Of a DNA stretch of 64,000 nucleotides, positions 1 to 64,000 are shown one piece after another (within the stretch, counting starts at the first letter, position 1; every line of letters begins with the position of its first letter). The translations under genes and the position numbers were made by a program. Location: contig NZ_JAGKQQ010000001.1 in the NCBI RefSeq assembly GCF_017939745.1, positions 7,703,299 to 7,767,298 on the forward strand, written 5' to 3'. Under the pieces are notes generated by a model. It saw only the letters and a program-made list of their open reading frames with translations. It was not told where the DNA came from and did no database searches. The stretch comes from Gemmata palustris. GTDB lineage: Bacteria > Planctomycetota > Planctomycetia > Gemmatales > Gemmataceae.

Positions 1-250
1 ACGACAATGCGTTTACGGGTAGACGCGCGCCGAGCCCGAGCCGGTACCCCCACCCATTTTGAACCATGAATTCTTCCAACTCGCAGGCGTTGCATAGAAC
101 AATCGACTGGCCGGCGGCTAGTTGATATTCTCGAAATTCAGCCTTGCCCATTTGTTCCGCGGCCCCGTCCCACCCACCGCAAATGAAACACGGAGTCACC
201 GCGCGGGATTCGAGGGCGGCATAGCATACGGGGCACTGCGATCGTCCCAT
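1..250 (-). CDS. Zinc-ribbon-like hypothetical protein (3' end outside window)
   Basis: The reading frame opens at an ATG (248-250, minus) and stays open to the window edge, giving at least 83 residues. The N-terminus has cysteine pairs typical of a small zinc-binding ribbon: CPVC at about residues 6-9, CFIC at about 27-30 and CNAC further on. No enzymatic motif is visible. It starts 8 bases downstream of the end of the acetyltransferase gene on the same strand, so the two may be co-transcribed. The family is not recognised and the C-terminus is missing. Confidence 0.55.
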   Translation of the reverse strand, partial: MGRSQCPVCYAALESRAVTPCFICGGWDGAAEQMGKAEFREYQLAAGQSIVLCNACELEEFMVQNGWGYRLGLGARLPVNALS

Positions 251-258
251 TGGTCACC

Positions 259-765
259 TCAGCCCGACGGCCGCAGCGTCAACTGCGTGTAAGTCACATC
301 GAGCCAGCGGTCGAACTTGCGGCCCACTTCGCGGAAGGTGCCGATCAGCTCGAAACCGACCGCGTACTGCAGCGCGAGACTCGCCTGCTGGTCGCTGCTC
401 GTTCCGCCGATGATGGTGTGCATTCCGGCCTTCTTCGCGCGCTCGATGAGATCGAGCAGCAGCGTGCGGCCGAGCCCGCGCCGGTGGTGCTCGTGGTGGA
501 CGTACACCGATGCTTCCGCGGCCCAGGCGTACCCGCACCGCGACTTCCACGGCGACAGCGCGCCCCAGGCGATTATCTGCCCGTCCGCCTCGGCGACCGT
601 GGCCGGATATTTTTCGGACCGCTCGCGCATCCACGCGGCCCGTTCCTCGGCCGTTTCGAGTTCGATCTGGTACGTGCAGGTGGAGTGCGTCACGTAGTAG
701 TTGTAAATGGCGCGGATCGGTTCCGCGTCGGACGCGGTCGCCAGTCGGATCGTGAATTCTGCCAT
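259..765 (-). CDS. GNAT family N-acetyltransferase (phosphinothricin acetyltransferase-like)
   Basis: This 168-residue protein has the length and layout of the PAT/MddA branch of GNAT enzymes, which transfer an acetyl group from acetyl-CoA to a small amine or amino-acid analogue in the cytoplasm. Residues 3-30 match the family opening (IRLATASDAEPIRAIYN). The acetyl-CoA pyrophosphate loop is visible as HRRGLGRTLL near residues 93-102, after the strand ASVYVHHE. The C-terminal GFELIGTFREVGRKFDRWLD is the usual substrate-side segment. A GAGG-type ribosome-binding site sits just before the ATG. The true substrate cannot be read from sequence. Confidence 0.9.
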   Translation of the reverse strand: MAEFTIRLATASDAEPIRAIYNYYVTHSTCTYQIELETAEERAAWMRERSEKYPATVAEADGQIIAWGALSPWKSRCGYAWAAEASVYVHHEHHRRGLGRTLLLDLIERAKKAGMHTIIGGTSSDQQASLALQYAVGFELIGTFREVGRKFDRWLDVTYTQLTLRPSG

Positions 766-810
766 CGGGCTACCTCATCCCATAACGAGCATCGCTGTGA
801 TGTGCTCAGT

Positions 811-1728
811 TTATTCCGGGAACCCGTGCTGGCGGCGGTGGTACGGGCCGTCGTAGGCTTGCGTGGACTTCGACCACTCGAACCGGCCGTCGCTGGCGAC
901 GGTCTTCACGCGGGCCAGGAGCGCTTCGGTTTCGGCCTTTTCCATCGGCTTGAAGGCGCGGGCGATGGCCACGTCCTGCATCAGTACCTTCATGGAATCG
1001 ATGCCCACCACCAGCGACGCGATCTCCTGCGAGAGCGCGAACCGGAGGCACTCGTCCACGGTCGCAACGCCCCCTGCGACGATGCGCCCGCCGTCCACCA
1101 TGTTCCCGCCGCCCAAGCTCTTCATCCCGATCGCGGCGACGTTCTTCTTCTTCAGTTCCGGGATCACCTCGTGAATGCTGCTGCGGTAGAAGTAGTCGCA
1201 CACGTTGACCGGGAGCTGGCACGTGTCCCAGTTGGTGTGCTTGCCGAGCATGTTCAGGAAGATGTGCGGCGCCTTGTGCCCGGTGAACCCGATGAACCGC
1301 ACCTTGCCGGCTTTCTGGGCTTCGAGGGCCACCGCGAGCGCGCCGCGCTCGACGACCCATTCGGGGTCGTTGTCGTAGTTGATCTCGTGGAACTGCCAGA
1401 GGTCGATCACGTCGGTTTGCAGCCGGCGGAGGCTGTCTTCGAGGTGTTGGCGGCTGGTGTCCGCGTCGCGCCCGCAGTTCTTCGTCATGAGGAAGACTTT
1501 TTGGCGTCGACCGCCCGTCGCGAGCGCCTTGCCCATGATCTCTTCGCTGCGGCCCTCGTGATAGTCCCACGCATTGTCGAAGAACGTGACGCCCTCATCG
1601 ATGGCGGCGTGCATGATGCGTTCGGCTTCGGTGTCGCCGATGGCCGGCTGCCCGATGTGCCACCCGCCGAGGCAGATAATGGACACGTTGGCGCCGGTCT
1701 TACCGAGTGGCCGCGTGGGGAGGGACAT
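811..1728 (-). CDS. Aldo/keto reductase
   Basis: A 305-residue (alpha/beta)8-barrel oxidoreductase that would reduce aldehydes or ketones with NAD(P)H. It opens with the family signature PLGKTGANVSIICLGGWHIG. The catalytic tetrad can be traced as Asp and Tyr in FFDNAWDYHEG, Lys in MTKNCGRD and His in WQFHEINYD. The C-terminal half shows the NADPH-binding IASLVVGIDSM stretch. I place the start at the ATG at 1726-1728, because residues before MSLPTRPLG do not belong to the fold; an in-frame ATG at 1776 would add 16 residues. The physiological substrate is unknown. Confidence 0.9.
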   Translation of the reverse strand: MSLPTRPLGKTGANVSIICLGGWHIGQPAIGDTEAERIMHAAIDEGVTFFDNAWDYHEGRSEEIMGKALATGGRRQKVFLMTKNCGRDADTSRQHLEDSLRRLQTDVIDLWQFHEINYDNDPEWVVERGALAVALEAQKAGKVRFIGFTGHKAPHIFLNMLGKHTNWDTCQLPVNVCDYFYRSSIHEVIPELKKKNVAAIGMKSLGGGNMVDGGRIVAGGVATVDECLRFALSQEIASLVVGIDSMKVLMQDVAIARAFKPMEKAETEALLARVKTVASDGRFEWSKSTQAYDGPYHRRQHGFPE

Positions 1729-1812
1729 CGTGAGAGGCTCCGGGAACGGTGGGAGTGCGAAATCCGTTCCCGGCACAATACCGCGCCCGCGACTCGGGGC
1801 AACACTGACCGC

Positions 1813-1962
1813 TCAGGTCGCTGATTTGCTGCGCCACTTGGTGAGGAGTTGGCGAACTGCCTCGGCCTGCGGGCTTTCGATCGCGGTGAAGATACTGAGG
1901 GCGAGTTCTGCGAGTCTAACGGCTTCGTCTGATTGACTGAGTCGACACAGCATCAATTTCAT
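1813..1962 (-). pseudogene. Possible detached TPR C-terminal remnant
   Basis: A 49-codon minus-strand frame, MKLMLCRLSQSDEAVRL... ending AVRQLLTKWRSKSAT, reads like the last helices of a tetratricopeptide protein (ELALSIFTAIESPQAEAVRQLL). It lies directly downstream, on the same strand, of the STAND ATPase gene whose TPR array ends at 2047. My inference is that this is the old C-terminal end of that gene or of a paralogue, cut off by the AT-rich segment between them. It could also be a chance reading frame. Confidence 0.35.
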
Positions 1963-2046
1963 GTCAAATGACGAATTTCCTTCGCTGCGTTGGTTTCCCA
2001 GCTCACGAGCACGGGTCGCTCCTGTTTTGTGTTAATTAAAGTAGTT

Positions 2047-4209
2047 CTACATACTGTTAATATGTTTTTGCGCGTGATTTATGCTAATTAATATGTCATT
2101 TTCTGACCGTCGGTCCCCGATCTCGCGGGCAATAACTAGAGCATCCTCTAGAAAATGAAGAGATTTCTGAATGTCTCCAGACTTGCCCCAAGCTCTCCCT
2201 AGGCTTGCCAACGACAATCCCTCACCTTGTCGGTCACCGATTTCAAGAGCTATGGCCAATGCTTGCTCGAAAAATGAAATTGATTTGTTTGCCTCTTTGA
2301 GCGAAAGCCATGCTATGCCTAAATTGCCTAATGCGCTTTCCTCCCATCTTCGGTTCCCGATTTTGCGGGCAATAGCAAGGTGCTCATTGTGAAATGTGAG
2401 GGACTTGTGGGGATCTCCGAGTGTGGTCCAAGCCAAACCAATATGTCCTAGTGCCGCACTTTCTCCTGTAAGATCACCAGCTTTGCGTGACATGACTAAG
2501 TATTGCTCATGAAAGTCAATAGCCCTGCGGGTTTGTCCATATTGATCCCACGCAACTCCCAAATTGCCTACAGCCGTGCGTTCGCCTGATTCGTCACGCA
2601 TTTTACGACAAGCAAAAATTGCTTCTTCAAGCCAACGGATTTGCTCTAGAGGCGGTAACCAAAGAATGCAGATATTTGCACCATTAAGCGGATAATTTCG
2701 GCATAATTGAGTGGCAAGCTTATTCAAATTTTTGTATTGAACTGACCAGGCTTGACCGGCCCTAATGTTAATTTTCTCACTCTCAAAGAGCTTGCGCGCA
2801 CGCAAGATGCTATTGTTACCCCGTAAATACAGGGCGTTCGCGGTAAAGATAACGCGACAATAGAAATGCGCAAACCGGCGTTCGGCTGCAGCTATACGAT
2901 TTCTGGTGTTGCCTTGCATCTTGTACCATTTGACGGAATCGAATGCATTGCGGGCTATCGGCCGCATCAGGTCGTGGAGCGAGTAGCGGTCGGTATCTGC
3001 ATCGAATTGCACGAGGCTGCGTTCGAGCAGGGCTGTGAGTTCGTCCTCGGCGGTGTCCGGTTCTTCGCTGGTTTTCAAATCCCAGATTGCGGCAGCGGCC
3101 GATGAGTCGAAGTCGGCCGGAAATACCGATAACATCTGCCACCGTGCTGCCAACTCTGCGTTCTCGCGGGTGAGCTCGCGGGCGCTCAGTCCCAATACTG
3201 CTTCTACGTCACGATCTGGCGTTTTGCCCTTCAGTCGCTCCAACCGCTTGGACTCATCTTTCAATGCCGCAATGTATTTCGGTAGCGGCCAGTTCTCGTG
3301 CAGTCGGAGGAAGTCACCGGCCACCCGCAGGGCCAGCGGCAACCACCCACACTGTTCCGCGACAGTTCGTAATTCGTCGTCCGTTCCCTTTGTCCCGATG
3401 ATCCCGCGGATCAGAGTGAGGGCTTCGTCCGGCGGCAGCACACCGAGACGAAGCGATTCCACGTAATCGAGTTCCAAGGTGTTTCGGCTCGTAACTATGA
3501 ACGCCACCGGCGGCACCGACAGCAGACTTCTGACTTGGGCTTCGTCCTTCGCATCGTCCAGTAGAACGAGTGCTTTCTTGCCTGTAAGAACCCGTCGGTA
3601 AAGGGGAAGTAACTCTTTCTCGTCGTCCGGGAGCTTGTCGGTTTCGGGATGGAAGGCGCGGATGATCTGGGCCATCGCCTGGACTGGCGTGAGCGGCTGT
3701 TCGGACATCCCGCGAAGCTCGACTACGAGTTGGCCGTCTGGGAAGTCGTCTTTCACTTCCCAGCACGCTTCGATCGCAGTCACCGTTTTGCCAACGCCAC
3801 CCATTCCTTGCAATGCCGACGAAACGCCGACAACCCCACCCTCACCGCGAAGCCGGGTTGTAATTCGGGTCAGTTCATCTTCGCGACCCGTGAAGTCCGG
3901 TAATGAGAGCGGGAACCGAACCATCTCAAGCGAGAGGCTGGGGCACGTAGTACGGGGAGCTAGTGCCTCTTCGATCGAGATTCCAAGTGCGTCGGTTAAC
4001 TTTTTCAACGATTCGAGACTTGCTGTCCCCCGCTTTTCAATCCGAAACACCATGTTGGCGTCACTCCAACCGGACTCCTTTGCTAAATCCTCTTGAGACC
4101 AGCCTTTAGCAATTCGCTTGGTTCGGATGATGTCCGCGTTGATCCGCACACCGGGGCCGCCTTTTCGTGCTGGCTGTTTAGCCATCTGTCGGTGTCCTGT
4201 CGGTGCCAT
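2047..4209 (-). CDS. XRE-type HTH / NB-ARC ATPase / TPR protein (STAND family)
   Basis: A 720-residue signal-transducing ATPase. Residues about 22-85 form a Cro/CI-type helix-turn-helix (RIAKGWSQEDLAKESGW). The NB-ARC module follows: Walker A GMGGVGKT at 135-142, Walker B ALVLLDD near 213-219, sensor FIVTSRN and the GLPL-like GWLPLAL. A winged-helix/ARC2 linker leads into a C-terminal array of about five to six TPR units with GDLTGESAALGHIGLAW-type repeats. Such proteins bind DNA or sense a ligand through the TPRs and switch with ATP. An alternative start at the ATG at 4185 (MAKQPARK) is equally good. Roughly 2050-2900, encoding the TPRs, is visibly AT-richer than the rest, so the gene looks mosaic. 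A small membrane protein is divergently encoded 139 bases upstream. Confidence 0.9.
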   Translation of the reverse strand: MAPTGHRQMAKQPARKGGPGVRINADIIRTKRIAKGWSQEDLAKESGWSDANMVFRIEKRGTASLESLKKLTDALGISIEEALAPRTTCPSLSLEMVRFPLSLPDFTGREDELTRITTRLRGEGGVVGVSSALQGMGGVGKTVTAIEACWEVKDDFPDGQLVVELRGMSEQPLTPVQAMAQIIRAFHPETDKLPDDEKELLPLYRRVLTGKKALVLLDDAKDEAQVRSLLSVPPVAFIVTSRNTLELDYVESLRLGVLPPDEALTLIRGIIGTKGTDDELRTVAEQCGWLPLALRVAGDFLRLHENWPLPKYIAALKDESKRLERLKGKTPDRDVEAVLGLSARELTRENAELAARWQMLSVFPADFDSSAAAAIWDLKTSEEPDTAEDELTALLERSLVQFDADTDRYSLHDLMRPIARNAFDSVKWYKMQGNTRNRIAAAERRFAHFYCRVIFTANALYLRGNNSILRARKLFESEKINIRAGQAWSVQYKNLNKLATQLCRNYPLNGANICILWLPPLEQIRWLEEAIFACRKMRDESGERTAVGNLGVAWDQYGQTRRAIDFHEQYLVMSRKAGDLTGESAALGHIGLAWTTLGDPHKSLTFHNEHLAIARKIGNRRWEESALGNLGIAWLSLKEANKSISFFEQALAIALEIGDRQGEGLSLASLGRAWGKSGDIQKSLHFLEDALVIAREIGDRRSENDILISINHAQKHINSM

Positions 4210-4348
4210 GCCGGTGTGTCGGTAATCTGCCCACAGATTCGGGCAACCGCCTCTGCAATGCTACCTGTGTCAATCGCGATTGGTTCCAGCTTACCCGACT
4301 GGCCATCGGGTGAGCACCAAATTCAGACTTGATTCAGGGAGACGTGCA

Positions 4349-4576
4349 ATGGCAAAGAAGCAAAAGAGTGTGGTGCGAATCTTCGGTATCACGATTCGCT
4401 TGGTGTCTCGTGCGGCCGGGAAGGATTCGCGGTGCTATGGTGTGCAGGTTCGCGTTACCGGCGGCAAGCGGCTCGGGAACGCAGTGCGGAAGTTCGGTCG
4501 GGCGCTGCGGTCGCGGTTTCTGACAAAAGGGGCCGTGCTCGCGATAGCCGCAGCCCTCGTTGGGATTGCGGCCTGA
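4349..4576 (+). CDS. Small basic protein with C-terminal hydrophobic helix
   Basis: A 75-residue frame starting at an ATG preceded by GGGAGA. The first about 55 residues are strongly basic (KK, RR and KR clusters) and the last about 18 are hydrophobic (GAVLAIAAALVGIAA), which would suit a tail-anchored or membrane-associated peptide. It is divergent from the STAND ATPase, so they may share a control region. No family is recognised and it may not be translated. Confidence 0.4.
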   Translation: MAKKQKSVVRIFGITIRLVSRAAGKDSRCYGVQVRVTGGKRLGNAVRKFGRALRSRFLTKGAVLAIAAALVGIAA

Positions 4577-4630
4577 TGGGTCGTCGCGGTCCGGCGAACC
4601 CATCCTTGTGGGTGGGACTCGCTGGGTCAA

Positions 4631-5740
4631 TTACGCCAGCCGCGTGTCGTCATCGTCGCGTAGCGGGCCGAAGTCAAAGATGTCGTCGAGCGGGTTGCGC
4701 TTCGGTTTGGGCTTTTTGGCCGGCTTCGGCGCGGGGAGCGGGGCGTAGCGCCCGAGTGCGAGTTCAATCACCCAGCAGCCGCGGATGTGCTGCGGGGGTT
4801 CCTTCACCCCCACCTCGGTTCCGCGACAGTGGCGCAGAATCGCTTCCTCGTCGCAGTCCGCGTCGAGCAGCGCGTCCGCGAGGATCACCATCCGCTCGAA
4901 CGCGCGTTCTTCAAAAATGCCCTGCGCGAGTTGCGTCACGGTGTCGGTGCGCCAGGCCGGTTCAAATCGCGGGGGCGTAAACGCATTGCCGACGATCTCA
5001 CGCAGGACGCGCGCGAGCTGTTTGGCCGCAGCGCGATCGCGCTTCATTTCGGCCTCGAACTCGTCGTCCTGACTGCGCTGCTTGCCCTCATCGACCTTCC
5101 GCACGATTTCCAGGGCTTCCGCTTCCGCGAGCCGCTTGTTTTTGACCCCCGCTGTGCGGTCCGCGTGCTCGTCGCCCTCGTGCTTCAATCGCAGTGCGTT
5201 GTTCGCTGCGCCGTTGGCCCGCGTGCGGCTGCCCGCGGCCTGTTCCACGAGCGGCCGAATCTCTTCGAGCATCTCTTCATTGGCTTCGCGGAACAGCACG
5301 CGGACCACGGACGCCGCCTCGCCGACGGCCTCGCCGATCCACTCGATGGCGTTGGCCGCGTGCCGGCTCGCGGCCTGGAACAGCGGGAACGAGGGCGCGA
5401 TTTGATTCGGCCGCGCGAGAACCGGGTCCGCAACGGTCGCCGCGTCGGGGTCCGCGGACCGCACGATCTCGCGCTGGGCCGCTTCCGCCGCACTCACGGC
5501 TTCCGGCAGGGCCGCATCAATCTTCTTGAGCCACTCGTTGCGGGTCTTGGCGCTCAGCGGTTCGAGCGCGAGTTCGGCGAAGTCGATGGCTTGCCGGAGC
5601 GGGCCGTCGGGGAGCACGTCCCACAACCGGCGCGCGTAGGCCGCCGACGCCAGCAGCCACTGGCGCGGCGAGAGCCGGTCGGCGACGAATTCCAGCATCT
5701 CATCGCCGTCGGCGCCGGTTTGCCAACTGGTTTCGTTCAT
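4631..5740 (-). CDS. Gemmata-type protein with conserved WRT...CWV C-terminal module
   Basis: A 369-residue soluble protein without signal peptide. Residues 1-60 include a helical stretch (LSPRQWLLASAAYARRLWDVLP). The centre is alanine- and glutamate-rich and probably coiled. Residues about 265-345 carry a module with W-R-T-D-T-V, AFERMVILADALLDADC, a HCR motif and H-x-RGCWV. The same module ends the protein at 33423-34160. From general familiarity, this unit recurs at the ends of many unrelated Gemmata proteins. The tail is lysine/proline then aspartate-rich (KPAKKPKPKRNPLDDIFDF). Function unknown. A long open frame on the opposite strand is a shadow. Confidence 0.75.
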   Translation of the reverse strand: MNETSWQTGADGDEMLEFVADRLSPRQWLLASAAYARRLWDVLPDGPLRQAIDFAELALEPLSAKTRNEWLKKIDAALPEAVSAAEAAQREIVRSADPDAATVADPVLARPNQIAPSFPLFQAASRHAANAIEWIGEAVGEAASVVRVLFREANEEMLEEIRPLVEQAAGSRTRANGAANNALRLKHEGDEHADRTAGVKNKRLAEAEALEIVRKVDEGKQRSQDDEFEAEMKRDRAAAKQLARVLREIVGNAFTPPRFEPAWRTDTVTQLAQGIFEERAFERMVILADALLDADCDEEAILRHCRGTEVGVKEPPQHIRGCWVIELALGRYAPLPAPKPAKKPKPKRNPLDDIFDFGPLRDDDDTRLA

Positions 5741-6023
5741 CGAGAAAAGACCCTGGCGGCTCGCGTGGGGAAAGTTAACCTACTCGCGACCGGGTGCCAA
5801 ATCCACCACTCTGTTCCCGCGACTGTATATGTCAGATTGCGCGCGACGCCGAACGAACACTGCGTTGCCGCTTCCCGTTCGCGGGACGGTATTCCAGTAT
5901 ACCTGAAATGCCGAGCGCTGTTTTGGTACGGCACAGGAAGAAGCGCAGGGCTTCCGCCCTGTGCTAAAACGCCGGCCCCTCCGGGGCGAAGACGAAATAC
6001 TGCGATTCTTGTGTGTGGGAACC

Positions 6024-7325
6024 ATGCACCCCGATCTCCCGGCCCTGCTCGGTGGCACGCCCACGCGACCCGAAGGGCCACCCCAATGGCCGCTTCTCGA
6101 TGACGACGTGCGCGCCGCGGTTACAGAGGCGATGGCGACGGGCGCGTGGGGGCAGTACCACGCCGAACACGTCTGCGCGCTCGAAGCGGAACTGGCCACG
6201 TTCCACGGCGTCCCGCACGCACTCACCTGCGCGAGTGGCACGCTCGCGGTGGAGGTCGCACTTCGGGCGCTCCGTGTCGGTCCCGGCGACGAAGTTGTCA
6301 TGTCGGCTTACGACTACGAATCGAACTTCCTCACGATCCACGCGCTCGGCGCGAAACCGGTGCTGATCGACATTCACCCGCACAACTGGCAGCTCGACGA
6401 AACCAAGCTCGAAGCGGCCTTCACGCCACAAACGAAGGCCGTGCTCTGTTCGCACCTGCACGGCGGGCTTGTTTCCATGCCCGCGGTGATGGAAATTGCC
6501 CGCAAGCACAATATCGGCGTCGTCGAAGACGCGGCGCAATCGCCCGGCGCAACGGTGATCGGCAAGCCGGCCGGGACGTGGGGCGACGTCGGCACGCTGA
6601 GTTTCGGCGGCTCGAAGCTACTCACCACCGGGCGCGGCGGGGCGCTGCTGTTCAACGACGCGCAGCTTTATCAGCGCGCGAAAAACTGGCTGCACCGCGG
6701 ACTTCAACAGTGGGCGCCTCTCAGCGAACTACAAGCGGCCGTGCTGCGCCCCCAATTGCGGAAACTGCGTGCGACGACCGCGTGGCGCGCCGAGCGGGTG
6801 CGGGAGCTGGTGGCAGAACCTACCCCCCCGTCCCCCCTCCCTGAAGGGAAGGGGGAGAAAGAACTGTCGGCCGATGTCGCCTCAAGCACGGCGATTTCGC
6901 GCGCCAGCCCCCTTCCCTGCCAGGAGGGGGTCGCAGGGGAACCGTGGGGGGTTCCCCCCTCACAAGGGGCGAGGGGGACGGGGGTAGGTTCTGCGATTCA
7001 GCCCTTCGCCAACAACATCCCCGACTCGATTCCCGCCTTCTACAAAGTCGGCTTCCAGTACGCCCCCAGTATCTTCGGCCTGAAGCGCGAAATATTCGTC
7101 AAGGCGCTGCGGGCGGAGGGCGTCGCGTTCGATCCCGGCTTCAAAGCCCTTCACATCGGCCGATCGCCTTCGCGGTTCCGGGCACCGGGCGAACTCACGC
7201 ACGCCGCCGACGCACACGAGCGCTGCGTCACGCTGCACCACCCCGTTCTTTCGGGCACAACGGCCGACGTTCAGCAGGTGGCGGACGCGGTGGCGAAGGT
7301 GTATCGTTACCGGGACCGATTTTAG
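6024..7325 (+). CDS. DegT/DnrJ/EryC1/StrS aminotransferase with an internal repeat insertion
   Basis: A 433-residue PLP enzyme of the family that aminates keto-sugars or forms related amines. The substrate-binding opening is PQWPLLDDDVRAAV, ALTCASGTLAVEVAL contributes to the PLP phosphate site, VVEDAAQSPGA holds the PLP-contacting Asp, and SFGGSKLLTTGRGG carries the Schiff-base Lys at 198. The start is set at MHPDLP, since upstream in-frame residues are not family-like. Residues about 266-323 (TPPSPLPEGKGEKE... to GTGVGS) are foreign. They are encoded by an inverted-repeat element that stays in frame and sits where the family has a surface linker before the C-terminal FYKVGFQY segment. Whether the enzyme remains active is unknown. 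Confidence 0.88.
   Translation: MHPDLPALLGGTPTRPEGPPQWPLLDDDVRAAVTEAMATGAWGQYHAEHVCALEAELATFHGVPHALTCASGTLAVEVALRALRVGPGDEVVMSAYDYESNFLTIHALGAKPVLIDIHPHNWQLDETKLEAAFTPQTKAVLCSHLHGGLVSMPAVMEIARKHNIGVVEDAAQSPGATVIGKPAGTWGDVGTLSFGGSKLLTTGRGGALLFNDAQLYQRAKNWLHRGLQQWAPLSELQAAVLRPQLRKLRATTAWRAERVRELVAEPTPPSPLPEGKGEKELSADVASSTAISRASPLPCQEGVAGEPWGVPPSQGARGTGVGSAIQPFANNIPDSIPAFYKVGFQYAPSIFGLKREIFVKALRAEGVAFDPGFKALHIGRSPSRFRAPGELTHAADAHERCVTLHHPVLSGTTADVQQVADAVAKVYRYRDRF
6813..6994. repeat. 182-bp inverted-repeat element inside the aminotransferase gene
   Basis: The ends are inverted copies of each other (GCAGAACCTACCCCC at 6813 onward; GGGGGTAGGTTCTGC ending at 6994) with only C/G-run length differences. 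Inner short palindromes of the CCCTTCCCTG/AGGGGG type are present. The element keeps the host reading frame open and adds about 58 residues rich in Pro, Gly and Ser. Confidence 0.8.
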
Positions 7326-7361
7326 CCCGCGTTGCGCCCCTGCCTCGAACCCGGACCCCTC

Positions 7362-8981
7362 ATGCTCCGTACCGTTTGTGCCCTCACCGTGCTGCTCGTC
7401 GCGGCCGGTTCGGGCCGCTCCGCCGATCCCGCACCGCCGGCGGGCAACTGGAAGCTCACCGTGCCGATCGATCGCGGTGAAGAGACGATCATGCTGATTA
7501 AACTCGCCGAGAAGGACGGTAAGTGGACCGGCGAGTACCTCGGCGCCTCGGACGAACTGAAGGTCAAGCCGACCGTCACCGCGGCCACCGTGACCGGCGA
7601 CACGGTGCAGTTCGCGCTCGGCTTCATGGGGCGCGAGCTCCTCTCCTTCGACGGCGCGCTGAGCAAGGACAAAAAGAAGCTCAACGGGTCGCTGGCGGTC
7701 GTGGGCGGGCGGCTCCAACTCACGACGATGTACCCGACCAAGCTCGCGAAGCTCGACGACCCGTTCGCGGTCGCGCGCGAGGCGCTCGTGCAGATCGAGG
7801 ATGGCCCCGAGCTGTTCGGCGCGGCGTTCGTGGTTCTCTCCAAGGCCGGGGAGAACAAGGTGCCCGCGGACGAGGTGCGCGGGATCATCGAGCGGCTGAA
7901 CAAAACGGCCGGTACCTTCGGCCCGCGCTGGGAGCGCGACGCGACGCTGCGAACGGTCGATCTGCTCGCCACGCAGCCGACCCTCGCGGAACTCGCGGTC
8001 GCTCAGGCGAAGCGGGCCGAGCGCCTGCTCACGGACGAGGACACCGCCACGACCCGGATCGCGGTGCTGGAATCGCTCGTCCGAACGTTGCTCAAAGTGG
8101 GCAAAGCGGACGATGCGAAGCCGTACCAGGCGCAGCTCGCGAAGCTCGAACTCCGCGACTTCACGGAGTACGCGAAGACCAACCCGCCGTTCAAGGCGGA
8201 AGCGTTCGCCGGGCGCAAAGCGAAGACCGATAAGGCGGCCGTGGTCGAAGTGTTCACGGGGGCCGAGTGCCCGCCGTGCGTCGGCGTGGACCTCGCGTTC
8301 GACGGCCTGCTGAAGGCGTACAAGCCGTCCGACGTGATCCTGCTCCAGTACCACTTCCACGTCCCGCGCCCGGACCCGCTCACGAGCCCGGACGGTATGG
8401 ACCGCGTCGAGTACTACTCCGACAAGATCCAGGGCGCGCCCACGCTGTTCATTAGCGGGAAGCTCGGCACCGGTTCCGGCGGCGCGGCGGCCGATTCGGA
8501 AAAGTTCTACAAGCAGTTCCGCACCACGCTCGACGAGCTGCTCGAAAAGCCGGCCGGGGTGAAGTTGTCGCTCGCGGTATCGAAGGGCGAAAAGGGCGGC
8601 TTCAGCGCGAAGGCGACCGTCGCCGATCTGGACGCGCCGGGCGACAAGGTGATGCTCCGGTTCGTGCTGGCCGAGGAGCGCATCCGCTACGCCGGCGGTA
8701 ACGGGTTGCGGTACCACCACATGGTAGTGCGCGCGATGCCGGGCGGGACCAAGGGCGTGGCGCTCACCAAGAAGACGCACGAGCAGACCGTGACCATCGA
8801 CCCGGACGCGGTCAAGTCAGCGCTCACGAAGTACCTCGACGACTTCACGAAGGCGGAAGGGCCGTTCCCGCGCGCCGACCGCCCGCTCGCGCTCCGCAAC
8901 CTGAAGCTCGTCGCGCTCGTTCAGAACGATGCGACAAAAGAGATCCTGCACGCGGTCCAGGTGGATCTGGACGCGAAGTAA
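7362..8981 (+). CDS. Secreted thioredoxin-fold protein with CPPC motif
   Basis: A 539-residue protein with an N-terminal signal peptide (MLRTVCALTVLLVAAGSGRS, cleavage near SADP), so it likely acts outside the cytoplasm. Residues about 30-130 look like a beta-rich domain and about 130-280 are helical. Near 290-400 comes a thioredoxin-like or DUF1223-like segment, VVEVFTGAECPPCVGVD, with C303-P-P-C306, and later a cis-Pro-type GAPTLFISGK. A C-terminal beta domain follows. A disulfide redox role is plausible from the CPPC motif, but the partner is unknown. The start is the ATG before the signal peptide; the frame is open further upstream. Confidence 0.75.
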   Translation: MLRTVCALTVLLVAAGSGRSADPAPPAGNWKLTVPIDRGEETIMLIKLAEKDGKWTGEYLGASDELKVKPTVTAATVTGDTVQFALGFMGRELLSFDGALSKDKKKLNGSLAVVGGRLQLTTMYPTKLAKLDDPFAVAREALVQIEDGPELFGAAFVVLSKAGENKVPADEVRGIIERLNKTAGTFGPRWERDATLRTVDLLATQPTLAELAVAQAKRAERLLTDEDTATTRIAVLESLVRTLLKVGKADDAKPYQAQLAKLELRDFTEYAKTNPPFKAEAFAGRKAKTDKAAVVEVFTGAECPPCVGVDLAFDGLLKAYKPSDVILLQYHFHVPRPDPLTSPDGMDRVEYYSDKIQGAPTLFISGKLGTGSGGAAADSEKFYKQFRTTLDELLEKPAGVKLSLAVSKGEKGGFSAKATVADLDAPGDKVMLRFVLAEERIRYAGGNGLRYHHMVVRAMPGGTKGVALTKKTHEQTVTIDPDAVKSALTKYLDDFTKAEGPFPRADRPLALRNLKLVALVQNDATKEILHAVQVDLDAK

Positions 8982-9133
8982 TTGTTCCGGCCCGTCGTAC
9001 CGACGTGCTGTTCGGTGGCGCGGTCCGAGATCCGGGCCACCGAACAGCACGGCCCGTCCGCTCGACGCGGGGCCGAGTTGATTCACGACACACGTCCCAC
9101 CTTACAATACCCCGGCCCGTACCCGGAGCCGCG

Positions 9134-9871
9134 ATGGTGTTCCTGTCCCGCTTGCGCACACGCGACCGCATCCCGGAACTGATGGACGACCCCGCCATCG
9201 ATCCGGCGGAGCACCGGCGCGCGCTCGCGGGGCTGGTGCGACTGAACCGCTTCAGTAACAGTGCGGGCGTGTTGTGGCCCGCAATTGCGAACCTGTCGAA
9301 GCGGCTCCCGCGCCCGGTGCGCGTGCTGGACGTGGCGACCGGGAGCGGCGACGTTCCGCGCAAGTTACTCGCCCGGGCCGCGCGCGCCGGAACCCCGATC
9401 GAGGTCTCGGGGTGTGATGTGAGCCCCACCGCGATCGAAGAAGCCGCACGGCACCCGAGCGCCGCACGGTTCTTTGTTCACGACGCGCTGCGCGACCCAC
9501 TGCCGACCGGCTTCGATGTGGTCACGTGTTCGCTCTTTCTGCACCACCTGAGTGAAGACGAAGCGGTCGGGCTCTTCGCAAACATGAAGGCCGCTGCGGG
9601 TACGATGGTTCTGGTGAACGATTTGTTGCGTTCGCGGTTCAACTACTGTGCGGTGTGGGCCGCGTGCCGGGTGCTCGCGGGGTCGCGGGTGGTCTGGTTC
9701 GATGGCCCCGCGTCCGTGCGCTCCGCGTTTACGCCGGCCGAAGCGCTCGCGATCGCCGAACGCGCGGGGCTCCACAGCGCGACCGCACGCCGCAAGTTCC
9801 CCTCGCGCTTCTTGTTGTCCTGGAGCCGCCCGGATGAAAACTCGGAATCCGAAACTCGAAATCCGAAATGA
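9134..9871 (+). CDS. SAM-dependent methyltransferase of the type III PKS cluster
   Basis: A 245-residue class I methyltransferase. Motif I is VRVLDVATGSGDVPRKL, the acidic residue ending strand 2 is in SGCDVSPTAIEEA, and motif IV is FDVVTCSLFLHHL. The start is the ATG at 9134, matching MVFLSRLRTRDRIPELMDD. It is the first gene of a tight set with a flavoprotein and a type III polyketide synthase, which suggests methylation of a phenolic polyketide. Streptomyces SrsB does this in the srsABC phenolic-lipid operon. The last about 12 residues (DENSESETRNPK) are encoded by the left arm of an inverted repeat and are unlikely to be part of the ancestral protein. Confidence 0.85.
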   Translation: MVFLSRLRTRDRIPELMDDPAIDPAEHRRALAGLVRLNRFSNSAGVLWPAIANLSKRLPRPVRVLDVATGSGDVPRKLLARAARAGTPIEVSGCDVSPTAIEEAARHPSAARFFVHDALRDPLPTGFDVVTCSLFLHHLSEDEAVGLFANMKAAAGTMVLVNDLLRSRFNYCAVWAACRVLAGSRVVWFDGPASVRSAFTPAEALAIAERAGLHSATARRKFPSRFLLSWSRPDENSESETRNPK

Positions 9872-9962
9872 AAGCACACGGCGACGGTCGGTGAACTCTA
9901 CGAGTTGCGACGATGGCGGTTTCTTTGTTCGGATTTCGAGCTTCGGATTCCGAGTTTTCATC
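9833..9962. repeat. Inverted repeat spanning methyltransferase stop and flavoprotein start
   Basis: The left arm (9833-9867) and right arm (9928-9962) are reverse complements at 34 of 35 positions, with a 60-base spacer. The left arm encodes the end of the methyltransferase, whose TGA falls at 9869-9871. The flavoprotein ATG lies at 9913 in the spacer, and the right arm encodes its residues 6-16 or so. In RNA this would form a long hairpin around the second gene's start region. Confidence 0.9.
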
Positions 9963-11091
9963 GTTTGATGCGGTGGTCATCGGCGCCGGCCCCGCGGGGG
10001 CGGTGGCCGCGCGCGAACTGGCGCGGCGCGGGTGCTCGGTGCTGTTGGTGGATAAGGCGCATTTCCCGCGCCCGAAGGTGTGCGGGTGCTGCATCAACGG
10101 CGCCGCGACCACCGTACTTCTGCAACTCGGCCTCGGTCACGTTCTGGAGGCCGGCGTCCCGCTCCGCGATGTGCGCATTGGTGCCGGTCCGCGTTCGGCT
10201 TCGGTGAAACTGCCCGGCGGGGTGTCACTGTCGCGCGAAGCGTTCGACCTCGCGCTCGTGCGGGAAGCAGTGAAGGCCGGTGCCCAACTGTGCGAGGACT
10301 CGACGGCAAAATTTGAAGACTCAGGTTCGGGATACGCGAAGGTGAGCGTGCGGAAGCAAGCCGCGCCCGGCAATGAATCGGCGGAAACAATTCACGCGAA
10401 GGTTGTCATCGTCGCCACCGGGCTTGTGGGGAGCGATGCGATTCCAGAAGCCGGTTCGCGCATCGGGGCGGGTGTGGTCGTTTCCGCGGATTTGGTGCCG
10501 GCACACTTCACGGCCGGCACGATCTTCATGGCCACGGGGCACGGAGGATACGTTGGCCTGGTGCGCATCGAGGACGGACGGCTCGATGTGGCCGCGGCGT
10601 TCGACGTCGCATTCGTGAAGGCGCACGGGGGGCTCGGTCGTGCGGCCGAGGGTATCCTGAACGAAGTGGGCTGGCCGCGTGTGCCGGGACTCGCGGAACT
10701 CCCCTGGAAGGGCACGCCGGCGCTGACCCGCCGGGCGAAAGCGTTAGCCGGCGAGCGCTGGTTCGCCATTGGCGACGCGGCGGGCTATGTTGAGCCGTTC
10801 ACCGGCGAGGGGATGGCCTGGGCGATCGCCTCCGCCGCGGCCGTTGCGCCGATCGCGGCACGAGCTGTGCAACGCTGGAGCGACTCGCACGCCCGGGAGT
10901 GGCAAGCGGCCCATCGCCGCGTAATCGGGGCGCGCCAGCGCGCGTGCCGGATCGTTTCGCGCGTGCTGCGCTCGCCCGCACTTACTGGGGCCGTCGTGCG
11001 CGCGTTGTCCGTGTTCCCGGTGCTCGCGCGCCCGGTCGTCAGGTCTCTCAACCGTTCTTCTGGTTCGTTCCCTCACGGTGCCCGCGTATGA
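9913..11091 (+). CDS. FAD-dependent oxidoreductase of the type III PKS cluster
   Basis: A 392-residue flavoprotein of the geranylgeranyl reductase / aromatic hydroxylase type. The Rossmann dinucleotide motif is DAVVIGAGPAGAVAARELA, followed by LVDKAHFPRPKVCG. The second FAD motif is WFAIGDAAGYVEPFTGEGM. In the comparable Streptomyces srsABC operon a flavoprotein (SrsC) hydroxylates alkylresorcinols, so a similar tailoring step is likely here. The first about 17 residues before FDAVVIG come partly from a repeat arm, so the native start may have been lost or moved. Its TGA overlaps the next gene's ATG by 4 bases (11088-11091), indicating translational coupling. Confidence 0.87.
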   Translation: MAVSLFGFRASDSEFSSFDAVVIGAGPAGAVAARELARRGCSVLLVDKAHFPRPKVCGCCINGAATTVLLQLGLGHVLEAGVPLRDVRIGAGPRSASVKLPGGVSLSREAFDLALVREAVKAGAQLCEDSTAKFEDSGSGYAKVSVRKQAAPGNESAETIHAKVVIVATGLVGSDAIPEAGSRIGAGVVVSADLVPAHFTAGTIFMATGHGGYVGLVRIEDGRLDVAAAFDVAFVKAHGGLGRAAEGILNEVGWPRVPGLAELPWKGTPALTRRAKALAGERWFAIGDAAGYVEPFTGEGMAWAIASAAAVAPIAARAVQRWSDSHAREWQAAHRRVIGARQRACRIVSRVLRSPALTGAVVRALSVFPVLARPVVRSLNRSSGSFPHGARV

Positions 11092-12401
11092 GCTTCGCGA
11101 TTCACGGCCTCGGCATCTCGCACCCGCCGGACGCCGTGACCGCGGAGGAGGGGCTCGCGCTCGCTCGCGTACTCGCGGGGCCGGACGTTCGCACTTCGAC
11201 TTGGCTCGGGCCGATCTATTCGGGTAGCGGAATCCGACAGCGCTTTCAGATCATCGGCGGCGCTGCGAAGCGCGACGCACTGGCGGGTACGAATCACAGC
11301 GGGTCGCCGTTCCTACCCACACCGGGCAACGAGGGCGTCGGCCCGACGACCGGCGAACGACTGGCGATCTACGCACAAGAGGCCGGGCCGCTCGCTCTCC
11401 GGGCTTCGGCGAGCGCCTTGGCCGAAAGCGGATTCGCGCCGGAAACGATCACGCACCTTGTCACGGTGTCGTGTACCGGGTTCGTGGCTCCGGGCGTGGA
11501 TTTCGCGCTGATGGCCGGGTTGGGACTCAAGCCGACGGTCGCGCGCACACACGTCGGGTTCATGGGGTGTCACGGCGCGCTGAATGGGCTGCGCGTGGCG
11601 AACGCCTTCGCGAGTTCCGATCCGTCTGCGCGCGTGCTAGTGTGTGCAGTGGAACTGAGCAGCCTGCACTACTACTACGGTAGCGCTGCGGACAAACTGA
11701 TTGCCAACGCGATCTTCGCCGACGGCGCCGCGGCCGTGGTGGGGAGCGAGCAGAGAGAAGAACCTAACCCCCTAACCCCCTTCCCTAAGAAGGAAGGGGG
11801 AACCGAACCGAAGACGGTTTTAAGCCCCTCTCCGTTTAGGGGAGGGGTTGGGGAGGGGTTACGGGCCGAACCTAACTCCCTAACCCCCTTCCCTAGGAAG
11901 GAAGGGGGAACAGAACCTTCGGTGGTTTTAAGCCCCTCTCCGCTTAGGGGAGGGGTTGGGGAGGGGTTCATTCCCCGCCCCTGGTCCCTCGTCGCGTCCG
12001 GTTCGTGCCTCATCCCGAATTCTGCCGCCGACATGAGCTGGACGGTCGGCGACCACGGGTTCGAGATGTCGCTGTCGCGCCGCGTGCCGGGGCTGATCGC
12101 CGCGCACCTCAAGCCGTGGATCGAGTCGTGGCTCGGTGACAACGGGCTGTCACTCGCGGACGTGCGGAGCTGGGCCGTTCACCCCGGCGGGCCGAAGATC
12201 GTCAGCGCGGTGGAGGAAGCGCTCGGCCTTTCGGCGGAGGCGCTCGCCCCGTCGCGCGGGGTGTTCGCCGAGTACGGCAACATGTCCAGTCCGACCGTGC
12301 TGTTCATCCTGCGCAAGTTGCGCATGGAGGGCGCGCCGCGGCCGTGTGTGGCGCTCGGCTTCGGGCCGGGGCTGGTGGCCGAGGCCGCGCTCTTCGTGTG
12401 A
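11088..12401 (+). CDS. Type III polyketide synthase (chalcone/alkylresorcinol synthase-like) with repeat insertion
   Basis: A 437-residue homodimeric condensing enzyme that would extend an acyl-CoA with malonyl units and cyclise the product. The catalytic Cys161 is in GFMGCHGALNG, His365 in WAVHPGGPK and Asn398 in EYGNMSSPT, so the full triad is present. The final GFGPGLVAEAALF is the family C-terminal loop. Relatives are about 350-390 residues long. The excess is residues about 225-297, encoded by two tandem copies of a 101-bp repeat, which lie between strand GAAAVVGSE and PWSLVASGS. The frame is kept and no triad residue is touched. It overlaps the flavoprotein gene by ATGA and ends convergent with the rhodanese gene. 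Confidence 0.9.
   Translation: MSFAIHGLGISHPPDAVTAEEGLALARVLAGPDVRTSTWLGPIYSGSGIRQRFQIIGGAAKRDALAGTNHSGSPFLPTPGNEGVGPTTGERLAIYAQEAGPLALRASASALAESGFAPETITHLVTVSCTGFVAPGVDFALMAGLGLKPTVARTHVGFMGCHGALNGLRVANAFASSDPSARVLVCAVELSSLHYYYGSAADKLIANAIFADGAAAVVGSEQREEPNPLTPFPKKEGGTEPKTVLSPSPFRGGVGEGLRAEPNSLTPFPRKEGGTEPSVVLSPSPLRGGVGEGFIPRPWSLVASGSCLIPNSAADMSWTVGDHGFEMSLSRRVPGLIAAHLKPWIESWLGDNGLSLADVRSWAVHPGGPKIVSAVEEALGLSAEALAPSRGVFAEYGNMSSPTVLFILRKLRMEGAPRPCVALGFGPGLVAEAALFV
11760..11968. repeat. Two tandem 101-bp repeat copies inside the type III PKS gene
   Basis: Copy 1 spans 11760-11860 and copy 2 spans 11868-11968. They differ at about 9 of 101 positions and start 108 bases apart, exactly 36 codons. 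Each contains small palindromes (CCCCCTTCCCT... AAGGAAGGGGG and CCCCTCTCC... GGGGAGGGG). Translation in the host frame gives two copies of a LTPFPxKEGGTEP... LSPSPxRGGVGEG peptide. Confidence 0.93.
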
Positions 12402-12416
12402 CCGGCCGGCCCGTAC

Positions 12417-13265
12417 CTACTTCTTTTTGCTTTCCACGGGCGTGTCGTCGGCGTTGCCCCACTCGCCCCAACTCGGGTAGTAGTTGCGCACGCTCTTGGC
12501 GCCGGCCAACTCCAGCCCGAACGCCAGCACCGCCGCGCGCCCGCCGCCCTGACAGTACGTGACCGCCGGCTTGTCGAGGTCGATTTTGCGGTCCTTCACC
12601 AGCTTGATGAGGTCCGCGGGCGGGAGGAACTTGTCCGTCTTCGGGTCGAGGAGTTCGACCCATTCGAGGTGCGTCGCGCCGGGAATGTGCCCGCTCTTTT
12701 TTGCGAACGCTTTTTCGCCCGTGAACTCGTCTTTCGTGCGGGCGTCCACACACGTGCTCCCACCCTTCAGTTGGTCGAGAACGTGCGTCTTGTCCGCGAG
12801 GCGGTTCGGGTCCGGCTTCCAGTTGTGCGGTTCGGCCGTCGCTACCGTCTCGGCCTTCTCCTCGGGCAACTTCGCGGCCGTCCACGCCTTCCAGCCACCG
12901 TTCAGGATGCGCGCGTCCGGCACGCCGGCCAGTTTCAGCATCCACCACGTCCGTGCCGAATCGCGCACGTCGTCCGAATACACAACTACGGGTTTCGTTG
13001 GAGTAACGCCGACTTTGGCGAGTTCGGCCTTCCAGAACTCCGCGTCCGCCTTGTTCGCGAGAACCGCCTTCGCCCACGGAGCGGCGTCCGCCCGCACCGC
13101 ACCCGGAACGTGTCCGGCTTCGTACTTCGCTTTGGCCCTCGTGTCGAGGACACGAACGTCTTTCAATTTCGGGTCGTTCGCTTCAATTAGCATGTTCGGT
13201 GTCGGGTAATTCGCGGGCGGTTCGGCCCCCGCGAGGTGGACAGCGAGCAGCAGTGTCGTCATCAT
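12417..13265 (-). CDS. Secreted two-domain rhodanese (sulfurtransferase)
   Basis: A 282-residue protein of the thiosulfate/mercaptopyruvate sulfurtransferase type. A short signal peptide (MMTTLLLAVHLAGA) precedes an inactive N-terminal rhodanese domain (about 20-140, with DTRAKAKYEAGHVPGA). The C-terminal domain (about 155-275) holds the active-site loop YCQGGGRA with Cys238 as the persulfide-bearing residue. Export makes a periplasmic sulfur-transfer or cyanide-detoxifying role possible. A loop with GGG rather than a Gly-Arg-Thr series makes the preferred sulfur donor uncertain. It converges on the PKS gene with a 15-base gap. Confidence 0.88.
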   Translation of the reverse strand: MMTTLLLAVHLAGAEPPANYPTPNMLIEANDPKLKDVRVLDTRAKAKYEAGHVPGAVRADAAPWAKAVLANKADAEFWKAELAKVGVTPTKPVVVYSDDVRDSARTWWMLKLAGVPDARILNGGWKAWTAAKLPEEKAETVATAEPHNWKPDPNRLADKTHVLDQLKGGSTCVDARTKDEFTGEKAFAKKSGHIPGATHLEWVELLDPKTDKFLPPADLIKLVKDRKIDLDKPAVTYCQGGGRAAVLAFGLELAGAKSVRNYYPSWGEWGNADDTPVESKKK

Positions 13266-13325
13266 GTGCGAAATCCTCTACGAAGAGCCGTGACCCGTGC
13301 CCACCCTACAAGAGCCTGGTGAACC

Positions 13326-14291
13326 ATGTCCACCGATATTTCCCGCCGCACGCTGCTCGTTGGTGCTGCCGGAGGGCTCGCAATGAGCGCGAGCGAAGCT
13401 GTTGCGGACACTCCCGCTGCGTCGAAACACACGTTCGGGTACTGCCTGAACACCAGCACCGTGCGCGACAAGGACGGGAAATCGCGCGCGATCACGGATC
13501 TGATCGAGATCGCGGCGAAGGCGGGGTACGACGCCTTCGAGCCGTGGACGTCGGAAGTGGATGCGTACTTGAAGGGCGGTGGAACGCTCAAAGAACTGCG
13601 GAAGCGAATTGCCGACGCGGGCCTCAAGGTGGCCGACCTGATCGGATTCGCGGAGTGGATCGTCGAGGACCCCGAGCGCCGGAAGCGCGGACTGGAGCAG
13701 GCGAAGCGTGACATGGAGTGGGCCGCGGAAATCGGCTGCCCGCGGATCGCGGCCCCGCCCGTCGGTGCGACCGGCGGCACGAGCAAGCGCGACGACCCGA
13801 AGTTCACGCAGCCCATCATCGACCTCGTCGCCGCGGCCGATCGCTACCGGGCGCTGCTCGACTTGGGGCAGAAAATGAGTGTCACCCCCGTCGTGGAAGT
13901 GTGGGGCTTCTCGAGGACGCTCCGGCGCCTGGGCGAAGCGCTCCTCGTCGCGGTCGAGTGCGGGGACGCGCGCGGGTGCGTGCTGCCGGACGTGTACCAC
14001 CTCTACAAGGGCGGGTCCGATTTCTCGGGGCTGCCGCTGCTCTCCGCGTCCGCGATCGGCATCTTCCACGTGAACGATTACCCCAAGATCGAGCGCGACA
14101 AGATCAACGATGCGGACCGCGTGTACCCCGGTGACGGCACCGCCCCGCTAAAAGAAGTATTCGCCGCGCTGCGCAAGATGAATTACACCGGGTTCGTCTC
14201 GCTCGAACTGTTCAACCGCGACTACTGGAAGCAGGACCCGCACGCGGTCGCGAAAACGGGGCTCGCGAAGATGAAAGCGGTGGCCGGGTGA
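13326..14291 (+). CDS. Tat-exported TIM-barrel sugar isomerase-like protein
   Basis: A 321-residue protein with a twin-arginine leader (MSTDISRRTLLVGAAGGLAM). The mature part is a xylose isomerase-like TIM barrel related to hydroxypyruvate isomerases and sugar-phosphate epimerases. It has GYDAFEPWTSEVDAYL early, EVWGFSRT as a metal-ligand strand, a DVYHLYKGG strand, a GIFHVNDYP strand and a final FVSLELFNRDYW. Planctomycetes carry many exported members of this family of unknown substrate. The following transporter-like gene overlaps its stop codon (GTGA), so the two are likely co-translated and may handle the same carbohydrate. Confidence 0.83.
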   Translation: MSTDISRRTLLVGAAGGLAMSASEAVADTPAASKHTFGYCLNTSTVRDKDGKSRAITDLIEIAAKAGYDAFEPWTSEVDAYLKGGGTLKELRKRIADAGLKVADLIGFAEWIVEDPERRKRGLEQAKRDMEWAAEIGCPRIAAPPVGATGGTSKRDDPKFTQPIIDLVAAADRYRALLDLGQKMSVTPVVEVWGFSRTLRRLGEALLVAVECGDARGCVLPDVYHLYKGGSDFSGLPLLSASAIGIFHVNDYPKIERDKINDADRVYPGDGTAPLKEVFAALRKMNYTGFVSLELFNRDYWKQDPHAVAKTGLAKMKAVAG

Positions 14292-15574
14292 GCCGACCGG
14301 AACCGCCCCGCGGCTTGACGGCGCGGCTCGCCACCGCGCCCGGCTGGGTGTTCGCGCTTTACGCCGGAGGCGCGGCGTTCACCGCGTACTTCTGCATGTA
14401 CGGCCTCCGCAAGCCGTTCGATACGGTCACCTTCACCGGCGAGAAGTTCCTCGGTACCTCCGTCGACCTGAAGACCGCGTGCGTGCTCGGTCAGATTCTC
14501 GGGTACGTCATTTCCAAGTACGTCGGCGTTCGGGTGTGCGCGGAGGCGGGGCGCTTACGGCGCACGTGGCTGTTACTGGGCGCGGGCGTGTGGGCCGAAC
14601 TCGCGCTCGTTGCTTTTGCGTTCGCCCCGGCCCCGCTGCGCCCGGTCGCGATGTTCGCCAACGGGTTGCCACTGGGTATCGTGTGGGGCTTCCTCGTTCG
14701 CTATCTCGAGGGCCGGCGCACGAGCGACGTGCTCCTGGTGATGCTGAGCGGGTCGTTCGTCATCGCGGGTGCGGCGACCAAAGACTTCGGGATGTACCTG
14801 TTCGCCGCACACGGCGCCCCGGAAATTTGGGTTCCCGCACTGGCCGGCGCGGTGTTCCTCGTGCCGTATCTGGTGTCCGCGCTGCTGCTCCACGCGCTCC
14901 CCGTGCCGAGCGCACACGATGAACTCGCGCGGAGCGCCCGCCCGAGCCTGAACGCGGCCGGCCGGCGCGCGTTCCTGGTTCGCGTCGGCGCCGGGTTCCT
15001 CTTCTTGCTCGTGGCGTATTTCCTGCTCACCGCGTACCGCGATTTCCGGGATCACTACGGCCGCGAGATCCTTCAAGCGATGGGCTACGCGCGCTCGCCG
15101 GGGGTGTTCGTGCGCACCGACCGGTGGGCGCTGGTCACGACCCTACTCGCGCTGGGGGTGTTGAACCTGATCGGGAACCACCGCCGGGCGATCGCCGCGG
15201 TTTTCGCGCTGATCCTGACCGGGTTCGCGGTGATCGCCGGCTCGACGCTCGCGTACCGCGCCGGGCACCTGGACGGGATCGAATGGCTCTCGGCGGTCGG
15301 GATCGGGTTGTACCTCGCCTACGTCCCGTTCGGCACGATCTTGTTCGAGCGCGTGGTGGCCGCGGCGCGGTTCCCCGGTACGTCGGTGTTCGCGGTGCAA
15401 CTGGCGGACGGGGTCGGGTACACCGGGTCGGTTCTGTTGCAACTCTACCGTGATTTGGCCCACCAGGACGTGGACCGGCTCGCGTTCTTCGTCCCGCTGT
15501 CGCTGGTCGTGGCTGCGGCGGGTGCCGCGTGTACCGTCATCGGCGGCTGGGCCGTCGGGCGCAGGCTGAGTTGA
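14288..15574 (+). CDS. DUF5690-type multi-pass membrane protein (MFS-like)
   Basis: A 428-residue integral membrane protein with about twelve hydrophobic segments. The opening AAFTAYFCMYGLRKPF is characteristic of the DUF5690 family, which looks like a divergent major-facilitator transporter. The start is a GTG overlapping the previous stop codon by 4 bases. Pairing with an exported sugar-isomerase-like protein suggests transport of a sugar or sugar acid, but no substrate determinant is visible. Confidence 0.82.
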   Translation: MSRPEPPRGLTARLATAPGWVFALYAGGAAFTAYFCMYGLRKPFDTVTFTGEKFLGTSVDLKTACVLGQILGYVISKYVGVRVCAEAGRLRRTWLLLGAGVWAELALVAFAFAPAPLRPVAMFANGLPLGIVWGFLVRYLEGRRTSDVLLVMLSGSFVIAGAATKDFGMYLFAAHGAPEIWVPALAGAVFLVPYLVSALLLHALPVPSAHDELARSARPSLNAAGRRAFLVRVGAGFLFLLVAYFLLTAYRDFRDHYGREILQAMGYARSPGVFVRTDRWALVTTLLALGVLNLIGNHRRAIAAVFALILTGFAVIAGSTLAYRAGHLDGIEWLSAVGIGLYLAYVPFGTILFERVVAAARFPGTSVFAVQLADGVGYTGSVLLQLYRDLAHQDVDRLAFFVPLSLVVAAAGAACTVIGGWAVGRRLS

Positions 15575-15619
15575 GGTTATCAGTTCTCTCTACCGAGCAT
15601 TGCTGCGGATTACCGATCT

Positions 15620-15904
15620 TCTGTAGCCGGCCTCTGCGAGACCGAGGGAGCCACAGGCAGAGGGCATCCCGGCCTCTGTCAACAGCTTGCAAACGTGAGG
15701 CCAGTGTTTGGGTTGTGCCCTCTCCCCTTGCGGGAGAGGGTGGTGAGGCTTTGCGAACCGGGTGAGGGGTCGTCGCCACATACGGAAAGCAACCCCTCAC
15801 CCCGCCGCGAAGCGCGGCGACCCTCTCCCGCAAGGGGAGAGGGCACAACCCAAAGCGGAATCGGCGCCCACGTTTGCAAGCTGTTGACAGAGGCCGGCTA
15901 CAGA
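15620..15904. repeat. Nested inverted-repeat element in intergenic DNA
   Basis: An inner element has perfect 35-bp arms at 15707-15741 and 15820-15854 (TTTGGGTTGTGCCCTC outermost). It sits inside a second perfect 29-bp inverted repeat at 15669-15697 and 15869-15897. A further 17-bp piece at 15620-15636 pairs with 15888-15904, duplicating the outer end. The pattern fits one mobile palindrome inserted into another. It occupies most of the 352-base gap between two convergent genes, where I see no coding region. Confidence 0.9.
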
Positions 15905-15926
15905 AAACAATTAAAATGAGACGCTA

Positions 15927-17108
15927 TCACCCCGTCACCGTGCTGTCGCGCACCACGAGCCGGCCGGCGAGCACGACCTTCGCGAGCGGGTCGTTGGGGT
16001 GCGCGATGCGGTTCGCCATGACGCGCAGGGCGGTCCGCGCGATGGCTTCCGACGGGTAGCTGTACGACGAGACGCCGAGCGCGAAGCTCTGGCCGATCGG
16101 CAGGTCGTCGCACCCGACCACGGCCACGTCGCGCGGGACGTTCAGCCCGCGGCGGAACAGTTCCAGCATCACCCCGACCGCGACGTAGTCCTGGTAGCAG
16201 ATCGCGCCGTCGGCCCCGATCTTGATGAGTTCGTCCGCGGTCCACGGGTACGCCTCGCGCGCGTCCAGGTGCTCGGGCACCCGCACGACGCGCGGGTGGT
16301 ACCCCGCGCCGGCCTTTTGAAGTGCGGACAGGTACCCCGCGAGGCGATCGGTGTGGGTGCTCGTCGGCGAGGCGATCACGCACGCGACGCTCTTGCGCCC
16401 GAGCGCCAGGAGGTGTTCGGTGCAGCGCAGCCCGCCGTCGAAGTGGTCGGACGCGACGAGGTCGTGCTCCAGTGGCCGGTCGGGGCCGCGCAGGTTGCGA
16501 TCGAGGAGCACCACCGGGAGCCCGATCTTCCGGCACCCGGCCAGGAACCATTCGTCCTGCCGACACGCGTCCTCCGAAACGCGCGAGGGGAGGAAGAAGA
16601 CGCCTTTCGCGCCGTCGCCCGCAACGCGCCCGGCCATCAGTTCGGCTTCGGCCCGCCCGCCCCCGGCGGACAGTTCGAGCGGGCGGACCACGAACGACCC
16701 TTCGGCCGCCACGCGCTCGAACCCGACCTTCACCACCGCTTCGGACGCGCCCTGCCACGGCCCCGGGGACACCCGCGTGACCACGGCCCACCGGCCCGTT
16801 GGCACCGGCGGTGTGGGAGCGGGTCGCGCGGGCTGGTCGCTCGCGACATACGACCCGGACCGGTCGCGCGTGACCACGAGCCCGCGGTCGCGGAGCAACT
16901 GTAACGCACGCGACGCGGTGAACGAGGACACGTCATACGTTCCGGCGATGTCGCGCACGGTCGGCACCTTGCCGAGCCCCCACTCGCCGGCCCGGAGCCG
17001 GGCGGCGAGTTGCTCCGCGAGGTGAACGTATTTGGGGGACGAGTCGTCGGGGGGCGTTTCAGAACGAGACACGGATCGCTCCGGCGAGAATTCGGCAATC
17101 TGTACCAT
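15927..17108 (-). CDS. GntR-type HTH / LacI-type sensor transcriptional regulator
   Basis: A 393-residue regulator. Residues about 25-90 form a GntR winged helix (GKVPTVRDIAGTYDVSSFTASRALQLL then GLVVTRDRSGSYVA). Residues about 105-390 form a periplasmic-binding-protein-like ligand domain as in LacI/GalR or AraR proteins (VVLLDRNL, CTEHLLALGRKSVACVI, DVAVVGCDDLPIGQ). It would bind operator DNA as a dimer and respond to a sugar-like effector. The targets are not evident. The upstream region (17109-17365) is shared with the divergent pseudopilin gene. Confidence 0.88.
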   Translation of the reverse strand: MVQIAEFSPERSVSRSETPPDDSSPKYVHLAEQLAARLRAGEWGLGKVPTVRDIAGTYDVSSFTASRALQLLRDRGLVVTRDRSGSYVASDQPARPAPTPPVPTGRWAVVTRVSPGPWQGASEAVVKVGFERVAAEGSFVVRPLELSAGGGRAEAELMAGRVAGDGAKGVFFLPSRVSEDACRQDEWFLAGCRKIGLPVVLLDRNLRGPDRPLEHDLVASDHFDGGLRCTEHLLALGRKSVACVIASPTSTHTDRLAGYLSALQKAGAGYHPRVVRVPEHLDAREAYPWTADELIKIGADGAICYQDYVAVGVMLELFRRGLNVPRDVAVVGCDDLPIGQSFALGVSSYSYPSEAIARTALRVMANRIAHPNDPLAKVVLAGRLVVRDSTVTG

Positions 17109-17365
17109 TCAATTGGGGCGGCGAGATCGTATCTGAGCGATCAAAATTGCGAAGCAAATGGCCGTCCCCCACAAAATTTACCAGAGCGTAAGCGATCCGC
17201 AACAGCTTTTGTGGAAGTGAAGAAATTTTGTTTGCTACAGAATCGAACGAATTCGCCAATTCTTAACACAGATCGAATGGCAATCACTCATCTGTGTCGT
17301 TATTGTTTCCTCACAGTCGGGCTATCTGTTCGGACCTTCTCATCTCGTACCGCGGAGTACCAATC

Positions 17366-18280
17366 ATGGCTCGCGCCCGCCGAAAGTCGAAAGTCGGGGT
17401 TCCGTCCGGCTTCACGCTCATCGAGTTGCTCGTTGTTATTGCCATCATTGCGATTTTGATCGGATTGTTGCTCCCCGCGGTGCAAAAGGTGCGCGAGGCC
17501 GCGGCCCGCATGACGTCGCAGAACAACCTCAAGCAAATGGCACTGGCGACGCACAACTACCACGACGCGAACAACCAGTTCCCGCTCGCGTGGAACGACT
17601 GGGACGGCAGCAACTCCGCCGCGATGTGGAACAAGGCCGGGTCGTCGCACTTCTACATCCTGCCCTACATCGAACAGGACAACCTGGCGAACAAGGCGAA
17701 CCTGGGGACCACGAACTACTTCTGGTCGGTCTACACGAACTTCGGCGTGAAGTCCTACGTGAGTCCGTCCGATCCGTCGTGCCCGTCGAACGGGCTGTAC
17801 AACGATTCCGGCTGGGGCAATTACGGCGTCACCAGCTACGCGGCCAACTTCCAGGCCCTCGGGTGGTGGTTCAAGACGAGCAACAACAAGGTCATGCGGA
17901 TGACCTCCCTCACCGACGGCACCTCGAACACGATCTTCTATGCCGAAAAGACCGCGGTGTGCCTGAACAACGCGGTCCCGTCGGGCTACAGCGGGGCGAA
18001 GTACAACATTTGGGCCTACGGGCGGACGTCGTGGAACGAGTGGAACCCGGTGTTCGGCTACCAGATCACGGGCGCCGCGTCCAAGTTCCAGGTGAACCCG
18101 ACGTGGGCCGCGACCAACTCGAATTGCGACCCGCGCCTGGCCAGCGCGCCGCGCTCGGCCGGCATCCTGGTCGCGCTGGGCGACGGGAGCGGGCGAATGG
18201 TGTCCGCCGGCGTCGACGCGAACACGTGGTGGTGGGCCTGCACCCCGGACGGCGGTGAAGTGCTCGGCAGCAACTGGTAA
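17366..18280 (+). CDS. DUF1559 domain protein with type IV pilin-like N-terminus
   Basis: A 304-residue planctomycete surface/secreted protein. After a basic leader ([14 protein letters not shown]) comes the prepilin cleavage and methylation motif [13 protein letters not shown] with Glu at +5 and a long hydrophobic helix. [33 protein letters not shown] then marks DUF1559. The C-terminus has the family ending [17 protein letters not shown]. Cleavage by a prepilin peptidase and incorporation into pseudopilus-like structures is expected; the role is unknown. I chose the ATG giving the basic leader. A lipoprotein gene follows 19 bases downstream, a common pairing for this family. Confidence 0.93.
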
Positions 18281-18299
18281 CCCGACCCGGAGTGAACCC

Positions 18300-18755
18300 A
18301 TGCGAGCGATCTTCTTCGCGGCGGTCGCGACCGCCGCGGTTGTTCTGGCCGGGTGCGGCGGGGACGTGCCGCGCGGGCGCGTTCACGGGACGATCAAGGT
18401 CCAGGGCAAGCCGCTCACCGGCGCCACCGTGATCTTCATCGCCCAGGACTCCAAAACGCACGTGCTGGACGTCAAACCAGACGGCACCTACGACGTGAGC
18501 GGCGTGGCCCTCGGCCCGGTCAAGGTGTCGATCCAGACGGCGGCCCCGCGCTCGGCGGTGAAGGGCGAGTTCGACCCGCCCAGCAGCCAGTCGAAGGGCG
18601 TGACGGACGAGAAAGCCGGCAAGAAGTCTTCATCTGCGGAGGTGAGCAAGGTCGCGGGACCAATTCTCCCCGCGCAGTACGCCGACGCGGACAAGTCCGG
18701 CCTCACGTTCGAGCTGAAAGAGGCCAACCAGGAGTGGTCGGTCGATCTGAAGTAA
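18300..18755 (+). CDS. Small lipoprotein with a transthyretin/carboxypeptidase-regulatory-like fold
   Basis: A 151-residue protein with a lipobox at its N-terminus (VVLAGCGGD, acylated Cys at about residue 19). Residues about 25-80 show the strand pattern GTIKVQGKPLTGATVIFIAQ ... DVKPDGTYDVSGVALGPVKVSI, typical of carboxypeptidase-regulatory or transthyretin-like domains. It should be anchored in a membrane and is probably expressed with the preceding DUF1559 gene. Its function is unknown. Confidence 0.85.
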   Translation: MRAIFFAAVATAAVVLAGCGGDVPRGRVHGTIKVQGKPLTGATVIFIAQDSKTHVLDVKPDGTYDVSGVALGPVKVSIQTAAPRSAVKGEFDPPSSQSKGVTDEKAGKKSSSAEVSKVAGPILPAQYADADKSGLTFELKEANQEWSVDLK

Positions 18756-18786
18756 AGTCTCAGGTGCGGTCCGCATTGAAGTTTTT

Positions 18787-18855
18787 GCGAACGGCGCGGC
18801 GTAAGCCCGTCGGTGGGTACTGAAAGCACCGACGGGCTTACGCCGCGCCGTTCGC
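18787..18855. repeat. Perfect 29-bp inverted repeat
   Basis: Arms at 18787-18815 and 18827-18855 are exact reverse complements around an 11-base loop. There is no T-run on either side, so a simple intrinsic terminator is unlikely. The sequence motif (GGCGTAAGCCCGTCGGTG) suggests another dispersed palindrome. It lies between the lipoprotein and phosphoesterase genes. Confidence 0.9.
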
Positions 18856-18889
18856 GGTCCCACCCCAACACACAATTCGGTGTTCCATA

Positions 18890-19846
18890 ATGACCTCCCC
18901 CACGCGACGCGATCTGTTCGGCGCAGCGGTCGGTGCCGCCGTGCTGCCCGGTTTCATCTCCACCGCGCGCGCGGCCGACCGCAAGCCGGTGCTGCGGGCC
19001 GCACACATTACCGACGTTCACATCACGAAGGACCGTGAGGCCCCGAAGGGGGTTGCCGCGATGTTCGCGCACATGGCCAATCAGAAGGACGGCAAGCCCG
19101 AGCTGATCCTCAACACCGGCGACGCGGTGATGGCCGTGGACGGCAAGACGACCGGCGCGAAGGCGGCCGAACACATTGCCGTGTGGAAAGAAGCGGTGAA
19201 GGGCGCCCCGGCCCCGATTTACTCGTGCCTCGGTAACCACGACGTGTGGGACGGCAACGAACCCACCGACGCGGTTCCCGCCGAGAAGAAGGGCTTCGCG
19301 CTCATGACCGGCGTGCTCGGGATGCCGGCGCCGTACTACAGCTTCGACAAGAACGGCTGGCACTTCGTGTCGCTCAACAGCATGTGCAACTGGCCGAAGT
19401 ACGCCACGCTCTCGCCCGAGCACTTCGACTGGCTGAAGGCCGACCTCGCGAAGACGAAGCTCCCCACGGTCGTCCTCAGCCACGTGCCCATTCTGAGCGT
19501 GACTTCTCAGGTGTACGGCGACGGGTGCCGCAAGAACAACGAAAACGTGGTGCCGGGGGTGTGGCACCACGCGGACTGCTGGGCCATCAGCGAAGTGTTC
19601 CGCAAGAACCCGCACGTGAAGCTGTGCCTGAGCGGGCACATGCACACGTGCGACCGGTGCGAGTACCGCGGGGTGTGGTACGTCTGCGGCGGGGCCGCGT
19701 GTGGCGCGTGGTGGGGCGGCAGCGAGTACGGGTTCCCGCCGTGCTACGGCAAACTCGACCTCTTCGCCGACGGCACCTTCAGCTACGATTTCGTGGACTA
19801 CGGGTGGACGGCCCGCAAGTGGCAGGGGAAGGAACTCAAGGACTAA
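18890..19846 (+). CDS. Tat-exported metallophosphoesterase
   Basis: A 318-residue calcineurin-like phosphoesterase with a twin-arginine leader (MTSPTRRDLFGAAVGAAVL). The metal ligands are visible in order: D-x-H in AHITDVHITKD, GD in LILNTGDAVM, GNH in SCLGNHDVWDG, HVP in VLSHVPI and G-H-x-H in CLSGHMHTCDR. These are all the residues of the dinuclear metal site. It is exported folded and would hydrolyse phosphate mono- or diesters of an unknown extracytoplasmic substrate. It has its own ATG start after a repeat hairpin. Confidence 0.9.
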   Translation: MTSPTRRDLFGAAVGAAVLPGFISTARAADRKPVLRAAHITDVHITKDREAPKGVAAMFAHMANQKDGKPELILNTGDAVMAVDGKTTGAKAAEHIAVWKEAVKGAPAPIYSCLGNHDVWDGNEPTDAVPAEKKGFALMTGVLGMPAPYYSFDKNGWHFVSLNSMCNWPKYATLSPEHFDWLKADLAKTKLPTVVLSHVPILSVTSQVYGDGCRKNNENVVPGVWHHADCWAISEVFRKNPHVKLCLSGHMHTCDRCEYRGVWYVCGGAACGAWWGGSEYGFPPCYGKLDLFADGTFSYDFVDYGWTARKWQGKELKD

Positions 19847-19933
19847 TCGCGGTTCGGGCGCGGAATCAGTTGCCCAGTTGCGGCGGACGGGATACCTTCG
19901 GTGTTCCTCCGCCGTTTTTGTTTGAGGGTTCTG

Positions 19934-20593
19934 ATGACCACCCCGCCCCGCCCGCTCGAATGGGTCGATCGGCTCGCCAAGCTCTATTCACCGGTTGTTG
20001 CGGACGTCCTGGACAAACTCGGGTACCGCAACCAGAGCATGAACGCCCGGGTGCGCCCGCTGTGGCCGGAAGCGAAAGCGGCCGGGTTCGCGCTCACCGT
20101 GCAGACGGTCCCCGCGCGCGACTTGGCCCCCGCGCACCCCTACGCGGGCGAACTCGCGGCCGTCGATTCGCTCCAAAACGGCGACGTGCTCGTGGTGTCC
20201 GAGTCCGCGTGCAGTTTTTGGGGCGAACTGCTCTCCACGTCCGCAATTTACCGCGGGTGCCGCGGGGTGGTACTCGACGGCCCGACGCGCGATTCGCTGG
20301 CGATCAAGGAGATGGGGTTCCCCGTGTTCCACGTCGGCTTCCACCCGGCGGACAGCCTCGGGCGCCTCGACGTGGTGGCGCACAACGTCCCCATTTCCTG
20401 TGCGGACGTGCTGGTGTACCCGGGCGACCTGATCCTCGCCGACCACGACGGCATCGTGGTCGTCCCATCCATCGCCGCCGAAGAGACGTTGCGATTGGCC
20501 GAAGAGAAAGTGAGCGGCGAGAACCTCGTGCGGAAGGCGCTCGCGGGCGGAATGACCACCGCCGAAGCGTTCAAGAAGTTCGGGATTCTTTGA
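19934..20593 (+). CDS. RraA family protein (aldolase / RraA-like)
   Basis: A 219-residue member of the RraA / HMG-aldolase fold. Features are SPVVADVLDKLGYRNQSM at the N-terminus, ALTVQTVPARD, GDVLVVSESACSFWGELLS, the GCRGVVLDGPTRDS active-site region with its Arg and Asp, and PGDLILADHDGIVVVP at the end. Family members either act as 4-hydroxy-4-methyl-2-oxoglutarate aldolases or inhibit RNase E; which applies cannot be decided. A second, divergent RraA-like protein is encoded at 35874-36617. Confidence 0.87.
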   Translation: MTTPPRPLEWVDRLAKLYSPVVADVLDKLGYRNQSMNARVRPLWPEAKAAGFALTVQTVPARDLAPAHPYAGELAAVDSLQNGDVLVVSESACSFWGELLSTSAIYRGCRGVVLDGPTRDSLAIKEMGFPVFHVGFHPADSLGRLDVVAHNVPISCADVLVYPGDLILADHDGIVVVPSIAAEETLRLAEEKVSGENLVRKALAGGMTTAEAFKKFGIL

Positions 20594-20860
20594 AGAGGTG
20601 AAGGGCATCATTTTTTGCGATTTGCGTGCGTTCTGCGCGGCGAGAGAATATTCTCTAATGGAAGGAACCCCATAGGGGCAGGGGCCTCCCCTAACACCGG
20701 ACCATCCGAACCGCCCGCTCCCGCCCGTGCACCGGACGTTGGACCGCCCGCGGTCCGTCGCAACCGCAACCCTCCGCCCGACCCGCGCCAGCGTTAATGT
20801 GATCTTCGCACCGCTCGCGCCCGCTCAACTAGCCCGCCCCCACCCACCCCGCGGCCCGTC

Positions 20861-23857
20861 ATGCGCTTCCCAATTGCCCGCTGCCTGGTGCTCGCCGCGC
20901 TGACCGGTCCCGTCGGCGCCTCCGCACACGTACCGGGCGCGGCCCCTCAACCGGCCCCGGCGCCGCGCCCCGCTGGTATGCCGGCCGGCACTCTGGAACA
21001 GACTTTTAAAGACTCGGTCCGGCCGTTCCTTCAGACCTACTGCCTTTCGTGCCACGGCGCGGAGAAACCGAAGGGCGATCTCGATCTCAGCCCGTTCACC
21101 ACGCTGGAATCGGTCGCGAAGGACCACCGCCGCTGGGCGCTCGTTCTCGAGCGCCTCCGGGCCGGCGACATGCCCCCCGAGGGCGCGAAGAAGCAGCCCA
21201 CGAAGGAGCTCCGGCGCGAGGTCGTCGATTGGGCCGAGGCGGTCCGCAAGTACGAGGGGGACCGGAACGCGGGCGACCCCGGCCCAGTGCCCGCCCGTCG
21301 GCTCTCGAACGCCGAGTACAACCACACGATCCGCGACCTGACCGGCGCGGACATCCGCCCGACCCGCGACTTCCCGGTGGACCCGGCCAACGAGTCCGGG
21401 TTCGACAACTCCGCCGAGTCCCTCGCCACGTCCCCGGCACTGGTGAAGAAGTACCTGGAAGCGGCCCGGCGCGTGGTCGACCACCTCGTGTTCACCCCGG
21501 ACGGGTTCGAGTTCGCGCCGCACCCGGTCAACGCGGAGACGGACCGGGACAAGTTCGGGGTCAACCGGATCGTCGCGTTCTACCGCCGCCAGCGAACGGA
21601 TTTCGCCGATTACTTCTTCGCCGCGTGGCGGTACCGGAACCGGGCCGCGCTGGGCAAGCCGTCTGCGGAACTCCCGGAGTTCGCAACCGAGGCGGGCCTC
21701 AGCGCGAAATACCTCTCGACGGTCTGGTTCCTCCTGACCGACAAGCCGGAGGACATCGGGCCGGTTGTTGCGGTCCAGGCGCTGTGGCGCGAACTTCCCC
21801 AGGGGGCCGACAAGCAAGACGCGGCCCGGTCCGGGTGCGAGCGGATACGCGACTTCGTCGCGGACCTGCGGACCAAGCTCGTCCCGAACGTGAAGAACCT
21901 GACCGCGCCGAAGATCAACGACGGGTCGCAGCCGCTCGTGTTGTGGAAGAACCGCACGATGGCCGCGAATCGAATGCGGTACGCGGGTGGCGCACTCGCG
22001 CTGAACGCTCTCCGATTGCCCGCCGGGTCGGGCGCCGCAAAAACCATGACCGCCCCGACCGATCCGGACGCGCTCAAGCAGTACGAGTCCACGTTCGAGC
22101 GGTTCTGTGCCACGTTCCCCGACGCCTTCTACGTGTCCGAGCGCGCCCGCGTGTTCCTCGATCCGAAGGGCGAGAAGGGCTTGACCGGGCGACTGTTGAG
22201 CGCCGGGTTCCACAACCAGATGGGCTACTTCCGCGACGACGGCCCGCTGTACAACATGCTCCTCGACACCGCCCAACAGAAGGAACTCGACCGGCTCTGG
22301 CGGGAGTTCGACTTCGCCGCCGATGCGTCCGCGCGCCAGTACCTCTCGTTCATCTGGTACGAGCGCGCCGAGACCGACTACCTCCGCGACACGGTGTTCG
22401 ACGAGTTCCGGGCCGAAGACAAGGACGCGACGTCCGAAGCCAAGATGCGCAAGCTGGCCACGATCTACCTGGCAAAGGCGGAAAAGGCCGGCGCGAGCGA
22501 AACGGCGCGGACCGCGATCCGCGACTACTTCAAGAGCATGGGGGCCACGTTCCGCTGGCTGGAGAAGGCTCGCAAGGACGCGGAACCGCACCACCTCGCG
22601 GCGGTCCACCGGTTCGCCGAGCGCGCGTATCGCCGCCCCTTGATCCAAGCCGAGCGAGACAATCTGACCGCGTTCTATCGCTCATTGCGGGAGAAGGAGG
22701 AACTCTCCCACGAGGACGCGATCCGCGACTGTGTTGTCAGTGTGCTGATGTCGCCGTACTTTTGCTTCCGCGTGGACCTGCCCGGGCGCGGGGCCGGCGC
22801 CACCGCACCGCTCCCGGATTACGCGCTCGCCAGTCGGTTGAGCTACTTCCTGTGGGCGAGTATGCCCGATACGGAACTGCTCGCCCGCGCTGCGGCGGGC
22901 GATCTACGCAAACCGGAGGTGCTCGCGGCGCAAGTGAAGCGAATGCTCCGCGACCCCAAGGCGCGCGGGCTGGCGACCGAGTTCGCCGGTAACTGGCTCG
23001 ACTTCCGTCGGTTCGAGGAACACAACGCGGTGGACCGCACCCGGTTCCCGGCGTTCGATAACGACTTGCGTCAGGCCATGTTCGAGGAACCGGTCCGGTT
23101 CTTCACCGACCTCGCGGCCCGCGACGGTTCGGTCCTCGACTTCCTGTATGCCGACCACACGTTCGTGAATCCCCCTCTGGCGCGACACTACGGTATGCCG
23201 GCACCGACCGGCGGACCGGATGCGTGGGCGCGCGTGGACGGAGCCGGGAAGTACGGGCGCGGCGGTCTGCTACCGATGGCCGCGTTCCTGACGAAGAACG
23301 CTCCCGGTCTGCGCACGAGCCCGGTGAAGCGCGGGCACTGGGTCGCCCGTCGGTTGCTGGGCGAACACATCCCGGCCCCGCCTCCGGACGTGCCCGAGCT
23401 ACCCGCGGATGAGGCGAAGCTGGGCGAACTGACCCTGCGCGAAGCACTGGCCCGGCACCGCGCCGACAAGAGCTGCGCATCATGTCACCAGAAGTTCGAT
23501 TCGCTCGGGCTCGTGTTCGAGGCGTATGGTCCTGTTGGCGAGCGCCGGGCCAAGGATCTCGGCGGACGCCCGATAGACGCGAAGGCGACGTTCCCGGGCG
23601 CGGGCGGCGACGGCGACGGCGTTCCGGGACTCGCCGAGTACATTCGGAAGCACCGCCAGCAGGATTTCGTCGACAACCTGAGCCGCAAGCTCCTGGTATA
23701 CGCTCTGGGGCGCAGCCCGCTCCCGTCCGACGAGCAACTCGTCCGAGCAATGCGCACGAAACTCGAAGCGGGGGACTACCGCTTCTCGGTTCTCGTTGAG
23801 ACAATCGTTACCAGCCCTCAGTTTCTCAATAAGCGCGGCCCCGCCGCACCGAAGTGA
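20861..23857 (+). CDS. DUF1592-type secreted protein with cytochrome-c-like motifs
   Basis: A 998-residue exported protein with a signal peptide and a Pro/Ala-rich linker. A planctomycete cytochrome-like domain has C61-L-S-C-H. DUF1587 follows (RRLSNAEYNHTIRDLTGADI, about 145-210), then a long middle part with DUF1595/DUF1592 character (SRLSYFLWASMPDTELL, GLATEFAGNWLDFRRFEEHN). DUF1588/DUF1585 come last, with a second C-x-x-C-H near 872 (CASCHQKFDSLGLVFEAYGPVG). Planctomycetes encode many such proteins beside DUF1552 partners, as here with an 8-base gap. They are thought to be surface or periplasmic and connected to polysaccharide use, but the biochemical role is unproven. Confidence 0.9.
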   Translation: MRFPIARCLVLAALTGPVGASAHVPGAAPQPAPAPRPAGMPAGTLEQTFKDSVRPFLQTYCLSCHGAEKPKGDLDLSPFTTLESVAKDHRRWALVLERLRAGDMPPEGAKKQPTKELRREVVDWAEAVRKYEGDRNAGDPGPVPARRLSNAEYNHTIRDLTGADIRPTRDFPVDPANESGFDNSAESLATSPALVKKYLEAARRVVDHLVFTPDGFEFAPHPVNAETDRDKFGVNRIVAFYRRQRTDFADYFFAAWRYRNRAALGKPSAELPEFATEAGLSAKYLSTVWFLLTDKPEDIGPVVAVQALWRELPQGADKQDAARSGCERIRDFVADLRTKLVPNVKNLTAPKINDGSQPLVLWKNRTMAANRMRYAGGALALNALRLPAGSGAAKTMTAPTDPDALKQYESTFERFCATFPDAFYVSERARVFLDPKGEKGLTGRLLSAGFHNQMGYFRDDGPLYNMLLDTAQQKELDRLWREFDFAADASARQYLSFIWYERAETDYLRDTVFDEFRAEDKDATSEAKMRKLATIYLAKAEKAGASETARTAIRDYFKSMGATFRWLEKARKDAEPHHLAAVHRFAERAYRRPLIQAERDNLTAFYRSLREKEELSHEDAIRDCVVSVLMSPYFCFRVDLPGRGAGATAPLPDYALASRLSYFLWASMPDTELLARAAAGDLRKPEVLAAQVKRMLRDPKARGLATEFAGNWLDFRRFEEHNAVDRTRFPAFDNDLRQAMFEEPVRFFTDLAARDGSVLDFLYADHTFVNPPLARHYGMPAPTGGPDAWARVDGAGKYGRGGLLPMAAFLTKNAPGLRTSPVKRGHWVARRLLGEHIPAPPPDVPELPADEAKLGELTLREALARHRADKSCASCHQKFDSLGLVFEAYGPVGERRAKDLGGRPIDAKATFPGAGGDGDGVPGLAEYIRKHRQQDFVDNLSRKLLVYALGRSPLPSDEQLVRAMRTKLEAGDYRFSVLVETIVTSPQFLNKRGPAAPK

Positions 23858-23864
23858 GGACGAC

Positions 23865-25211
23865 ATGCCCGACGCTGCCGATCGCTCAAACGCCCAAACC
23901 TCGCGCCGCACATTCCTGCGAGGCGCGGGCGTCACGATGGCCCTGCCCTGGCTCGAATCGGTTCCGGTTTGGGGGGCTGCCCCCGGCGTGCCGGAGGCCA
24001 GTTCGTCTGTCGCTCCGAAGCGTTTCGCGGCGCTGTTCATGGGGTGCGGGATCAGCCCCGACCACTGGTGGGCGAAGGGCGCTGGGGCGGACATGGAACT
24101 GGGCAAGAGCCTGGAACCGCTGACCAAGCTCAAGCACAAACTGAACGTCGTCCACGGGTTGTTCAACAAGTCCGCAACGGGCGTCGGTATTCACCCCGGT
24201 CAGACCGGCAACATCCTCTCCGGCGCTGCGCTCCAGAAGGGGGCCGAACTCCGCGGTGGGATCAGCGTCGATCAGGTGATCGCGAACCACTTCCGCGACC
24301 AGACCGATCAATCCAGTCTGGTACTCGGGTGCGAGCAACCGACCACGGGGTACCACGAGACGAACTTCTCGATGGCGTACAGTTCGCACATTTCATGGCA
24401 GTCTGCCACCTCGCCGGTGCCGATGGAAGCGTACCCGTCACTGGCGTTCGACAGCCTGTTCGACAACCGCGGCACGCGCCGCAACCAGAGCGTGCTGGAC
24501 CGCGTGCGCACTGAGGCGTCGGCGCTCAGCGGGCAGGTGAGTGCCGACGACCGGGCGCGGCTCGACGAGTACCTGACCAGCGTCCGCGAGGTCGAGAAGC
24601 GGATCGAATCGGCCCGCGCGCACAAGGACAAGGCCGACGGACGGGCCAGAGATAGGGGGAAGCCCGTCGCGGGCATGAAGCGCCCGGACGACGGGTTGCC
24701 GGAAGACGTCCGCGAGCACATGCGGCTCATGTGCGACCTCATCGCCATCGGGTTCCAGACGGACAAGACCCGCGTCGCCTCGCTGCTCCTGTGCCGCGAC
24801 ATCTCGGGCCTGTTCTACCCGTTCCTGGGGGTGCGAGAGGCCCACCACGGGGCCTCTCACAGCGACCGGTCCGAAGCCTACGAGAAGGTCACGCGGTTCT
24901 ACGTGAGCCAGTTCGCGTACCTCGCCTCGAAGCTCGACGCCATGAAAGAAGGCGAAGCGACGGTACTGGACAACTCGTGCCTGCTGTTCGTCAACAGCAT
25001 GTGGTCGGGCAGCGCGCACGACTCGAGCAAGGTGCCCCTCCTGTTGGCCGGCGGGCTCGGCGGAACCCTCAAAACGGGCCGCGCGCTCGACTACCGCGAG
25101 AAGGGCAACGCCAACCGCAAACTGTGCAGCCTGTACCTGTCGCTGCTGGACCGCATGGGCGTCAAGGCCGACAAGTTCGGCGACGCGGACACCCGGCTCG
25201 CGGGCCTCTGA
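23865..25211 (+). CDS. DUF1552 domain protein
   Basis: A 448-residue protein with a twin-arginine signal (SRRTFLRGAGVTMALPWLE). The DUF1552 body shows KRFAALFMGCGISPDHWWAKG, SVDQVIANHF, FDSLFDNRGTRRNQSVLDRV and a late HHGASHSD region. It probably belongs to the alkaline-phosphatase-like exported group to which DUF1501 is related. It is almost certainly co-transcribed with the preceding DUF1592 gene: only 8 bases separate them and a GAGG ribosome-binding site lies at the junction. Confidence 0.9.
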   Translation: MPDAADRSNAQTSRRTFLRGAGVTMALPWLESVPVWGAAPGVPEASSSVAPKRFAALFMGCGISPDHWWAKGAGADMELGKSLEPLTKLKHKLNVVHGLFNKSATGVGIHPGQTGNILSGAALQKGAELRGGISVDQVIANHFRDQTDQSSLVLGCEQPTTGYHETNFSMAYSSHISWQSATSPVPMEAYPSLAFDSLFDNRGTRRNQSVLDRVRTEASALSGQVSADDRARLDEYLTSVREVEKRIESARAHKDKADGRARDRGKPVAGMKRPDDGLPEDVREHMRLMCDLIAIGFQTDKTRVASLLLCRDISGLFYPFLGVREAHHGASHSDRSEAYEKVTRFYVSQFAYLASKLDAMKEGEATVLDNSCLLFVNSMWSGSAHDSSKVPLLLAGGLGGTLKTGRALDYREKGNANRKLCSLYLSLLDRMGVKADKFGDADTRLAGL

Positions 25212-25513
25212 TTCAAGGGCTAGTGCGCGCGGGCGCAGAAAGCGTTGCGCGTGCCGGGCCATGCCGCACGGGACGGCACCATCAACCAGCGATAAAGCTG
25301 GTGCTCCACGTCCCTCATTCACTTCACCGGAACGGACCCTCGGCGCGGAACGCCGGGGTTCTCGCGATTGAGCACGACACCGGCGCGATCCATACGACGA
25401 CGGGTGTGGCGGAGAAGACTATCGTTCGTCTTTTACTAAGCAGATAAGATTCGCACGGGCCGATCAGCCCCAAAAAAGAGACAAGCGGTAGCGCGTCAAC
25501 TGAGGTGGTACCC
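25212..25513. other. Intergenic region, no gene seen
   Basis: About 300 bases without a convincing reading frame. A short hairpin (ACCAGC-GATAAA-GCTGGT) and a GGCGCGGAACGCC imperfect palindrome are present. The last 40 bases hold an A/G-rich leader and a GAGGTGG ribosome-binding site for the next gene. Confidence 0.5.
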
Positions 25514-25885
25514 ATGCTCTGTTGGAATTGGGTCATAGTGCTGATACTGTCCGCAACTCCGCTTGCCAACGCGCCGGTCCCGAAGGACGTGGAGAAGGAA
25601 AAGCAGGAGCGGTTCCGCAAGCTCCGCGAGACCTACGACCAGAAGCTCAAGGATCTGGGAGACTCTGACGAGGGGAAGTGGCTCCAAATTACACTGCTCA
25701 CTGCCAAGGTCATCGCTAAGGAGACGGTCGAGATCGATGCCTTCACTGACCCCGCCACGCGCCAGCGCCTCACCGAATACAACGTGCGGTCGCTGGCGCG
25801 GTTGTTCCGGGACGAGCCGGACGTGCTGGAACCGTACCTGCTCTACTGCTACGAACTGCGGAACGAACCCAAAAAGAAGCCGTGA
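25514..25885 (+). CDS. Small secreted hypothetical protein
   Basis: A 123-residue protein with a signal peptide (WNWVIVLILSATPLANA) followed by a charged, helical mature part (VEKEKQERFRKLRETYDQKLKDL). The start ATG has a GAGGTGG sequence 8 bases upstream. The family is not recognised. Its stop codon overlaps a possible GTG start of a short downstream frame. Confidence 0.6.
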   Translation: MLCWNWVIVLILSATPLANAPVPKDVEKEKQERFRKLRETYDQKLKDLGDSDEGKWLQITLLTAKVIAKETVEIDAFTDPATRQRLTEYNVRSLARLFRDEPDVLEPYLLYCYELRNEPKKKP

Positions 25886-26073
25886 TCCACAGCGCGATGT
25901 TTTGTGTCAGGAAAGATTGGGGCGCTGCGGGTCTGCGCAAGCCGATCGAGACGTGGGCCGCGAAGTATGGTAACCCGCCGAGCCGAAATGAGTTGCAGAA
26001 GTGTTGCGTAACTCTCGTGTTCTGCGAACCGGTTCAACTTTCTGATCTTGGGCGTCGGGTATCTAAACAATGA
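25882..26073 (+). CDS. Possible 63-residue linking ORF
   Basis: This short frame begins with a GTG that overlaps the previous gene's stop (GTGA) and ends overlapping the next gene's ATG (ATGA). That double 4-base overlap is what a real operon member would show. The sequence (KDWGAAGLRKPIETWAAKYGNPPSRNELQKC) is helix-compatible but matches no family known to me. It might instead be a fossil segment linking the two neighbours. Confidence 0.3.
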   Translation: MIHSAMFCVRKDWGAAGLRKPIETWAAKYGNPPSRNELQKCCVTLVFCEPVQLSDLGRRVSKQ

Positions 26074-26894
26074 GTGGCTCACAGTCGTCTAAAGTGTTCA
26101 TGTTCGATAATAGTGATCCCGAAATGCAAAGGGCATACGAAACGGCCCGAGCCACCTTTCGGTATTTCTGGCGGGAAATCGCTTGGGAACGACGACGGAT
26201 CATCCCCGCGCTGAGCCTCGCGTGCGTAAAAATGCCTTTCTCCGACGGCGCCGCGGACCCCGGGACACAGGACGCTTCCCAAGTCGAGCAAATGTGGGTC
26301 GGCGAGATCGATTTCGATGGTCGCGTCGTGAGCGGCGCGTTGCTGAACAGCCCGAATTGGCTGAAAACGGTCCAGGTGGGCGACGCGGTCCGCCGACCGC
26401 TCAACGAAATTACGGATTGGATGTACGCCATTAATGGGGACGTTTACGGCGCCTATACGGTCAACCTCATGCGCTCCCGAATGAACTCGCAGGAGCGCGA
26501 AAGCCACGACGGAGCGTGGGGGCTGAATTTTGGCGACCCCCAGAAGATCCGCGTGGCGCCCGAGCCGAAGAAGTCGGGTGGGTTGATGAAGGCCCTCTTC
26601 GGTGGGCGCGGCGGCGCGACGGACCCGGAGCACCCGATGAGCGCGGCAATGGGACCGCCGTTGAAAGATCAACTGGCGAAAGATCCGTCGATGTTGCACT
26701 CGAAAGATGATCGGGGTTGGACCCTCTTGCACCACCAGGCGCTAGCAGGGAGCCTCGCGACGGTGGAGATTCTGTTGGAGTGCGGCGCTGATCCGAACGC
26801 GGCGACCGATGACGGAACGACGCCGGTGCAACTCGCCGAGGCGCTTGGCTGGGATAAAGTCGTTGCACTTTTGGCACGCAAAGGGGCACGATGA
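26070..26894 (+). CDS. DUF2314 domain protein fused to ankyrin repeats
   Basis: A 274-residue cytoplasmic protein. Residues about 18-135 resemble DUF2314 (MQRAYETARATFRYFWREIAWE, CVKMPFSD, EQMWVGEIDFDGRVVSGALLNSPNWL, VGDAVRRPLNEITDWMY). A flexible linker leads to two ankyrin repeats at about 205-274 (DRGWTLLHHQALAGSLATVEILLECGADPNAATDDG). DUF2314 proteins have no known activity; the ankyrins suggest a protein partner. It may be translated together with the two small frames upstream. Confidence 0.8.
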   Translation: MSGSQSSKVFMFDNSDPEMQRAYETARATFRYFWREIAWERRRIIPALSLACVKMPFSDGAADPGTQDASQVEQMWVGEIDFDGRVVSGALLNSPNWLKTVQVGDAVRRPLNEITDWMYAINGDVYGAYTVNLMRSRMNSQERESHDGAWGLNFGDPQKIRVAPEPKKSGGLMKALFGGRGGATDPEHPMSAAMGPPLKDQLAKDPSMLHSKDDRGWTLLHHQALAGSLATVEILLECGADPNAATDDGTTPVQLAEALGWDKVVALLARKGAR

Positions 26895-27388
26895 AATCGC
26901 GGGCGCGCTGTTTAGTGAGAGGCCAACCGGCGGCAGATCCGACCAGCGCCGGTCGCACGAATGGCCCCACAATTTGAGTCACTTCGTGGAGGCGCAAGAA
27001 GGCCGCTACGAACAGGCACGCGGAGGTCCGAAGCGGGCGGATTCTCCGTGAGCTGAACCGATCGGACACCCAATCGCTTTGTGTTCCCATGTTCATTTGT
27101 GTACAATTGCTATCGGCCGAGCTTGCGGAGCCGAACGCAAATGTTCCGGGTCGTGGAGCGTTCAAGTGGAACGAAAACGGGCCGATTCCAGGTCAAATGT
27201 CACCAAAGGTTAGCCCGGAACCGCGAAATTTGGACGATTGTTAGCCGTGTGCGCGACTCCGCGGGATGCGAGCTGTGTCAAAAAGGTTTGAAATGGCGGC
27301 ACTTGGCGTGTAGCTCCCACGAGCGGCGTCTCTGGGAGCCCAAAATGTTAGCGTTTGTTAGTCTCGGTTCGGGATCGTAGCGGGTTGG
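26895..27388. other. Intergenic region, no supported gene
   Basis: About 490 bases with only short, unconvincing frames on both strands. It is less GC-rich and less codon-structured than its neighbours, and possible decayed coding DNA cannot be resolved further. A palindromic repeat and a promoter-like sequence follow it. Confidence 0.4.
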
Positions 27389-27481
27389 ACGAGCCGCGAC
27401 CGCAAGGGAGCGGGGCTTCCGGTGTGTTGAACCGCGACGACGAACGGGGTGCCTTCCCGCTCCCTTGCGGTCGCGGCTCGT
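27389..27481. repeat. Inverted repeat with perfect 26-bp arms
   Basis: Arms 27389-27414 and 27456-27481 are exact reverse complements (core GAGCCGCGACCGCAAGGGAG), separated by 41 bases. If read through, it would encode a PLPCGRGS-like peptide. It is therefore of the same general kind as the elements embedded in genes elsewhere in the window. Confidence 0.88.
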
Positions 27482-27540
27482 TACAGCGAGTCCCGTGGGT
27501 CAAGCCGGGACACCCGAATAGCCGATTCCCGTGAGTGATC

Positions 27541-27570
27541 TTGACTTTGCTTTGCCACGCAAAGTATACT
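27541..27570 (+). promoter_or_regulatory. Sigma-70-type promoter for the membrane protein / wHTH pair
   Basis: TTGACT at 27541-27546 and TATACT at 27565-27570 with an 18-base spacer, close to the vegetative consensus. Transcription would start near 27577, which favours the ATG at 27606 as start of the following gene over an upstream in-frame GTG at 27531. Confidence 0.65.
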
Positions 27571-27605
27571 GCCGCGATCCGATCCCGGTGGAGCGCCCCA
27601 CGCGC

Positions 27606-28199
27606 ATGGAAGTCCGCGACGCTCTCGATCAACTCGATCGCATCCACGACCAGCTCACTCGGGGTGAGGTGTACCGGGGCTTCCGCGTGCCCACGGTGGC
27701 GATGGTGGGAGCCGTGGGGTTGCTCGCCGCAGCCGGGCAGCGGTGGGCCGTTCCGAACGGCGACGCCCGCGCGTTCGTGTGGTACTGGTCCGTAATCGGG
27801 GCGGCCGGCGCGCTACTCGGGTCCGGCGCCGCGGTTCGGGCGTACCTGTTCCGCGAGGACGACTTCGAGCGCCGGCGCACGCGGCGCGTGATGGGCCAGT
27901 TCTTGCCGTGCGTGCTCGCGGGCGCGCTGCTGACGATCGCACTGGCACGCACCGACGGGTTCGTTCCGCTGTTGCCCGGAATGTGGGCGGTCGTGTTCGG
28001 TCTGGGCGTGGTGTCCGTGCGCCCGCACTTGCCGCGTGCGGTGGGACTCATCGGACTCACTTACGTATTAACGGGCGGCATTCTGCTCGCGTGGCTCCCC
28101 CCGGAGCCGTCGGGTTGGTGCGTCGGCGGCGTGTTCGGCGCCGGGCACCTGGCCACCGCACTCGCGCTGCGATCCACGAAGGAGCACCACGATGACTGA
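27606..28199 (+). CDS. Multi-pass membrane protein paired with a wHTH regulator
   Basis: A 197-residue protein starting MEVRDALDQLDRIHDQLTRGEVYRGFR, a soluble helical head. Roughly six hydrophobic segments follow (VAMVGAVGLLAAAG, FVWYWSVIGAAGALLG, FLPCVLAGALLTIAL, LLPGMWAVVFGLGVV, GLIGLTYVLTGGILL). It overlaps the start of the next gene, a small DNA-binding protein, by 8 bases. Such pairs are usually a regulated membrane sensor or effector; the role here is unknown. A promoter between an upstream GTG and this ATG decides the start. Confidence 0.75.
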   Translation: MEVRDALDQLDRIHDQLTRGEVYRGFRVPTVAMVGAVGLLAAAGQRWAVPNGDARAFVWYWSVIGAAGALLGSGAAVRAYLFREDDFERRRTRRVMGQFLPCVLAGALLTIALARTDGFVPLLPGMWAVVFGLGVVSVRPHLPRAVGLIGLTYVLTGGILLAWLPPEPSGWCVGGVFGAGHLATALALRSTKEHHDD

Positions 28200-28614
28200 C
28201 CGCGAGAACCGGCCCGAACCCGAGATCGAAGGCGCGGGCCGTTTCGCCTACGACGGGCTCGACCCGGTGCTGCACTCGAAAGCGCGCATCGGCATCCTGA
28301 CCGCGCTGGCGACCCACCCGGACGGGCTGTCGTTCGCCGACCTCAGTCGGCTGTGCAGCCTCACCGACGGTAACCTGAGCCGCCACCTGGACACGCTCGC
28401 CAAGACCGAGGACTCGAAGCCCGCGCTGGTGAAGATCACGAAGACGTTCCAGAACCGGCGCCCGCTGACCACCGTCGTTCTCACCGGCAACGGCCGCAAG
28501 CGGTTCCGCGAGTACCTCGCGCACCTGGAGCAAGTGCTGCGCGACGCGGCCGAAGAAGCCGGCGCCGCGGACGCCACGAAGAGCGAGACGCGCCCGGGGT
28601 TAGCGGGGGCGTAA
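28192..28614 (+). CDS. Winged-helix transcriptional regulator
   Basis: A 140-residue regulator of the MarR/ArsR-like HTH group (PF13601-like). DPVLHSKARIGILTALATHPDGLSFADLSRLCSLTDGNLSRHLDTL forms the first helices and recognition helix, and the wing lies around TKTFQNRRPLTTVVLTGNGRKRF. The tail is charged and helical. It overlaps the upstream membrane-protein gene, so it probably controls that operon in response to a signal that cannot be read here. Confidence 0.85.
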   Translation: MTDRENRPEPEIEGAGRFAYDGLDPVLHSKARIGILTALATHPDGLSFADLSRLCSLTDGNLSRHLDTLAKTEDSKPALVKITKTFQNRRPLTTVVLTGNGRKRFREYLAHLEQVLRDAAEEAGAADATKSETRPGLAGA

Positions 28615-28707
28615 CGCGGATTTTCTCAGCGGGTTTCGACCCGCTTACTTTTCGCCTATTAACTTTGCATTGCAAACTAATCTACGATCCCAAAAGGAGA
28701 CCGGGAC

Positions 28708-29532
28708 ATGAGGAGCGCGATGCTGGAAGCTCTCACTCTCACCACCGAGAGCGCGGCACTCACGAAGCACGCGCTGCCGACCGTTTGGAACTCGGCCGAA
28801 TGGGTCGCGTACTTTCGGCACAACGCGACTAACCTGATGCCGGTTCCGTGGGGCTGCGGGGCCGGGGTATCGCCCGAAGAATTGGCGGAGATCGCGGGTT
28901 CGCTCCGCGCGTGGCAGCTCGGCGAAACGTCCGACGGCACGCGCTTGACGAGAGCGGCTTCGCGGTACGCGGTCCGAATGAACGACCCCGGTTTTGTGGA
29001 CGCGATCCGACTGTTCATCGCGGAAGAGCAGCGGCACGGAGCGGAACTCGGTAAGTACCTCGACCTGGTCGGCGTGCCGCGAAAGGGCCGCGATTGGGGC
29101 GACGCCGTGTTCCGGTGCTTCCGCCACGTGTTGCATCAGATGGAAGTGTGGGCCACGGTGGTCGTCATGGTCGAGTCGCACGCGATGCTCTACTACGCGG
29201 CGCTCCGGCGCGCGACCGGGTCCGCCGTGCTGCGCCGAATCTGCCACCAGATCCTGCGCGACGAAGTCCCGCACTTGCGGTTCCAGTGCGAGCGCCTCGC
29301 GGTCCTGCACCGCGGGCGCGCCCGGGTGTTGTGGGTGCTTACGATGGGAGCCCACCGCGTGCTGTTCGCCGGCGTCACGCTCGCGGTGTGGGCCGGGCAC
29401 CGGCGGGCGCTCCGCGCGGGGGGATTCACGTTCGGCCGGTTCTGGCGCTCGGCCTGGGCACAGATGGGTAAAGCGTGGCGCGCGATGGACCCGCGCGCGT
29501 ACCGTTGGCCGGCGCCGACCGCAACAAGTTGA
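28708..29532 (+). CDS. Ferritin-like di-iron domain protein
   Basis: A 274-residue protein. Residues about 95-195 form a four-helix ferritin-like core with metal-ligand patterns E107-x-x-H110 (AEEQRHGAEL), E156 in VVMVESHAMLYY and E186-x-x-H189 (LRDEVPHLRF). The C-terminal 75 residues are basic with a hydrophobic stretch (VLFAGVTLAVWAG) and may contact the membrane. The start has AAAGGAG 11 bases upstream. A di-iron oxidase or rubrerythrin-like role is possible, but the reaction is not predictable. Confidence 0.72.
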   Translation: MRSAMLEALTLTTESAALTKHALPTVWNSAEWVAYFRHNATNLMPVPWGCGAGVSPEELAEIAGSLRAWQLGETSDGTRLTRAASRYAVRMNDPGFVDAIRLFIAEEQRHGAELGKYLDLVGVPRKGRDWGDAVFRCFRHVLHQMEVWATVVVMVESHAMLYYAALRRATGSAVLRRICHQILRDEVPHLRFQCERLAVLHRGRARVLWVLTMGAHRVLFAGVTLAVWAGHRRALRAGGFTFGRFWRSAWAQMGKAWRAMDPRAYRWPAPTATS

Positions 29533-29674
29533 GAGCTAAAACGCGCACATCGATCTCGTCGAATGGAGCGTCCCCCGCACCGCGCAAGCGGCCGATACTG
29601 CGGGTACGGGCTCTGTCACCGGGTCCGGTGCGCGACGGCACCCGCAGGGCTTCGCGCACCACGATCTCCGCCGA

Positions 29675-30370
29675 TCACTTTTTGTCGCCCGCCTCCAAAA
29701 TGCGGAGCGCGTCGATGTAGATGGACTCTTTACCCTCTACTAGGTACCCGATCTTTTCGAGTGCGCCCGGGTTGTAGCGGAATCGGAATTCCTCGCTCGG
29801 GGTGCCGCCGTCAACGGCCATTGTCCAAGACAGTTTGCTCACATCGATTGTCAACCGGAGCGTGTACCAGGTATCGACTTTGCACGGCGTCACTCGGACC
29901 CAGTCGCCCTCGGAACCGGGTTTACCGTTCAGGGCCATGAAATGACCCTCGGAGATCGCCCACATCGGTCCGGTGGTGAAGTGATCCTTCTCCTGGATGT
30001 AGCACTTCACGCCCCCGTCCTTCGGACAGCGGACCTTGTTTTCGATCACGAACTTACCCTTCTGGGGGTTGCTCCACGCCCGGCCGTAACCTGCGGTTCC
30101 CGAAAGGTACAGTGCCCCGTCGCCCTCCGCGACCACGTCCTTCACGAACTTCGCTTTGGGATCAGCGACCCAGACGCCCTTCCAGCCGGCCTCGCCGAAC
30201 CCGCCGCGCACGTTCGATTTGCCGAGTGGGTACGGCGAGTCCGGTGTCTTGTCGCTGTTTTCGCCCTTGGCGTCGTTGAAACCGGCGATGGCAATGGCGC
30301 CGGGGGGCAGCGGTATCTCTTCGGGTTCCGGATCTCCCTTTGTGGGTGCGGGGGTGGGTTCGCCTTTTTT
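29675..30370 (-). pseudogene. 3' part of a secreted beta-propeller gene split by an insertion sequence
   Basis: This minus-strand frame encodes about 231 residues: a linker (KKGEPTPAPTKGDPEPEE), then IAIAGFNDAKG and a jelly-roll-like C-terminal domain (WAISEGHFMALNGKPG, DTWYTLRLTIDVS, ESIYIDALRILEAG). It has no start of its own. Removing bases 30371-32052 (the insertion sequence and one copy of its 7-bp target duplication) joins it in frame to the 393-codon part at 32053-33231, giving a 624-residue protein. It is therefore the severed 3' end of that gene. Confidence 0.85.
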
Positions 30371-30444
30371 CTATGCCGGCAAGCCTGACTGGTGGTGCAG
30401 AAGGCGTTGAGTGATGATGGGTTGCGCCTCCACGGAGTGTTCGT

Positions 30445-32045
30445 ATGGCCCGTCGCACCTGTCGTCCCGCGCCAACCGCCGAGCAAACGCTGACCCCGGT
30501 CGCCACCGCGTGTGTGGCGTGCGGGCATCACCTGTACCTCGACTACTCCAACTTCCGCACCGTCACCACGCTGGCCGGCGTCGCCCGGTACACACTGCGC
30601 ATCGGCCGCTGCCGTCACCGCCCGTGTGACCTGTATTCGGTCCCGTTCCGACCCGAGGCCGAAGGCCGAATCGCCCTCCCGCACCACGAGTTCGGGCTCG
30701 ACGTCGTCGCGTACGCCGGCAACCGCCGGTACACCGCGCACCGGACCGCGCCCGAGATCCACGCCGAACTCGTTGCCCGCGGTGTGGCCCTGTCAGTTCG
30801 CACGGTCACCAACCTGCTCCACCGGTTCGACGAGCTGCGCACCTTGGGTGCCACCAACCCGGACCGGATGCGCCCGGCGTTCGAGAAGCAGGGGCGGGTA
30901 TTACTCGCGCTCGACGGGCTCCAGCCGGACGTCGGGCACGAGGTGCTGTGGGTGATCCGCGACGTGCTCAGCGGGCGTGTGGTCCTGGCCAAGTCGCTGC
31001 TGTCGGCGTGCCGGGCGGATCTGGCCGCCTTGCTGGCCCAGGCCGCCGAAGCCGTCGGGGTGCCGATCGCCGGGGTCGTGTCCGACGGGCAGCACTCGAT
31101 CCGCAACGCGGTGGCCCAAGCGCTGCCCGGAGTGCCGCACCAGTTGTGCCAGTTCCACTACCTGCGGGAGGCGGCCGGGCCGGTTTACGAGGCCGACCGG
31201 CACGCCAAGAAGGAGCTCAAGAAGCGCGTCCGCGGGGTGCGCGAGGTCGAGCGTCGAGTCGAGGACCGGAGCGATGCGGAGGCGGAGGTCGTGCGCGGGT
31301 ACTGTTCCGCGGTCCGCAGCGCGCTGACCGACGACGGGCGTCCGCCGCTGGACTCGGCCGGGCTGCGGCTGCGCGGGCGGCTCGACGCGGTGGCGGGGAG
31401 CCTGAAGAAGCTGGGCGCGGGGAAAAAGGGGCGGGCCGGGAGCTGACCCGGTTGCACGGAATGATCACACGCGGGCTCGAAGGGACGGCGGCACTGTTCG
31501 CGCCGGTGAAGGAGCTGTTCGATCGGGTGTACCGGGTCGCCCACGAGCTCTCGAACTACGACGGCCGGACCGGGGCCGGGGTCCGCGCCCGGTGGGACGA
31601 ACGGGTCCGGGAGATGGACGCGATGAGCCGACAGCGCCCCGACCTGTCCGAGCCGCTGGATCACTTCGTGAAGGTGAGCCGCAGTTACGAGCCGGGCTTG
31701 TTCCACACCTACGACGTGGGGGACCTGCCGCGGACCAACAACGACCTGGAGCAACTGTTCGGGAGCCACCGGCACCACGAGCGGCGGTGCAGCGGTCGGA
31801 AAGTGGCGTCGCCGGGGCTGGTCGTGCGCGGGAGCGTGCGGCTGGTGGCCGGGCTGATGACGCGGCTGGGCGAGGCGACGGCCGAGGAGTTGGCACCGAC
31901 GTCGGTGCTCGCCTGGCGCGAGTTGCGAGAGGAGCTCGGGTTTCGTGAAGCGGCCCGGACCCAACAGCGGCAGTTCCGACGCGATCCCGCCAGCTACCTC
32001 AAAAGCCTGGAAAACCTGGCCCGCCAGTCAGGCTTGCCGGCATAG
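30445..32045 (+). CDS. DDE-type transposase, probably made by -1 frameshifting
   Basis: The first frame (30445-31446) encodes 333 residues. It has an N-terminal Cys/His zinc-binding region (CVACGHHLYL, RCRHRPC) and the first two acidic catalytic positions in LLALDGLQPD and GVVSDGQHSIRNA, followed by HQLCQFHYLRE. The second frame, open to 32045, continues the protein with MITRGLEG and the likely third acidic residue in LPRTNNDLEQLFGSHRHHERR. A -1 shift at A-AAG-GGG (31425-31431) would make one 533-residue product. The stop codon TAG is the last three bases of the element. The IS family is not certain; the fold resembles RNase H-like transposases with a zinc ribbon. Confidence 0.85.
31425..31451 (+). 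other. Probable programmed -1 frameshift site in the transposase
   Basis: The heptamer A AAG GGG at 31425-31431 fits X-XXY-YYZ in the zero frame. Four bases later a small hairpin (CCGGG 31436-31440, CCCGG 31447-31451) encloses the zero-frame TGA stop at 31444-31446. Re-pairing gives AAA GGG and continues into the second open frame. Confidence 0.65.
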
Positions 32046-33231
32046 CTTTTTTGGGCGCCGGTTCGCCTTTCTTGGGGGCTTGTGCGGTCGAACTCCCGGT
32101 CGGTCGGGAGCCGGTGGCGGGCAGCTTGCCGTACACTTTTTCCAGTGCCGTTCGGTCGGCCGCGGTCAGCTCCAGGGGCAAAAAGTGCAGCCCTTCGGTC
32201 GCGCTCGCCGGGTTGTCCCCGTTCCAGAGAACGATCTTCGTTCCCTTGCCCCCGAAGGTGACGAGTAGGGGCCGCGCGTCCCCGCCCGGTGAAAAGCTGA
32301 ACGCCTTTCCCGTAATCAGCGACCGCGGGTTGAAGAACTGAATGTCGCGCCCGGCTTGGTTCAGCACGCCCAAGTTCAGAACCGGGTGGAAGGCCATGTT
32401 CGTTCCGCCCGTCAGCTCACCGACCCGGCCCGTCAATTTTTCGGTGCTGAACGCGGCCCATTCGCCCCCGCCCCCGGTGTTCACGCCGACCGGCGGGCGC
32501 CACCCGCCCCCGCTCGGCATGAAGATTTTCTTCCCGTCCGGGCTGATCGTTAGCCCGTGCCCGCTGACGGCCGCGTTCCACTGTACGGACACCGGCTTCG
32601 GCCCCTTGTCGTCCAGCGCGTACTTCACGATGAATGCCCGTGCGCCCCACCGATCGAAGGTGATTTTGACCCGTCCGTCGGGGAAGTCCTGAATCAGGAT
32701 CTCTCCCTGGTCGTTCGGCGGTTGCACCCCGGTGAAGAGGGCCGACCCGTTGATCGGATCGACCGCGAGGAAGTGGCCGATCGCCTTTGTCTTGGTCGCG
32801 GTGCCGGCCGCGGGGTCGACCGCGTAGATCTTGTAAGTCGCGGTGGATGCGTACACGAGCCCCTTGGTCGGGTGGCACGCGATGTGGGCCACGGCGTCCC
32901 CACCCAGGTCGATTTCCTTCTTCTGTTTGCCCGTTTTCGCTTCCAGGGTGTAGACGGTCGACGCGCCCTTCGCGCCAACGAAGAGGGTGTCGCCCTGGAT
33001 GGCCATCACCGATGGCTTGAAATCGACCGAAACGCGCTTCACCTGGCGCTCGGTCACCGTGTCGAAGTAGGCCAGTTCGCCCTTATCCGGTTGGGACACG
33101 ATGAGCGTCACCCCGTCGGGCGTCATCACCCACCCGCCGGGCGCGGGGAGGGGTAGCATCTTACCCGCGATCGGATCGGCGGCGCGGGCGCCCGGCACGA
33201 TCAGCAGGAGGGCCAGAACGGAGCGGTACAT
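32046..33231 (-). pseudogene. 5' part of a secreted beta-propeller gene split by an insertion sequence
   Basis: The start codon is the ATG before the signal peptide MYRSVLALLLIVPGARA. About 370 residues of WD40/YVTN-type beta-propeller follow, with repeats such as VMTPDGVTLIVSQPDKGELAYFD, HPTKGLVYASTATYKIYAVD and LTISPDGKKIFMPSGGG. A low-complexity linker (QAPKKGEPAPKK) then meets the insertion sequence. As it stands, translation would run 16 residues into the element and stop at 31999. The native continuation is at 29675-30370. The truncated propeller might still fold and be exported. Confidence 0.88.
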
Positions 33232-33422
33232 GGAGTGACCTCGTGACGGTGATCGTGGGCGGCGCTCACGCGGGGCGTGCGACTCCGACCGGTGGGATCG
33301 CGGGCCAGTTAGAGCCAAACGGTCGAGAGCCTTCTTGCAAGTTAGATTGTCCGTAGTCGCGCGTATCGCGTCAAGCTCGCCACAAGAACCGGGCGCCCCG
33401 GGCGGTGGCCACTCACGGGTCG

Positions 33423-34160
33423 CTATGACTTGCCGAGAACCGCATCGAGCACCCAGCACCCGCGGGCGTGAGGTGTACTCGCGCGGCAGTGACCCAAGAC
33501 GTGCTCGTCTTCGCAGCCCGCGTCCTGGAGCGCATCGGCCAGAATCGGCATCGCGCCGAAGTCGCGTGTGGAGTCAATGTGCCGCGCGAGGTCGCGCACC
33601 GTGGACGTGCGCCAGTTCGGGTTCCATTCGAGCGGAACGAACGGGTTGGGGAACAACTCGCGGTAGGCGCCGGCAAATGCGTGCTGCGTCGCGGGACGAA
33701 AATTCCCGGTTGATATCAGTGGCGCGGCGCTCAAACTGCCCACCGCGACCTGGAGTGCGTCCCAACTCGCGGTGAAGATGCGTGGCGCCGGCCCGCGTAA
33801 TGAGCGGACAATGTCATCGACACCGAACGGTGGTTGGTCGGTGTCCGCCCACTGCTCCGCGGCCTCGATCGCGAGGCGGAACCACCGGTCCCGGCGCCAG
33901 TCGAACCCGGTCCGTGCGACCGTGGTGTAGAGGAGCCGGCACTTTCGAGAACTCGGCACGCAGTCGAGCGCGGTCAGGCACCCGTAGAGGTAGTCCGGTC
34001 TGGGGTCCGCGTCCCATTCTGCCGCCCCGAACGCCTCCGCGCTCGGGTACAGAGTTTGGTGCCGACACCTCGGGCATTCAACGCGGTGCAACGTGTCGCC
34101 GAACGACAACCCCGTTCCACAGGAGGGGCAGAGGAACAGCCACAGCGGGGCGCGCACCAT
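33423..34160 (-). CDS. Zinc-ribbon protein with conserved WRT...CWV C-terminal module
   Basis: A 245-residue protein. The N-terminus has a zinc ribbon (LCPSCGTGLSF ... VECPRCRHQTLY). The centre contains YLYGCLTALDCVPSSRKCRLL and WFRLAIEAAEQWADT. The C-terminal about 75 residues match the module seen at 4631-5740: WRTSTVRDLARHIDS, MPILADALQDAGC, LGHCR and H-x-RGCWVLDAVLGK. Function unknown; the module looks like a lineage-specific interaction or regulatory unit attached to various front ends. Confidence 0.78.
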   Translation of the reverse strand: MVRAPLWLFLCPSCGTGLSFGDTLHRVECPRCRHQTLYPSAEAFGAAEWDADPRPDYLYGCLTALDCVPSSRKCRLLYTTVARTGFDWRRDRWFRLAIEAAEQWADTDQPPFGVDDIVRSLRGPAPRIFTASWDALQVAVGSLSAAPLISTGNFRPATQHAFAGAYRELFPNPFVPLEWNPNWRTSTVRDLARHIDSTRDFGAMPILADALQDAGCEDEHVLGHCRASTPHARGCWVLDAVLGKS

Positions 34161-34235
34161 GCGTCACCGTGCTCTCGATTAAACGCAAACAGGGGGCATC
34201 AGCCCCCCGCTCGCGACACAGGCGCTCGCCGCGTG

Positions 34236-35594
34236 TCACACCAGTTCCGGCAGCGCCTTGCCTTCGGCGAGGTACTGCGGGCGCCCGGTGGGGTCGTTGA
34301 TCGTCGTGGTTTCTGCGTTCAGACCCATGTTGTGGTAGAGCGTGGCGAAGACGTCGCCGAACGTCACGGGGCGGTCCTTCGCGGTTCCGCCGGTGCGGTC
34401 CGTGCTGCCGATCGCCTGACCGGTCTTCATCCCGCCGCCGGCCAGAATCGCGCAGCTCACCTGCGGCCAGTGGTCGCGGCCCGCGTCCTTGTTGACCATC
34501 GGGGTGCGCCCGAACTCGCCCCACGCGATCACCGTAGTGTCGTTCAGCATCCCGCGCACGTCCAGGTCTTCAACGAGGGCCGTAAGGCACTGGTCGAGCT
34601 TCCCGCCGTGGTCGCGGACGAGGTCGAAGTTCTTGCCGTGGCTGTCCCAGCGCCCGAAGCTCAGGGTGACCACGCGCGCCCCGGCTTCGACCAACCGCCG
34701 GGCGACGAGCAGGTGCTCGTTCACGGTCGGCGCGCCGTCGTATTGGAACTGGTACGGCTTGCCACTGCCGTAGCGGTCGCGCGTTTTTTGGCTCTCTTTC
34801 GAGACGTCGAGCGCCTCGACCAGCCGGTTCGAGGTGAGCACGTCGAAGGCGCGCTCGGTCGCGGCATCGGCCCCGCGCAGCCCGCCGGCGTGGTCGACGC
34901 TCCGTTTCATGTCATCGAAACTGGCGAGGAGCTTCTTGCGGTCCGGCAGGTGGTCCTTGTTCGCGGCATTGAGGACCATGTTCGCCATGTCCGGGCCGCT
35001 CGGCTTGAACGGCTCGTAGGCGTTCCCGAGGAACCCGGTTTGGCCCGAATCGCTCCAGGGCACGTGCTGGGTGCGCTCGGCGAGGCCGACGAACGGCGGG
35101 ACGCTCGGATCGACGCTCCCCTGCAGCTTCGCGATCGCGCTGCCGATGCTCGGGCGCCCGCCCAGGGGCGCGAGCGACGCCTTGAGAAAGCCCGTCGTAC
35201 ACTGAACCGCGTCGTGCCCGTCGCGGGCGCCGACGATCGACCGGACGAACGCGAACTTGTCCGCCATCGACGCGATGCGCGTGAACGTCTCGCCGATCTG
35301 AACGCCGTTCACCTTCGTCGCGATCGGCTTGAACTCGCCGCGGATCTCCTTCGGCGCCTCCGTCTTGATCTCCCACATGTCCTGATGCGGCGGGCCGCCC
35401 CCGAGGAAGATGTTGATGACGGCTTTGTGCCGCGTGCGGCCGAACGGGTCCTGCTTTTTCGCGGCGGCTTCGGCGCGGAGCACGTCCGCCAGTGTGAGGT
35501 TCATGGCGCCGAACGAGAGCGCCCCGACCTTCAGAAAGTTCCGGCGGGAGACACCGTCGCACATGCGAACGCGACCGAAGGGAATGCTGAGCAT
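34236..35594 (-). CDS. DUF1501 domain protein (Tat-exported)
   Basis: A 452-residue member of the planctomycete DUF1501 family, distant relatives of alkaline phosphatase-like enzymes. The leader MLSIPFGRVRMCDGVSRRNFLKVGALSFG contains the twin-arginine motif. The body shows AVINIFLGGGPPHQDMWEIK, RSIVGARDGHDAVQ, FGRWDSHGKNFDLVRDHGG and VIAWGEFGRTPMVN, the usual landmarks. The start is at the conserved MLSIPFGR; an upstream in-frame ATG would add residues unlike the family. It is usually paired with a DUF1549/1553 gene, which is absent here. Confidence 0.9.
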   Translation of the reverse strand: MLSIPFGRVRMCDGVSRRNFLKVGALSFGAMNLTLADVLRAEAAAKKQDPFGRTRHKAVINIFLGGGPPHQDMWEIKTEAPKEIRGEFKPIATKVNGVQIGETFTRIASMADKFAFVRSIVGARDGHDAVQCTTGFLKASLAPLGGRPSIGSAIAKLQGSVDPSVPPFVGLAERTQHVPWSDSGQTGFLGNAYEPFKPSGPDMANMVLNAANKDHLPDRKKLLASFDDMKRSVDHAGGLRGADAATERAFDVLTSNRLVEALDVSKESQKTRDRYGSGKPYQFQYDGAPTVNEHLLVARRLVEAGARVVTLSFGRWDSHGKNFDLVRDHGGKLDQCLTALVEDLDVRGMLNDTTVIAWGEFGRTPMVNKDAGRDHWPQVSCAILAGGGMKTGQAIGSTDRTGGTAKDRPVTFGDVFATLYHNMGLNAETTTINDPTGRPQYLAEGKALPELV

Positions 35595-35873
35595 GGCGGA
35601 ACGCCTCGGCGGAAGTTTTTGGCGGGATCGAACGCGGCTTCCGAACGCAAATAGCCCTGCAGAACTTCGCAGTTTGAAGGAATGATGCGCGATGCACCTT
35701 CCTTCATTTCGGCCCTGGCGCCGCGAAATTACGCGCACGAGAATGGTTTTGGTGGGATTCTCGCGCTTCGACCATTTCCAGAAGGATACCCCGGGACGGT
35801 ACCTCCTGCAATATAAAACATCGGAAACGCACGCCGCTCGGAATGTGCTTCTTTCCCCGAGGACTCTCCAATC

Positions 35874-36617
35874 ATGTCGGTCGAAATCCCCGCCGCCGTT
35901 CTCGACGAGCTTCGCAAGTACGACACGCCGACCGTGTGCAACGTGCTGGAACTCTTCGAGATGCGCTCGCGCATCGTGGGCTACACCGACGCGCGCATCA
36001 CGGCGTGTTACCCCGCCCTGCCGCCGATGGTCGGGTTCGCGACCACCGCGACGTTCCGCGCCGGTGCGCCGCCTCGTGGTGGCGACACGTACATGGGGTT
36101 GGGGGCGCAGGTCGAACGAATCGCGGCCCTGAGTGGCCCCAAAGTGGTCGTGTTCCAGGATCTGGACGACCCGCCCACCGCGGCCACGTTCGGCGAGATC
36201 ATGTGTACCACGTACAAGGCGTTCGGGTGCGTGGGGTTAGTGACGAGCGGGTGCGGGCGCGATCTGGACCAGGTCGAACCGCTGAAGTTTCCGTGCTTCA
36301 CCGGCGGCACGATGCCGTCGCACGGTTACACGCAGATCGTGGAACTCGAAGTGCCGGTCCGCGCCGGGGGCGTCTGGATCAACCCGGGTGACCTGCTCCA
36401 CGGCGACCGGAACGGCATCACCACGATTCCGCACGAACTCGCGGCACTCACGGCCGAGGGGTGCGCCGGGTTCATGGACGCGGAATCGGTGGTGCTGAAC
36501 TACCTCCGCGCCGGAAACGTGACCGTGTCCGGGTTCGTGACCGCACGCGACGAGTGCAAGCGCCGGATGACCGAACTGGGGAAGAGCCTCAAGTCGCGTG
36601 CGGCCGGCGTCCGATGA
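35874..36617 (+). CDS. RraA family protein (second paralogue)
   Basis: A 247-residue RraA/aldolase-fold protein: LRKYDTPTVCNVLELFEMRS, PPMVGFATTATFRAG, GPKVVVFQDLDD, AFGCVGLVTSGCGRDLDQVE and NPGDLLHGDRNGITTIP. Compared with the paralogue at 19934-20593 the active-site strand reads LVTSGCGRD rather than VLDGPTRDS, so substrate or activity may differ. The C-terminus has an added helix (DECKRRMTELGKSL). A tRNA-Cys gene follows 68 bases downstream. Confidence 0.83.
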   Translation: MSVEIPAAVLDELRKYDTPTVCNVLELFEMRSRIVGYTDARITACYPALPPMVGFATTATFRAGAPPRGGDTYMGLGAQVERIAALSGPKVVVFQDLDDPPTAATFGEIMCTTYKAFGCVGLVTSGCGRDLDQVEPLKFPCFTGGTMPSHGYTQIVELEVPVRAGGVWINPGDLLHGDRNGITTIPHELAALTAEGCAGFMDAESVVLNYLRAGNVTVSGFVTARDECKRRMTELGKSLKSRAAGVR

Positions 36618-36685
36618 AAGGGGCGCGGAATTGACACTTCCGGCCCCGCCCGATAACATTTCGAGGCGGTGATTGATTCGCGCAC

Positions 36686-36756
36686 GGCCTCGTCGCCAAG
36701 TGGTAAGGCAACGGTTTGCAAAACCGTCATCCCCGGTTCAAATCCGGGCGAGGCCT
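36686..36756 (+). tRNA. tRNA-Cys (anticodon GCA)
   Basis: A 71-base cloverleaf: acceptor GGCCTCG/CGAGGCC, D arm GCC...GGC, anticodon arm ACGGT-TTGCAAA-ACCGT with GCA, and T arm CCCGG-TTCAAAT-CCGGG. The discriminator is U73, the identity base of tRNA-Cys. CCA is not encoded. A strong hairpin follows, and an integrase remnant points towards its 3' end. Confidence 0.96.
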
Positions 36757-36760
36757 CTTC

Positions 36761-36822
36761 GATCTTAACCCCTGAGATTTCCGGTGAAATACTGGAAATC
36801 TCAGGGGTTAAGATCGCTTTTT
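36761..36822 (+). terminator. Intrinsic terminator after tRNA-Cys
   Basis: Perfect 22-bp arms at 36761-36782 and 36794-36815 with an 11-base loop, followed by GCTTTTT. The stem (GATCTTAACCCCTGAG...) is AT-richer than local DNA. It could also have a role as a recombination site of the adjacent integrase. Confidence 0.75.
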
Positions 36823-37690
36823 CCCCTGTGTTCTCGTCGCAACCGTGTAGCCTACAGAAGTCCACATCAGCAGACTGTTGACGCCCGGAAAACGCCGAGT
36901 GGTCCGCCAAGTGATTTCCCTCACCGCGGCCGTCTGTGCCGGTCTTCTTCGTCTCATTCGCGATTGGCCCGGTCAGGTCCGGCAATCCCTTCAGTGCGTC
37001 CGCCTGTTCGCCGACGAGCGTGTGCGAGTATTTATCCATTGTCAGCGTAATCGTGCTGTGACGGGCGAGCGACTGCGCGATTTTGGGGTACACACCCGAC
37101 CGCGTCACGTTGCTGATGAATGTGTGCCGCAGCGCGTGAAAATCTGCAACGCGCCCGTCCTTGTTACGGTACACAATTCCTGCCGCGCCGATATCAAACT
37201 GGAACATCCGGGTGAAGGTCGGGTTACCAGGAGCGCTAAAGGCGAGTGCGGCGGGCTGGTTACTCGCCAAGTGGCCACGGAGTTCGGCGGCGAGCGCCGG
37301 GCGTAAAGGGGGTGTGTCCGTGCGCCTGCGCTTGCTGTAACCAGCCGCGACGGTCACGGTCGGCCCGCTGTCGTTCAGGTCGAATGCGGCGCGGGTCAAA
37401 CTTCGGAGTTCATTCGCACGCAAACCAGTTTCGAGGGCGAGTAGGTAGAGCAGTCGACGTTCTGAGCCGGTCATTCCACCACGTACCACTCCCGCGCCGG
37501 TCAAGGTGAGCAGCTTCTTCACCTCGTCCACTGTAATCGCGCGCGGTCGTGTCGGCGGTCGAGGCGCACGTTGAGCGGTTCAAGGTGATCCACCGGGTCG
37601 CTTCCCGCGCGGCCATGCTTCACTATCCATTTGCAGAACTGTTTCATCGCAGTCAGGTAGAAGTTACGGCTCATATCTTCCACTGGATGT
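36823..37690 (-). pseudogene. Tyrosine recombinase (integrase) remnant next to tRNA-Cys
   Basis: The catalytic domain is readable on the minus strand: GLRANELRSLTR (first Arg), HALRHTFISNV (His-x-x-Arg), RHSTITLTMDKYSHT (His and the nucleophilic Tyr). A short core-binding segment (MSRNFYLTAMKQFCKWIVKHGRAG) lies upstream in another frame. The two frames are separated by a two-base slip in CGCGCGCG at 37538-37545, and the N-terminus before about 37690 is missing. The downstream reading frame runs antisense across the tRNA only because it lacks stops; that part is not real protein. It is a disabled integrase of an element that used this tRNA region. Confidence 0.8.
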
Positions 37691-37757
37691 TGGGTTTACG
37701 CGACCAGTGGATGGAGGTAGGCTTGGGGGATTCCGTTTGCGTGTCAAGGATGATGCG

Positions 37758-38713
37758 ATGGACTTCCCAATAACAGGCTTGATGGACGAGTCGGCCTGCT
37801 ATGCGAGACTGCTGTCGCTGTTGCATCCGCAAGGATTACGCTGTCCGCAGTGCCAAGCGTCGCAAGGTATCGACGCAAGGCCGTGCCCGAGCACCGCTGC
37901 GACGGATGCGGGCGCGTGTTCAATATCTTCACTGGCACGAGATTCCACGGCACGCGACGCAAGCCATCCGTGTTACTACTGATTTTGCGCGGGGTGACCC
38001 AAGGAACACCCCGTGCGCAATTGGCGCGGGAGCTGAAGTGTAGTCGGACCTCGCTCTTACCATTGCGGCACCAAATTCAGAATTGGGCCGAGCAAGCGTT
38101 GCCGCAAAATGCCCTGACAGACCCGGTGACCGAAGCCGACGAGATGTTCCAGAATGCGGGGGAAAAAGGGCTCCCGCATCGCGACCCCGACGACCCGCCC
38201 CGGCGACGGGCGAACAAGCGGCGGGGCTATGGCACCTGGGACAACGACCGCCCGCCGGTGGCCGGTGCGGTCGGCCGGGACTCCGGGCGTGTGCGCATGC
38301 AGGTCGTCAAGCGAACCGATAGCAGGACCCTGCAAGCATTCGTGACGGGGGCGACGACGGCGACCGCGACCGTGAACACCGACGAGTGGAAGGCCTACGG
38401 TGAGTTGGCGAAGACGGGTCGAACCCAGGCCACGATCTGCCACTCGCCGAGCAATCGGGAGTGGGCGCGCGACGACGACGGGGACGGTACCCGCGAGGTT
38501 CGAGCCAACACGATGGAAGGAACGTGGACGGGGTTGCGGAACGTCCTTCGTTCGTTCCGTGGCGTGAGCAAGTGGTTCTTGTCCCAATACGTCGCCCTGT
38601 TCCAGTGGGAACACAACCTCAAAGTCGTCACCGACGACGTCCTCCGCATCCTGCCCGGCACCCACCCCACTGCCGATCAGCCCAAATCGGCCGACATCCG
38701 ATACAAGACATGA
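37758..38713 (+). pseudogene. IS1595-like transposase with a frameshift
   Basis: Starts MDFPITGLMDESACYARLLSLL, then the zinc ribbon CPQC in one frame and HRCDGCGRVFNIFTGTRFHG in a second frame. The reading frame changes between about 37865 and 37885. The rest shows the family catalytic positions: Asp in VTEADEMFQNAGEKG, Asp in VNTDEWKAYGEL and the E/N region NTMEGTWTGLRNVLRSFRGVSKW. The length is right for IS1595 transposases. I could not find matching terminal repeats on both sides. It is probably inactive unless the shift is recoded. Confidence 0.75.
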
Positions 38714-38744
38714 GCCCAAATAATTTTGTCCCATCGTCCAAAAA

Positions 38745-39101
38745 ATGGTTCCAGCTATAGCCGCGCGCCGGGTGCTCGTGCCGTGGATCGGGTACGCCGA
38801 TTTCCGGGCGCTGGCCGCAACGCTCCCGCCGGACCAGCAGGCCGATGTGCTCCGCGGACTGAACCCGCCGACGCCGCTCACCGGTCAGGCCGGGCCGCTC
38901 AAAACGCTGCTCGACCACGAGCCGTTCGACGAGGTCCACCTGCCGACCAGTCACCCGGCCCGCGGAACCGGCTGTACGCCCGGTGGGTCGGGGGCGGCCG
39001 AGCACATCCGGGCATACTGCGACCCGTCGTTCCACCCCGAGGTACCGTTCGATGACTGGGAAGTCGAACTTCACCCGGTGTCGGAGCGGTGGAACGGGTG
39101 A
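38745..39101 (+). pseudogene. Remnant resembling the N-terminal domain of RtcR/CARF-type regulators
   Basis: The frame begins at the edge of the IS1595-like element and encodes RRVLVPWIGYADFRALAATL ... GPLKTLLDHEPFDEVHL. This layout (W-I-G-x-x-D, then a FDEVxLL strand) recalls the first part of sigma-54 regulators of the RtcR group with CARF-like sensor domains. The next expected segment, RNRLYARWVGG, is found in another frame at about 38966-38998. The original frame then resumes with AAEHIRAYCDPSFHPEV, so two compensating indels are inferred. No AAA+ domain follows, so it is at most a fragment. Family assignment is tentative. Confidence 0.4.
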
Positions 39102-39190
39102 TCGCTGCGGGCCAGGCTTGATGCCGGCTCCTGCCGTTACCGCTAATACTCCCTTCAGCGTGTCGTCGGGGATCACGATCGGAGGGGCGG

Positions 39191-39748
39191 ATGGGCAAGG
39201 TTCTGGTTATCTACCATTCGGCCAGCGGGAACACCGCGGCGATGGCCCGCCTGGTCGCCGAGGGGGCGGGGTCGATCCCCGGTACGGAGGTCCGGCTGCG
39301 GGAGGTAGAAGCGGCAACGCCCGAAGACGTCCACTGGTGCGACGGCCTGGCCGTCGGCAGCCCGACCAACATGGGCGTCTTGTCCTGGAAGATGAAGCGG
39401 TTTTGGGACGAAACCATGTTCGACCACTGGGGGAAGGTGGACGGCAAAGTGGCGTGCGCCTTCTCGTCCAGCGGCGGGTGGGGTGGCGGGGCCGAGATCG
39501 CCTGCCAGTCCCTGTACATGGTTCTGATGAACTTCGGATTCCTGGTGTTCGGGGTGACCGATTACGCCGGGAAGATGACCACCTGCCACTACGGGGCCGT
39601 TGCCGCGCGGGAGCCGCGGGACGAAGAGGTCAAGGAGGGATGCCGGCTGCTCGGGCGGCGGCTGGCCGAGTGGGTGGCGGTCGTGGCCGACGGCCGCAAG
39701 GACCAGCACCCGCTCGCCAAGCCGGAGTCGCGGATGCTGCCGGGGTGA
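39191..39748 (+). CDS. Flavodoxin-like FMN-binding protein (WrbA/NADPH-dependent reductase type)
   Basis: A 185-residue flavodoxin-fold protein. MGKVLVIYHSASGNTAAMARLVAEGA is the FMN phosphate loop, DGLAVGSPTNMGVLSWKMKRFWDE is the isoalloxazine-contacting loop, and KVACAFSSSGGWGGGAEIACQSL is the third FMN loop. It would shuttle electrons or reduce quinones in the cytoplasm. A GGAGGGGCGG ribosome-binding site lies just upstream. It converges on the esterase gene. Confidence 0.88.
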   Translation: MGKVLVIYHSASGNTAAMARLVAEGAGSIPGTEVRLREVEAATPEDVHWCDGLAVGSPTNMGVLSWKMKRFWDETMFDHWGKVDGKVACAFSSSGGWGGGAEIACQSLYMVLMNFGFLVFGVTDYAGKMTTCHYGAVAAREPRDEEVKEGCRLLGRRLAEWVAVVADGRKDQHPLAKPESRMLPG

Positions 39749-39758
39749 CCGATGCGGC

Positions 39759-42241
<2,483 letters not shown>

Positions 42242-42465
42242 GACGGGTCACTCGGTATTTCGTGCGTACACGCACTATCTACGCGGCGACAGTAAGTGAT
42301 GTGGCGGTGGGCTTCCAGTGAGAAAATAGTGAGAGCGGTTCGCCCGGCTCGCGGAACTCGTCGAGGGCGTGAGCCAAAAGATGCCCAGAAGAACCACACA
42401 ATGGACGAAGCTGCACGGAAAGCGTTCGGCAAGAAGCATCAGGATTCGACGTGACTTCCGATCGG

Positions 42466-42945
42466 TTAACGGCGAGCCGCCTCCCCAAACGTCCAGACTG
42501 CGGTCGCGAGCAGGGCGGCGTCTTTGATGAGGAACTGACCGAGCACGCTGATGGCTGGGAAGCCGCCAAGGTCGCTAACCCACGTGCCGGGAGTGGTCGC
42601 GAGGAAACTGAGGGTGCCCAGGAACATCCCGACCGCGAGAAGGCTGCCGACGGCCGACACGCGGGGGAACCAGGGACGAGCAGCGATGAGTAGCCCGACG
42701 AGGATCTCGGTCACACCGAGGACCGCCGACATGCCCCGGACGCCGAACACAGGGTACGTCCAGGCGAAGAACGGGCTATTCTCGACGAACGGGCGGATGC
42801 CTTCGGCCTCGTAGGCGGTAAACTTCATCCCGCCGATCCACACGAGGATCAGGACCAGCCCGTAGCGAAGGGCGTGGCTCCCCACGACTTCGGCGCGGGT
42901 ACCAAGAACGGTCAGGACGTTGTCGAGACGGGTGATAGCGGTCAT
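42466..42945 (-). CDS. DUF417 (YkgB/RclC-like) inner-membrane protein
   Basis: A 159-residue membrane protein with four hydrophobic segments. RYGLVLILVWIGGMKFTAYEAEGIRPFVENSPF is the DUF417 signature, and later come EILVGLLIAARPW and GTLSFLATTPGTW. The E. coli relative RclC is linked to reactive-chlorine resistance; whether that holds here is unknown. It is divergent from an ECF sigma factor gene 114 bases away, which may control it. Confidence 0.85.
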   Translation of the reverse strand: MTAITRLDNVLTVLGTRAEVVGSHALRYGLVLILVWIGGMKFTAYEAEGIRPFVENSPFFAWTYPVFGVRGMSAVLGVTEILVGLLIAARPWFPRVSAVGSLLAVGMFLGTLSFLATTPGTWVSDLGGFPAISVLGQFLIKDAALLATAVWTFGEAARR

Positions 42946-43059
42946 GGTATTCTCCTGTTTCTGGCGGGGCGGCGACCCTCGTCACCCCGCTTCGCCACGT
43001 CAGACGCCGCGCCCGCGCGCGATCTTACCCCGGCGTCGAGAACTTTTTTCGGAGTGCTC

Positions 43060-43656
43060 GTGACCGAGCGGACCAACGAAGACTGGCTCCGGACACTCGG
43101 CACGGCTGAAAAACAGGCCGTGGCCGAACTGCGGGAGACCCTTCGTCGCGGACTGCTCCGCGCACTCGCCGGTCGGGCGGCCGCAGACGACGGGTTCATT
43201 GAGGACGTGACACAGGAAGGGGTTCTGAGGGTGCTCGACGGCCTGGCGACGTTCCGCGGTGACAGCCGGTTCACCACATGGGCCGAAACCATTGCTGTTC
43301 GTGTGGCGTTCACCGAGCTCCGCCGTGCGAAATGGAAGGACGTTTCCCTCGACCGACTGGTGGAGGATGCCCCCGCACGACAACCGGCGGCCCGACCCGA
43401 GGCTCCATCGCAAGAAGCGCGGCAGGCGGTTCTCGCGGTGATGCACCGGGTGATCGAAACCGAACTGACGGACCGACAGCGGCAAGCGTTGGTGGCCGAG
43501 TTCAAGGGGATGCCGCAGGCGGAGATCGCCGCCCAGATGGGGCTGACGCGGAACGCGCTGTACAAGCTGACTTACGACGCCCGGCAGAGCCTGAAGCGCG
43601 GGCTCGAAGCCGCGGGAATCGACGGGGACGAGGTAAGGGAAGCGTTCGACCTGTAG
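43060..43656 (+). CDS. ECF RNA polymerase sigma factor
   Basis: A 198-residue sigma-70 family protein. Region 2 is around VTQEGVLRVLDGLATFRGDSRFTTWAETIAVRVAFTELRR. Region 4 is ETELTDRQRQALVAEFKGMPQAEIAAQMGLTRNALYKLTYDARQSLKR. I choose the GTG at 43060, 5 bases after GGAG, because the upstream open frame is antisense to DUF417 and not sigma-like. A small zinc-finger protein follows 30 bases later and is likely its anti-sigma or sensor. Confidence 0.9.
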   Translation: MTERTNEDWLRTLGTAEKQAVAELRETLRRGLLRALAGRAAADDGFIEDVTQEGVLRVLDGLATFRGDSRFTTWAETIAVRVAFTELRRAKWKDVSLDRLVEDAPARQPAARPEAPSQEARQAVLAVMHRVIETELTDRQRQALVAEFKGMPQAEIAAQMGLTRNALYKLTYDARQSLKRGLEAAGIDGDEVREAFDL

Positions 43657-43686
43657 TCTCAAGAGTCGAACTTCAGAGGGAATCAC

Positions 43687-43926
43687 ATGAGCCTGTCCCC
43701 TGATGAACTGCGTGAGTTGGCCAAGTTCGTGTTGCTGACGCGGCCGAACGAGATCGGCTGCGACGACTGGCTCGGGTACGCACCGAGCTACGCCGAATTG
43801 GTCGCTGCCAGCCAGCCCGTGCCAGAACCGCTACAGAAGGCCGCCGAGCACCTTGACACGTGCCCGGAGTGCGCCGAGGAGTTCCGTGCGTTACTTGAGG
43901 CCCTAAAGGAAGACCGGCTCTCGTGA
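43687..43926 (+). CDS. Small zinc-finger protein, putative anti-sigma factor
   Basis: A 79-residue protein with AAEHLDTCPECAEEFRALLEAL, the H-x3-C-x2-C zinc-binding anti-sigma pattern. It lacks a membrane segment, so it would be a soluble, possibly redox-sensitive, regulator. Position right after an ECF sigma gene supports the role. The start ATG is preceded by AGAGGGAATC. Confidence 0.75.
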   Translation: MSLSPDELRELAKFVLLTRPNEIGCDDWLGYAPSYAELVAASQPVPEPLQKAAEHLDTCPECAEEFRALLEALKEDRLS

Positions 43927-44003
43927 CCGGTGCGTAGAATCGGACGATCGAGGCGCCAGATGACGGGCATTTTCAGGCGACGAGTTTATGGGGGCATTTT
44001 CCT

Positions 44004-45005
44004 GTGCTGGTGACACCCGAGATCGACCGTCACAACCGCCGCCACGCGCTGACGGTAAGTGCCGTCATTGCCATTGTGGGCGGGACGATGGGATGGTTCT
44101 GTCCGCCGCTGCTGGTCGTGCTGGCGCTCGCCCCGGTCGGGTTCCGGTTGCTTCGCCGCCGGTGCCTGCGGCGGATGACGGTCGCCGGGCGGCCGTTCCC
44201 CCCGGCCTGGCGCGCCGTTCTGGAACGCCGAGTGCGGTTCTATTGCGCGCTCGATGACGCGACGAAGCAGCGGTTCCGCGAGATGGTGAGCGTGTTCCTG
44301 GACGAAATCCGCGTGACCGGGGTGCGGACCGTGGTGGACGACGAGATCCGCGTGCTGGTAGCCGCGGGTGCCATCATCCCGGTGTTCGGGTTCGAGGACT
44401 GGGAGTACCACCGGCTGGGCGAGGTTCTCGTCTACCCGGGGGCGTTCGACCGCGATTACCGGAGCGACCAACCGGCCGGTGCGAACATCCTCGGGCTCAC
44501 GGGGCTGGGGCACCTGCGCGGGGTCGTGATCCTGTCGAAGCCCTCGCTCCTCGCGGGTTTCTCGGACGCCCCCGGTCCGGAGAACGTCGGGGTTCACGAG
44601 TTCGCCCACCTCGTCGAGCAAGAGGAGGTTGACGGCGGCCTCCCGCCGGAGGTTCCGCCCGAGGTCGTGCGGCAGTGGGTCGGGTACGTCGCCCGCGAGC
44701 TGTCCCATCCTTCGAACCAGCGCGCCGGAATCAGCGACTACGCCTACACGAACGAACACGAGTTCTTCGCGGTCCTCTCTGAGTATTTTTTCGGCTCGCC
44801 GGAGGTGCTCCAGGCGAAAGCCCCCGCCGCCTACGATTTGCTCCGCAAGCTGTTCCATCAAGACCCGGCGGCCCTGACCCGCCACCTGCCGACGACCCGG
44901 CAACGGGCGCGGCCGAACAGCCCGTGCCCCTGCGGGAGCGGGAAGGCATTCAAAGAGTGTTGCCGGAACGCGGCCACAGGGCCGTCGGAAACGAAACTAG
45001 CCTGA
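44004..45005 (+). CDS. MtfA-like zinc metallopeptidase with SEC-C tail
   Basis: A 333-residue protein. An N-terminal hydrophobic region (VSAVIAIVGGTMGWF and LLVVLALAPVGF) suggests membrane anchoring. The central domain resembles MtfA: RVLVAAGAIIPVFGFEDWEYHRL, the zinc motif HEFAH in NVGVHEFAHLVEQEE and the downstream EHEFFAVLSEYFF glutamate motif. The C-terminus is a SEC-C zinc knuckle, PNSPCPCGSGKAFKECC. MtfA in enterobacteria inactivates the Mlc repressor; the combination with SEC-C and membrane anchors is unusual. The start is a GTG; nearby in-frame alternatives exist. Confidence 0.83.
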   Translation: MLVTPEIDRHNRRHALTVSAVIAIVGGTMGWFCPPLLVVLALAPVGFRLLRRRCLRRMTVAGRPFPPAWRAVLERRVRFYCALDDATKQRFREMVSVFLDEIRVTGVRTVVDDEIRVLVAAGAIIPVFGFEDWEYHRLGEVLVYPGAFDRDYRSDQPAGANILGLTGLGHLRGVVILSKPSLLAGFSDAPGPENVGVHEFAHLVEQEEVDGGLPPEVPPEVVRQWVGYVARELSHPSNQRAGISDYAYTNEHEFFAVLSEYFFGSPEVLQAKAPAAYDLLRKLFHQDPAALTRHLPTTRQRARPNSPCPCGSGKAFKECCRNAATGPSETKLA

Positions 45006-45061
45006 TGCGTCGCTCGCAACTTACAGCGCCGAGAAATCCCTGCTCCTCGCAAGAACGGTCC

Positions 45062-45979
45062 ATGAAAGCAATCACGTTGCAGACCCGCGGCGGTCCCGAG
45101 TCGCTCGCGCTCGGTGACGCACCGGAGCCGAGTCCGCGTGCGGGCGAAGTGCTCGTCCGCGTCCGCGCTTCCGGCGTGACCCCGACCGAACTCACATGGG
45201 TGCCGACTTGGACGACGCGCGAGGGCACGCCCCGCCAGTTTCCCGTCATCCCCGGCCACGAATTTTCTGGTGAGGTAGCAGCCCTCGGTACCGGCGTGAA
45301 AGATTTCGCCGTGGGCGACCTCGTGTACGGAATGAGCGACTGGTTCGCCGAGGGCACACAGGCTGAGTATTGTGTCGCGCCGGCGGAGTAAATCGCTCCG
45401 AAGCCTCTCACTCTCAACCACGACGCGGCCGCAGTTACGCCGATCTCGGCGCTGACCGCGTGGCAGGGGCTGATCGAGCGGTGTGAAGTAACTAAAGGTC
45501 AACGGGTACTGATCCACGGCGGCTCGGGGGCGGTCGGCGCGTTCGCCGTTCAGTTCGCCAAATGGCGCGGCGCTCATGTGATCGCGACCGCGTCCGCTCA
45601 CAATCTGGAGCGCGTGCGCGCCCTCGGTGCGGACGAGGGCATCGACTACCGCGCGTCGAAATTTGAGGACGTACTCCGCCACGCGGATGCGGTGTTCGAC
45701 ACCGTCGGCGGAGAGACGCTGGCCCGGTCGTGGGGCGCGCTCAAGCCCGGCGGCAAGCTCGTCACCATCGCCGCGTCCGGTGAAGTCGCTACGGACGAGC
45801 GCACCAAGCAGGCGTTCTTCATCGTCGAGGCGAACCGCGCGCAGCTCGTCGAAGTCGCACGGCTGATCGACTCCGATGTGCTCCGGCCGGAAGTCGACGG
45901 CACGTTCCCGCTCGCGGAAGCACGGGCGGCTTACGAATACAAGCCCCGGCACGGGAAAGCCGTGCTGCGGGTCGTATAA
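45062..45979 (+). pseudogene. NADPH:quinone oxidoreductase interrupted by an in-frame stop
   Basis: The full length reads as a 305-codon zinc-independent medium-chain dehydrogenase: MKAITLQTRGGPESLALGD, VIPGHEFSGEVAALGTGV, then LTAWQGLIERC, the NADPH-binding LIHGGSGAVGAFAVQFAKW and a normal C-terminus. A single TAA at 45389-45391 replaces one codon between CVAPAE and IAPKPLTL. The frame is otherwise continuous and codon use is normal, so the change is recent, or a base-calling error. Confidence 0.85.
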
Positions 45980-46015
45980 CTCCCGCTCGTGAATCGCCCA
46001 ATCAGGAGCACTCGA

Positions 46016-46759
46016 ATGGGTCAGCCGCTCAAGGGTAAACGCGCACTGGTCACCGGCGGCAGCCGGGGCATCGGGGCCGCCATCGTTAAGCGCCTCGCGA
46101 AGGAGGGCGCGGACGTGGCGCTCACATTCGTCAGCAAGCCGGACGAGGTGGAGAAGGTGGCGCAAGCCGCCAGGGCTCTCGGCGTGCGCGCGGTTGCGAT
46201 CCAGGCCGACGCGGCGGATGCCGACGCGGTCGTGAGGGCGGTCGAGCGTGCGGCGGAGGAGTTCGGTGGGCTCGACATCCTGGTGAACAACGCCGGGGTC
46301 GCGCTGATGGCCCCGATCGACTCGTTCTCGCTCAAGGACTTCGACCGGACGTTTGCGGTCAACGTGCGGGCGGTGTTCGTCGCCACGCAGGCGGCCGTGA
46401 AGCACATGAAGGAAGGCGGACGGGTCATCAACATCGGGAGTTGCAACGCCGAGCGGATGCCGTTCGCGGGCGGCGCGGTGTACGCCATGAGCAAGTCGGC
46501 GCTGCAGGGACTGGTGCAAGGGTTGTCGCGCGACCTCGGGCCGCGGGGCATCACGGTCAACAACGTGCAGCCGGGGCCGGTGGACACGGACATGAACCCC
46601 GCCAACGGGGACTTCGCCACGTCGCTGAAGGCCCTGATGGCACTGCCGCGGTACGGACACGTCGACGAGATCGCGGCGATGGTCGCGTACCTCGCCGGGC
46701 CGGAGGCCGGGTTCGTAACCGGGGCCAGCCTGACCATCGACGGCGGGTTCAATGCGTAG
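46016..46759 (+). CDS. SDR family oxidoreductase (3-oxoacyl-ACP reductase-like)
   Basis: A 247-residue classical short-chain dehydrogenase. KRALVTGGSRGIGAAIVKRL binds the cofactor, LDILVNNAGVA is the NNAG motif, INIGSCNAER contains the catalytic Ser, YAMSKSAL the Tyr-x3-Lys, and VNNVQPGPVDTDMN the PG motif. It uses NAD(P)H on an unknown alcohol/ketone pair. CAGGAG lies upstream of the ATG. It is probably co-transcribed with the broken quinone oxidoreductase before it. Confidence 0.92.
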   Translation: MGQPLKGKRALVTGGSRGIGAAIVKRLAKEGADVALTFVSKPDEVEKVAQAARALGVRAVAIQADAADADAVVRAVERAAEEFGGLDILVNNAGVALMAPIDSFSLKDFDRTFAVNVRAVFVATQAAVKHMKEGGRVINIGSCNAERMPFAGGAVYAMSKSALQGLVQGLSRDLGPRGITVNNVQPGPVDTDMNPANGDFATSLKALMALPRYGHVDEIAAMVAYLAGPEAGFVTGASLTIDGGFNA

Positions 46760-46814
46760 CTCGACGGATGTGGTTGATCCCCGTATTGCTCAACCGTAAC
46801 ATGACAGGAGCAAC

Positions 46815-46862
46815 GGCGATGGAGTTCGCCACGTAACCGCCGCACACCGGCTGATAACTCCC
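46815..46862 (+). promoter_or_regulatory. Fluoride riboswitch (crcB RNA motif)
   Basis: GGCGATGGAGTTCGCC at 46815-46830 forms the first stem (GGCG/CGCC). Its loop GGAGTT pairs with AACTCC at 46856-46861 as a pseudoknot. Between them, ACGTAACC precedes a second stem GCCG-CACAC-CGGC (46839-46851) and the conserved CTGAT. This is the layout of the fluoride aptamer. It lies about 100 bases before a crcB-like gene, the classic target, and is followed by a terminator hairpin. Confidence 0.87.
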
Positions 46863-46896
46863 ACTCGGGGGCCACCCCCGGGTAGGGCCGCGCGCC

Positions 46897-46930
46897 AGAC
46901 CCCGGATATCCTCCGGGGTCTTCTCGTTTT
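46897..46930 (+). terminator. Terminator hairpin, likely riboswitch expression platform
   Basis: AGACCCCGG (46897-46905) and CCGGGGTCT (46913-46921) pair around a 7-base loop, followed by TCTCGTTTT. Position between the fluoride aptamer and crcB suggests that fluoride prevents its formation; it could also end the upstream dehydrogenase transcript. Confidence 0.7.
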
Positions 46931-46961
46931 ACAAGGCGCGACCACGGAACACTGGTGGAAA

Positions 46962-47526
46962 GTGCGGGCTCTCTCGGCCGGGGGCGTGATCGGGGGTGAA
47001 TGCTCGCTACTGGATGAACCGGTGGATGAACGCGGAATTCCCTTGGGCGACGTTCACGATCAACGTGACCGGGGCGTTCGCCATCGGGTTCCTGACCGTC
47101 ATGCTGGCCCGCTGGCTACCGCACCCGAACGCGAAGCTGCTCCTAATCACCGGCGCCATCGGCGGCTACACCACCTTCTCGGCGTATTCGTTCGAGGCAC
47201 TGTCGCTGTGGGAGCGCGGCGGTCGGCTCAACGCCGTGGCCTACGTGTTGGGCAGTGTGCCCGCCGGGTTGCTGGCGGTTGTCGTCGGCGCAGCCTCGGC
47301 CCGGTACATCGCACCGGAAGTCGACGAGCGGTCCCGGTCTGGGCGAGGAGAAACGGGTTTAAGGTCCCCGGCCCTTCGCCGCGTCTCGCGAACTGGTGTG
47401 CGAGCCGCTGTCCGAAGCTCTGGTCGCGGCGTTGCCAAACGAAATCCACGTCCTTGCCTTCTGTCGCCGCGTAAAGCCCACCCCACACGTCCGGTGACCA
47501 ACGGGGAGTCATCCCGCGTTGAATGA
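46962..47526 (+). pseudogene. crcB: Fluoride exporter CrcB with a 5' frameshift and altered 3' end
   Basis: Residues NARYWMNRWMNAEFPWATFTINVTG, AIGGYTTFSAYSFE and YVLGSVPAGLLAVVVG identify the Fluc/CrcB channel, including the GGYTTFS motif of the pore. The opening RALSAGGVIG is in a different frame; the two join if one G is removed from the run of five at 46992-46996. After about residue 110 the native end is missing, and the frame runs on as unrelated sequence, antisense to the RNase H-like gene, to 47526. A GTG at 46996 could start a shortened protein lacking part of the first helix. Confidence 0.8.
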
Positions 47527-47731
47527 TACCGACGATGCCTTCATGGTCGCTGACGACGGTGGTCGGCCCCTCGGCCATCTTCACTGACTCGACGATGGCG
47601 CGCGGCTCCATCTCCTGATTCGTCGTACCCGTCTGCTGGCCGGAGGTGTGGCGGAACACTACCGCCTCCCACCCGCCACTATCGGTGTGGTCGTTGTAAC
47701 TTCCGTCGGTGAAAATCTCGGTACGGGTCAC
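47228..47731 (-). CDS. RNase H-like fold protein
   Basis: A GTG-initiated frame with the RNase H opening RTEIFTDGSYNDHTDSGGWEAVVF (first catalytic Asp), QEMEPRAIVESVKMA (expected Glu) and TTVVSDHEGIVGIIQRG (second Asp), then RLAHQFARRG. Conserved character ends near 47345. The remaining about 39 residues are basic, proline-rich and antisense to crcB, suggesting that the native stop was lost at a rearrangement joint. Its start overlaps the stop of the 82-residue gene upstream (GTGA). Confidence 0.65.
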   Translation of the reverse strand: MTRTEIFTDGSYNDHTDSGGWEAVVFRHTSGQQTGTTNQEMEPRAIVESVKMAEGPTTVVSDHEGIVGIIQRGMTPRWSPDVWGGLYAATEGKDVDFVWQRRDQSFGQRLAHQFARRGEGPGTLNPFLLAQTGTARRLPVRCTGPRLRRRQPPATRRAHCPTRRPRR

Positions 47732-47976
47732 ACGGAAGCGCCTTCCAGTTGACGTATCGCTTCTTTCCGACTCATCTCCCAGTTGTGGAGGAATCGGGTA
47801 AGCGCCTCGTCATCGCGAAGAGGGTAAATCGGTACGAGTTCGCCGCCCTGCAACTCGCTGGGGACAAGCAAAGCCGGTCCCATGATCTCCGACAGCCGGT
47901 GCAGTGCCACGGAAGGCAGTAGATTCACGGCTTCTTTACTGGCGTGAAGCGAGCGGATATCAGTGCGGTCAGTCAT
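47728..47976 (-). CDS. Small hypothetical protein, operon partner of the RNase H-like gene
   Basis: An 82-residue protein starting MTDRTDIRSLHASKEAVNLLP; later SEIMGPALLVPSELQGGELVPIYPLRDDEALTRFLHNWEMSRKEAIRQ. It is soluble, acidic/basic mixed and not recognised. The stop overlaps the next GTG start by 4 bases, so the two are probably made together. A longer open frame upstream (to 48084) is not needed. Confidence 0.6.
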   Translation of the reverse strand: MTDRTDIRSLHASKEAVNLLPSVALHRLSEIMGPALLVPSELQGGELVPIYPLRDDEALTRFLHNWEMSRKEAIRQLEGASV

Positions 47977-48061
47977 GCGCTGAGAATGCCGGAAGATTGA
48001 CGATCGTGCAAGCAGGAGTTGAGATGACACCTCGCGGGGGCATTTCGCGCTCGCCAAGCGC

Positions 48062-48359
48062 TCAGTTCCACCGCACGGGCTCACCCGTCAGTTCGGCGTA
48101 CACGACCGAGAAGAGCATCCCGGCCACCGGCAGGAGGATCGGCACCACGACGGTGCTGACTGCCGCCACGGTCGCCCAACAGCCCCACGGCGCGTCGATG
48201 CCGAACATGAGGTACAGGCTGCCGAACAGAGAAGCCGCGAGCGCGATGGCGAGTGGGACGAGCCGCCCGTTCCCGTACCCAGCAGGGCACCTCGGCCGAG
48301 TAGAAGAGAAGAACGCCGGTCGCGAGGGCGAGCGGCGTGCAGAGGAAGTAGGCGATCAT
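48062..48359 (-). pseudogene. Small membrane protein with a one-base frameshift
   Basis: The first 25 codons (MIAYFLCTPLALATGVLLFYSAE) and a second frame (NGRLVPLAIALAASLFG ... STVVVPILLPVAGMLFSVVYAELTGEP) together give a plausible three-helix membrane protein of about 98 residues. They are joined if one base is removed from GGG at 48285-48287 (CCC on the coding strand). The family is unknown. Confidence 0.55.
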
Positions 48360-48471
48360 GCCGCGGTGCTCGGTTCTGTCGTTCGTGCGCGCGGAATCGC
48401 GAGTTCGGGCATCGGTCCGCCGCTCGAGATGGCGACCGACGGTATCGGTTCACGCCCGGTTCTGGGTTGAG

Positions 48472-48615
48472 CCCAGGGCTAACGCATCTAAATCCCGGGA
48501 GTTACGATGATTTTCACTCCCGAGGACTGCCCAAACTTAGAAAACGCAGGTGATCCTCATCAAGACCTACAGAAATAGGCGATTTTCAAGGCAATTTAGA
48601 TGCGTTAGCCCTGGG
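48472..48615. mobile_element. 144-bp MITE-like element with 22-bp terminal inverted repeats
   Basis: Ends at 48472-48493 and 48594-48615 are exact reverse complements (CCCAGGGCTAACGCATCTAAA). The interior has a smaller palindrome (CGGGAGT...ACTCCCG) and no coding capacity. It abuts the truncated 5' end of the DUF4198 remnant. No clear target duplication is visible. Confidence 0.75.
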
Positions 48616-48617
48616 GG

Positions 48618-49136
48618 GTGACCGCGTACCGGTGCACGTTCGAGCCGAAGCTGGTGGGCGACTACACCCTCGTGTTCGCGGCCGCGCCCGTGTGGGTGGA
48701 GGAGCGGAACAAGTTCTTCGAGGACGCGGTCCGGGTGAACCTGCACGTCGAGCAGGGCCTCGGGTGGGCGACGTCGCATCAGGCGTCCCCGTTCGGGCTT
48801 GCCCCGATGACCCGCCCCTACGGACTGCGCGAGAAGTCGGTGCTCCAAGCCCGGCTGCCGCTCCCGAAGCCGGAGCGGTCGCACTTGGCGGAACTGGAAG
48901 CGTACAACGCGGAGCCCCGGCGGAGGTTCCGGCCGAGGAGTTCGTCACCGCAAAGTTCAGGACCGACGACCGCGGGGTGGCGACGACGACACTGCACGAC
49001 AAGGGGTGGTGGGTTCTGTCGGCCGAGGAGTCCATCCCGGCCATGACGCTACAGCCCACCCTGCCGAAGGGCGGCAAAAAGTACGGCCGTGCTGATGGTG
49101 TTCGTCGAGGGCGAGCCGTTGAAGAAGGGCAAGTAA
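48618..49136 (+). pseudogene. DUF4198-type protein remnant, 5'-truncated and frameshifted
   Basis: Three frames carry successive parts of one protein: YRCTFEPKLVGDYTLVFAAAPVWVEE ... LAPMTRPYGLREKSVLQARL; then EEFVTAKFRTDDRGVATTTLHDKGWWVLSA; then LMVFVEGEPLKKGK ending at 49136. This matches the periplasmic DUF4198 family (nickel/cobalt-uptake-associated). The N-terminus with signal peptide is missing next to the MITE-like element. At least two indels have occurred, near 48920 and 49090. Confidence 0.75.
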
Positions 49137-49181
49137 TTGAGCCGCCTCCCGGGAGTGGTGCCGCTCGTGCCCGATCGGGCG

Positions 49182-51062
49182 TCAGCCGTCGAGTACCTCC
49201 CGGACCTTTTGTGCCAGCGAGGTCGGTGTAAACGGCTTGGGCAGGAAGTTCACCCGGTCGATCGACAGCCCGTTGCGGACCACCGCGTCGTCGGTGTAAC
49301 CGCTCACGTACAGCACCCGGGCTTCGGGGTGGGCCGCGCGCACCGCTTCGGCCACCTTGCGCCCGCCCATGCCGCCGGGGAGCACCACGTCCGCGAGCAC
49401 CAACGTGATCTGGCCCGTGTGGGCCTCCGCGACCCGAACCGCTTCCGGGCCGTGTGCCGCTTCGAGGACCGCGTACCCGAACCCGCGCAGGATCTGCGCG
49501 GTGAACCCGCGAACGGACGCCTCGTCCTCGACAACCAGGACCGTCCCCGTGCCCCGCGGCTCGGGCGCGTGGGACAGTTCTTCGGGGCTCACCGGTGCCG
49601 GAACCCGGGGGAGGAAGATCGTGAACGTGGCACCCCGGCCGGGCGCGCTTTCGACTTCCACGAAACCGCCCGACTGGCGCACGAACCCGTACACCATCGC
49701 CAGCCCCAGCCCGGTCCCTTTGCCCGGCCCCTTGGTGGTGAAGAACGGCTCGAAGATCCGGGTCCGGGTCGCCGCGTCCATTCCGTGCCCGGTGTCACTC
49801 ACACGCAACGCGACGTACGGTCCGGGCGTTGCATCCGGGCGCTCGCCGTCCACGCCTTCGTCCCTCGTCCCGATCGTCAATCGGCCGCCGCGGGGCATGG
49901 CGTCCCGGGCGTTCACCGCCAGATTCACCAGTGCCTGCTCAACGAGCGCCGGGTCGCTCAGTACATGGCCCACACCCTCGGACAATTCGGCGACCAGTTC
50001 GATGTCTTCGCCGATCAACCGGCGGAGGAGCTTTTCGGCCCCCTGAACCACTGCGTTCGGGTCCAGCACGCGCGTCTCGAGTGCGTCCCGGCGGCTGAAG
50101 GCGAGGAGCTGCCGGGTCAGGTCCGCCGCCCGGCGCCCGGCGGAATAGATCTCGGCGATGGACTCGCGCCACGGGTCGTCGGCAGGGGCGTCACTCAGGA
50201 ACAGCTTGCTGTAGCCGCCGATCACGGTCAACAGGTTGTTAAAATCGTGCGCCACGCCCGCGGCCAGAAGGCCCACGGCCTCCATCTTCTGGGACTGGCG
50301 GAACTGCTCCTCGAGGAGCCGCCGCCCGCTCACGTCGGACTGCACGCCGACGAAGTGGGTCACGCGGCCGGCCTCGTCCCGGATCGGGGAGATCGACAGC
50401 TCGTTCCAGAACGGGGTGCCGTCCTTCTTGTAGTTCAACAGTTCGACGGCACACGGCTGCCCGTCGGTGACGGCGGTGCGGAGCCGGGCCGCCATCGCCG
50501 GGTCGGTTTCGGCCCCTTGGAGGAACCGGCAGTTGCGGCCGACGACCTCGTCGGCCCCGTACCCGGTCATCCGCTCGAACCCCGGGCTGGCGAACACGAT
50601 CGGTTGGTCGGGCTCGCACGCGTCGACGATCACGACGCCCTGTCCGACGGCCCGGATGGCGCGGTCCCGGAGCCGCAGTTCCGCCGCGGTTCGCTTCTGC
50701 TCCTCGATGTCGGTGAGCGTCCCGTACCAGCGGAGGACGCCGTCGGAATCGGTTCGGACGACGGCCCGCGCGAGTTGCCAGCGGTACTGCCCGTCGCGGC
50801 GGCGGATGCGGCACTCGGCTTCGAACGGGTCGCGGGTGCGGACCGCTTGCTGCCACAGGGTCACCTGTCGGGCGCGGTCGTCGGGGTGAATGAACTCGAT
50901 CCACTGATCCCCGCAGGTCGCTTCGCTGGGCTGCCCGGTGTACTCGCAGATCTGACGGCTGTGGTACTCGGCCGCGCCGCCGAGGTCGGCCACCCAGATC
51001 ATTTGAGGGACGTTGTCGGCGATGGTCTCGAAGATGCGCTGGTCTCGCGTGTCGGCGGGCAT
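49182..51062 (-). CDS. LOV-domain hybrid histidine kinase
   Basis: A 626-residue cytoplasmic sensor kinase. Order: PAS (about 10-125); LOV domain (about 130-255) with the photoactive motif GRNCRFLQG (Cys178), NYKKDGTPFWNELSISP and FVGVQSDV, the flavin-contacting Asn and Gln positions. HisKA follows with H272 in GVAHDFNNLL, then HATPase (NLAVNARDAM, DTGHGM, GKGTGLGLAMVYG). A C-terminal receiver domain ends it, with the phospho-acceptor Asp in LVLADVVLPGGMGG. It should bind FMN and respond to blue light through a cysteinyl adduct. The start is ATG 51062. A second hybrid kinase is encoded just upstream on the same strand. Confidence 0.9.
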   Translation of the reverse strand: MPADTRDQRIFETIADNVPQMIWVADLGGAAEYHSRQICEYTGQPSEATCGDQWIEFIHPDDRARQVTLWQQAVRTRDPFEAECRIRRRDGQYRWQLARAVVRTDSDGVLRWYGTLTDIEEQKRTAAELRLRDRAIRAVGQGVVIVDACEPDQPIVFASPGFERMTGYGADEVVGRNCRFLQGAETDPAMAARLRTAVTDGQPCAVELLNYKKDGTPFWNELSISPIRDEAGRVTHFVGVQSDVSGRRLLEEQFRQSQKMEAVGLLAAGVAHDFNNLLTVIGGYSKLFLSDAPADDPWRESIAEIYSAGRRAADLTRQLLAFSRRDALETRVLDPNAVVQGAEKLLRRLIGEDIELVAELSEGVGHVLSDPALVEQALVNLAVNARDAMPRGGRLTIGTRDEGVDGERPDATPGPYVALRVSDTGHGMDAATRTRIFEPFFTTKGPGKGTGLGLAMVYGFVRQSGGFVEVESAPGRGATFTIFLPRVPAPVSPEELSHAPEPRGTGTVLVVEDEASVRGFTAQILRGFGYAVLEAAHGPEAVRVAEAHTGQITLVLADVVLPGGMGGRKVAEAVRAAHPEARVLYVSGYTDDAVVRNGLSIDRVNFLPKPFTPTSLAQKVREVLDG

Positions 51063-51294
51063 CGTTGAGCCTTGTGGCGCGAGACGTGAGTGCGCCGTAA
51101 GATCGGAACCCCGCGACGATGCGCGAGATCGGTCGCGGAACTGTTGCGATGATACCGTCACGCAGCTGCCGCGAAACACCCATTTCGTAACAAATCGCGC
51201 TCGGCAGCTTGTACGGTGCTCCGCGCGTTCGACTCGTTGAACCCCGTCCGGGTGCGGAGTGCGGTTCCACTGTGTGGTGCGATTCGAGTGCGGC

Positions 51295-54200
51295 TCACGA
51301 TCCGGCCGGCCGCACAGCGAGGGCGCTCCGAATGGCCCCCAGCAGTACCTCCGGAGCGAACGGCTTCTGAACGAATCCGCTGACCAAACGACTCTTAAAC
51401 TGACCGGCGGCCTGTTCGACGCTGTACCCGCTCATCACCAGGATCGGAACGGCGGGCCGCTCCTCCAGGAGCGCCGCCACGAACTTTTGCCCGCCCATGC
51501 GGGGCATCGTCATGTCCGCTAGCACTAATCGGATCGAGTCCGCTTTGCTGCGGAACATTTTTAGCCCTTCTTCACCGTCCCCGGCCTCCAGAACGGTGAA
51601 GCCGGCCTTCTTGAGAACCAGCTGAATGAGCCCGCGCACGGGCCTCTCGTCGTCCACGACCAGCACCGTTCCCGACCCCTTCCAGCCGTCCGGAGCGAGG
51701 AGCGTATCGGGACCCACCGGCTCGGGAATCGGGCGGTTCGACAGGGGCAATAAAATCCGGAAGGTCGCGCCCCGGTCCGGCTCGCTGCGGACCCGGATCG
51801 TTCCGTCGTGACCCCGCACGATCCCCAGCACCACAGCGAGCCCCAGCCCGCGCCCGGTGAACTTGGTCGTGTAGAACGGGTCGAACAACTGCCTCAAGGT
51901 ATCCTCGCCCATCCCGCTCCCGTTGTCCGTCACTTCCAGCACCGCGTACCGCCCCTCGGGTAGTACGGTCCCCTCTAAATAGGGCGACGTCAGGTCGGCC
52001 CGGCCCGCATGAATCGCGTCCGTTCGCACGGTCACGATGCCCCCCTCGGCAGCAACGGCCTCGCCCGCATTGGTGACCAGATTCAGGACGACCTGCGCGA
52101 TTTGAGCGGCGTCGACCTCGACGGGTAGTGGCGCGTCGGCCAGATCGAACCGCAGCTCCGCACGCCCCGCCGCCCGCTCCAGCAGACCCTTCGGCCCCTG
52201 GACCAGCTCGCTCAGGTTTGCCGTCCGCACCTCGCGCCGGGTCTTGCCCGAGTACGAGTGGAGCTGCTGCACGATGTCGGCGGCGAGTCGGGCCGACTGA
52301 GCGACCTCGGACAGCATCGGGTGCAGGGACGCGTCCTTCGGGAGCTCGGCGAGCATCACTTGCGTGTATCCGAGCACCGGGGTCAGCAGGTTGTTCAGGT
52401 CGTGGGCGATCCCGGCGGCCATGAGGCCGAGGCTCTCAAGCTTCTGGACCTGATGGACCTGCGCCTCCAGTTCGCGGCGCGCGGCCTCGGCCCGCCTCGC
52501 GGCGTCGATGTCGAGGGCCGTGACCACCGCCCCGTCGATCCGGTTGTCGCCCGTCTCGTAGGGGCGGACCCGCATCGCGTACCAGCGCCCGTTCCGGTCC
52601 CGGGCCTCGAACGCGGTCGCTTCTAAGTTGTCGATGGCCCGCCCCACGGCCGCGATCAGGTCCGGCACGTCGATTCCGAACCCGACCTCGCGGAGCGACC
52701 GCCCGACGTCCGCCGCGAGGAGCCCGAAGGCGGCCTGTGCCTGAACCGTGATCCGGCGGATGCGGAGGTCCCGACCCACCACCACGACCGGCACGTTGAC
52801 CCCGACGAGCAGGCTGTTCAGGTCATCGTTGGCGCGCCCGAGTTCCCGATTGCGATGCTGCAGCTCCTCGTTAACCGTCTCCAGCTCCTCGTTCGCCGAT
52901 TGCATCTCCTCTTTGGTCGTCTGCAACTCTTCGTTGGTGCTCTGGAGCTCCTCGTTGCTCGCCAGGATCTCCTCGTTGGCCGACTTGAGTTCCTCGTTGG
53001 CCACCTCGTACTGCTCGGCCACCGCCTGCTGGTGCTCGCGGCTCACGTTCAGCTCGCGCCGGAGTTGCACCACCCGCTCGGTGAGCTCGGCGTCGCCGGT
53101 CGGGACGACGGGGGGGGGCGCGGGCGGGCGCCCCTCTTCGTCCTCGAACACGACCAAGAAGCACTGCAGGCCGGGGCCGCCCGAGACCGGGCTGATCTGA
53201 AGCGCCACTCTCCGGGCTTCGTCCCCCTCGCCGACGCGAACGCCCGTGCGGCGGACGCCCGCGGCCTCCGCCCGCGCCTGAGCGACACCGCTGCGCAGGT
53301 CCGGGAGCAGCCCCTCGCGGACCATCCGCAAGAGGTCGAGTCCGGCGGTCCCGGCCGGGTGGTGCAGGTACGGGTCGGTGTTCCCGCGGAACTGCAAGAT
53401 GTTCAGGTTGTCGTCGACGAGTACCGCGGGCGGCGCGTACCGGGCGAGCAACCGGTCCGTCTCGCGCTGGACGTCCGCGAGGCCGCCCTCCTGCAGCGGC
53501 ACCGCGGGCGAGCCCGCCGGCCGGCTCCAGGTGCCCATACCGGTGGCGAGCCCGGACGGGAGCCGGGTCGGGGCCAGTGTGCGGGTGTAGATCCGGTCGT
53601 CGCGGCCCACGGGCACGAACAGGTCGGCGAACGGGCCGATCGCCTCCGACGGACCGAGCAGCAGGTACCCGCCGGGGCGCAGCGCGTAATGAAACTGGGG
53701 GACCACGCGGCGCTGGAGCGTCGCGTCGAAATAAATCAACACGTTCCGGCACGAGATCAGGTCCATGCGCGCGAACGGCGGGTCGGCGGTCAAGTCGTGG
53801 CGGGCGAACACGCACAGGTCACGGACCGCCGGGCTCACCCGGTACCCGCCGGGTACGGGGCGGAAGAACTTGCGGAGCCGCTCCGGGGACACGTCGGCTT
53901 CAATGTTCTCCGGGTAGATCCCGGCCCGCGCCCGGACCAGAGCGCCGTCGTTGGCATCGGTAGCCATGATCTTCACCGGCACGTCGGCCGCGTCGCCGAG
54001 GGCCTCGATCAGGGCGATGGCGAGCGAGTACGCCTCCTCGCCGGTGGAGCACCCGGGAACCCACACGCGCACCGGACCGTCCGCGGGCCGGTCCCGAAGG
54101 AGGTGCGTAAGGGTGGTGCGCTGGAGCCGATCGAACACGTCCGGGTCGCGGAAGAACCGGGTGACGCCGATGAGCAGGTCGCGGGACAGGGCGGCAAGTT

Positions 54201-55008
54201 CCGAGGGGTCGTCGCGAACCGCTTCCGTCAGGTCGCCGACGGTCGCGAACGCCCGCAGGGCCATGCGCCGCGCCACCCGGCGGCGGATCGTGTTCTGCTT
54301 GTACGGCTCGAAATCGATCCCGGTGCGGGCGCGCAGCAAGGTGAACAGCGGCGCGAGCGAGTCGCCGGGCAGCGGCTCCAGGGCGTCGGCGACGGGCCGC
54401 CGGTACAGGTCCGGTTCTTCGACCAACCGGATCAGGGCGCGGGCGATCTCCTCGGGCGGCAGAACGGCGTCCACGCCGGCGCTGGTCGCACTGGTGGGCA
54501 TGCCCGCTTGCCCGGCCGAGCCCGGGTCCTGTGCGAACACGACGCCACCGGCCTCGCGGACGTCGCCCAGCCCCAGCGTCCCGTCGGTGCCCCCGCCGGA
54601 CAGGATCACGGCGACCGCTCGTTGGCCGAACGCGGCGGCGAGCGAGCGGAACAGGAAGTCGATCGGTTGGTGGGGCGACGAGCGGTCCCCACGCGGGTGC
54701 AAGCGGATCACCGCTCCCTCGACGCCCATCCGGGTGTCGGGCGGGATCACGTAGACGCAGTCCACCGCGACCGACATGCCGTTGGTCGCTTCACGCACCG
54801 ACAGAGTGGTCTCCCGGGACAGGATCCCGGTGAGCAGGCTCTCGCGCGACGGGTCGAGGTGCTGAACGAGGAAGATCGCGAGACCGGGCTGTGCGGGCAA
54901 GTACCGGAGGAAACGTGTAAACGCTTCGAGCCCACCGGCGGACGCCCCGACCCCGACCACGGGAAACGACTCGGCCGGCGAGGTTGGTTGATCGGGCAAA
55001 GAGGCCAC
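51295..55008 (-). CDS. CheB-CheR-PAS hybrid histidine kinase
   Basis: A 1237-residue protein. A CheB methylesterase domain (about 15-195) has the Ser/His/Asp sites in VGVGASAGG, LVQHLDPS and LSGGGTDGTLGL. A CheR methyltransferase follows (about 215-480) with RRRVARRM, VWVPGCSTGEEAYSLAI and DLISCRNVLIYFD. A PAS-like region precedes a long coiled coil (about 650-730) built of NEELxSxNEEL heptads. Then a second PAS, HisKA (H near 864 in GIAHDLNNLL), HATPase (GRGLGLAVVLG) and a receiver domain (LVLADMTMPRMGG). The start is a GTG with a weak ribosome-binding site; farther upstream it would overlap the integrase remnant. Such fusions link adaptation-type enzymes to two-component output. Confidence 0.88.
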   Translation of the reverse strand: MASLPDQPTSPAESFPVVGVGASAGGLEAFTRFLRYLPAQPGLAIFLVQHLDPSRESLLTGILSRETTLSVREATNGMSVAVDCVYVIPPDTRMGVEGAVIRLHPRGDRSSPHQPIDFLFRSLAAAFGQRAVAVILSGGGTDGTLGLGDVREAGGVVFAQDPGSAGQAGMPTSATSAGVDAVLPPEEIARALIRLVEEPDLYRRPVADALEPLPGDSLAPLFTLLRARTGIDFEPYKQNTIRRRVARRMALRAFATVGDLTEAVRDDPSELAALSRDLLIGVTRFFRDPDVFDRLQRTTLTHLLRDRPADGPVRVWVPGCSTGEEAYSLAIALIEALGDAADVPVKIMATDANDGALVRARAGIYPENIEADVSPERLRKFFRPVPGGYRVSPAVRDLCVFARHDLTADPPFARMDLISCRNVLIYFDATLQRRVVPQFHYALRPGGYLLLGPSEAIGPFADLFVPVGRDDRIYTRTLAPTRLPSGLATGMGTWSRPAGSPAVPLQEGGLADVQRETDRLLARYAPPAVLVDDNLNILQFRGNTDPYLHHPAGTAGLDLLRMVREGLLPDLRSGVAQARAEAAGVRRTGVRVGEGDEARRVALQISPVSGGPGLQCFLVVFEDEEGRPPAPPPVVPTGDAELTERVVQLRRELNVSREHQQAVAEQYEVANEELKSANEEILASNEELQSTNEELQTTKEEMQSANEELETVNEELQHRNRELGRANDDLNSLLVGVNVPVVVVGRDLRIRRITVQAQAAFGLLAADVGRSLREVGFGIDVPDLIAAVGRAIDNLEATAFEARDRNGRWYAMRVRPYETGDNRIDGAVVTALDIDAARRAEAARRELEAQVHQVQKLESLGLMAAGIAHDLNNLLTPVLGYTQVMLAELPKDASLHPMLSEVAQSARLAADIVQQLHSYSGKTRREVRTANLSELVQGPKGLLERAAGRAELRFDLADAPLPVEVDAAQIAQVVLNLVTNAGEAVAAEGGIVTVRTDAIHAGRADLTSPYLEGTVLPEGRYAVLEVTDNGSGMGEDTLRQLFDPFYTTKFTGRGLGLAVVLGIVRGHDGTIRVRSEPDRGATFRILLPLSNRPIPEPVGPDTLLAPDGWKGSGTVLVVDDERPVRGLIQLVLKKAGFTVLEAGDGEEGLKMFRSKADSIRLVLADMTMPRMGGQKFVAALLEERPAVPILVMSGYSVEQAAGQFKSRLVSGFVQKPFAPEVLLGAIRSALAVRPAGS

Positions 55009-55154
55009 GCGAGGTTTAGGTGGGAACGGGTGAAGACGCCGTGACCGGGGAACGTGTCCGACGTCGGTCCGGTGTGGCGATAGATGCGCGAGTCGGCCAT
55101 CCCGTTCGTTGTGACAGCGAGAGGCGCACTCGCAACGGTAACGAATCGCATGCC

Positions 55155-55597
55155 TTAGTTCGCATCCTGGATCGCGATCTGGTCGCCGCCGGCATCCCGA
55201 AGCGCGACGACCGCGGGCGGACGGTGGACGTTCACGCGATGCGAACCACCTTCGGCACGCTGTTGAGCAAAACGGGCACCGCGCCACGAACGGCACAAGC
55301 GGCGATGCGACACAGCGACATTAAGCTGACGATGGGAGTGTATGCAGATACCCGCCTGCTCGATGTCCGCGGGGCCGTGGAAAAACTTCCGACCCTACCC
55401 CTGACTGGTGGCACCAGAACCACCACGGGTGCGAGCATGGAAGCCAGAACGAGTGACGATTCCGTCTCAGCATCCAATTCGGTTGCACCAACTGCATTCT
55501 TGGGGAGGCATTCTGGGGCCACTCCTGGCAACGAACGGCCGAATGACGATCTTCAGAATGAAGCGAGAGCAATCGACGTAAGTGCTGACTGTGTCAA
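55155..55597 (+). pseudogene. Tyrosine recombinase C-terminal remnant next to tRNA-Pro
   Basis: The fragment HALVRILDRDLVAAGIPKRDDRGRTVDVHAMRTTFGTLLSKTG... AMRHSDIKLTMGVYADTRLLD carries the last catalytic His, Arg, His and Tyr of a phage-type integrase. The N-terminal two thirds are absent. The open frame continues through a terminator and antisense across tRNA-Pro to 55736, which I regard as read-through rather than native protein. It resembles the integrase remnant at 36.8-37.7 kb. Confidence 0.75.
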
Positions 55598-55598
55598 C

Positions 55599-55634
55599 GA
55601 AAAACCCTCGGTGACATCTACTGTCACCGAGGGT
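55599..55634 (-). terminator. Intrinsic terminator after tRNA-Pro
   Basis: Arms 55604-55615 and 55623-55634 (ACCCTCGGTGAC) pair around a 7-base loop. On the minus strand a run of Ts follows at 55604-55599. It lies just downstream of tRNA-Pro. Confidence 0.85.
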
Positions 55635-55641
55635 CATCGAG

Positions 55642-55716
55642 TCGGGCTGATAGGATTTGAACCTACGACCTCTTGGTCCCGAACCAAGCGCTCTAGCCAA
55701 GCTGAGCTACAGCCCG
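55642..55716 (-). tRNA. tRNA-Pro (anticodon CGG)
   Basis: A 75-base cloverleaf on the minus strand: acceptor CGGGCTG/CAGCCCG with C1-G72 typical of bacterial tRNA-Pro and A73, D arm GCTC...GAGC, anticodon arm CTTGG-TTCGGGA-CCAAG, T arm GTAGG-TTCAAAT-CCTAT. CCA is not encoded. Confidence 0.96.
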
Positions 55717-56242
55717 TTACTCTTAATGTGAAGTAATATTATCCAGCGTATGACGAGAGTCAATAGCGGCTTTTGAGGGTGCCCGCAGGTTTTGGAAACG
55801 CTCAATATTCCGCCTGCCAGTCGTGTCATTCGGGTGTATCGACGACTGCGGTCAGTTCGACCACTGGTTCGACAAACTCCGCGTGCCAGCGTGCTCGGGA
55901 GTGTCAAATTCCCAACCGGCCAATATCCGGAACATCACCTCGACCCGCGCGCTGGCGAGCATCGCCATACTTTGCGCGCCGTCGGTATGCACAAGATGCG
56001 CTCTTCGCCGGTGGTAACTGCGTACTGATATGCGTCGCGCGCAGTCGAGTGCCCGCGCGAATCGCTCACGGAACCTTTTGAGAGCCGTCGGGGTATCGTC
56101 GCGGGTCTGAATCGTGTCTAGGACTTCGCACACCAATCAGCGCCCCGAGTCAAGGGCGCCGCACTCACCGCGGCCCGAACCGTCACCGCGGGCGGTGCCA
56201 CCGCCCACTCGCATCTGAGCGCAGAATGCCAGCGCGCGTTTC
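55717..56242. other. Region without a recognised gene
   Basis: Several short frames exist. The best is a minus-strand frame at 55852-56136 (94 codons, with ALKRFRERFARALDCARR and VMFRILAGWEFDTP), which I cannot assign and rate as doubtful. The location behind an integrase remnant fits leftover mobile-element DNA. Confidence 0.35.
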
Positions 56243-56270
56243 AAAAATCAGCCGCCCTCCGGTCGGCGGT
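56243..56270 (-). terminator. Putative terminator downstream of hisG
   Basis: On the minus strand ACCGCC and GGCGGC pair around a short GC-rich loop, followed by TGATTTTTG. A second hairpin (GCCCGT/ACGGGC at 56328-56347) lies between it and the hisG stop. Confidence 0.45.
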
Positions 56271-56387
56271 TTGCGTGGCACCGGTCCCTCGGGTCAAAGG
56301 TACGAGGGCCTGCGGCCCAACAATCACGCCCGTCAAAATTTACGGGCACTCGTTACCATCGATTCCCCGCCGGAGGCCCAACGGGGC

Positions 56388-57263
56388 TCAGTCGATGATC
56401 TTGGTGAGCGGGTACTCGACGATGCCGCTGGCGCCGGCGCCCTTCAGTTGCGGGATGATGTGCCGAACCGTGTCCTCGTCGATGATCGTGTTCACCGCGA
56501 CGAAGTCCTGGTCGGCCAGCGGTGCGATCGTCGGGTTCTTCAGCGCCGGGAGTTGCGCGAGCACGCGCGCCAAGTCGGAGCGGCGCACGTTCATCATCAG
56601 CCCCACCTTGCCCTCGGCGGCCATCGCGCCCTTGAGCATGAGAATGAGGTCGTCCATCTTCTGGCGCTTCCACGGGTCCGCGGCCGCGCCCGGGTTGGCG
56701 ACGAACCGCGTCGTGCTGCTCAGGAGGTCGCACACGATGCGCAGGTTGTTCGCCCGGAGCGAGCTCCCGGTCTCGGTCACTTCCACGATCGCGTCGGCGA
56801 ACTTGGGCGGCTTCACCTCGGTCGCGCCCCAACTGAACTCGACCTGCGCGGTCACACCGTGCGACGCGAGCCACTTCTTCGTAATGTTCACGACCTCGGT
56901 GGCAATGCGCTTGCCCTGCAAGTCCTTCGGCCCCTGGATCGGCGAATCGTTCGGCACCGCGAGCACCCACCGCACCGGCCGGCGGCTCACCTTGCTGAAG
57001 ACGAGCTCACTGAGCTCCTCCACGTGGGCGTCGCTCTCCACGATCCAGTCGTGCCCGGTCAGCCCGCAGTCGAGCGACCCGTCGGCGACGTAGCGGCCCA
57101 TTTCCTGCGCGCGGATGAGCGTGCAGTGCAGTTCCGGGTCGTCGATCACGGGGTAATAGCTGCGAGACGGGAAGGTGATCTTGTACCCGGCCTTGCGGAA
57201 CAGATCGGCGGTCGCCTCTTGCAGCGACCCGGCCGGGAGCCCCAACTTCAACACGTTGTTCAT
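56388..57263 (-). CDS. hisG: ATP phosphoribosyltransferase, long form (HisG)
   Basis: A 291-residue enzyme for the first step of histidine synthesis: ATP plus PRPP to phosphoribosyl-ATP. It opens [23 protein letters not shown], with [25 protein letters not shown] and the PRPP-loop region [21 protein letters not shown]. The last about 75 residues ([28 protein letters not shown] ... [15 protein letters not shown]) form the ACT-like HisG_C domain, so it is the hexameric long form, normally feedback-inhibited by histidine. No other his genes lie nearby. Confidence 0.95.
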
Positions 57264-57275
57264 AATGCGGAGTCG

Positions 57276-57392
57276 TCCGAAACGCGGAGTGCGGAGTACG
57301 GCGCGCGGAACGAAAACGAACAGGAGCCGGCGCGCCGCAGCCTTTCCGTATGTTCTATTCCGCGCTCCGCGTTCCGCACTCCGCGTTTCGGA
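57276..57392. repeat. Inverted repeat with perfect 20-bp arms
   Basis: Arms 57276-57295 and 57373-57392 (TCCGAAACGCGGAGTGCGGA) are exact reverse complements 77 bases apart, upstream of hisG. Further GCGGAGTRCGG-like half-repeats lie between. It is another palindrome family, similar in style to the one at 9833-9962. Confidence 0.88.
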
Positions 57393-57478
57393 GGACGCCC
57401 TACCGCGCGACCGAAAAACGGTACCGCCCGCGGTTCGTCACCGCGGGCGGGAGCGTGCGTTCGGCCGGAAGCAGGAGA

Positions 57479-59068
57479 TCAGTACCGGACTTGGAGGCCG
57501 AAGGTGACGCCGCCCAGCCAGTAATCGGACTGGTCGAGCGTGACGCCCGGCGAGCGAACCGCACCGGCCGTCCCGTAGTTCGACCCGAACGGGATCGCGG
57601 CACTACTGACAACCGGGTTCACCTGGTTGCCCGGGCGGAGCACGTCCGGGAGGTACAGGAAGTTCACCCCGACGTACCCGGTCAGCCCCTTAGTGAAGGC
57701 GATGCCGATGGTCCCACCGAACTCCGGCATGTAGGTGAACCGGTCGTCGGTGTAGGTGCCGATGTTGCTCGCGTTCGCCAGCACCCCGCCGTAGGCCCCG
57801 CCGGCCCCGCCGCCGGTGCCGCGGGCGACCGTGTTGTTGATCTGCGAGCCCGACACCCCGGTGAAGTCGACGAACGAGCTGCCACCGAAGATATCCAATC
57901 GCTGGTGCAGGTTGCCGATCGAGACCTTCGCACTCGCACTCGCACTCACGATGCCGCAGCGGGCTTCGGTGCGGAGCCCGAAGGACGCACCGTTAAAGTT
58001 GTTGGTGGCCCGGAACGAGTCGCGGACGTTGACGAACGCCGGCGTCTGGATGATGACCCCGCCGAAGCTGGCCTGGTTCGGGACGGTCTGCGTCCCGACG
58101 CGGGTGACGACCCCGAACGGCCCCGTCTGGAAGATCGGGAGGATCAGCCCGCTGTTCAGGGCCGTGAGGCTGTCGACCCACAGGTCTTCCTTGAGCTGGA
58201 AGAACCGGTACCCGGCCAGGAAGTCGAGCGACCAGGCCTTCCGCGCACCGGGCGCGGACCGGTACAGATTCCAGACCGCCGACGGTTCGATGCTGAACGT
58301 CGAGGTGCTGGTACCGACCTGCACGCTCGCCGGACCGAAGTCCGCACTCGAGAGCACGATCGTGCTCGTGGCCTGGTTCGCGTCCACGAACGGACGGGCC
58401 AGTACCGGGACGCCCGAGAAGTTCCCCAGCCCGCCGAAGTCCTGGATGTTCGACCGGCGCTCGGTGAAGAACCCGGTCAAATTGAACCCGAACCGGCGGT
58501 CCGCGTCGCCGAAGAACCCGGCCGACAGCCGCATACCGCTCATCGCGTTGTAGCCGAGCGTCCCCCGGTCCACGAGAGCGACGGTGCTCGCCGCACCGAG
58601 GACGCCCATGTCCGCCGGCGCGCTGGAGGTCAGCAGCGGGTAGCGGACCGGCTGGCCCTTGGTGAACCACAACAGGTACTCACCGTCGACCCACCACTGC
58701 GGCGCGCTCCCGAGTCCGCCCCCGCCCCCGTTCGGGGCCGGCTGGTAAGACTGCGCCCCGTATGGCCCCGGCATCGGGTACATCGGGCTCGGTGGCGGGC
58801 CGAACCCACCGACCGGGCCGAGCCCCAACGGGTCGTCCGCCGGGCCGTAGTTACCCGGCGGCATAATGACCGGCCCCGGTGCGAACGGTCCGCCACCGGG
58901 GGCCGCGCCGGGTGGCGGGCCGAACGGTGACGGGCCGCCCAACGGGGCGGGCGCACCCACACCGGGAACCCCGGTGGGTGGTGCTCCGGGCTCAATTGGG
59001 GACTGTCCCCAAGCGGCCCCGGCCCCCGCGGCCAAAGCCGCGATCGATCCCAACAATCCCTTTCGCAT
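57479..59068 (-). CDS. BBP7-type outer-membrane beta-barrel protein
   Basis: A 529-residue exported protein. The signal peptide MRKGLLGSIAALAAGAGAAWG is followed by a Pro/Gly-rich stretch (about 25-125). The BBP7 start is WWVDGEYLLWFTKGQPVRYPLLT. Alternating beta strands ending in aromatic residues continue to the C-terminal YWLGGVTFGLQVRY, a barrel-closing strand. This is a planctomycete porin-like family. Substrate unknown. CAGGAG precedes the ATG, and the frame is open farther upstream without family character. Confidence 0.88.
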   Translation of the reverse strand: MRKGLLGSIAALAAGAGAAWGQSPIEPGAPPTGVPGVGAPAPLGGPSPFGPPPGAAPGGGPFAPGPVIMPPGNYGPADDPLGLGPVGGFGPPPSPMYPMPGPYGAQSYQPAPNGGGGGLGSAPQWWVDGEYLLWFTKGQPVRYPLLTSSAPADMGVLGAASTVALVDRGTLGYNAMSGMRLSAGFFGDADRRFGFNLTGFFTERRSNIQDFGGLGNFSGVPVLARPFVDANQATSTIVLSSADFGPASVQVGTSTSTFSIEPSAVWNLYRSAPGARKAWSLDFLAGYRFFQLKEDLWVDSLTALNSGLILPIFQTGPFGVVTRVGTQTVPNQASFGGVIIQTPAFVNVRDSFRATNNFNGASFGLRTEARCGIVSASASAKVSIGNLHQRLDIFGGSSFVDFTGVSGSQINNTVARGTGGGAGGAYGGVLANASNIGTYTDDRFTYMPEFGGTIGIAFTKGLTGYVGVNFLYLPDVLRPGNQVNPVVSSAAIPFGSNYGTAGAVRSPGVTLDQSDYWLGGVTFGLQVRY

Positions 59069-59780
59069 GGCACGCTCCTGCTCTGCCAGCCGTGGCGGGA
59101 CGAGGCGGCCGGCGGCCGAGCACTCCCCCAGATTCCGGCACTCCGAATCGTGGTCCGCGGGTATCCCCCGATACACCGCCCCCAACCCGGACAACGCACG
59201 TCGTCCTGCTAAACGAAACAATCGGCACGATCCGATGTGGACCTTGAGACCGATTGCGATTTGGAGCGAATGTGCGGGAAATGAGGGCGAATCGGCCGCG
59301 CGAACCTGGGAAGGCTCCACCGCCCTGGAGAACTGGGCGCGATTCAGCGCCGCGTTGATGCGGTCAACACGGGCTCCGATTGGCGGCCTGCGGATTCTGG
59401 GTAACAGAGAATCGCGGGCTAAGTTTCTATCCGGTCAGTGGACCGCGAGGCGGCAACCGTCACACGCGGGGCGGTCGGGTTCCACCGGGCCGTTAGTCTC
59501 GAAACGTGGCGCCCCAAATGCGATCTGGTATCACGGGTCGAGCACGAGGCCGAGGTCGCGCTGGGGCTGGCATCGAAGGGCGGGAAGCGGCGCGCCGGGT
59601 GCCGGACCCGAAGCAGGCGAAGTTGGTGGCCCAGCGCGTGCGGGATCGGCTCGACGGGTGTGGGCACAAATACTCGGTCGGTCAGGGGCGCCGGCCAAAC
59701 TTGCGTGGTATCTCGCTCGAAGCCGCGTGGCGGTCCGGCCCTCTGTTCAACGCGATTCCGGGGCGCGACCCAAGCAACGA
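59069..59780. other. Non-coding or decayed region
   Basis: About 700 bases with many overlapping open frames but no family-like sequence. A plus-strand frame (ARRVPDPKQAKLVAQRVRDRLDGCGHKYS) is the most protein-like and is unassigned. The segment leads into the IS remnant. Confidence 0.35.
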
Positions 59781-60055
59781 GCGAGCCCCGGCGACGCCAC
59801 CTTCCGCCCGCCCGGTGCACCGGCGCTCGTGGTGCCGGTGGCTCCCGAACGGATGCTCCAGGTCGTTGTTGGTCCGCGGCAGGTCGGCCACATCGTAGCT
59901 GTGGAACAAGCCCGGCTCGTAGCTCCGGCTCACCTGCACGAAGTGATCCAACGGCCCGGACAGGTCGGGCCGCTGCCGGCCCAGGGCGTCCACCTATCGA
60001 ACCCGCTCGCCCGCATCGGCTGCGGACCCCGGTCCCGCTCCGGGCGTTACGGTTG
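59781..60055 (-). mobile_element. Remnant of the 1675-bp IS transposase
   Basis: The minus strand encodes MDALGRQRPDLSGPLDHFVQVSRSYEPGLFHSYDVADLPRTNNDLE then GSHRHHERRC, clearly homologous to the last third of the transposase at 30445-32045 (RQRPDLSEPLDHFVKVSRSYEPG). DNA similarity starts near 60055 and fades after 59781. Terminal repeats are missing. It contains the region of the third catalytic acidic residue only. Confidence 0.85.
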
Positions 60056-60251
60056 CTCAGCTCGTGCTGATGGCGATCCGGCAGTGGGGCGAGGGGTGCG
60101 GGGCGACAACCCCTATGCCCTGGTGGACAAGAAGGACCGAAAGCCCGTCAAGCCGTTGGTGTTCCACTCGCACGACGGGCGGGAACTCGGCCCGGACGAC
60201 ATGGAGCTGGTGCCGGCGGAGGTAAGCCGCCCCGCGCGGCGGAATTGACGG
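60056..60251. other. Possible gene-end fragment
   Basis: A plus-strand frame ends at 60248 with DNPYALVDKKDRKPVKPLVFHSHDGRELGPDDMELVPAE, which reads like a genuine protein terminus. No beginning is visible because the IS remnant lies upstream. Unassigned. Confidence 0.3.
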
Positions 60252-60725
60252 TCATCCCACCAACTTCTTCAGCGGCGCAATTTGCCCAGCGTGGTAGGTG
60301 TAGTGCTGCGCGATCCCGTGGAGCATGACAGCAACCGGGTACGTCTTCCCGGGCACGATCTCATCAAGCTGCGCGACGTCGAGCCCGGCCAGCACCGCCA
60401 GTAGCGTGCGGTGCTGGCGGTCCAGGTTCTCCAGCGCGGCGGTCCACGCCTCCTCCGCGGTCTCCGTCGCCGGCAGGCTGTCCCCGGCTCCGGGCGCGCC
60501 GATGGCCCGCCACTCGGTGATCCGTCGCGCGACCACGTCGGTATCCGCGGCCGGGTGATTCACCCGCGCCCACGCGGTGCGGGTCAGTTGCGGGTGCTTC
60601 CCAGCGGCCGTCTCGGCTGGGACCCCGTTCAACACCTCGCGCAGCGGCGGTCCGTGCCAGGCGCCGCCGTCGTAGGCCCGGCGGAGTTCGTCGTCGATCC
60701 GGGCGAGTTCTCCGGTCGGCGGCAT
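60252..60725 (-). CDS. DinB family protein
   Basis: A 157-residue four-helix DinB/YfiT-like protein: ELARIDDELRRAYDGGAWHGPPLREVLNG at the N-terminus (first His ligand) and MLHGIAQHYTYHAGQIAPLKKLV at the C-terminus, where the metal-binding His pair normally sits. Members bind a divalent metal and often act as thiol-dependent transferases. The ATG overlaps the stop of the upstream membrane-protein gene (TGATG), and GAAGGAG precedes it, so the two are coupled. Confidence 0.85.
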   Translation of the reverse strand: MPPTGELARIDDELRRAYDGGAWHGPPLREVLNGVPAETAAGKHPQLTRTAWARVNHPAADTDVVARRITEWRAIGAPGAGDSLPATETAEEAWTAALENLDRQHRTLLAVLAGLDVAQLDEIVPGKTYPVAVMLHGIAQHYTYHAGQIAPLKKLVG

Positions 60726-61114
60726 CACTTTCTCCTTCGAGGCTTCGGGGCCAGGGGAGGGGTCTTCTCGCGCCCACCGGGTTCGATGTACGGGCACGCC
60801 CGGCAGCGGAACTCCCCGCCCTGGCGGTTCAGGAACACCAGTCCCACGGCATCCGCCCCGCAACTGGGGCACCGCGCGAGCACGCGGTACTGGAGGAGGC
60901 GGACGAACAGCCGGCCGCAGGCGTAGACCGAGAAGAAGAACCAGGCGATAAAGGCAACGGCGGAGATGACGTTCACTGCCGATTCGTCACCCGGCTTGGG
61001 GAGCTTGAAGGCACTGTAGGACAGCCACAGGGCGGGCCAGATGAGCGCGAACCCGACGACCATCCCGAGCGGGTAGGCAATTCGGATCAGGGCGGCGAGC
61101 GAGCGGATCGTCAT
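60725..61114 (-). CDS. Two-helix membrane protein with zinc ribbon
   Basis: A 129-residue protein with two hydrophobic segments (IAYPLGMVVGFALIWPALWL and VISAVAFIAWFFFSVYACG) followed by a cytoplasmic zinc ribbon (RCPSCGADAVGLV ... EFRCRACPYIEP) and a basic tail. Family unknown. It precedes and overlaps the DinB gene. Confidence 0.65.
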   Translation of the reverse strand: MTIRSLAALIRIAYPLGMVVGFALIWPALWLSYSAFKLPKPGDESAVNVISAVAFIAWFFFSVYACGRLFVRLLQYRVLARCPSCGADAVGLVFLNRQGGEFRCRACPYIEPGGREKTPPLAPKPRRRK

Positions 61115-61215
61115 GCGGGTATTTTACCTCGCAGAACCGGTCGCTCCTAAATTCTGCCCCGCAAGGGAAAGAGCAGGGCCGGGCTGGGCCGGTCCGTGTT
61201 CATCCCGCTCCCGCG

Positions 61216-61914
61216 CTATTTCTTTTTGTACTTGAAGGCGTGTTCCGCCTTGGTGGTTCCGATCGGGCTCTTCACCGCGACCTCGAAGTCGCCAACGATC
61301 TCGTACCCCTTCGGCTGCCACCCGAAGTACGTGTACCCCTCGCGCGGCCCCACGTACCGGACGAAGTACCCGTCCTTGTCCGCCACTTCCTTTTCGGCCT
61401 TCTCGTCCTGCTTCGCACCGAGGTTGTCCCCGAGGATGGCGATGCCCCACTGTTCGCCCAGATCGTTCTCGGTCACGAACCTCACGCCGGGAATGCCCTT
61501 GCCGGTGTCGGCATCCACGGCGCGGAGGGTGAGCTTGCACGCGTCGGCCAGGTTGAAGTCGAACGCCACGTCGTCCCCGACCTTGATCACCCGGTCGTAG
61601 TGCTTCGGGTACCCCTTGTAGCCGACGGGGAGGTACAGGTACGGTAGCTCCTTCTCCGATTCGATATCGACGTAGTACCGCCCGGGTGCGAGCGTGAAGC
61701 CGGCACCCCCTTTCTTGTCCGTGGTGCCTTCCGTCAACCGCTTCCTCCTTTTGTCCTCGCTCCAGTCGCCTGTGTGGGTGCGGATCGAGACCTTCAGCCC
61801 TTCGATCGGGGTCTTTTTCTCCCCACCGAGGAACCGGACCGTAACCTTTTTGTCGTCGGCCCGGCCCGGGGAAGTCAACGCGAGCAGGGCGAGCAGGGAC
61901 GCGGCGCGGAGCAT
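61216..61914 (-). CDS. Secreted beta-rich hypothetical protein
   Basis: A 232-residue protein with a signal peptide (MLRAASLLALLALTSPGRA) and two carboxypeptidase-regulatory-like segments (KKTPIEGLKVSIRTHTGDW ... GGAGFTLAPGRYYVDIE, and LTLRAVDADTGKGIPGVRFV ... DKDGYFVRYVGPREGYTYF). It is likely exported; the role is unknown. Confidence 0.72.
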   Translation of the reverse strand: MLRAASLLALLALTSPGRADDKKVTVRFLGGEKKTPIEGLKVSIRTHTGDWSEDKRRKRLTEGTTDKKGGAGFTLAPGRYYVDIESEKELPYLYLPVGYKGYPKHYDRVIKVGDDVAFDFNLADACKLTLRAVDADTGKGIPGVRFVTENDLGEQWGIAILGDNLGAKQDEKAEKEVADKDGYFVRYVGPREGYTYFGWQPKGYEIVGDFEVAVKSPIGTTKAEHAFKYKKK

Positions 61915-62050
61915 GCGGCACCTCGGTGGGAATGTCGTTCAATTATTCGGCCATCCTGCATCCGGTTCAAGCACAATCACACGGTTCCCCAGCTCCGTAG
62001 CGACCCGCCTTTTCAAGCTCGCGGGCGACGGGTAGCCTCGGTGCATTCGG

Positions 62051-62710
62051 ATGGCATACCGATTCCACCCGATCATCGTGCTGGTCCTTTTGCTGGCCCG
62101 CCCCCTGGCTGCCGATGACACCCAGTTTGAACTGGAAGGCGACAAGAAGACGGACGTGACCGACGGTGAGTTCGTCACGGCGGCGAAGGGCAAGATGGGC
62201 GTTCGTGCCGTCCGCCTGAGCACGTGCCGCGTGTCCGACGCCGCGTTCGAGCAGCTCGCCCGCTGGTCCGAACTGTACGGCGTGTACCTGCGGGACCCCG
62301 CGGCCACTGGCACGGGATTCAAGCTGCTGAAGGATCTGCCGAAACTGGAACAGGTGGACCTGTTCGGCCCGAACGTCACCGACGCTGGCGCGGAAGCGGT
62401 GAGCAAGTCGGTGGGCGTCACGCACTTCCAGACCGGGAGCGGACTACGATCTAACGGCAAGCCTTACCAATCCCGGCTCACGGACAAGTCCCTCAATGCG
62501 ATCGCGACCATGCCGGCGTTACAATTCCTCACCATCGACAATGCGGACATCACCGACGAGGGGCTGAAGGCATTGGCCGGCTCGAAGAAACTCGAATGGG
62601 TGCTGTTCCTGCGGTGCCCGAGCGTGACGCCGAAGGGGATCGCGGCGCTGAAACGGGTCCGCCCCGGGTGCGACGTCCGGTGCCCCTTTGAGCCGAAGAA
62701 CGACCGATAG
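62051..62710 (+). CDS. Secreted leucine-rich-repeat-like protein
   Basis: A 219-residue exported protein with a signal peptide (FHPIIVLVLLLARPLAA). About 25-residue LRR units follow: LPKLEQVDLFGPNVTDAGAEAV, MPALQFLTIDNADITDEGLKAL, SKKLEWVLFLRCPSVTPKGI. This repeat type (LxxLxLxxTxVTDxGL) is abundant in planctomycetes. Function unknown, presumably protein binding. Confidence 0.8.
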   Translation: MAYRFHPIIVLVLLLARPLAADDTQFELEGDKKTDVTDGEFVTAAKGKMGVRAVRLSTCRVSDAAFEQLARWSELYGVYLRDPAATGTGFKLLKDLPKLEQVDLFGPNVTDAGAEAVSKSVGVTHFQTGSGLRSNGKPYQSRLTDKSLNAIATMPALQFLTIDNADITDEGLKALAGSKKLEWVLFLRCPSVTPKGIAALKRVRPGCDVRCPFEPKNDR

Positions 62711-62808
62711 AGCGCATGACGAGTGACTATTCCGGCCGCAGGTGCCCGCGAACGGCGTCACCCTGCGCGGAGAAAACAGGCGTCGGGGTCGCACTCGCCA
62801 CTGGTACC

Positions 62809-63123
62809 TCAGGACGGGAGCGCGCCCGCGATCGCATCCATCAGATCGTCGAGCCCGACGGCCGCGTCCGGCCCACCAATTGTGATCCACACCTCGTTTC
62901 GCCGAACCTCGACTTCCAGCGCCCGTCCGCCGCCCGCGATGGTTTGGGCGCCCTTCGGCTGCTCGGCGAGGACGTTCATCAGTTCGTCGGCGGGGACGGT
63001 GACCTGCGCCAGTTCGGTGCCCAGTTTCCGGTCGCGGATGACGACCCGGACGCCGGCCTCGGTCGCGGTGATCTCAACCAACCGCTCGATACCCGTAGAC
63101 TGCGAGACGCCGTCGATGGTCAT
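62809..63123 (-). CDS. Hypothetical protein
   Basis: A 104-residue soluble protein with alternating beta strands (GIERLVEITATEAGVRVVIRD, LEVEVRRNEVWITIGG) and a helical end (LDDLMDAIAGALPS). Codon use resembles its neighbours. No family recognised. It is divergent from the ECF sigma gene. Confidence 0.6.
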   Translation of the reverse strand: MTIDGVSQSTGIERLVEITATEAGVRVVIRDRKLGTELAQVTVPADELMNVLAEQPKGAQTIAGGGRALEVEVRRNEVWITIGGPDAAVGLDDLMDAIAGALPS

Positions 63124-63272
63124 GCTTGCTCCATTGGGGACGGGCTATTTAACGGCGCCGGTTCCGCGCGTATACCCCAGATTCCCGATGGGGTGCCCGC
63201 CCCGTTACATGGCTCGGCCGGAATCGTGTATCAAAACGGTGGGGTCCGGCAGCATCTGTACGGAGGGCGGAC

Positions 63273-64000
63273 ATGCTGGCGAGCGCGGCTCGGGTCCTGC
63301 GGGGCATCGCGGGCGAGGAACAAACGGACGCGGAGCTGCTCGGGCGGTTCGTCGACCGCCGCGACGAGGCCGCGTTCGCGCTGCTCGTGCGCCGCCACGG
63401 GGCGATGGTCTACGGGGTGTGCCGGCGGGTGCTCCCCGAACCGGACGCCGAAGACGCGTTCCAGGCCACGTTCCTGGTGCTGGCCCAGAAAGCGCGAACG
63501 GCCGCCCCTCGGGAGGTGGCCAACTGGCTCTACGGGGTGGCCCGCCGGGCGGCGCTGCTGTCCCGCCGGTCCATCGTCCGGAGGAGGGAGAGGACCGGGG
63601 AGGTGCCCGACCGTCCCGCTCCCGAACCGAACCCGATGGCCGAGTCGTTGGCCGCGCTGGACGAGGAGTTGAGCCGCCTGCCCGGTGCGTACCGCACCGT
63701 GATCGTGCTGTGCGACCTGGAGGGGCGGACCCGCCGAGAAGCGGCCGCCACCCTCGGCTGGCCCGAGGGAACGGTGGCGGGCCGGCTGTCGCGGGCGCGT
63801 GAGGTGCTCGCGAAACGGCTCGCGAGGCGCGCCCCGGCCGTTTCGGTGGCGGCGGCCCTCGCGGGAACGGCGGGCCTGCCGGCCTCGGTGGTGTCTTCAA
63901 CAATTCGGGTCGCGGCCCTCGGTTCGTTCGGACCGCCGCCGCCGGCCGCTGCGATCTCCGCCGCGGTCGCGGCTCTCACACAAGGAGTGCTGAACGCCAT
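63273..64000 (+). CDS. ECF sigma factor, planctomycete type (3' end outside window)
   Basis: The frame is open from ATG 63273 to the window end (242 codons). Region 2 reads LLGRFVDRRDEAAFALLVRRHGAMVYGVCRRVL then AEDAFQATFLVLAQKA. Region 4 is LDEELSRLPGAYRTVIVLCDLEGRTRREAAATLGWPEGTVAGRLSRAREVL. An alanine-rich C-terminal extension begins at about residue 195, as in planctomycete ECF proteins that carry membrane-linked sensor tails. CGGAGGGCGG lies before the start. Confidence 0.92.
   Translation, partial: MLASAARVLRGIAGEEQTDAELLGRFVDRRDEAAFALLVRRHGAMVYGVCRRVLPEPDAEDAFQATFLVLAQKARTAAPREVANWLYGVARRAALLSRRSIVRRRERTGEVPDRPAPEPNPMAESLAALDEELSRLPGAYRTVIVLCDLEGRTRREAAATLGWPEGTVAGRLSRAREVLAKRLARRAPAVSVAAALAGTAGLPASVVSSTIRVAALGSFGPPPPAAAISAAVAALTQGVLNA

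Follow-up and report, generated by a model that had tools for sequence, protein, structure and literature searches.

How a biosynthetic enzyme gene can hold two copies of a repeat within its coding sequence and still be read through was the question raised by a type III polyketide synthase gene of Gemmata palustris, located at 11088–12401 on the forward strand of the window (the whole 64,000-nucleotide stretch analyzed) and encoding 437 aa. Both Pfam Chal_sti_synt_N and Chal_sti_synt_C were matched in the protein, placing it among the type III polyketide synthases, and its PDB relatives include 4b0n and 1ted (pks18). Cys, His, and Asn are the catalytic residues of this family; C161, H365, and N398 of the synthase are Cys, His, and Asn, respectively, so the triad is in place, with the residue numbers given correctly in an earlier note on this DNA. 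That note had also described two 101-nt repeats lying in frame in the synthase and lengthening it by about 72 residues, with about 92 of 101 bases alike and starts 108 nt apart. This was borne out, as a repeat search of the window found 101-nt copies at 11760–11860 and 11868–11968 with 91% identity and a start-to-start distance of 108, TRF reported on the pair a period of 108 with 91% matches, 0% indels, and a score of 355, and the synthase frame (11088–12401) is open across both copies.

Repeat finding and A/B pattern matches resolved each copy, on the forward strand, into two halves named A and B. In unit 1 (11760–11860), the A half (11761–11801) is followed by a spacer and the B half (11825–11860), while in unit 2 (11868–11968) the halves lie at 11869–11909 and 11933–11968. 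Unit 1 is further marked by predicted hairpins, and 11756–11862, taken as a DNA strand, gave a predicted hairpin fold with a z of −3.04 vs. shuffles. The two units are joined by the 8-nt linker ACGGGCCG (11861–11868, forward strand), and the 108-nt period consists of a 100-nt A-B unit plus these 8 nt; linkers of 8 nt resembling ACGGGCCG are also found 3′ of B halves at other loci. Identity of the insert with a known RNA family was rejected, because an Rfam scan of 11600–12100 yielded 17 matches, 12 of them to microRNA families, and all below the gathering scores. In an AlphaFold2 model of the synthase (mean pLDDT 71.7), the insert forms a coil between strands 214–221 and 299–306, in agreement with the position between two core strands that had been proposed, and residues 226–230 and 234–295 have a pLDDT <50. 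The model suggests that the insert lengthens the loop between these core strands, in an enzyme that would presumably retain its activity.

To place the two units, A and B halves were counted across the 9.23-Mb genome (G000), allowing ≤3 mismatches. The census found 63 A and 48 B halves, while neither of the two controls, each a reversed pattern, gave any match. The halves group into 60 clusters genome-wide, mostly arranged as A-B, with A-B-A, inverted A-A, and single halves also present, and A-B-A-B in the window. As modelled, the A module is 41 nt and the B module 36 nt, and 38 A-B pairs were obtained, in which hairpin modules A and B, separated by a spacer of variable length, stand in inverted relation. 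With regard to the terminal inverted repeats and target-site duplications of MITEs, these A-B units have imperfect inverted ends (AACC...GGTT), and by eye no constant direct repeat was seen in the flanks of the 38 units. The family has one of the features by which REP/REPIN elements are recognized, namely short imperfect palindromes (20–40 nt) in high copy number, often as inverted pairs, but it is not mainly extragenic. The repeat is therefore not unique to the synthase gene, and the synthase units belong to a dispersed palindromic family.

A search of related genomes, in line with the check that the earlier note had proposed, was then evaluated. Of 59 genomes, own genome included, 18 gave A/B matches: 14 of 19 from the same genus, three from other genera of the family (G028, G029, and G033), and, with one weak match (E 6.5e-4), a member of a different family within the class. 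When 294 genomes were drawn from the phylum, apparently including no same-genus genome that carries the element, the own genome was the sole match at E 1e-6, with at most three candidates scored per listed genome.

Copies inside and outside genes were then counted. In a coding-signal scan, 34 of the 60 clusters lay within open frames and had coding signal both upstream and downstream, and altogether 38 of 60 clusters were supported as genic and in frame, which for these supports the proposed insertion into genes with the frame kept. In detail, 34 genes were chosen for an orthologue-anchor test, both flanks were located in relatives for 28, and for 27 of these the reading frame continues through the site in one or more relatives, the exception being L083. 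The 11 further genic clusters comprise five DUF1549/DUF1553 paralogues, based on PSD1 being matched in two stretches (Pfam), the synthase cluster, based on its orthologues, and L102 (first cluster), L116, L073, L109, and L119, where the support comes from Pfam domains that extend over the insert or lie next to it, and is weakest for L119. Judged by Pfam domains, from which the names were inferred, the hosts include pheT, a CCA/poly(A) polymerase gene, selB, uvrA, rarA/mgsA, recD2, tilS, mfd, and queG. As the genic class required an open frame, copies lying out of frame within genes were detectable only in the 10 of the 22 remaining clusters that were checked for a gene split out of frame; no single gene or family was split across frames in these 10, eight having different families on the two sides (for one of them, L106, the upstream families were below the cut-off) and two lacking any family on one side. 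The genic share of 38/60 does not by itself show gene targeting, and none is claimed, because a simple purge model, with about 86% coding (a rough, uncomputed figure) and two of six frames open, yields about two thirds genic without targeting if every in-frame insertion survives.

Two further observations concern particular host sites. The DUF1549/DUF1553 paralogues L081, L082, L086, L090, and L097 carry their inserts just before PSD1 profile positions 63–66. In four of the paralogues the motif preceding the insert resembles PTHPELLDWLA, in the fifth it is LDWLA, and the insert of L081 is a B half only; these inserts may go back to one insertion copied by gene duplication or to several insertions. 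Cluster L087 (G000:C1:4488023-4488146) is situated in the C-terminal portion of an open frame that contains a ribonuclease P protein domain; the cluster also overlaps the beginning of a YidD frame, and it may lengthen the RnpA C terminus.

The lengths of the 38 A-B units were 99 (1 unit), 100 (12), 112 (1), 118 (2), 119 (1), 121 (4), 123 (1), and 124 nt (16). The multiple-of-three spacing in the synthase had been taken as a sign of selection for frame, and this holds at the level of the family, in which 35 of 38 units are 1 mod 3 in length, bearing in mind that the copies are related and do not represent independent trials; counted per distinct length the regularity is less striking, at five of eight length classes. 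Among the units that are not 1 mod 3, L076 and L086 are genic and L117 is without an open frame. The 119-nt unit in uvrA and the 99-nt unit in a DUF1553 gene have their halves read in different frames and the gene stays open, while the 123-nt unit, with no open frame, is located between two different genes. In addition, the same two frames, one per strand, are open in 32 of the 38 units; two open frames out of six is ordinary, as shuffled units averaged 1.90.

Orthologous sites in four relatives were compared at 28 hosts other than the synthase, allowing ≤6 mismatches, as also in the search of the relatives' synthases. A/B halves were present at 18/28 sites in G008, 24/28 in G010, and 1/28 in G002, and at none of the 16 examined in G013. 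Presence and absence at orthologous sites, which is expected of elements of the type found in Rickettsia, was therefore observed, and the PheT site, occupied in G000 and without insert in G008, G010, G002, and G013, provides a clear-cut example of gain or loss. Three of 18 shared sites (L079, L113, and L118) hold the element in opposite orientation in G000 and G008, which points to repeated insertion. Where G000 and G008 both carry a full unit, just 2 of the 11 comparisons gave the copy at the orthologous site as the best match. G002 has at least 28 extra residues at 10 of 28 sites, but A/B halves at only one, whereas G013 has at most nine extra residues at 13 of 16. By eye, many sites without A/B carry C-type (described below) or other repeat-like peptides. 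Other such peptides were seen at the QueG and TilS sites L204 (G002; SEFGIRSENE...) and L217 (G013; VGSGQWTEK...), and may represent further repeat families that use the same loops. In the single-contig genome G008, 26 of 28 sites are in frame, L080 and L083 being out of frame. Of the 28 sites aligned in the draft genome G010, 19 are frameshifted or stopped, including those of uvrA, mfd, and tilS, and the G010 synthase is also shifted or stopped; runs of N occur in seven of the 19 disrupted sites, though in none of uvrA, mfd, and tilS. These disruptions, which weigh against the reading preferred below, are probably assembly error in hairpins, with the lack of N runs in uvrA, mfd, and tilS slightly lowering the confidence in that reading.

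A second hairpin family, named C and similar in its behavior, was found in the window and elsewhere. The C pattern gave 123 hits in the genome and none in the control, with the qualification that the hairpin is nearly symmetrical and can count on both strands. Among the matches listed, 19 of 23 inverted C pairs have a spacing divisible by three; the corresponding binomial p of 1.7e-6 assumes independent copies and overstates the case. This pair count used 74 of 100 listed matches (of the 123 hits), the 26 dropped being mirror-image matches of the same hairpin and the isolated 4487992/4487995, 6009636/6009639, and 6667863. In the window, a pattern hit marks a C-family stretch at 6817–6990 on the forward strand (core 6834–6856), whose 174 nt, a multiple of three, lie in frame within a stop-to-stop open frame (5907–7322, forward strand) assigned by Pfam to a DegT/DnrJ/EryC1-type aminotransferase. 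The DegT_DnrJ_EryC1 match covers frame residues 65–298, only upstream of the stretch, which begins at residue 305, and it is from the open frame alone that the aminotransferase would continue downstream. A further repeat in the window, the 14-nt tandem repeat AAACTCGAAATCCG at 9838–9961, lies within a self-inverted stretch located where a methyltransferase frame ends and an FAD-oxidoreductase frame starts; an own-genome search with 9825–9965 returned only the stretch itself and its own inverted match (79%).

Since the insert keeps the frame and lies between core strands, it might be a functional, conserved linker or domain of the synthase family. Orthologous synthases were compared for this. 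A/B DNA occurs in the loop in 6 of 19 same-genus synthases, that is, in the own genome and in G010, G008, G001, G007 (where the contig ends within the insert), and G005, and all six begin with an A half of identical orientation, which speaks for a conserved segment. However, the other 13 synthases are without A/B DNA, those of G004 and G016 having other Pro/Gly-rich residues in the loop, and 60 homologues of <65% identity have only 25–45 residues (median 29) from residue 206 to the next strand. The same peptide, moreover, recurs in unrelated proteins, and the insert is predicted to be disordered. On the synthase tree, four changes of the A/B label were needed, at least three of them forced by starred branches, and the label is weakly clustered (36 of 500 shuffles were as low); the changes may be gains or losses. 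The conserved domain was rejected on the orthologues lacking the segment and is the least probable of the readings considered. Local tandem duplication by slippage within the synthase gene, unrelated to mobile repeats, would account for the head-to-tail copies with their single period of 108. The "tandem" of the earlier note nevertheless needs correction, since the pair is not simply a tandem duplication: both copies are more closely related to units found elsewhere in the genome, and among the own-genome units the partner ranked only tied fourth of 37 in both directions. The dispersal of the family, the different spacers of the two units, the similar 8-nt linkers at other loci, and the presence at this site in G008 of one unit only, from a different length class (124), argue against slippage as well. 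Slippage was rejected, based on units that are not mutual nearest relatives and on the dispersed family, and we consider it very unlikely.

It could also be that the insert is translated in no protein, being removed or skipped by RNA processing or translational bypass to leave a synthase of normal length. The strong predicted hairpins would suit such a process, and skipping could rescue the genes with out-of-frame sites in G010, should these sites be genuine. Frame would then not matter, yet the unit lengths are frame-locked, the two genic units of odd length keep their genes open by reading their halves in different frames, and nearly all of the G008 sites are in frame; skipping is accordingly held to be highly improbable. 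The remaining alternative, a canonical REP/REPIN moved by a Y1 transposase (RAYT) of the own genome, overlaps with the reading preferred here and differs from it in naming the mover. Two inverted hairpin modules with a spacer, high copy number, and mosaic arrays are in its favor, and three Y1_Tnp genes are present in the genome. No A/B half, however, borders any of the three within the 7–10 kb searched around each at ≤6 mismatches, the only cluster in these stretches lying ~3 kb from the nearest Y1_Tnp gene. By eye, no GTAG/CGTC tag was seen at a conserved position in the matched A/B sequences and their flanks, and no target-site duplication was recognized in the flanks of the 38 A-B units. 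In addition, 38 of 60 clusters are genic, whereas most REPs are intergenic according to PMC3733652. A mover of this kind is possible but doubtful.

The likeness to the palindromic elements of Rickettsia (RPEs) suggested in the earlier note was supported. According to the review PMC10969869, RPEs are ~150 bp long, lie in frame inside unrelated genes, add a short peptide, form several families, and are also found in related species, with nearly half of them inserted in ORFs. The A/B elements are likewise palindromic and in frame inside unrelated protein genes, but they belong to another phylum, measure 99–124 nt per A-B unit, have 38 of 60 clusters genic, and differ from each other at the same protein sites in sister species; the likeness drawn here is one of mode of life. 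This mode of life has already been described outside Rickettsia. In PMC3733652, intragenic REPs of the GTAG and CGTC superfamilies are reported from Opitutus terrae, Thauera, and X. oryzae as palindromes and dimers inside ORFs, their clusters give 43–82 aa, their targets include uvrA, tRNA synthetases, and DNA repair genes, and the recB sites are about the same in two Xanthomonas species. Tagged REPs are reported there in Planctomycetes, the word Gemmata being absent from the main text. The A/B family shares with them palindromes in ORFs and overlapping target genes, and differs in that no such tag was seen and in being largely genic. With REPINs/BIMEs (see also PMC3116915), A/B shares the inverted hairpin pair with spacer, occurring singly or as mosaic arrays (A-B, A-B-A, A-B-A-B, and inverted A-A), but no RAYT was found beside its copies and it is mostly genic. 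The enterobacterial RU-1/2/3 elements, which PMC2759123 describes as small mobile repeats with open frames found intragenically, are comparable by description and come from other bacteria. A search of openly licensed papers found, among the matches listed, no description of intragenic palindromic elements in Gemmata. As the mode of life is already known, what is added here is this family, its high genic share, its frame-locked lengths, and the occupation of shared sites by different elements.

Taken together, the most likely reading of the insert is an RPE-like palindromic element that the gene tolerates, and neither a domain nor a slippage product. In full, we put a probability of about 0.83 on the two units being copies of a non-autonomous REPIN/RPE-like palindromic element that spreads in the Gemmata lineage and is tolerated in permissive protein loops. 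Each element consists of an inverted pair of ~40-nt hairpin modules, A and B, with a variable spacer; it would presumably be transposed by an enzyme acting in trans, and would be tolerated when it lands in a permissive loop. The steps between the usual A-to-B lengths of 100, 112, 118, 121, and 124 nt are multiples of three, and each strand usually has one frame free of stops, so an in-frame copy would simply add a Pro/Gly-rich, probably disordered peptide. The insert would then be translated, and its patchy presence may reflect neutrality or slight harm. A more tentative idea, which we hold to be less probable than not, is that frame-locked palindromic elements have adapted to life within coding sequence, several element families in Gemmata preserving lengths that are multiples of three and taking turns in a standing set of permissive loops. 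Such loops would serve over long times as docking sites and would supply essential enzymes with new disordered segments.

The invasion of genes by palindromic DNA, as known in Rickettsia, would be extended by these elements to the planctomycete Gemmata and its 9-Mb genome. Its several related species would offer a natural experiment on which loops can take 30–100 extra residues, in which enzymes, and how often, and the different or oppositely oriented elements at shared sites would help to separate the tolerance of a loop from a function of the insert. For annotators, some of the "Pro/Gly-rich linkers" in Gemmata proteins would be repeat-derived.
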